Source: a virus
Reading direction: 5' to 3' (one strand)
DNA: 24,138 nt
Virus record (IMG/VR): IMGVR_UViG_3300008110_000402
Span: 1-24,138 of that record
Shown here: positions 1 through 24,138 of the stretch, one piece after another
Layout of the letters: the number at the start of each line of letters is the position of its first letter
How positions within the stretch are numbered: position 1 is the stretch's first letter
Notes under the pieces: generated by a model
What the model was told of the DNA's origin: nothing
The model's input: the letters and a program-made list of their open reading frames with translations, nothing else
Databases searched by the model: none
Translations under genes and position numbers: made by a program

Positions 1-324
1 CTACAAAACATCAGAGAAGGTGAGCAGCGTAATGGGGTGCGTTACATAGAGGAAGATACGGTTATTAAATACGATGTCCTTTCCCCTTTATTTGGCTGGG
101 TTAGCCGAGAAGCCTGGATAGATTACAAGCCAATAAATTGGTATTCAGACGATATACAATGTCTAGAGATGAGGGCAAATGGTTTTGTAAACTATATTAG
201 TCGCTCGTATGTTCACCATGTAGGCAGCCAGACCATCGGCATGGATCACCAAAAGAACAACTTAGAGGCACAGGCATGGATCAAGGTATATATGCCAGAC
301 TTGTACAAGTTGTGGTTTAGTTAA
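1..324 (+). CDS. Probable GT2-type glycosyltransferase, C-terminal end (5' partial)
   Basis: The frame is open from base 1 to TAA at 322-324, so the gene starts upstream of the window. The visible 107 residues contain the cluster WYSDDIQC followed by an acidic and aromatic stretch and YVHHVGSQT. In family-2 GT-A glycosyltransferases a W-x-x-[DE]-D segment is followed by a small hydrophobic strand and a metal-binding His, and this tail matches that pattern. It would transfer a sugar from a nucleotide sugar. The nucleotide-binding DxD half is outside the window, so the assignment rests on the C-terminal pattern alone. A second glycosyltransferase lies at 8077-8706. An internal GTG at 37 is in frame but is unlikely to be the start, because the frame continues upstream. 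Confidence 0.5.
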   Translation, partial: LQNIREGEQRNGVRYIEEDTVIKYDVLSPLFGWVSREAWIDYKPINWYSDDIQCLEMRANGFVNYISRSYVHHVGSQTIGMDHQKNNLEAQAWIKVYMPDLYKLWFS

Positions 325-375
325 AAAAGCGTTAAAATTGTCTTGGGCAAGTTCGCCTTAAATTCTCTTGACACC

Positions 376-744
376 ATGAAACCACAAAAAACTACGATTA
401 TGATCGGTCTGCTGGGCGATAAGCCTAAGATGGGCGAAAAAGAAGAAGGTGGTTTGCTGGCAGAGGACAAAAGCTCATGCCCATTAGCCACTCAAGATGC
501 CGATATTAACAAGGGCAACATGAAAAAGGCCGTTCTCACAGCCAATTATGGCGAGAAAGGCGATGGCGAAGGCAAGTGTAAGGCTTGTGAATACTTCTGC
601 ACACCAAAAGAAATGCCTGATTGCGGACTAGAAAAGACAATGGGCTACTGCGAAATATACGACTTTATGTGCAACCAGAACAACGGATGCGATGCCTGGG
701 AAGCTATTGGCGAAGAAGAAATGGAGATGGAAGATGAAGAATAG
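376..744 (+). CDS. Cysteine-rich small acidic protein, possible metal binder
   Basis: 122 residues from ATG 376. An upstream TTG at 343 and a second ATG at 400 are alternatives, and none has a strong Shine-Dalgarno, so the start is uncertain. Eight cysteines occur, seven packed between residues 68 and 105 as C-x2-C-x3-C-x7-C-x8-C-x6-C-x5-C, ending in the motif CDAWE. The C-terminus is a run of Glu, Asp and Met. Such spacing suggests zinc or iron-sulfur binding or disulfides. Short Cys-rich proteins resembling high-potential iron-sulfur proteins are seen in environmental phages, but I cannot assign this one to a named family. The 3' end overlaps the next gene by 11 bases. TTGACA at 368-373 looks like a -35 box but has no well-spaced -10. 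Confidence 0.6.
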   Translation: MKPQKTTIMIGLLGDKPKMGEKEEGGLLAEDKSSCPLATQDADINKGNMKKAVLTANYGEKGDGEGKCKACEYFCTPKEMPDCGLEKTMGYCEIYDFMCNQNNGCDAWEAIGEEEMEMEDEE

Positions 745-892
745 TCTTTACGGAAATATTAACGCCAAGAGAAAGCGTATCGCTGCTGGATCAGGCGAGA
801 AGATGAACAAAGTAGGCAGTAAAAACGCTCCTACGGCCAAAGACTTCAAGCAAGCAGCCAAAACTGCCAAGCCAATGAAGGCCAAAAAGTAA
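734..892 (+). CDS. Short Lys-rich conserved phage protein
   Basis: 52 residues from ATG 734. This start is preferred over the upstream in-frame ATG at 692 because GGAG at 723-726 and the GGAAG next to it lie just before it and because it gives the typical N-terminus SLYxNIxAKRKRI. The protein has 13 Lys and 2 Arg against 2 acidic residues, no hydrophobic segment, and a tail of repeated A-K units. From memory, proteins with the pattern NIxAKRKRIAAGSGE are frequent small ORFs near phage terminase genes, with no established function. The charge suggests nucleic-acid binding, which is inference. It overlaps the Cys-rich gene by 11 bases and its TAA directly abuts the methyltransferase start in the same frame. 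Confidence 0.7.
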   Translation: MKNSLYGNINAKRKRIAAGSGEKMNKVGSKNAPTAKDFKQAAKTAKPMKAKK

Positions 893-1417
893 TTGGCACA
901 TCAGCAACAGTTTGATTTTGTAAGTACAGTAGCTGAGGTTTTACCTAACAACTTTGCTAAATGCAAGGTATTGGAAGTAGGTAGCCTAAACATCAACGGT
1001 AGTGTAAGGCAGTTCTTTACAGACTGCGACTACATTGGAATTGACTTAGGCGTTGGGCGAGATGTAGATGTTATATGCCAAGGGCAAGACTACGATGCCC
1101 CAGACAATACATTTGATACAGTAATCTCTTGTGAGTGCTTTGAGCATAACCCTGATTGGGTAGCAACATTCGCCAATATGCACAGAATGGTAAAGCCTAG
1201 CGGTTTAATCGTTATGTCCTGCGCCACTACAGGCAGAGCAGAGCATGGCACTAAACGCACCAGCCCAGGAGATGCTCCATTCTGCGGAGATTATTACAAG
1301 AACTTAACAGAGCAAGACTTTGTAGATAATTTTGATATAGACAGTATGTTTTCTGTTTATGAATTTGGAATAGGAGAGGCTACTAAGGATCTCTACTTTT
1401 ATGGGGTTAAGAAATGA
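893..1417 (+). CDS. SAM-dependent methyltransferase, class I
   Basis: 174 residues with a Rossmann-type methyltransferase core. Motif I is VLEVGSLNINGS at 26-37, an acidic residue after the second strand is Asp51 (YIGIDLG), motif IV is FDTVISCECFEH at 74-85, and the post-core segment MHRMVKPSGLIVMS is at 96-109. This matches the type-11 methyltransferase family, which moves a methyl group from S-adenosylmethionine to a small molecule, sugar, protein or nucleic acid. The substrate cannot be read from sequence. No DNA-methylase DPPY/NPPF motif is present, so DNA adenine or cytosine N-methylation is unlikely. The start is TTG 893, directly after the previous TAA; it is kept because the N-terminus MAHQxQ is usual in phage relatives and no good later start exists. 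The ATGA at 1414-1417 overlaps the next gene. Confidence 0.8.
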   Translation: MAHQQQFDFVSTVAEVLPNNFAKCKVLEVGSLNINGSVRQFFTDCDYIGIDLGVGRDVDVICQGQDYDAPDNTFDTVISCECFEHNPDWVATFANMHRMVKPSGLIVMSCATTGRAEHGTKRTSPGDAPFCGDYYKNLTEQDFVDNFDIDSMFSVYEFGIGEATKDLYFYGVKK

Positions 1418-1575
1418 AGATGAGCAAAAAGCAAGCCAAGATCGGCAAGGTAATGGGCGAGTACAAAGAAGGTACTCTACATTCCGGCAAGGGTGGCAAG
1501 GTAGTTAAGAATCCTAAACAAGCCATTGCCATTGCTATCTCAGAGGCAACCAAAAAAGCTCGTTATAAAAAATGA
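1414..1575 (+). CDS. DUF6496-like short basic protein
   Basis: 53 residues, reading from ATG 1414 to TGA 1573-1575. Translation gives the pattern KIGKVMGEYKEGTLHSGKGG followed by a KNPKQAIAIAISEA segment. This is the signature I associate with DUF6496, a small protein family of unknown function in phages and bacteria. It has 14 Lys and 1 Arg against 3 Glu. The QAIAIAxSEA helix is also seen in small bacterial proteins linked to plasmids and phages. Start and stop overlap the flanking genes by 4 bases each (ATGA at both ends), which implies translational coupling and supports this as a real gene despite its size. Confidence 0.8.
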   Translation: MKMSKKQAKIGKVMGEYKEGTLHSGKGGKVVKNPKQAIAIAISEATKKARYKK

Positions 1576-1862
1576 AGATCAGGGATGCCGCCAAGATATT
1601 TGAGCGCATAGGTGTAGCTGGGTACAACAAGCCCAAAAGAACTCCTAACCATCCCACTAAAAGCCATGTAGTAGTCGCTAAAGAAGGCGATCAAGTCAAA
1701 ACAATTCGCTTTGGTCAGCAAGGCGTTAGTGGTAGCCCTGCTAGAGAAGGCGAGTCAGCAGCAGATAAAGCTCGTAGAAAGTCATTTAAAGCAAGACACG
1801 CCAAGAACATTGCCAAGGGCAAAATGTCAGGTAGTTATTGGGCATCTAGAACTAAGTGGTAA
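1572..1862 (+). CDS. Conserved phage protein with RFGQQG and RxxxxKARHxKN motifs
   Basis: 96 residues. The N-terminal third has HVVVAKEGDQVKTIRFGQQG, which looks like a short beta unit. The C-terminal half is a basic stretch with RRKSFKARHAKNIAKGKMS and a final aromatic YWASRTKW. From memory, this combination (FGxQG, then KxFxARHxxNI, then YWxxxxW) recurs in many tailed-phage genomes close to terminase or head genes, with no assigned function. The conserved Arg-His segment could bind nucleic acid or phosphate, which is inference. It overlaps the DUF6496-like gene by ATGA and is followed by a 50-base gap before the terminase small-like gene. Confidence 0.7.
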   Translation: MKIRDAAKIFERIGVAGYNKPKRTPNHPTKSHVVVAKEGDQVKTIRFGQQGVSGSPAREGESAADKARRKSFKARHAKNIAKGKMSGSYWASRTKW

Positions 1863-1912
1863 AACTGTTGTAGAATAGCAACATCATCAACCATTAACCC
1901 AAAGGGAATGGA

Positions 1913-2242
1913 ATGGAAAACGCTATAGAAAACAATAATGTAGAAGTTGCGCCAACTAATAAGGGTGGTGCGCCTTTAGGTAATCAGAACGGCAAGAAGG
2001 GAAAGCTGTTCTACAACCAACTTAGGATCGCCTTAGTTCAAGAGGATAGCCGTAAGCTGCGTACTATTGCACAAAAGCTAGTAGATGCAGCAGAGCAGGG
2101 TGAGCCTTGGGCTATCAAGGAAGTGATCGACAGGGTAGATGGTAAGGCCGTACAAGCTACAGAGATTAGCGGTGTAGATGGTGGACTATTAGAAACCCTA
2201 AACACAATCAACATCGTACTTAAAAAGCCTGATGGAGCTTAA
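1913..2242 (+). CDS. Terminase small subunit-like protein (DUF5681-like)
   Basis: 109 residues from ATG 1913, preceded by the purine-rich AAAGGGA at 1901-1907. The motif GGAPLGNQNGKKG at 18-30, a basic glycine-asparagine hook, is followed by predicted helices and the segment GEPWAIKEVIDRVDGKAVQ. This is the layout of proteins next to the large terminase in many phages and annotated as DUF5681 or small terminase. A small terminase recognises the packaging site on concatemeric phage DNA and presents it to TerL. Position directly before terL, with an 11-base overlap, supports the role, but I see no clear helix-turn-helix, so the call is moderate. Confidence 0.65.
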   Translation: MENAIENNNVEVAPTNKGGAPLGNQNGKKGKLFYNQLRIALVQEDSRKLRTIAQKLVDAAEQGEPWAIKEVIDRVDGKAVQATEISGVDGGLLETLNTINIVLKKPDGA

Positions 2243-3482
2243 TGTAGAGTTCCCAGAGAAACTAGAGTTTCTGTTCCAACCGAGCAGATACAAAGTTCTC
2301 TATGGTGGCAGGGGGTCTGGTAAGTCTTGGGGTGTGGCTAGGGCATTGCTCGTTATTGGCCTGCAAAAGAGTACAAGGGTGCTATGCGCCAGGGAGTTCC
2401 AAAACTCCATTAGCGATTCTGTTCATGCACTGCTGGCAGATCAGATTAAGTCTATGGGGTTAGAGGACTTCTACGAAATACAGAATACTGCAATATACGG
2501 TAAGAATGGGACAGAGTTCCTATTTGCCGGATTAAAGCACAACATCACGAAGATTAAGTCTTTTGAGGGTGTAGATGTCTGTTGGATTGAGGAAGCACAA
2601 ACAACCAGTAAATCAAGCTGGGATACGCTGATTCCTACAATCCGTAAGGAAGGCTCAGAGATATGGATTACATTCAATCCTGAGTTAGATACAGACGAAA
2701 CCTACAAGCGATTTGTAGTGCAGCCACCTAGTAATGCAGTAACGCAGAAGGTGAACTGGTCAGACAATCATTGGTTTCCAAAAGTTCTACAAGATGAGAA
2801 GGATGATCTCAAAGAACGAGATATAGATGCCTATCTCAACGTATGGGAAGGCAATACAAGGCAAGTATTAGATGGCGCTGTCTACGCTAAAGAGTTAAGG
2901 CAGGCGCAGGAAGAAGGCCGCATCAAGGACATTAACCAAGATAAGACTATCGAGGTAAGTACATTTTGGGATATTGGCTGGGCAGATATGACTAGCATCT
3001 GGTTTGTGCAGACGATACCAGGCGGTGAGGTAAGGGTCATAGACTTTTATCAAGACTGCCAAAAGCCTATAGATCACTATGTAGAAGTTCTACAGAATAA
3101 AGGCTATGTCTATCGAAATCATTGGCTGCCGCACGATGCCGAGAACAAAAATATGACAGGCAAGAGCGTTAAAGATATTATGCAGAATATGAACCTGCCG
3201 GTAAGGATAACCCCTAGACTGTCTATATCAGAGGGAATTAACGCAGCTCGTATGCTAATGAACAGATGCTATTTTGACCAAAACAGATGCGCTGAAGGTC
3301 TACAAGCATTGCGGCATTATCGGTATGATGTAAACCCAGATACTAAAATGTTTAGTGATAAACCCTTACACGACCAGCACAGCCATGCTAGTGATGCTTG
3401 GAGGTACTGTGCGGTAGCGTTAGATGAGCAGCCAAACAACTGGAACAAAGCAATTAAGATCAACACAAAATGGATAGTCTAA
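2232..3482 (+). CDS. terL: Terminase large subunit (packaging ATPase and nuclease)
   Basis: 416 residues with both terminase domains. The ATPase half has Walker A GGRGSGKS at 25-32, Walker B VDVCWIEE at 114-121 and the coupling motif TFNP at 147-150. The RNase H-like nuclease half has candidate metal ligands Asp247 (FWDIGW), Asp302 (LPHDAEN) and Asp388 (HASDAWRY). The pattern fits the Terminase_3/PBSX-type large terminase family. The protein drives phage DNA into the procapsid through the portal and cuts it at the end of packaging. It overlaps the upstream small-terminase-like gene by 11 bases and the portal gene by 13, as expected for a coupled packaging operon. Length is normal for the family. 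Confidence 0.95.
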   Translation: MELNVEFPEKLEFLFQPSRYKVLYGGRGSGKSWGVARALLVIGLQKSTRVLCAREFQNSISDSVHALLADQIKSMGLEDFYEIQNTAIYGKNGTEFLFAGLKHNITKIKSFEGVDVCWIEEAQTTSKSSWDTLIPTIRKEGSEIWITFNPELDTDETYKRFVVQPPSNAVTQKVNWSDNHWFPKVLQDEKDDLKERDIDAYLNVWEGNTRQVLDGAVYAKELRQAQEEGRIKDINQDKTIEVSTFWDIGWADMTSIWFVQTIPGGEVRVIDFYQDCQKPIDHYVEVLQNKGYVYRNHWLPHDAENKNMTGKSVKDIMQNMNLPVRITPRLSISEGINAARMLMNRCYFDQNRCAEGLQALRHYRYDVNPDTKMFSDKPLHDQHSHASDAWRYCAVALDEQPNNWNKAIKINTKWIV

Positions 3483-5521
3483 TGGATGAAGGCACACTAA
3501 AAGGCATACTTGATGCCGAAATAGATAACGCTATTGGCTTTATCGAGAGCGAAACTACAGATGACCGTAGAAAAGCCCTTGAATACTACAATCGTTACGA
3601 GTACGGCAATGAAGTAGAAGGCCGTAGCCAAATCGTTACAGGCGAAGTAGCCGAGGTAGTAGATGGTGCGTTGCCACAACTATTGCGTATCTTTACACAG
3701 TCGGATGAGATTGTGCGCTTTGAGCCTAAAGGCCCAGGCGATGAGGAAAAAGCCAAGCAAGCCACAGAGTATGTCAATTGGGTAATGAATCGTGATAACG
3801 ATGGCGTATTGCTTATGCACAATTGGTTTAAGGATGCGCTCTTGCAAAAGAACGGAATCGTTAAGGTCTATTGGGATGAGAAGGTAGATGTTACCAAAGA
3901 AAAGTATCAGAACCTAACGCAAGACGAAGTGGCAATGCTGCTCAATGATCCAGAGGTAGAAGTAGTAAACCAAAAGACCACAGAGATAGCTCCAGCAGGC
4001 ATAGATGAGATGGGGATGATGATTCCACCTATCTTCTCTTACGATGTTAAGCTCAAAAAGACCAAGAAAACTGGCAAGGTAATTGTAGAGAATGTGCCGC
4101 CAGAGGAGTTCTTGATCTCTAAGAAAGCTAGGACTATTGCTGATGCTCCATTTGTAGCCCATAGAAGGCTTGCTACTCGCTCAGAATTAACTGCAATGGG
4201 CTTTGATAAAGATATTATTGAAAACCTGCCTACTTATGCAGACCTAACCTATAACCAAGAGAATGTGGCTCGTTTCGATCAAGGTGAGCAGCCAAGCGAT
4301 CAGGCAAGCCTAGACTTTTCCATGCAAGAGATTGAGGTAATGGAAGTCTATATCAAGGTAGACTTTGATGGCGATGGCATTGCTGAGTTGCGTAAGATTA
4401 CCTACGCTGGCACAGAAATCCTTGATAACGAGGAGGCAGACTTTGTGCCGTTTTGTTCCGTCTGTCCTATCCCTATGCCGCATAAGTTCTTTGGTCATAG
4501 CCTGGCAGATCGAGCAGTAGACATTCAACTGATTAAATCTACAGTAACTCGCCAGATCCTAGACAATCTCTACATGACCAATAGCCCTAGAATGGGCGTA
4601 GTCGAAGGCCAAGTAAACCTAGACGATCTATTAACCGTTACAGCTAATGGCATCGTGCGTATGAAGAATACGCAAGCCATTATCCCATTGACAGTACCAG
4701 CAACCGCAGGCCAATCATTCCCACTCTTGGAATACTTGGATTCTGTACAGGCTAAGAGAACTGGTGTATCAGACCAGATGAACGGCCTTAATCCAGATGT
4801 GCTACAAAACAGCACAGCTACAGCCGTTGCAATGATGCAGAGTAGCGCCGCCGGTAAGGTGGAGTTAATTGCTAGGGTATTTGCTGAAACAGGCGTAAAA
4901 GACCTATTCCAGAAGATTCTACAACTGCTCTGCAAGTACCAAGATAAAGAGCGTATTGTCCGTCTGCGTGGCAAGTATGTATCCATTGATCCTAGAGAGT
5001 GGACTAATGGCTTTGACATCTCTATCAATGTCGGTCTAGGTACAGGCAACAAGCAAGAGCAGATGGCTATGATCGCTATGGTTCTAGGCAAGCAAGAGGA
5101 GATCCTCAAGACTGCCGGTATCAATAACCCATTGGTAAGTCTGTCAAACTACAGGCAAACCCTAGGTCGGTTTATCGAGGCTGCTGGCTTTAAGGACTCT
5201 AACGAGTTCTTTATGGAGATTACCCCAGAGCAAGAGCAGCAGATGGAACTGCAAGGCCAACAACAGCAACAACAGCAAGATCCAGCAATGGAGGCTTATG
5301 TAGCCCAGATGCAGGCTAAGATGGCAGCAGATAACGCCAAGGCAGAGAACGATATACAGATTGCCCAGGTTAAGGCAGAGGCTCAGATCAGGCTAAAGCA
5401 GCAAGAGTTTGAGATGACAATGGCGCTCAAGAAACAAGAGTTTGAATACGAGGCTCAGTTAAAGGCTTTGCAGTTAGGCGCAAAACTATCACCAACGGCT
5501 AATATCCCTAATGTCATATAA
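3470..5521 (+). CDS. Portal protein (SU10-like)
   Basis: 683 residues. The position directly after terL and the N-terminal pattern (DAEIDNAIGFIESE, RSQIVTGEVAEVVDGALPQL, then NWVMNRDNDG and a VYWDE strand) are those of large portals of the SU10/podovirus type. Portals form a dodecameric ring at one capsid vertex through which DNA passes. The C-terminal part has a run of seven Gln (597-603, encoded by CAA/CAG units at 5258-5278) and then a long charged coiled coil to about residue 670, which probably forms the barrel or crown inside the head. ATG 3470 overlaps terL, and an in-frame ATG at 3482 would remove only four residues. Glutamine-tract length may vary between relatives. Confidence 0.88.
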   Translation: MDSLMDEGTLKGILDAEIDNAIGFIESETTDDRRKALEYYNRYEYGNEVEGRSQIVTGEVAEVVDGALPQLLRIFTQSDEIVRFEPKGPGDEEKAKQATEYVNWVMNRDNDGVLLMHNWFKDALLQKNGIVKVYWDEKVDVTKEKYQNLTQDEVAMLLNDPEVEVVNQKTTEIAPAGIDEMGMMIPPIFSYDVKLKKTKKTGKVIVENVPPEEFLISKKARTIADAPFVAHRRLATRSELTAMGFDKDIIENLPTYADLTYNQENVARFDQGEQPSDQASLDFSMQEIEVMEVYIKVDFDGDGIAELRKITYAGTEILDNEEADFVPFCSVCPIPMPHKFFGHSLADRAVDIQLIKSTVTRQILDNLYMTNSPRMGVVEGQVNLDDLLTVTANGIVRMKNTQAIIPLTVPATAGQSFPLLEYLDSVQAKRTGVSDQMNGLNPDVLQNSTATAVAMMQSSAAGKVELIARVFAETGVKDLFQKILQLLCKYQDKERIVRLRGKYVSIDPREWTNGFDISINVGLGTGNKQEQMAMIAMVLGKQEEILKTAGINNPLVSLSNYRQTLGRFIEAAGFKDSNEFFMEITPEQEQQMELQGQQQQQQQDPAMEAYVAQMQAKMAADNAKAENDIQIAQVKAEAQIRLKQQEFEMTMALKKQEFEYEAQLKALQLGAKLSPTANIPNVI

Positions 5522-5747
5522 CAAGTCAGAACGGGCTAGAGCCTATTTGTCAGATGAGTTCTTCCTAGAACTTGTTGAAAGTCAAAAATTGTTGTATTCT
5601 AACAACATATTTGGCAGTAATGAATACGATGTAGAAGTGCGAGAAAAGAACTTTCTCAAACTTAAAGTGATGGATGAATTTATAGCGACAATCCAAGCAT
5701 TAGCTGATGAGAAGCAAATTGCAGAGAAACGCTGGAAGATTTTATAA
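5511..5747 (+). CDS. Small conserved protein between portal and scaffold
   Basis: 78 residues, overlapping the portal end by 11 bases. It is predicted to be mostly helical and charged, opening with an ARAYLSDEFFLELVESQ segment and with no membrane segment or Cys. Small helical proteins with a similar A-x-x-L-x-[DN]-[DE]-x-F opening often sit between portal and scaffold in related phages. They have no settled function, though a role in portal or scaffold nucleation is possible. I do not recognise a named domain. The reading frame is clearly coding because it is coupled to portal and followed by the scaffold ribosome-binding region. Confidence 0.65.
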   Translation: MSYNKSERARAYLSDEFFLELVESQKLLYSNNIFGSNEYDVEVREKNFLKLKVMDEFIATIQALADEKQIAEKRWKIL

Positions 5748-5768
5748 CCACCTTAAAAGGTAAACAAC

Positions 5769-6728
5769 ATGAGTGAAAACACCAATCCTGTAGAGGGAAG
5801 TGTTAATACGGTAAACGATGCGGCTAACGCATTTTTGTCTATGATGGATTCACCAGAGGAGAAAGCGCAAGCTCAATCGCAATCTGAAGAATCGGAAGTA
5901 TCGGATTCAGACGAATCCTACGAAGATGAAAGTGCGGAAGAAACTGTAGAGTATGAGGATGAGCCTCCTGCAACAAAGACATTCAGAGTCAAAGTTGGCA
6001 ATGAAGAAGTCGAAGTTTCAGAAGATGAACTCCTTAGTGGCTACAGTAGGACAGCAGACTATACTAAAAAGACTCAGGCTTTGGCTGAAACTCGTAAGGC
6101 TGTAGAGGCCGAGAGAGCGCAAGTCGAAGAAGCTAAGAAGATGCGTGATCTTTACGCACAACGCTTAGAGGCTATCGAGAGTGTTCTACAAAGTCAAAAC
6201 TCTGTAGAGAACTTGCAAGAACTAAAGGAAACCGATCCTATTGGTTATGCAATAGCGGTAGCAGAGCGTAGTGAGAAGGAAAAGCAACTTCAAGCTGTAC
6301 AAGCTGAAAGACAGAATCTTGCAAAACAGCAGGATGCCGACAGACAGCAGGCATTACAGAAACATCTTGCAGAGGCAGCAGAGCAACTGAAAGAGGCGAT
6401 TCCAGAGTTTAGGGATGCCGCTAAAGCTGAAATTGTGCGTAGGGACATTCGTAATTACGCAAAATCAATCGGATTTAGCGACCAAGAACTAGCTCAAGTG
6501 TATGACCCTAGAGCAGTTAAAACGCTATACAACGCAATGATGTACGAAAAGCTATCCGGCAATAAGGGTGCAGCCGTCAAAAAAGTACAGGATGCGCCAA
6601 AGGTATTAAAGTCTGGAACTTCCAATCCTGGCAGTTCACAGAATGAACAGATGAAAAAGCAGTTTTCTCGCCTAAAACAAACTGGTAAGAAGGCTGATGC
6701 AGCAAAACTTTTTGAACAATTTATTTAA
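5769..6728 (+). CDS. Head scaffolding protein
   Basis: 319 residues. The N-terminal third is very acidic (about residues 29-66, rich in Glu, Ser and Asp), followed by a conserved short motif around 76-99 (VGNEEVEVSEDELLSGYSR, residues 76-94), then a long predicted coiled coil from about 100 to 215. The C-terminal 50 residues are basic. This acidic, helical, basic-tailed layout immediately before the major capsid gene is typical of phage scaffold proteins, which guide coat assembly and leave before or during packaging. The ELLSGYSRxADYT-type motif recurs in scaffolds of this group. AAAAGG at 5755-5760, shortly before ATG 5769, serves as ribosome-binding site. No protease domain is visible. Confidence 0.82.
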   Translation: MSENTNPVEGSVNTVNDAANAFLSMMDSPEEKAQAQSQSEESEVSDSDESYEDESAEETVEYEDEPPATKTFRVKVGNEEVEVSEDELLSGYSRTADYTKKTQALAETRKAVEAERAQVEEAKKMRDLYAQRLEAIESVLQSQNSVENLQELKETDPIGYAIAVAERSEKEKQLQAVQAERQNLAKQQDADRQQALQKHLAEAAEQLKEAIPEFRDAAKAEIVRRDIRNYAKSIGFSDQELAQVYDPRAVKTLYNAMMYEKLSGNKGAAVKKVQDAPKVLKSGTSNPGSSQNEQMKKQFSRLKQTGKKADAAKLFEQFI

Positions 6729-6737
6729 GGAATAATC

Positions 6738-7682
6738 ATGGCAACATATCAAACCTATACCTCGATTGGTAATCGGGAAGATTTATCGGATGTAATCTAT
6801 TCTATTTCGCCAACAGATACCCCAATCATGTCATCTATTGGCAAGACCAAGGCAACTGCTGTTTATCATGAGTGGCAGACTGACTCTTTGGCAGCTAACA
6901 CTACTGCTAACGCATTAGTTGAAGGTGCAACTGCATCTGACATTACTGTTTCTCCTACAACTCGTTTGGGCAACTATACCCAAATCGTTGGTAAGACAGT
7001 TATGGTTTCTGGCACTTTGGAAGCTGTAGATAAGGCTGGTCGTAAGTCTGAGAAGGCTTATCAATTGGCTAAAGTATCTTCAGAGATCAAGCGTGACATG
7101 GAGACGATTATTACTGCAAACCAGGGCCAATCTGCTGGTAACGCATCTACAGCTCGTACATTAGGCGCTTTGCTCTCATACATTAAGAGCAACACAAGCA
7201 AGAATGGTACTGCTACTACCGGTGTAGACCCAGTAACTGTTGGTGTTTCTACTCGTACAGATGGTACAACTCGTACCTTCACAGAAGCAATGCTCAAGAC
7301 TGTTATCGCATCTGTATTTACCAATGGCGGCACACCTTCTGCTTTGTTTGTTAGCCCAACCCAAAAGCAAGTAGTATCTGGCTTTACTGGTTTGGCTGCA
7401 CAACGCTACCAAGTGCCTACTTCTGGTCAAGCGACAATCCTAGCTGGTGCTGATCTTTATCAGTCCGACTTTGGCGTATTGTCAATCGTTCCAGATCGTT
7501 TCATGCGTACTCGTGATGCTCTCATCCTCGATCCTGAGTATGCAGCATTGGCTTTCTTACGCCCATTCCAGACCAACGAGCTGGCTCGTGTAGGTGATGC
7601 AGAAAAGACACAAATCTTGGCTGAGTTCACCTTGGAAGTTCGTAACGAAGCTGCACATGGCGGTGTTTTCGATCTGTCATAA
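6738..7682 (+). CDS. Major capsid protein (SU10/DUF5309 type)
   Basis: 314 residues with the opening GNREDLSDVIYSISPTDTP, which is the hallmark of the DUF5309 or SU10-type major capsid family (HK97 fold). It forms the icosahedral shell. It is preceded by AAGGA, strongly placed before ATG 6738, and followed by an intrinsic terminator, both suited to high expression. The codon use is visibly more uniform than in neighbours (many GCT, GGT, ACT and CGT codons), as expected for the most abundant protein. The N-terminal arm, the E-loop region around 60-110 and the C-terminal VRNEAAHG segment are all present, so the gene looks intact. Confidence 0.92.
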   Translation: MATYQTYTSIGNREDLSDVIYSISPTDTPIMSSIGKTKATAVYHEWQTDSLAANTTANALVEGATASDITVSPTTRLGNYTQIVGKTVMVSGTLEAVDKAGRKSEKAYQLAKVSSEIKRDMETIITANQGQSAGNASTARTLGALLSYIKSNTSKNGTATTGVDPVTVGVSTRTDGTTRTFTEAMLKTVIASVFTNGGTPSALFVSPTQKQVVSGFTGLAAQRYQVPTSGQATILAGADLYQSDFGVLSIVPDRFMRTRDALILDPEYAALAFLRPFQTNELARVGDAEKTQILAEFTLEVRNEAAHGGVFDLS

Positions 7683-7694
7683 GTAATGTAGAAT

Positions 7695-7723
7695 AAGGGG
7701 ATTGGGAAACTGATCCCCTTTTT
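7695..7723 (+). terminator. Intrinsic terminator after the capsid gene
   Basis: The stem AAGGGGAT (7695-7702) pairs perfectly with ATCCCCTT (7713-7720) across a 10-base loop, and the T run extends to 7723. It lies 12 bases after the capsid stop and before the AGGAG (7726-7730) of the next gene. It would trim or reduce transcription past the capsid gene, giving more capsid than tail mRNA, or protect the capsid mRNA 3' end. Confidence 0.85.
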
Positions 7724-7735
7724 CTAGGAGAATGT

Positions 7736-8080
7736 ATGTCTGATCTCGGTAAACGAGGCAATCTCGGTGTAGTAGATGGAGTTATCCGTACTGCATACGC
7801 AGATGGTGATGGTGGAATAGTTATTAAATCAGAGGTAGATTTAACCGATTTCACAAACCACACCAAAGAACAGTTTAATCAGCGTAGCGAAAAAACTGGA
7901 TGGGGTGATGACGTATACGACCCAAAGAATAAAATTGCTTCATTGCCTGCTGAGATTATTAATATGCTCAACAAAGAAGGCATTATGCGTGGCTACCACA
8001 TACTAGACCAAAAGGCCTTAGTAAAGTGGTTAAACAACCCTGATAATCGAGTATTCCGTACCAGGGGTGGCACAGTATGA
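7736..8080 (+). CDS. Conserved hypothetical protein after the capsid gene
   Basis: 114 residues starting at ATG 7736, with AGGAG five bases upstream. The N-terminus is glycine-rich (GKRGNLGVVDGVIRTAYADG) and the C-terminal half is helical (PAEIINMLNKEGI, WLNNPDNRVFRTRGG). There is no membrane segment, Cys or nuclease motif. Small proteins of this kind between capsid and adaptor are common in related phages. Possible roles are a head decoration or completion protein, which is inference from position only. The stop overlaps the next start (ATGA, 8077-8080). Confidence 0.6.
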   Translation: MSDLGKRGNLGVVDGVIRTAYADGDGGIVIKSEVDLTDFTNHTKEQFNQRSEKTGWGDDVYDPKNKIASLPAEIINMLNKEGIMRGYHILDQKALVKWLNNPDNRVFRTRGGTV

Positions 8081-8706
8081 GGATAGGTATCTGCGTTCCA
8101 GCAAGAGGGCAAGTAGAAATATCCACATCGTTTGACTTATCTGCATTAGTTAATTACACAGCAAAACAGACGAAACACGATATTAATCTGTACACATCTA
8201 CAGGCACACTAATATTCGATCAGCGCAATGCGTTAGTAGACTCTGTTATTAACGAGCGATGTGATTACCTAATGTTTATTGATGCTGATATGCGCTTCCC
8301 AAAAGATGCGCTTGTTCGCCTTTTAAAGCATAATAAAGACATTGTTGGCGTAAACGCTACTACTCGATCAGAGCCAGTAAAGCCTACTGCCAAGAACATT
8401 AATTATGAGGAAGATGGTTCTGTATCCTGGCTGCCTGTTTATTCCAATGTTAAAAAAGGAATAGAGAAGGTAGATGCTATCGGATGCGGTGTCATTCTCA
8501 TTAAAAACTCAGCATTTAAGAAAATAGAAAAGCCTTACTTTTACTTTGAGCAACTGCCAAATGGAAAGTTATTAGGCGAAGATATTTACTTTTGCATTAA
8601 AGCGAAAGATGCAGGAATAGATACTTATGTGGATCACGATCTCTCAATGGAGATAGGCCACATAGGTAATTACACATACGGCTGGCATAATATTGAGGTG
8701 TCCTAA
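8077..8706 (+). CDS. GT-A fold glycosyltransferase (family 2-like)
   Basis: 209 residues. The chain opens with a beta strand RIGICVPARG, has FDQRNALVDSV at 47-57 and the metal-binding DxD motif in FIDADMRFP (Asp69 and Asp71), then a segment IGCGVILIKNSAF and an acidic LLGEDIYFCIKA where family members hold the catalytic acid. This is the standard order for family-2-like GT-A glycosyltransferases, which move a sugar from a nucleotide sugar onto an acceptor. Unexpectedly it lies between capsid and adaptor genes. It overlaps both neighbours (ATGA upstream, TAATG downstream), so it is co-translated with the head-tail genes. It may glycosylate a virion protein or alter host surface glycan. The acceptor is unknown. 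Confidence 0.82.
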   Translation: MRIGICVPARGQVEISTSFDLSALVNYTAKQTKHDINLYTSTGTLIFDQRNALVDSVINERCDYLMFIDADMRFPKDALVRLLKHNKDIVGVNATTRSEPVKPTAKNINYEEDGSVSWLPVYSNVKKGIEKVDAIGCGVILIKNSAFKKIEKPYFYFEQLPNGKLLGEDIYFCIKAKDAGIDTYVDHDLSMEIGHIGNYTYGWHNIEVS

Positions 8707-9326
8707 TGGGCTTTGCAACATATACAGAACTAAAGACTTCTATAGCCAACTATCTAGGTCGATCCGATTTAACGGCAGTCATCCCTGACTTTATTACGTT
8801 TGCAGAGATTCGCTTATCAAGGGAGATCCGTACTCGCCAAACCCTCAAGGCTGCTACAGCAACAATGACGGCTGGCGATTCTACTGTTGGTTTGCCTACA
8901 GACTTCTTAGAGATGCGAGATATATTTACTCAAGGCAATCCAAGAAACACCATTAGCTACTTATCGCCTTCTTTGTTCTCTCGTAATGCTAGGGCTGGTG
9001 AGTCTGGTCTGCCGGTGTACTACACAATTATTGGCGCTGAAATCCAATTTGCTCCAGTACCAGATTCGGCCTATGTTGTAGAGATGCTTTATTACTACAA
9101 GCCAACGCCATTATCTACAAGTGTAGCTACAAATGACTATCTTGCTAACTTCCCAGATGCCCTGCTTTACGCATCCTTGGCAGAGGCAGAGCCTTATCTT
9201 ATGAACGATGCCAGAGTGCAAACTTGGGCTACCTTATACGATAGAGCAACTTCTGATATTAACGGATCAGACGAAAGCTCAGAGTACGCTGGAGTACCAC
9301 TAACAATGCAATTAACATCACGATAG
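8706..9326 (+). CDS. Head-tail adaptor protein (SU10-like)
   Basis: 206 residues. The opening TYTELKTSIANYLGRSDL, then IPDFITFAEIRLSREIRTR, LPTDFLEMRDIF and, near the end, FPDALLYASLAEAEPYL form the known pattern of the phage adaptor protein family that docks under the portal (SU10/P22 gp4 or T7 gp11 equivalents). It forms a ring that joins portal to the nozzle. The start ATG 8706 overlaps the glycosyltransferase stop (TAATG). Length is typical. The family assignment is from remembered sequence pattern plus position. Confidence 0.82.
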   Translation: MGFATYTELKTSIANYLGRSDLTAVIPDFITFAEIRLSREIRTRQTLKAATATMTAGDSTVGLPTDFLEMRDIFTQGNPRNTISYLSPSLFSRNARAGESGLPVYYTIIGAEIQFAPVPDSAYVVEMLYYYKPTPLSTSVATNDYLANFPDALLYASLAEAEPYLMNDARVQTWATLYDRATSDINGSDESSEYAGVPLTMQLTSR

Positions 9327-9333
9327 GAAAATC

Positions 9334-9723
9334 ATGTCTGCAATCTCAAACTACCTAGAGAACGCATTAATTAACGCTACTCTAAGAAACACATCATACA
9401 CATCACCTACTACAGTTTATGCTGCCCTATTTACTTCTGATCCAACAGAAGCAGGATCAGGTACAGAATGTACTGGCACAGGCTACACTCGCAAGGCCAT
9501 TACCTTTGCTGCTCCTTCTAACGGAGTAACGACCAACTCTGCGGCTGCTGTTGAGTTTGACCAGGCTACAGGTTCATGGGGAACGATTACTCACTTTGCA
9601 ATTTTTGATGCCTTAACTACCGGCAATATGCTGTACTATGGTGCGCTAACCACATCTAAGACTATTGCAAGTGGCGATGTATTTAAGTTTGCTACATCAA
9701 GCGTATCAGTAACTTTAGCGTAA
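9334..9723 (+). CDS. Gp80-like phage tail fibre-associated protein
   Basis: 129 residues with the N-terminal pattern ISNYLENALINATLRNTSY, then VYAALFTSDPTEAGSGTE, YTRKAITF and the C-terminal GALTTSKTIASGDVFKFA. This architecture (helix, VALFTxxPT, G-Y-x-R, W-G-x-I-T-H-x-x-I-x-D, then SGDxxxF) is shared by a widespread family often called Gp80 or phage tail fibre protein. All elements, including GSWGTITHFAIFDA, are present. It is probably a small beta-sandwich virion component at the distal tail. It is the first gene of the fibre block and is 7 bases from the adaptor gene. Exact virion location is unknown. Confidence 0.75.
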   Translation: MSAISNYLENALINATLRNTSYTSPTTVYAALFTSDPTEAGSGTECTGTGYTRKAITFAAPSNGVTTNSAAAVEFDQATGSWGTITHFAIFDALTTGNMLYYGALTTSKTIASGDVFKFATSSVSVTLA

Positions 9724-9731
9724 GGTAAGCC

Positions 9732-10364
9732 ATGTCTACGATAGTTACCAGAAGTGGTAAGGGATCACCTCTTACCCATAATGAAGTAGATACCAACTTT
9801 AGTAATCTCAACACAGACAAAATACAGTCTGGTAATACTGTTGCTGCGCTAACAATTACATCTGCAAGCGTAGTAGATTTAGCCGTTACAGGAATTACTA
9901 GCTTTGATGGCGCACAAGGAACAGCAGGTCAAGTATTAACATCGGCTGGTACAGGCAATACTCCTGCTTGGGGCGATGTAGTAACGCCAACAGGAACGCA
10001 GACTCTTACCAATAAAACTCTAACAGACCCAGCTTTGATTGGCACTATTTTAGAAGATGTGTTTACGATTACCGATGTTGCTGCATTTGAGATTGACCCA
10101 GCAAACGGCTCTATTCAGATTATTGTCTTAGGCGCAAGTCGCACACCAAAAGGCACAAACTTTTTAGCAGGTGAGGCAATCACCCTGCTAGTAGATGATG
10201 GCACAGCGTACACAATTACTTGGACTGATTCTACATTTGGTACTGGTGGAATAACTTGGGTTGGTGGCACAGCACCTACATTGTCTACATCTGGATACAC
10301 AGTCATTGAGCTATGGAAAGTTGGCAGTAAGGTTTATGGAGCTTCAATAGGTGGAGTAGCCTAA
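9732..10364 (+). CDS. Tail fibre protein
   Basis: 210 residues. It has the N-terminal fibre motif TRSGKGSPLTHNEVDTNFSN (6-25), a beta repeat stretch with TGTQTLTNKTLTDPAL (92-107) and a C-terminal sandwich domain TFGTGGITWVGGTAPTLS ending VIELWKVGSKVYGASIGG. Each of these units recurs in many phage fibres. The N-terminal motif normally anchors the fibre and the C-terminal Trp-Gly-Gly domain is a beta-rich head. It would assemble as a trimer and help bind the host. The stop overlaps the next gene start (TAATG at 10362-10366). Confidence 0.8.
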   Translation: MSTIVTRSGKGSPLTHNEVDTNFSNLNTDKIQSGNTVAALTITSASVVDLAVTGITSFDGAQGTAGQVLTSAGTGNTPAWGDVVTPTGTQTLTNKTLTDPALIGTILEDVFTITDVAAFEIDPANGSIQIIVLGASRTPKGTNFLAGEAITLLVDDGTAYTITWTDSTFGTGGITWVGGTAPTLSTSGYTVIELWKVGSKVYGASIGGVA

Positions 10365-12364
10365 TGCTTAGTCACAAGCTAAGACGTTTCAGAGCTGCTG
10401 CTGCACAGGCTACGGATGCTAACTTTAAGCAAGTTAGCGTATTGCTTCATGGTGATGGAACTAATGGGTCGCAGAATAATACCTTTTTAGATTCTTCTAC
10501 TAATAACTTTACTATTGCCCGTAATGGCACTCCTACGCAAGGTACATACACACCGTTTAGCCAAGCAGCTGGTTATTTTAGTAATAACTTTAATGGAACA
10601 AACGACCTTTTATCACTTGCAGATAATGCACAATATACATTTGGAACTAGCAATTTTACGATAGAAGCATATATTTACAATCGTTTAAACCCGGGAACTG
10701 AAGTTCCAATTTTTAGCAAACAAAACCCAAGTCCACTAAGGGCTATACAATTTAGAATACTTTCAGCAAACACGTTAGATTTTGTATTCACTAAAAATGG
10801 TGGAACATTAATTGCTAACTTTACTACTACTTCAACTGTTCCATTAAACCAATGGGTACACATTGCTGTAGTTAGAAACGGAGTCACATTAACTTTATAT
10901 ATTAATGGAGTTTCTTCAGCTACACACACTTTGACGGCAGGAGATGCAATTGATAGTCCTGTTGCAAGCGTCATTATTGGCGGCTTTAACGCATCTTTCC
11001 CGAATAGGTTTTTTAACGGGTATATATCAAATTTTCGTTGGGTTATTGGAACTGCCGTTTATACATCCGCTTTTACCCCAAGCACTATACCGCTTACGGC
11101 CATTACAAATACAAGGTTGCTTACTTGCCAGTCTAATCGGTTTGTAGATAACTCAAGTAATAATTTTACTATTTCTCAAATTAGTACACCTTCAGTACAG
11201 CCTTGGAGTCCTTTTGCACCAACTTCTGCATATAGCACAAGCGTAAATGGTGGAAGTAATTATTTTAATGGCAGTACAGATTATTTAAGTGTTTCTGATA
11301 ATGTAAATTTACAATTTGGAACTAACGCATTTACAATTCAATGCTGGGTTTATAGAAGCGTTGCTGGAACAGCACATTCAATCGTTTCTAAGGGCGGTGC
11401 ATCAACTGGGTTTACTTTGGGTATAACTTCAACCAATGTATTGCGTTTTACTAACACAACAACTAATATTGATACAACTACAACAATTCCTGCTAATGCT
11501 TGGACTCATGTAGCTGCCGTAAGAACTAGCACATCAACAAATGGCTTTCAACTTTATATAAATGGTATAAGTTCAGCCACATCTACTGTTGCAACTGATT
11601 TTAATCAAACTTCTACGCTTTATGCTGGTGCTAATAGAAGTGCATCTACTGTAATGAATGGGTATATTGCTGACTTGCGTTATGTTAATGGAACAGCAGA
11701 AACAATAACAGTTCCAACAGCACCTTTAACAGCTATTACAAATACTTCATTACTTCTGAGTGGAACTAACGCTGGGATTGTAGATAACGCTATTAAAAGC
11801 GATTCTATTACGGTTGGTGCAACGCAAGTCAATACTTCTATTGTTAAATATGGAACAGGCTCAATTAGTTTTAATGGCACAACAAGCGTTTTAAACTTTC
11901 CTAATAATCCTTATTACGCTTTTGGAACGGGAAGTTTTACAATTGAGGCATGGGTTTACCCTAACTCTGTAACGGCTTTACAGTCATTAATAGACACTCG
12001 TTCTACCGCTACTGCCACAACAGGAATATTAATTTCAATTACTGCCCTTGGGTTTATTTCAGTAACGGTAAATAATGCTATTTTGTTTACTTCTTCTACT
12101 GGAATTACAATAAGCGCATGGACTCATGTAGCCGTAGTAAAAAGTGGCACAACAATTACGCTTTATTTAAACGGCACAAAGCCTGTTACTGGCTCAGGAA
12201 CATCATCAACTAGCCTTACAGACCAATTTTTAAGACTAGGTGCATCTGCTGGTACTGCTGCAAACTTTTACAATGGCTATTTAGATGAAGTGCGTATTAC
12301 CAATGGTGTTGCAAGATACCTTGCCGACTTTACTGCGCCTACTGCGCCATTCCCTAATCAATAA
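10364..12364 (+). CDS. Triple LamG/concanavalin A-like receptor-binding protein
   Basis: 666 residues made of three consecutive LamG-like jelly-roll domains at about 24-248, 251-456 and 459-663. Each repeats the same landmarks: a strand with YFNG/FNG, YLSLxDN or equivalent, FGTSNFTIEAYIY / FGTNAFTIQCWVY / FGTGSFTIEAWVY, then WVHIAVVRNG / WTHVAAVRTS / WTHVAVVKSG, YINGVSSAT / YINGISSAT / YLNGTKP and a final FxNGYIxxxR. The fold binds sugars or proteins, so this is a likely receptor-contact or virion-decoration protein. A 60-base line in the second domain (11281-11340) is 23% GC against 53% in a terL line, which suggests separate ancestry. No signal peptide or anchor is present. It is co-translated with the upstream fibre. 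Confidence 0.85.
   Translation: MLSHKLRRFRAAAAQATDANFKQVSVLLHGDGTNGSQNNTFLDSSTNNFTIARNGTPTQGTYTPFSQAAGYFSNNFNGTNDLLSLADNAQYTFGTSNFTIEAYIYNRLNPGTEVPIFSKQNPSPLRAIQFRILSANTLDFVFTKNGGTLIANFTTTSTVPLNQWVHIAVVRNGVTLTLYINGVSSATHTLTAGDAIDSPVASVIIGGFNASFPNRFFNGYISNFRWVIGTAVYTSAFTPSTIPLTAITNTRLLTCQSNRFVDNSSNNFTISQISTPSVQPWSPFAPTSAYSTSVNGGSNYFNGSTDYLSVSDNVNLQFGTNAFTIQCWVYRSVAGTAHSIVSKGGASTGFTLGITSTNVLRFTNTTTNIDTTTTIPANAWTHVAAVRTSTSTNGFQLYINGISSATSTVATDFNQTSTLYAGANRSASTVMNGYIADLRYVNGTAETITVPTAPLTAITNTSLLLSGTNAGIVDNAIKSDSITVGATQVNTSIVKYGTGSISFNGTTSVLNFPNNPYYAFGTGSFTIEAWVYPNSVTALQSLIDTRSTATATTGILISITALGFISVTVNNAILFTSSTGITISAWTHVAVVKSGTTITLYLNGTKPVTGSGTSSTSLTDQFLRLGASAGTAANFYNGYLDEVRITNGVARYLADFTAPTAPFPNQ
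10433..12352 (+). repeat. Three tandem LamG-domain repeats
   Basis: Three diverged copies at about 10433-11107, 11114-11731 and 11738-12352. The repeat is plain in protein (FGT-x-x-FTI-[EQ]-x-[WY] and W-[TV]-H-[IV]-A-x-V in each) but weak in DNA, so the duplications are old. Confidence 0.8.
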
Positions 12365-12372
12365 GGATTTAT

Positions 12373-12837
12373 ATGTTAATTGCAAAAATTGAAGATGAAC
12401 AAGTTGTTGCTGTAGCTGACTACAAATCCATGTTTCCTAATACATCGTTTCCAAGTTCTGGTGCTAACGCTCAATTCCTTGAAGATAATAGCTGTTTAGG
12501 TGTTACTGTGTTTAAGACACATAACTCTAATACTGAAAAGCTAGTATCGGCTGTTCCATACATTGAAGATAATCAAGTCTTTACTGTTGCAGTAGAACCT
12601 TTAACCGAAGACGAGATTGCATCTAAGAGTGCTTCTCAAGCCGCTACAATTCGTAAGCAACGAGATGATTTACTAGCACTATGCGATTGGACTCAACTGA
12701 CAGATGCTCCTGTAGATAAACAAGCATGGTCTACTTATCGACAAGCATTAAGAGATATTAGCAATCAAGCTGGTTTTCCTTGGGAAGTAGAGTTTCCTAA
12801 AGACCCTAATTATGTAGAGCCAGTAACTTTTTCTTGA
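12373..12837 (+). CDS. Phage tail assembly chaperone-like protein (APC domain)
   Basis: 154 residues. The C-terminal half carries the family signature: a helix with IRKQRDDLLALCDWTQLTD (98-116), then WSTYRQALRDISNQAGFPWE and a proline-rich end. This RDxLLxxxDWTQ ... YRQALRD ... GFPW pattern defines the Phage_tail_APC group, found next to receptor-binding or fibre genes. Members are usually called tail-fibre assembly proteins that help fibres trimerise or attach. The first 90 residues form a beta-rich domain that may contact the fibre. Position straight after the LamG gene suggests it serves that protein. Confidence 0.8.
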   Translation: MLIAKIEDEQVVAVADYKSMFPNTSFPSSGANAQFLEDNSCLGVTVFKTHNSNTEKLVSAVPYIEDNQVFTVAVEPLTEDEIASKSASQAATIRKQRDDLLALCDWTQLTDAPVDKQAWSTYRQALRDISNQAGFPWEVEFPKDPNYVEPVTFS

Positions 12838-12855
12838 TGTTTGGATAAAAAAATA

Positions 12856-13401
12856 ATGGCTTACGAAGATCAATATGTCGTATATGGTTATTGGGAATAC
12901 GATTATTGCGTAGGAGATGTATTAGCTACAGATGGTGCTGGATCTGTAAATGGCATTGGTACTGCTATTGCTTTTCCTACAGTAATATTACTTTTTTCCG
13001 CAAGCATTACAGGAGTTGGCTCTACATCCGCAGATGGCATAAGAGTAGCATTGGGTGATGGCTCTATTAACGGAGTTGGAACGGTTGTATCAGAAGGAAT
13101 AAGGCAAGCATTAGGCGCTGGATCTATTAATGGCATAGGATCAATAAGTGGCCTTGGAAACTTTACTGCTAGTGGAAACGGATCAATCGTAGGATTGGGA
13201 ACAGTTTTAGTAAATGGCAATGCGGTTTTTTCAGCAAACTCATCTGTAAACGGAATTGGTACAATAGTTGTTGTTGGGTATCGAATTGGTGAGGAGTGGA
13301 GCAATTCTGGAGTAGGCGGTAATACTTGGACAGCAGCAAATGTTACAAGCAATAATTGGACAGACAAAACAACGGGAAGTAATACATGGCTACCTCAATA
13401 G
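12856..13401 (+). CDS. Protein with an exact 20-residue GS(I/V)NG(I/V)G repeat
   Basis: 181 residues. ATG 12856 is chosen over the in-frame TTG 12841 because GGAT sits 8-11 bases before it. Six units start at residues 30, 50, 70, 90, 110 and 130 with S-[IV]-[NTV]-G-[IVL]-G-[ST], an exact period of 20. This is likely a beta-solenoid or stacked hairpin, as in phage proteins with GVG-type repeats. Units 3 and 4 also share GIRxALGxG. The C-terminal 30 residues have three Asn-x-Trp steps (GNTWT, NNWTD, SNTWL), a Trp-repeat tail common in phage proteins and possibly carbohydrate-binding. Its end overlaps the nozzle-like gene by 16 bases. The function is unassigned, and a fibre tip or side decoration is most plausible. 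Confidence 0.7.
   Translation: MAYEDQYVVYGYWEYDYCVGDVLATDGAGSVNGIGTAIAFPTVILLFSASITGVGSTSADGIRVALGDGSINGVGTVVSEGIRQALGAGSINGIGSISGLGNFTASGNGSIVGLGTVLVNGNAVFSANSSVNGIGTIVVVGYRIGEEWSNSGVGGNTWTAANVTSNNWTDKTTGSNTWLPQ
12943..13302 (+). repeat. Six 60-bp coding repeats
   Basis: Units start at 12943, 13003, 13063, 13123, 13183 and 13243, an exact 60-base period. DNA copies have diverged at third positions. The shared core is tct/agc-(att/gta)-(aat/aca)-gg(c/a)-(att/gtt)-gg. It is in phase with the 20-residue protein repeat. Confidence 0.8.
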
Positions 13402-14810
13402 TAGAATTTGGCGAATGGCTACCAGACCAAGCTGGAATAACTGGTTCTATACAGGATGCCTACAATGTCGTTCCCCAGGCAGTAGGCTATGGCCCATTTC
13501 CTGAGTTGGTAGAGTTATCTGGCGCAGCAAGCGAAAACCTAAACAATGTATTTGCTACTAAGTTTGGTGGCACTACTACTTTGTTTGCTGGTGGCTTTAC
13601 TAAACTATTTAAATACAATTCGACTACATTAGCATTAGCAGATGTTTCTAAATCTGGTGGATACTCTAGTTCTAATCGTTGGACTTTTGCTCAATATGGG
13701 CCATCCCTGATTGCTGCCAATGGCGTAAACAAACTCCAAGTATGGAACTTAGCAAGTTCTACAGCATTTGCTGATTTAGATGCCGCAGCTCCTACTGCTA
13801 AGTTTGTGACTACAGTTAGAGATTTTGTAGTGGCTGGCAATGTATCAGGAGAGGAATCTAAGGTTTATTGGTCTGATTTAAACGATGAAACCGATTGGAC
13901 TCCTGGGGCTACAAGCCAATCTGATAGCCAAGTCATTGCAGATGGTGGCGATATTCGTGGCATTACTGGTGGTGAGTATGGATTGGTTTTCCTAGAAAAA
14001 GCAATCTCTAGGATGTCTTATGTAGGCGCTCCACTATTCTTTCAGTTTGATACCATTGCTAGGAATATTGGGTGCTATGAGGCAAATTCAATAGCCCAGT
14101 TTGGTAACTTAGTATTTTTCCTAGCTGATGATGGCTTTTATATGTGCGATGGGCAGACAGTTACGCCTATCGGAGCAGAAAAAGTAGATCGCTACTTCTT
14201 TACTTTTGCAGATCAATCTCAAATTGATAAGATGAGTGCCAGCATAGATGTCATTCGTAAACTAATCGTTTGGCAATACACAGACATCTTTGCCCAGAAA
14301 CGATTAATAATTTACAACTTCCAAACTAAAAAATGGTCTGAGGCGGACACTACTTCTACTTATGTAGCAACATTGGCACAGGCTGGAGTAACCCTAGAAG
14401 GCTTAGATACCTTTGGGAATATGGACACTATAAGCACTTCTTTTGATAGCCGTATTTGGGCTGGCGGTAAGTTTGTATTGGCAGGAGTAAAAGATACCAA
14501 AATTGTTACTTTTACTGGGGCTAATAAGTCTGGTTATGTCACTACAGGCGATCTAGGCAACGGAAACCAGTCAATCATTATGTTAGCCAAGCCAAAGGTA
14601 GATACTGGCTCTGCAAGCGTTTCTGTAGCCTCTAGAGCGTTGTTAAACGAAGTCCCTAGCTTTGGTACTGCCGTAGCAGCAGACAGCGAGAACAGGGTAT
14701 CCCTACGTGCTGGTGGCAAATACCATAGAGTAAGGGTTTACCCTAGCGGTGCTAACTGGAAAACGGCTGCTGCCGTAGAAATTGATTTAGTTCCACAGGG
14801 CGGCAGATAA
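13386..14810 (+). CDS. Nozzle / DNA-stabilisation-like beta-propeller protein
   Basis: 474 residues, overlapping the previous gene by 16 bases. The chain consists of repeated beta blades: TLFAGGFTKLFKYN, SLIAANGVNKLQVWN, DFVVAGNV, KVYWSDLNDETDW, LVFLEKAISRM, LVFFLADDGFYMCDG, LIVWQYTDIF and a final KYHRVRVYPSG. The size equals that of P22 gp10 (472 residues), a six-bladed nozzle or packaged-DNA stabilisation protein, and the order after the fibre region fits a phage tail hub or nozzle. It would close the tail tip below the adaptor and hold DNA in. Similar proteins appear in many environmental podoviruses. The name is inference from size, blade pattern and position, since I cannot align to gp10. 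Confidence 0.72.
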   Translation: MATSIVEFGEWLPDQAGITGSIQDAYNVVPQAVGYGPFPELVELSGAASENLNNVFATKFGGTTTLFAGGFTKLFKYNSTTLALADVSKSGGYSSSNRWTFAQYGPSLIAANGVNKLQVWNLASSTAFADLDAAAPTAKFVTTVRDFVVAGNVSGEESKVYWSDLNDETDWTPGATSQSDSQVIADGGDIRGITGGEYGLVFLEKAISRMSYVGAPLFFQFDTIARNIGCYEANSIAQFGNLVFFLADDGFYMCDGQTVTPIGAEKVDRYFFTFADQSQIDKMSASIDVIRKLIVWQYTDIFAQKRLIIYNFQTKKWSEADTTSTYVATLAQAGVTLEGLDTFGNMDTISTSFDSRIWAGGKFVLAGVKDTKIVTFTGANKSGYVTTGDLGNGNQSIIMLAKPKVDTGSASVSVASRALLNEVPSFGTAVAADSENRVSLRAGGKYHRVRVYPSGANWKTAAAVEIDLVPQGGR

Positions 14811-15592
14811 TGTTTCGTAGACTTCCTCCTGCTGGTGGCGATCAACGAGCTGTAGCCGAGATCGTCAATGGAATGATGGATGGCAAGACCAACAATACTG
14901 GGCTTGTTACATTAGCCACAGGGAACGCTACAACCACCACTATTAATGATCCTAGAATAAGTAGAGATTCTATGATTCTGCTAGTGCCTAAGTCGGCTGC
15001 TGCTTTTGCCGATACTGCACCTTATGGAGCGTTTCAAGACTCTACAGATCAAGCGGCAGCAAGCACTACAACTGCATATCCAATGACATTTGACACCACA
15101 GATTTTTCTAATGGTGTTTATTTATCTAATAGTAGTCGTTTAAATGCTAGAAATGCAGGTATTTATAATGTGCAATTTAGCGTACAGTTACAAAATACAG
15201 ATAACGCACAACATACTGTAGATATTTGGTTTAGAAAAAACGGTACTAATATTACAGCATCAAATAGTATGTTTACTGTACCAGCAAGAAAAAGCGCAAG
15301 TATTTATGGTCATCTTATTGCAGCCATAAATTACTTTGTAGAACTTGCAGCAAATGATTATGTAGAAATTGTATGGCGAGCAGAAAGTACAACAGTTTCA
15401 ATAGAACAACTGCCAACGCAAACTAGCCCAACAAGACCAGCAACACCATCAGTTATAGCAACTATGCAGTATGTAGCCCCTAACGCTATGGATAATGTGT
15501 ATGTCAGCGCACAGACAAATGGCAGCGCAACACTTAGCCATTTTGCCAACAGTACGGCAAGCAAAACTTATGGATATGTAATAGTTGGATAA
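14810..15592 (+). CDS. Virion protein with a C1q-like domain nested in a beta domain
   Basis: 260 residues. The N-terminus MFRRLPPAGGDQRAVAEIVNG is common in phage virion proteins. Residues 29-66 (TGLVTLATGNATTTT through SMILLVPKSAAAF) and 225-260 (AMDNVYVSAQTNG, then GYVIVG at 255-260) are two halves of one domain that in many phages is uninterrupted. Between them, residues about 67-224 form a C1q/TNF-like jelly roll: YNVQFSVQLQN, HTVDIWFRKNGTNI, LIAAINYFVELAANDYVEIVW and PSVIATMQYV. The inserted stretch is AT-rich (sampled 60-base lines 27-37% GC against 53% upstream at 14821-14880). C1q-like domains usually form trimers that bind surfaces. The stop/start overlaps the nozzle-like gene (TAATG). 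Confidence 0.75.
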   Translation: MFRRLPPAGGDQRAVAEIVNGMMDGKTNNTGLVTLATGNATTTTINDPRISRDSMILLVPKSAAAFADTAPYGAFQDSTDQAAASTTTAYPMTFDTTDFSNGVYLSNSSRLNARNAGIYNVQFSVQLQNTDNAQHTVDIWFRKNGTNITASNSMFTVPARKSASIYGHLIAAINYFVELAANDYVEIVWRAESTTVSIEQLPTQTSPTRPATPSVIATMQYVAPNAMDNVYVSAQTNGSATLSHFANSTASKTYGYVIVG

Positions 15593-15629
15593 TTACCACT
15601 TTTCTACCAATTGTAGGTAAAATTATGGT

Positions 15630-16016
15630 ATGCAAAAAATCTATGTAAAACCAGAGGATTTGAGGCTGTACTGGGATTATGTTAGAAAAGGTTTATTAAA
15701 GATTTTAAGTAAGACACCCGAAGGATGGATTCCAGAGGATGTATATGTAGAATGTTTCAATAACAAGGCTCTTTTATGGGCTTTCTCGCAGGACAACCGA
15801 ATAGTAGGCTTTTCGGTTCTGCAACCCCAAGGCGATAATCTACATATATGGTGTTCATATTTTGAGCATAACCTCGATCCTTGTTGGCAGGCTCTATTAG
15901 AGATTGCCAAAGCTGGTGGAGCAAGTACAGTAACTTTTGATTCTCATCGTAAAGGATGGGATGTGATAGCAAGAAAATATGGGTTTAGGCCTAGAAAATG
16001 GATAAAGGAAATTTGA
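15630..16016 (+). CDS. GNAT-fold (acetyltransferase-like) virion protein
   Basis: 128 residues. An N-terminal helical stretch (KPEDLRLYWDYVRKGLLKIL) precedes strands ALLWAFSQDNRIVGFSVLQPQ and NLHIWCSYFEH, a helix PCWQALLEIAKAGGA, the strand STVTFDSHRKGW and a C-terminal RKYGFRPRKW. This is the order of a GNAT fold, with [KR]-x-G-F near the end as in acetyltransferases. T7 gp13 and related genes ahead of ejection genes have a GNAT-like fold without known catalysis, so it may be an internal virion assembly protein rather than an enzyme. No clear acetyl-CoA pyrophosphate loop R-x-x-G-x-[GA] is visible. Confidence 0.65.
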   Translation: MQKIYVKPEDLRLYWDYVRKGLLKILSKTPEGWIPEDVYVECFNNKALLWAFSQDNRIVGFSVLQPQGDNLHIWCSYFEHNLDPCWQALLEIAKAGGASTVTFDSHRKGWDVIARKYGFRPRKWIKEI

Positions 16017-16017
16017 T

Positions 16018-17067
16018 ATGGGTGGAATAGGAAGTCTTTTTGGCGGTGGCGGTGGACAACAAGTTCAAGAAAGAACTACTACTACTCGCAACGAAATTGA
16101 TCCAATGCTCAAGCCTTATGTAGAGTTTGGTTTGGGTGAGGCTAGGAAGTTATACGAAGCACAAGGCCCATCCTACTTCCCAGGGCAAACCTATGTAAGC
16201 CCTACGGAAACCACTTTATCTGCGCTACAGTCTGGTGAACAACGAGCTATGGCTGGCAGTCCATTACTAAGGGCAGCACAGGCTGAAAACTTGGCTAATG
16301 TACAGGGTCAATACTTAGGCGGAAACCCTTTCTTTCAAGGCGCATTTAATCCTGCTGCTAAGGCTGCTCAACAATCCTACTATGATGCTATCCAAAATGT
16401 AGCCTCTAAAGCCTCTAGTGCTGGTCGCTATGGATCTGGCGCTTATGGTCAATTGACAGATCGTGCCGGTGGCACTTTTGCTACTGCGCTTACTGATGTT
16501 GCTGGAAAGTTAGCCTATCAGAATTATGCAGATGAAAGAGCAAGACAGGCTGCTGCTACTGCTGCTGCGCCTGGCATGGCAGAGGCAGACTACGGAGATA
16601 TTCAGCGTTTACTAGCAATCGGACAAGGCAGAGAAGGTTATGCTCAGACTGCATTGCAAGACCAAATCAATCGTTACAACTACGAGCAAAATCTTCCACA
16701 AGCAAAACTGCAATCATTCCTAAGTGGCGTATATGGCGCACCTAGTGGCGGTATTTCTACATCACAACAGCCTATCTACTCTAACCCAGGACAACAAGCT
16801 CTAGGTAACTTGCTAGGAATTGCTGGTACAGGCGCACAACTCTATACTGCATTTTCCGATATTCGTACAAAAGAAAATATTGTCAATATTGGTAATGGTA
16901 AACACAATCTACCAGTTTATATGTTTGACTATAAGCCCAAGTGGAAAGACCAAGCTGGTCATGGCAAGTTTATTGGTTACATGGCTCACGAAGTGGAAGA
17001 AGTTGCTCCACAAGCAGTTATTACTCGTGCAGATGGAATTAAACAAGTTCGCTACGATTTAGTTTAG
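16018..17067 (+). CDS. Ejection-type protein with C-terminal S74 auto-chaperone domain
   Basis: 349 residues. The N-terminal 279 residues are Gly/Ala/Gln-rich with short helices (ARKLYEAQGPSYFPGQTYV, then QQSYYDAIQNVASKASSAGR), resembling phage DNA-injection proteins. Residues 280-349 are a Peptidase_S74-type intramolecular chaperone: SDIRTKENIV, LPVYMFDYKP, GHGKFIGYMAHEVEEVAPQAV and GIKQVRYDLV. In that family the domain cuts itself off just before the Ser of the SD-x-R-x-K motif (here Ser280) after helping a trimer fold. Here it sits on an ejection-like rather than spike-like protein. It starts one base after the GNAT stop and is followed by three more ejection-type genes. Trimerisation and cleavage are inference. 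Confidence 0.72.
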   Translation: MGGIGSLFGGGGGQQVQERTTTTRNEIDPMLKPYVEFGLGEARKLYEAQGPSYFPGQTYVSPTETTLSALQSGEQRAMAGSPLLRAAQAENLANVQGQYLGGNPFFQGAFNPAAKAAQQSYYDAIQNVASKASSAGRYGSGAYGQLTDRAGGTFATALTDVAGKLAYQNYADERARQAAATAAAPGMAEADYGDIQRLLAIGQGREGYAQTALQDQINRYNYEQNLPQAKLQSFLSGVYGAPSGGISTSQQPIYSNPGQQALGNLLGIAGTGAQLYTAFSDIRTKENIVNIGNGKHNLPVYMFDYKPKWKDQAGHGKFIGYMAHEVEEVAPQAVITRADGIKQVRYDLV

Positions 17068-17075
17068 GACAAATA

Positions 17076-17756
17076 ATGAACTTAGATTTCCTAGATGAGA
17101 TTTATAAACCAATAAGTAAAGGGTTTTCTGAGGCTGATACCTTTATGAATAGGGAGATGCCATTCAATATGAGCTGGGGTTTCCCTGCTGCATTAGTGGC
17201 TGCTTATTTTGGTGGCCCTGCTGCAATAAGCGCATTAGGTGAGGGTGGAGCTGCTAGTGTTGGTGCAGCAGAGGGTGCTGGTGCTACTGCTGGTGGTGGT
17301 GGAATGAATAGTCTTTTATCTAACCTTGGTTTAAATGCTGGCTCATTTGCTGGTCAAGAGGCTTTTTCACTTCCTAGCTCTGCTTACACACCAGAATACC
17401 TAAATATGCTTGCAGAATCTCAAGGTGTAGATGCTGGTAATGTAAATTACTTAGATAGACTAATGGGCAATACAGAGCAAGGATTATATAAGCAGGAAGG
17501 CCTTGCTAAACAAGCATCAGGCCAAACAATGCAAGATATGTTCAAAAAACAAGCTCAACAAAAAGCAATTAGCCAATTAGGGCAAAGTGGATCTAAAATG
17601 CAAGAGCAAAATACTGCTCAACAAGCAGAACAAAACAGAATGGCTCAATTGCAAGCAATGATGCGTAGAGGACAACCAGTAGATACAACTACTGCACTAC
17701 TCTCTTTATTGCAAGACAGACAACAATCTAAGCAACCTAGAATATCTTTAATCTGA
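17076..17756 (+). CDS. Ejection-type virion protein with one hydrophobic segment
   Basis: 226 residues. It has a short N-terminal helix, a hydrophobic Ala/Gly segment at about 35-57 (GFPAALVAAYFGGPAAISAL), a glycine-rich linker and a Gln/Lys-rich helical C-terminus from about 140 to 226. This hydrophobic and glutamine-rich pattern, placed within the ejection block, suggests a small protein ejected with DNA and inserted in the host envelope. No catalytic motif is visible. It is not a fibre because it lacks beta repeats. The name is based on context. Confidence 0.55.
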   Translation: MNLDFLDEIYKPISKGFSEADTFMNREMPFNMSWGFPAALVAAYFGGPAAISALGEGGAASVGAAEGAGATAGGGGMNSLLSNLGLNAGSFAGQEAFSLPSSAYTPEYLNMLAESQGVDAGNVNYLDRLMGNTEQGLYKQEGLAKQASGQTMQDMFKKQAQQKAISQLGQSGSKMQEQNTAQQAEQNRMAQLQAMMRRGQPVDTTTALLSLLQDRQQSKQPRISLI

Positions 17757-17763
17757 GGCAAAT

Positions 17764-19230
17764 ATGGCAATAATTCCATCGTATTATGAAGGCTTATTAT
17801 CAGAAGATGATATGTCATCTCTGCGTAACCAAGCACTTGCGTCTGGATTATTAAGCGCAGGCGCAGCATTTTCTAGAGCAGGCGCACCATCTTTAATGCC
17901 ACAAGGAAGTGGATTTAGTGAGGCACTACAAGGCTTTCAAGGTGGCTATCAAGGTCAAATAGATTCTGCGTTACAGAACATGATTAAAGCTACTCAAGTT
18001 CAAGAGTTAGTGCGTAAGCAAAAACAAGCGCAACAATTACAAGCACTTCTTGCTAGTGCATATACAGCACCAAAACAAACTGCCATACCATCAGAAGTAG
18101 GCCCTGCTGTAGTAGAAACTCCAGGCGGTTTTGATGTTGAAAAAATTGCTCCACAATTAGCAATGTCTGGAAATGCTGCAATGATAGAGTCGTTAAGAAA
18201 TGCAATTAGTGGCCCAGCAGCAAAACTATCAGACCAACAACAACAGTATTCACAAAGCAAATACGGGACAACTAATTTTGCTAGATTGCCAAAAGAAGCT
18301 CAATCAGATGTATTAGCGTTTGGTCAAATTGGTAAGCCTGGAGATGCTCTTAAAAATGTAATAGATGCAACTAAACTTGTTTATGAAACTGGTACTGGTG
18401 GAGATGTTTTATTACAAGCACAACAACAATATAAACTTGCTACTGGAAAAATGCCACCAACAAGTCAGCAAATTATGTCTTTAGGTGGTGCTGCTGAATC
18501 ATTAAACAGACAAATAACAGAAAAAACTACAACTCCTGATGCCCAAGGATTATCAGTAACAGATATACCAAAAACAGAAAGAAAAGGCGTACCACAAATT
18601 GCAAGCCCATCTTTACCTTTAAAAAATAGACAAGAACTAATGATTGTTCAGCCACAAGAACAAGCAGCAACTACAAGTATTGCAATAAGTATGCGTGATA
18701 TTAATGATACTGTAGATAGACTTCTTCAAAATCAAGCCGGAATAAAATCCGCAACTGGTTTTGGTGGAGAGCTTCAATCAAGAATTGGTGGTACTGCTGC
18801 CGCAAATGCTAAAGGAGATTTAGATAGAGTTAAATCTGCTATTTCTTTATCTGCAATTGCAAAAATGAGAGCAGAATCAAAAACTGGTGGAGCAGTAGGC
18901 AATATGACTGAAAAAGAATGGCCTCGTTTTGAGTCTATTTATGGCTCTTTAGACCAAGCGCAAACAGCAGATCAAGTTATTAAAAACTTGAGAGAATTAA
19001 AAGGTTTAACCACAGAAACACAAGAAAACATGATTAAAAAATATGATTCTATTTATGGTGGTGGGGAAGATATAAGAAAAACAATATCTACGCCAAGAAA
19101 AATAGATATAACTGGTATTCCAAGTGGCGCAATTCAAAAACTACAAAGCAATCCTAGTCCACAAATGATAAGATTTTTTGATCAAAAATATGGTAATGGT
19201 GCTGCTGCTTCAGCATTACAAGGACAATAA
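17764..19230 (+). CDS. Large ejection-type virion protein, helical
   Basis: 488 residues of mainly helical, Gln/Ala-rich sequence with no enzymatic motif and no clear membrane span. The N-terminus (YYEGLLSEDDMSSLRNQALA) is followed by an Ala/Gly segment and repeated QQ helices. The last 180 residues are charged. It sits fourth in an ejection block, and such long helical proteins in short-tailed phages form the tube that carries DNA across the cell wall (gp14-16 of T7, gp7/16/20 of P22). Sequence identity to these cannot be judged by eye. A 60-base line at 18481-18540 is 35% GC. Confidence 0.6.
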   Translation: MAIIPSYYEGLLSEDDMSSLRNQALASGLLSAGAAFSRAGAPSLMPQGSGFSEALQGFQGGYQGQIDSALQNMIKATQVQELVRKQKQAQQLQALLASAYTAPKQTAIPSEVGPAVVETPGGFDVEKIAPQLAMSGNAAMIESLRNAISGPAAKLSDQQQQYSQSKYGTTNFARLPKEAQSDVLAFGQIGKPGDALKNVIDATKLVYETGTGGDVLLQAQQQYKLATGKMPPTSQQIMSLGGAAESLNRQITEKTTTPDAQGLSVTDIPKTERKGVPQIASPSLPLKNRQELMIVQPQEQAATTSIAISMRDINDTVDRLLQNQAGIKSATGFGGELQSRIGGTAAANAKGDLDRVKSAISLSAIAKMRAESKTGGAVGNMTEKEWPRFESIYGSLDQAQTADQVIKNLRELKGLTTETQENMIKKYDSIYGGGEDIRKTISTPRKIDITGIPSGAIQKLQSNPSPQMIRFFDQKYGNGAAASALQGQ

Positions 19231-19232
19231 TA

Positions 19233-20771
19233 ATGGCTAATCCATTTGATGAATTTGACATAAAACAACAAGCAAATCCATTTGAGGAACAACCGATTAC
19301 TGCTGGTCGTGTTGGAGAGTTATTAACTCGTGGAGCTGCGCCTGCTGTTACTGGTGCTTTGGCTGGTGGTGCTATAGCTGGTGCGCCTGGTGCTTTAGTT
19401 GGATCAATGGCACTACCAATTGGCGATGTTCTTAATACACTTATTAATTTAGCCTCTAGTGGAGTAAAAGAAATTACTGGTGCTGATTTAGGCAGATTAG
19501 CTATGCCAAGTCAATTAGCATCAGAATATATGGCTAAAGCTGGTTATGCAGAGCCAACAAGCACTAAAGAGCGTGTAATAGAGGCTGGTGGTGCTGGCAT
19601 AGGCGGTGCTGGAGCGCAATTGCCATCTTTAGCTAGACTAGCAAAAGAAGGCGCATCCGTTGTAACTAGAAATGTTGCAGAGCAAATGGGCAAAGCTCCT
19701 ATTACGCAAGCTGTTATTGCTGCTCCACAGCAAATGACAGCACAAGCTGTTACTGAGGCTACAGGAAGTCCTTTAGCTGGATTAATTGCTGCTATGGGAT
19801 TGGGCGCACCATTTGGTGTAAAAAGTCGGCAAGGAGAAGTTGCTCCTACTGCAAAAGAATTAAGAGCATCAGCCTCAGATGCCTACGCAAGATCCGCTAA
19901 AGCTGGTGCAGTAATTAAACCAGAAAGCCTACAAAATGCAGGCCAATCAATTGTTAAAAGCGTTTCTGATCGTATTGCTATTGATCCGCAAGAAGATACT
20001 GGAGCAATGGCAGTACAGCGTAGATTGCAACAAAGTTTTGAAACTCCACAAACATTAGAGCAATTAGATTTAACTCGTCAGTTTATTAGAGATGCACAAG
20101 GATCTGGTGGTAGAAGTGGAAAGTATGCAAAAGAAGCATTAAAAGAATTTGATGCTTACATTAACAATCTTGGTGCAAACGATATTTTAAAAGGTGATTC
20201 TAAAACTGCTATTTCAGCACTTAAAGATGCTCGTGCTTTATGGACAAGAAATAATAAAACCCAAGCACTTGAAGATATTTTGCAAAGCGCAGAACTAAGA
20301 GCAACTGCAAATTATTCACAATCAGGATTAGAAACTGCATTGCGTAGAAAATTAGTAAATCTTGCAGATTCAGAAGATTTAAAGTTTTTTACTAAGACCG
20401 AACAAGATGCAATTATTGCTGCTGCAAAAGGTGGTAAATTACAAAACTTTTTAAGATGGGCTGGTAAGTATGCAGGAACAAGCCCATTACAAACTGGTGT
20501 TGGTTCTGGTATGGGCGCTGGAGTTGGAGCTTTGCTAGGTGGCCCTGTTGGTGCTGCTATTGGTGGAGCAACTGTTCCTGCTGTTGGTGGCTTAGCTAGA
20601 GCTGGAGCAACACAACTTGGTATGGATCAAATTCGCCAATTACAAGAAATGATGGCTTTAGGTAGGATGCCCGAGGTAATTAGAAGTAGATTTGGGGCAG
20701 TCCCAGCAACTACTACTCGTGGATTATTAACAAATCCAATTCCTGCCGATCAAGAAGAACAACCCTTTTAA
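19233..20771 (+). CDS. Large ejection-type virion protein with glycine zippers
   Basis: 512 residues. The N-terminus has two NPF units (ANPFDEFD and ANPFEEQP), a repeat seen in phage ejection and tape-measure-like proteins. Two glycine-zipper stretches lie at about 34-65 and 422-452 (GVGSGMGAGVGALLGGPVGA), which are membrane-associated helices, and the region between is charged and helical. This fits a large pore or wall-spanning protein delivered at infection. No lytic motif (transglycosylase E-S or similar) is visible, unlike T7 gp16. It lies two bases after the previous stop and the AT-rich composition continues. A functional name is not certain. Confidence 0.62.
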   Translation: MANPFDEFDIKQQANPFEEQPITAGRVGELLTRGAAPAVTGALAGGAIAGAPGALVGSMALPIGDVLNTLINLASSGVKEITGADLGRLAMPSQLASEYMAKAGYAEPTSTKERVIEAGGAGIGGAGAQLPSLARLAKEGASVVTRNVAEQMGKAPITQAVIAAPQQMTAQAVTEATGSPLAGLIAAMGLGAPFGVKSRQGEVAPTAKELRASASDAYARSAKAGAVIKPESLQNAGQSIVKSVSDRIAIDPQEDTGAMAVQRRLQQSFETPQTLEQLDLTRQFIRDAQGSGGRSGKYAKEALKEFDAYINNLGANDILKGDSKTAISALKDARALWTRNNKTQALEDILQSAELRATANYSQSGLETALRRKLVNLADSEDLKFFTKTEQDAIIAAAKGGKLQNFLRWAGKYAGTSPLQTGVGSGMGAGVGALLGGPVGAAIGGATVPAVGGLARAGATQLGMDQIRQLQEMMALGRMPEVIRSRFGAVPATTTRGLLTNPIPADQEEQPF

Positions 20772-20782
20772 CGAGATAAAAA

Positions 20783-21784
20783 ATGCCAAAAACAAAAATT
20801 TCAGAATTTGATAGCACACCAGCTAACAATACAGATATAGACAGTATAAATATTGCAGAAGGCTGCGCTCCATCTGGCATTAACAATGCTATTCGTGAGT
20901 TAATGAGCCAACTAAAAGACCAACAAACAGGTGCATCAGGCGATAACTTTACTGTAGGTGGAAACTTAGCCGTAACAGGATCTACTACATTTACTGGTGC
21001 TGTAGTGATGTCTACTGCTTTGCCTGTAGCATCTGGTGGTACAGGAGCATCTACTTCTGCTAACGCTAGAACAAATCTAAGTGCTGCTGGTAGTGGCGCT
21101 AACTCAGACATTACTTCTATAACTGGCTTAACTACTGCATTAACTGTAGCGCAGGGCGGTACAGGCGCAGCCACACATACATCTAAAGGAGTATTGATTG
21201 GCAATGGTACTTCTGCAATAACTACAGTATCACCAGGTACAAGCAATAATGTATTAACTTCAGATGGAACAAGTTGGACATCTGCTACTGGAGCTTATCC
21301 TTTAACTAGCGGTACTGCACAAGCATCTACAAGCGGAACATCTATTGACTTTACTAGCCTTCCATCTTGGGTAAAACGAATTACTGTAATGTTAACTGGC
21401 GTTTCTGTTAATGGCAATTCTATTCAACAAATACAACTTGGGGTAAGTGGAACACCCGAAACAACAGGCTATTCTGCAATGGTTTCTAATGTTCAAACTA
21501 CAGTTAATACAACAAGAGGAGTTATAGCTACAACAGGATTTATTTTGCAACACGCAGGGGCTAGTACTGCTTCTTTACAAGGAACAATTGTGCTTTCACT
21601 TTTAGGTTCAAATACTTGGACTTGTAATGGTTCTGTTTATAGTATTGATGCTACAAATGGCGATGGTTTAAATACTGCTGCTGGTTCTAAAGCCCTTGCT
21701 GGAGTATTAAATATGATACGCATCACCACAGTAAACGGCACAGACACCTTCGATGCTGGTTCAATTAACATTCTTTACGAGTAA
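20783..21784 (+). CDS. Tail fibre protein
   Basis: 333 residues. The N-terminal KISEFDSTPANNTDIDSINI and INNAIRELMSQLKDQQTG segment (about 4-45) is the typical fibre-base motif. The middle shows fibre repeats: LPVASGGTGASTSANARTNL, then VAQGGTGAATHTSKGVLIGN and VLTSDGTSWTS. The C-terminal domain (from about 195) is a beta-rich sandwich with WVKRITVMLTGVSVNG and ends LNMIRITTVNG. This is a second receptor fibre, following the ejection genes and preceding lysis. A sampled line in the C-terminal half (21481-21540) is 33% GC. I see no chaperone gene beside it. Confidence 0.85.
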   Translation: MPKTKISEFDSTPANNTDIDSINIAEGCAPSGINNAIRELMSQLKDQQTGASGDNFTVGGNLAVTGSTTFTGAVVMSTALPVASGGTGASTSANARTNLSAAGSGANSDITSITGLTTALTVAQGGTGAATHTSKGVLIGNGTSAITTVSPGTSNNVLTSDGTSWTSATGAYPLTSGTAQASTSGTSIDFTSLPSWVKRITVMLTGVSVNGNSIQQIQLGVSGTPETTGYSAMVSNVQTTVNTTRGVIATTGFILQHAGASTASLQGTIVLSLLGSNTWTCNGSVYSIDATNGDGLNTAAGSKALAGVLNMIRITTVNGTDTFDAGSINILYE

Positions 21785-21787
21785 TCT

Positions 21788-21997
21788 ATGTCTACAGAAA
21801 TCGACCTCTTTAAGTATGGACAACTCGTAGCTCAAGTAGATGCTATGGAAAAAAAGATAGACAAACTAGAGGTTGGCATGGAGGAATTATTAGCTCTTGC
21901 CAATAAAGGAAAAGGTGGGTTCTGGATGGGCATCGCTGTTGTATCAGCCTTTTCTACATTTATTGGTTTTATAAGCCACTACTTTACAAGCAAATAA
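21788..21997 (+). CDS. Holin-like single-span membrane protein
   Basis: 69 residues. Residues 14-40 form an amphipathic coiled coil (VDAMEKKIDKLEVGMEELL), followed by one hydrophobic segment at 45-64 and a basic end (HYFTSK). This matches small XhlA-like or class-III-like phage lysis membrane proteins: cytoplasmic N-terminus and one span. It opens the lysis cassette and ends one base before the next start. A role in membrane lesion formation is inference from layout and neighbours. Confidence 0.65.
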   Translation: MSTEIDLFKYGQLVAQVDAMEKKIDKLEVGMEELLALANKGKGGFWMGIAVVSAFSTFIGFISHYFTSK

Positions 21998-21998
21998 T

Positions 21999-22445
21999 GT
22001 GTCAGATCCATTCGGAATTACCGATGGCGTTAAAGCTGTCACCAGCAGTATTAATGAGTCGGTAAAAGCAAGCAAAGAATTATCTAAAGCAATTGACGGT
22101 GTCTTAGAATTAGCAGATTCAGCAGCAAAAGAAAGAACTGAGTCAAGAAAAAAAGCTAGGCAAGTTAATCCTGATAGCGCAACCATTATTGAAGCAGTTG
22201 ATGAGTGGCAAAGACTTTTAATAGCTAGGCAGTCAGAAACAAAGATTCAAGAGCAGATTACTAAGAAATACGGTAGTCACGCCTGGGATGAAATACAAGG
22301 TATTAAGGCAAGAAAGTTGTGGGAAGAACGGCAAGATAAATACTTGGAGCAGCACGACAGGCGAGTAATGAAAAGCGTTATGTTGCTCTGTTACATATTT
22401 GCGGCTTGGATTGCTTACGAGTGTACTTGGGGTATGTGGAAGTGA
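21999..22445 (+). CDS. Lysis-cassette membrane protein, C-terminal anchor
   Basis: 148 residues. The start is GTG 21999, one base after the previous stop; the ATG at 21997 gives only a 22-codon dead end. The first 120 residues are helical and charged (SVKASKELSKAIDGVLELAD, then AVDEWQRLLIARQSETKIQE), and a hydrophobic segment at about 126-144 (VMLLCYIFAAWIAYECTW) anchors the C-terminus. The layout is that of tail-anchored lysis proteins and not of an Rz spanin, which has an N-terminal anchor. The GTGA at 22442-22445 overlaps the tiny next gene. Function is unassigned. Confidence 0.65.
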   Translation: MSDPFGITDGVKAVTSSINESVKASKELSKAIDGVLELADSAAKERTESRKKARQVNPDSATIIEAVDEWQRLLIARQSETKIQEQITKKYGSHAWDEIQGIKARKLWEERQDKYLEQHDRRVMKSVMLLCYIFAAWIAYECTWGMWK

Positions 22446-22528
22446 AAAATGATTTTGATATGTTTATGTGGGCTTGGGTTGTTGCTACAGCCGCTTTAGC
22501 TTTCGGTATTTATTTATTTAAAGGTTAA
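22442..22528 (+). CDS. 28-residue membrane microprotein in the lysis cassette
   Basis: The frame reads GTG AAA AAT GAT TTT to TAA at 22526-22528, giving 28 residues: polar KNDFD, then a hydrophobic helix MFMWAWVVATAALAFGIY and LFKG. Its GTGA overlaps the preceding stop by four bases and it ends one base before the holin start, so it exactly fills an otherwise unexplained 84-base gap. The single-span layout recalls pinholins or small lysis regulators. That function is inference. Expression depends on translational coupling since no separate Shine-Dalgarno is visible. Confidence 0.6.
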   Translation: MKNDFDMFMWAWVVATAALAFGIYLFKG

Positions 22529-22529
22529 T

Positions 22530-23015
22530 ATGTTTACTTTGCTTACAACTCTCGTATCGTTTTTGGCTGGTGGCCTGCCAAAGCTAATGGACTATTTTCA
22601 AGATAAGTCTGATAAGGCGCATGAACTACAGTTAGCACAAATGCAAACTGAGCGTGAGTTAAAAATGCTCAAAGAGGGCTATGTAGCCCAAGCCAGAGTA
22701 GAAGAAATCCGCACAGAGCAGATCAGCATACAAAGCGCAGAAAAGGAGCGTGAGGCTCTTTATGCACACGACATCGCTATCGGTCAGGGCGCAGCGCAAT
22801 GGGTGATTAATGCTAGAGCATTTACTCGCTCATTTATTACTTATGGCTTATTCTTTTTATTTGCTTTTGTAGAGATATTTGGCTTTTATTATGCCGTTAA
22901 AACTGGCGTAGATTTCAGCGTTGCTCTTGATGTGTTGTGGGATGGCGAAACACAAATTATCTGGGCAAGTGTTGTTTCATTCTGGTTCGGATCGCAGGCT
23001 TTTAAAAGCAAATAA
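22530..23015 (+). CDS. 3TM-type holin
   Basis: 161 residues. The N-terminal hydrophobic helix (2-20, FTLLTTLVSFLAGGLPKLM) is followed by a long charged coiled coil (24-78) and two more spans at about 101-123 (SFITYGLFFLFAFVEIFGFY) and 139-156 (GETQIIWASVVSFWFGSQ). The ending W-[DE]-x-[DE]-T-Q-x-I-W-A-S-x-x-[SG]-F-W-F-G-[SR] is the signature of the 3TM holin family. It would open the inner membrane to let lysozyme reach the cell wall. The stop overlaps the lysozyme start (TAATG at 23013-23017). Confidence 0.82.
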   Translation: MFTLLTTLVSFLAGGLPKLMDYFQDKSDKAHELQLAQMQTERELKMLKEGYVAQARVEEIRTEQISIQSAEKEREALYAHDIAIGQGAAQWVINARAFTRSFITYGLFFLFAFVEIFGFYYAVKTGVDFSVALDVLWDGETQIIWASVVSFWFGSQAFKSK

Positions 23016-23488
23016 TGCTTGACCATAAAGTCATTGAGATGATTAAACACCATGAGGGCATACGAGTGCGCCCTTATCGGTGTCCAGCTTTATTATGGAC
23101 TGTAGGAGTTGGCAGAGTTATCGACCCTAATCATATAAAGGTAAAACTTGATGAACGAAAAAATTTACCAATCCCAGACGGATGGGACAGAACTCTCTCT
23201 ATGGCAGAAGTGGACAAATTGTTGGAAGAAGATTTGGCAAGGTTTGAAGCTGGGGTACGAAGATTATGTCCTAATGGCCTTACTGCTGGTCGCTTTGGCG
23301 CACTTACCAGCTTTGCCTTTAATGTTGGACTCGGTAATCTCCAAAATTCTACCCTTCGGATGAAACACAATCGAGGCGAATATGAGTCTGCTGCGGAGGA
23401 ATTTCTAAAGTGGAATAAGGCCGGTGGTAAAGAATTAAAAGGACTAACTACCAGGCGAAAAGATGAAAGAGCTTTGTATTTATCTTAA
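23015..23488 (+). CDS. Endolysin, GH24 lysozyme (muramidase)
   Basis: 157 residues of the GH24 family (T4/P22-type lysozyme). The catalytic triad is Glu14 (HHEG), Cys23 (PYRCP) and Thr29 (LWTVG), spaced E-8-C-5-T, the variant with Cys in place of the Asp in T4 lysozyme. Further family marks are a helix SMAEVDKLLEEDLARFEAGV and FGALTSFAFNVGLGNLQNST, with LTTRRKDERALYL at the end. It cuts the beta-1,4 bond of peptidoglycan after holin action. No N-terminal signal or SAR segment is visible, so release depends on the holin. The gene ends convergent with the minus-strand gene, overlapping by four bases. Confidence 0.93.
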   Translation: MLDHKVIEMIKHHEGIRVRPYRCPALLWTVGVGRVIDPNHIKVKLDERKNLPIPDGWDRTLSMAEVDKLLEEDLARFEAGVRRLCPNGLTAGRFGALTSFAFNVGLGNLQNSTLRMKHNRGEYESAAEEFLKWNKAGGKELKGLTTRRKDERALYLS

Positions 23489-23919
23489 AATGGGTCTGTA
23501 AGGTTTACATATTTAAAATGCTTGACTGGGACATCGAAAAACAACTCACCAGCAGGAACTTCTGTATTCTTGACCTCTATCAATGGACTACCTTCAATCA
23601 CCTGAGTTTTCACCCAATACGCATGGATTAAGTCGTGAGTTAGTGCAAAAAATAGCACAGGGCGATCTTGCTGAAATAGCTTCTCTTTTCTGTGTGAGCA
23701 GTGAATGGTGGGATAGTGGCAGTAATCCCAACTCCGAACTTCTACTTCAATATAACCAACTAACTTATCTGCTCTATATACGAGCAAATCTACTCCATAC
23801 ACATTAGGGTTTTCCCTACACTCCAATCCCCATTTCATCTTCACCCATTTTGTTACCGCATCCCTCGCTGGGGGATCGTAGTAATCGTGAAGTGCCTGGT
23901 TAAATTGTTTAGTGGTCAT
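23485..23919 (-). CDS. PD-(D/E)XK-like conserved phage protein
   Basis: 144 residues from ATG at 23919 (minus strand). An upstream in-frame TTG at 23952 would add 11 residues, and neither start has a clear Shine-Dalgarno. The core is YGVDLLVYR (Asp44), then YIEVEVRSW (Glu58 and Glu60) and HRKEKLF, followed by VLFFALTHDLIHAYWV. The order D ... E-x-E ... K resembles the PD-(D/E)XK nuclease fold, with E-x-E in place of the usual E-x-K. From memory, proteins with IExEVRxW and HxRKxKF are frequent hypothetical phage genes. Nuclease activity is inference. It is opposite to the late genes and shares four bases with the lysozyme stop. Confidence 0.65.
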   Translation of the reverse strand: MTTKQFNQALHDYYDPPARDAVTKWVKMKWGLECRENPNVYGVDLLVYRADKLVGYIEVEVRSWDYCHYPTIHCSHRKEKLFQQDRPVLFFALTHDLIHAYWVKTQVIEGSPLIEVKNTEVPAGELFFDVPVKHFKYVNLTDPF

Positions 23920-23989
23920 GGGCGCTAGTTTGATAGGAAGTGAACTAGCCAAAAACTCGTGAAGGATACAAGCCTATCTCTTAGTGGGG

Positions 23990-24138
23990 TTATGGGGCTA
24001 AAGCAGCTTCCTTTTGGGCCTTTAGCATTGGCGCTGATTTACGGATTGTTTCTAGTTCCGTTACAAACGCCTGCTCTATCTGCTCAATCGTAAAGCCTTG
24101 CCTTAGAAACTTTAATACCAGGTCGGTGACTTGTTGCT
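23990..24138 (-). CDS. Unknown minus-strand gene, C-terminal end (5' partial)
   Basis: On the minus strand the frame is open from the window edge to TAA (plus bases 23990-23992), giving 48 visible residues with a helical look (VTDLVLKFLRQGFTIEQIEQ, then FVTELETIRKSA). The G-F-T-x-E-Q-I segment could be part of a small helical regulator, but the N-terminus is outside the window and I cannot name it. The 70 bases between this stop and ATG 23919 hold no clear terminator. It probably shares a transcript with the PD-(D/E)XK-like gene. Confidence 0.5.
   Translation of the reverse strand, partial: QQVTDLVLKFLRQGFTIEQIEQAFVTELETIRKSAPMLKAQKEAALAP

Follow-up and report, generated by a model that had tools for sequence, protein, structure and literature searches.

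The window analysed here is a stretch of viral DNA of 24,138 nucleotides whose virion genes follow the order terminase, portal, major head protein, SU10-type adaptor, fibre-like genes, nozzle and then the gene that concerns us, which encodes a protein of 260 amino acids. That gene lies at positions 14810-15592 of the plus strand, exactly the open reading frame named in the original prediction. Its ATG shares one base with the stop codon of the preceding gene (TAATG). The preceding gene (13386-14810, plus strand) encodes a tail protein of the nozzle or gp10 type, which we used as a marker of kinship that is independent of the insert discussed below. Further upstream, the gene for the SU10-type adaptor protein (8706-9326, plus strand; PF24175, E 6.9e-38) fixes the order adaptor, fibres, nozzle, 260-residue protein. 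On the 3' side lie a weakly GNAT-like gene and then the gene for an ejection-type protein (16018-17067; phrog_4287). At its C-terminus the latter carries an S74 intramolecular-chaperone domain (PF13884, E 8.8e-8), a type whose usual place is the end of tail fibres and spikes.

Two genes upstream of the nozzle gene encode repeat proteins. At 10364-12364, a protein of 666 amino acids carries three Laminin_G_3/concanavalin-like repeats (PF13385, E 1.2e-62); its gene is AT-rich, as is the C1q-like insert, and the protein is probably another surface-contact protein. At 12841-13401, a protein of 186 amino acids consists of repeated G-x-G-S-(I/V)-N-G-(I/V)-G-T units and has no family match; the opposite strand of this gene also holds a long open frame, at 12903-13367.

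What kind of protein follows the nozzle? By sequence, the 260-residue protein has no confident family in PHROGs, Pfam or the PDB. The Pfam C1q/TNF models do not match it at E<=1, and the TNF model gives weak matches in four of 50 relatives (best E 0.002). A scan of GTDB genomes yielded a single truncated match, in an alphaproteobacterial MAG and lying where a contig ends, which names no host.

An AlphaFold2 model built with 50 relatives (mean pLDDT 86, pTM 0.74) begins with a helix (residues 12-23) and three strands (30-34, 42-46 and 55-60), continues through a short helix (63-66) into a jelly roll and closes with three further strands (231-236, 239-243 and 253-259). Short relatives, a sequence profile and the model together delimit an outer frame in two parts: residues 1-66 (14810-15007, plus strand), with an anchor segment that includes the first helix and with strands 1-3 of a beta-sandwich, and residues 229-260 plus the stop codon (15494-15592, plus strand), with strands 4-6. 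Between them, according to the model and its fold matches, residues 68-225 (15011-15484, plus strand) form a nested C1q/TNF-like jelly roll of the ten-strand type. This segment matches C1q, BclA/BxpB and TNF chains with Z scores of 14-16.8, at 2.1-3.3 Å rmsd over 123-138 residues for the C1q/TNF-type rows. Such a jelly roll had been proposed from the sequence to separate two halves of one domain, and the best Z score of 16.8 bears this out. The halves themselves, placed at residues 29-66 and 225-260, do share a domain, but the frame also takes in residues 1-28 with their predicted helix.

Natural short relatives served as the insert-free form, and long and short models were compared by the order of their elements. 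The AlphaFold2 model of one such short protein, L087 (60 relatives, pLDDT 78), contains a helix (15-26), strands at 33-37, 44-48 and 57-62, a second helix (65-73) and strands at 75-80, 83-87 and 97-103. This predicted order, H-E-E-E-H-E-E-E, is that of the window model minus the jelly roll, and in the models the insert enters the frame in the loop that links strand 3 to strand 4. The short model also aligns with a viral model of 267 amino acids, A0A6J5M4K3, with a TM score of 0.87 over 264 alignment columns; we take the latter to be a homologue with an insert, its two halves matching the short fold when superposed. The expectation that the two halves would join in one fold is supported by the elements common to the short and window models and by this alignment.

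To what is the frame itself related? The fold list of the short model is topped by C-terminal beta-sandwiches of tailspikes at 23-26% identity: 9k4a (Z 8.2), 7w1c (7.3), 7w1d (7.2) and 7eea from Pam1 (7.1), although Z scores of this size can reflect a common arrangement. The Pfam family K1-lyase_C (PF24146) weakly matches eight of 60 short proteins (best E 0.0037) and does not match the window protein. Z scores of about 7-8, the identities and the Pfam matches agree that the frame resembles a tailspike C-terminal beta-sandwich, a resemblance that we take as a lead, not as proof.

The original prediction held that the frame is contiguous in other phages, and such forms exist. With residues 1-69 as the query, tblastn found gp48 of Methylophilales phage Venkman (104 aa, 52% identity) and a homologue in phage C72C1 (103 aa, 38% identity). 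Both genes lie directly 3' of the nozzle gene, in the slot of the window gene, and both proteins match the first and last parts of the window protein and lack its middle. In IMG/VR there are hundreds of short relatives of about 100 amino acids, consisting of the frame alone, and hundreds of long ones. A profile of seven natural short proteins matches the window protein twice and collinearly (70.6 and 20.2 bits), and both pieces are present in all 82 of 82 long proteins. Against a profile of 60 short proteins, the C-terminal half alone scores 27.6 bits, whereas 5,000 shuffles reached 9.9 at most, and the insert alone scores about 0.

Near relatives were sampled blind to the insert by searching IMG/VR with the window nozzle protein and reading the next gene. 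Among the 76 neighbours read, 67 contain the jelly roll and five are complete short forms (L452, L453, L469, L473 and L509); three are truncated where their contigs end and one was misread. Insert-free relatives thus occur close to the window, as the original prediction required: L452 and L453 encode a protein of 100 amino acids in the same slot beside a nozzle 96% identical to the window's, and L469 and L473 do so beside nozzles 83% and 82% identical. In the last two the frame continues without a break across the insertion site, ...VPKTADAF(A/S)TTVYASAQSNGSATITH..., whereas the window reads ...VPKSAAAFAD-[insert]-NVYVSAQTNGSATLSH.... In long and short forms alike, the reading frame overlaps or almost overlaps that of the nozzle gene directly before it. 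Among the matches listed (similarity-based sampling, best 80 loci per scan), the jelly roll was the sole type of insert seen at this site.

Three public genomes add to this picture of the relatives. An unannotated gap in MW202481.1 (29560-30350; L086 4990-5779) holds a full-length long homologue with 65% identity. MW202710.1 and MW202462.1 (L330 and L331) are titled 'Myoviridae sp.'; their order of portal, nozzle and nested C1q gene is the same as in the window's podovirus-type block.

The base composition of the insert differs from that of the frame. The 60-base lines at 15121, 15181, 15241 and 15301 contain 26.7, 30.0, 36.7 and 30.0% GC, and 14821-14880 contains 53.3%, as first reported; line 15481-15540 is 46.7% rather than the 45% given. 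The GC content of the whole insert is 35.8%, and 7.5% of 450-nucleotide coding windows are equally low. Third codon positions provide a sharper contrast, with 15% GC3 in the insert and 35% on either side. We considered the GC dip as a sign of foreign origin and kept it as weak support: the LamG-repeat gene is nearly as AT-rich.

Evidence of exchange comes from comparing relatives. The window and L029 are 95% identical in the frame and 55% in the insert at the protein level; for the window and L019 the figures are 66% and 89%. In such alignments the identities of frame and insert are decoupled. Binned along the DNA, identity steps at the domain edges in both directions, giving reciprocal mosaics: the window and L008 are 83-93% identical in insert bins and mostly 45-70% in the flanking genes, whereas the insert is the most divergent part of the window and L028.

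We then asked how informative sites along the gene group four sequences: the window, L028, L008 and L060. From nucleotides 1 to 200 the sites favor window with L028 by 31 to 0; from 229 to 649 they favor window with L008 by 94 to 1; and after 660 they return to window with L028 by 10 to 0. Because the grouping flips twice, a single tree is excluded. Two crossovers fit, one within gene nucleotides 210-229 (15019-15038, plus strand; codons 70-77, encoding the conserved APYGAFQ) and one within 649-669 (15458-15478, plus strand; codons 217-223).

Could these patterns arise without exchange? Pairs such as window and L028 might suggest an insert that evolves very fast in place. But divergence in place could not leave two inserts more similar to each other than their flanks are, and we rejected it on the reciprocal pair of window and L008 and on the two clean switches of the quartet; we regard it as extremely improbable. 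Nor do we attribute the mosaics to chimaeric assembly of metagenomic contigs. Every mosaic sequence does come from a metagenome assembly, and single cases of this kind may occur, but many contigs, drawn from different samples, repeat the pattern with switches at the same domain edges and with frames open throughout, and isolates and complete genomes carry both the short and the long form. Chimaeras as the general explanation are very unlikely.

Phylogenetic trees bear on how often the insert has changed. Inserts of the window's type (class A) and of L028's type (class B) are divergent versions of the domain. On the domain tree the class-B inserts form one supported clade; on the frame tree, computed from frames aligned without the insert, class B requires 6 changes, against 6.6 with random labels. 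A DNA tree of the nozzle genes of 23 near relatives (state A in 13, B in six, none in four) requires eight changes, against a mean of 9.0 with shuffled labels, and 53 of 200 shuffles gave a count as low; the states are scattered over this tree about as much as shuffled labels are. On this tree the nearest neighbours of the window and its twin L448 are the insert-free L452 and L453 (support 87). The initial frame tree united the long forms in a single clade. L469 and L473, once added, fall among the long frames, which weakens that picture; gain and loss of the insert both fit.

At the level of sequence, these comparisons show nesting, empty sites and repeated exchange in place among related phages. 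We tentatively suggest a further step, to which we give somewhat less than an even chance: the loop may be a preferred landing site for a host-contact head. Natural freshwater phages would acquire this head, drop it or trade it by recombining at the conserved edges, one marked by APYGAFQ and the other by strand 4, without involving the anchor and at a pace above that at which adjacent structural genes diverge. If so, host recognition would change without touching the rest of the tail.

The jelly roll also occurs elsewhere. Across the fetched loci it is nested in this frame in 85 cases, C-terminal in other proteins in 81 and internal before other sequence in 29; the nested setting was seen solely in this frame. 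On the domain tree, a large set of the C-terminal copies arises inside the nested group. Judged by this distribution, the jelly roll is a general mobile phage domain. The internal copies often precede collagen-like GPTG repeats; L413, L416, L419, L442 and others have long repeats of this kind directly after the C1q-like domain. Animal C1q proteins have the reverse order, collagen first and head last. Limnohabitans phage DC33 (L083, PQ492659.1) encodes a free-standing C1q-like protein in a 39-kb genome, a size for which its 'Inoviridae' label looks wrong. In Pelagibacter phage HTVC106P, a distant C1q-like domain forms the C-terminus of gp52, a protein of 281 amino acids encoded a few genes after the nozzle (L325 8849-9694).

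That related jelly rolls end so many kinds of phage protein could mean that the 260-residue protein decorates the head or capsid, or forms a small side fibre, and does not sit at the tail tip. Yet its position right after the nozzle gene, with frames that overlap or nearly do, is kept in long and short forms alike. We consider this alternative unlikely.

We favor a model, and think it likely, in which this small protein of the virion tail combines a constant frame with an exchangeable jelly-roll head, acts as a trimer at the tail tip and contacts the host envelope. The conserved N-terminal segment and its short helix would probably anchor the protein at the nozzle end of the tail. The small beta-sandwich that follows, probably related in fold to tailspike C-terminal domains, would hold the entire jelly roll in the loop that links strand 3 to strand 4. 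Tailspike C-terminal domains, like C1q/TNF domains, form trimers, and a C1q/TNF domain has its two termini next to each other, an arrangement well suited to insertion into a loop. Because those ends are adjacent, the jelly roll could be added, removed or replaced without disturbing the anchor. The trimer would occupy the needle or plug slot of the tail tip, where the jelly roll would meet the host cell envelope and its exchange would alter recognition or DNA delivery. Repeated exchange, together with the known hypervariability of phage C1q domains, leads us to favor such host contact. Recognition may instead lie in the three-LamG gene (10364-12364) and other fibre-like genes.

The main caution regarding host contact comes from work on P22 and Sf6: in P22, the TNF-like knob of Sf6 type gave the needle no species specificity, and the tip affected the rate of DNA delivery (PMC3741392). 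By analogy, the nested jelly roll could serve as a structural clamp on the trimer, or as a knob at the needle tip, and adjust the timing of DNA release or virion stability. The gene does occupy the needle slot of P22 and SU10, the TNF-like knobs of Sf6 and HS1 needles affect delivery rather than species specificity (PMC3741392), and the absence of the jelly roll from near relatives marks it as dispensable, which we count in favor. But strong, repeated swaps of divergent versions are more typical of surface-contact parts, and the predicted protein lacks a long needle shaft. We judge this account improbable, though it deserves more weight than a head or side-fibre role, and we retain the model of an exchangeable head in contact with the host.

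Reports of phages exchanging host-contact parts mostly concern C-terminal pieces. In this case the domain is internal, and it is present, missing or substituted at constant joints beside a tail protein that is 82-100% identical. Such backgrounds offer natural near-controls for asking what the domain does.

How does this protein compare with known systems? In SU10, the adaptor gp11, nozzle gp17 and needle gp18 have been identified (PMC9509320), and the window and its relatives share this order, with adaptor, fibres and nozzle followed by the gene studied here. The needles of P22 and SU10 have a long trimeric coiled-coil shaft; the window model contains no such shaft, just the 12-residue helix (12-23) before the beta domain, and for this reason we do not call the protein a needle. 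Sf6 and HS1 needles likewise carry a TNF-like jelly roll, optional and horizontally acquired, and are encoded right after a gp10-type gene (PMC3741392), but there the knob caps the C-terminal end of a long needle and is not nested in a loop. The K1-lyase_C type of sandwich, found in Klebsiella phage K1 lyase, K64-1 S2-4 and cyanophage Pam1, resembles the frame in its predicted fold. There the sandwich ends a long beta-helix tailspike; the frame's sandwich accounts for most of the short protein and receives the jelly roll in the long one.

C1q domains of marine and cryoconite phages are hypervariable and have been proposed as a receptor-binding part; like the window's, they are under-recruited or replaced between near-identical phages (PMC3909814, PMC7468147). 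They are not described as nested, and the marine variable domain comes after a better-conserved N-terminal part. In the literature searched, which takes in a minority of subscription journals, we came across no account of a podovirus tail protein with a nested C1q domain.

The closest parallel is the evolved Dit of lactococcal skunaviruses and related siphophages, in which a binding-type domain is inserted within a conserved tail protein, both forms occur among near relatives and a role in adsorption has been tested experimentally (PMC10688798). In the window protein, too, both ends align with a full-length insert-free orthologue in the same gene slot. The two differ in that here the frame is a tailspike-like sandwich, the insert is C1q/TNF-like rather than a carbohydrate-binding module and the tail is that of a podovirus. 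Insertion had been called an uncommon route for swapping host-contact parts. The swapping is supported by sequence, but evolved Dit sets a precedent for the route, and the part swapped is a putative host-contact domain. Internal insertion and hypervariable phage C1q domains were thus both known already; what the window offers is one small protein that joins evolved Dit insertions, TNF-like needle knobs and hypervariable phage C1q domains.
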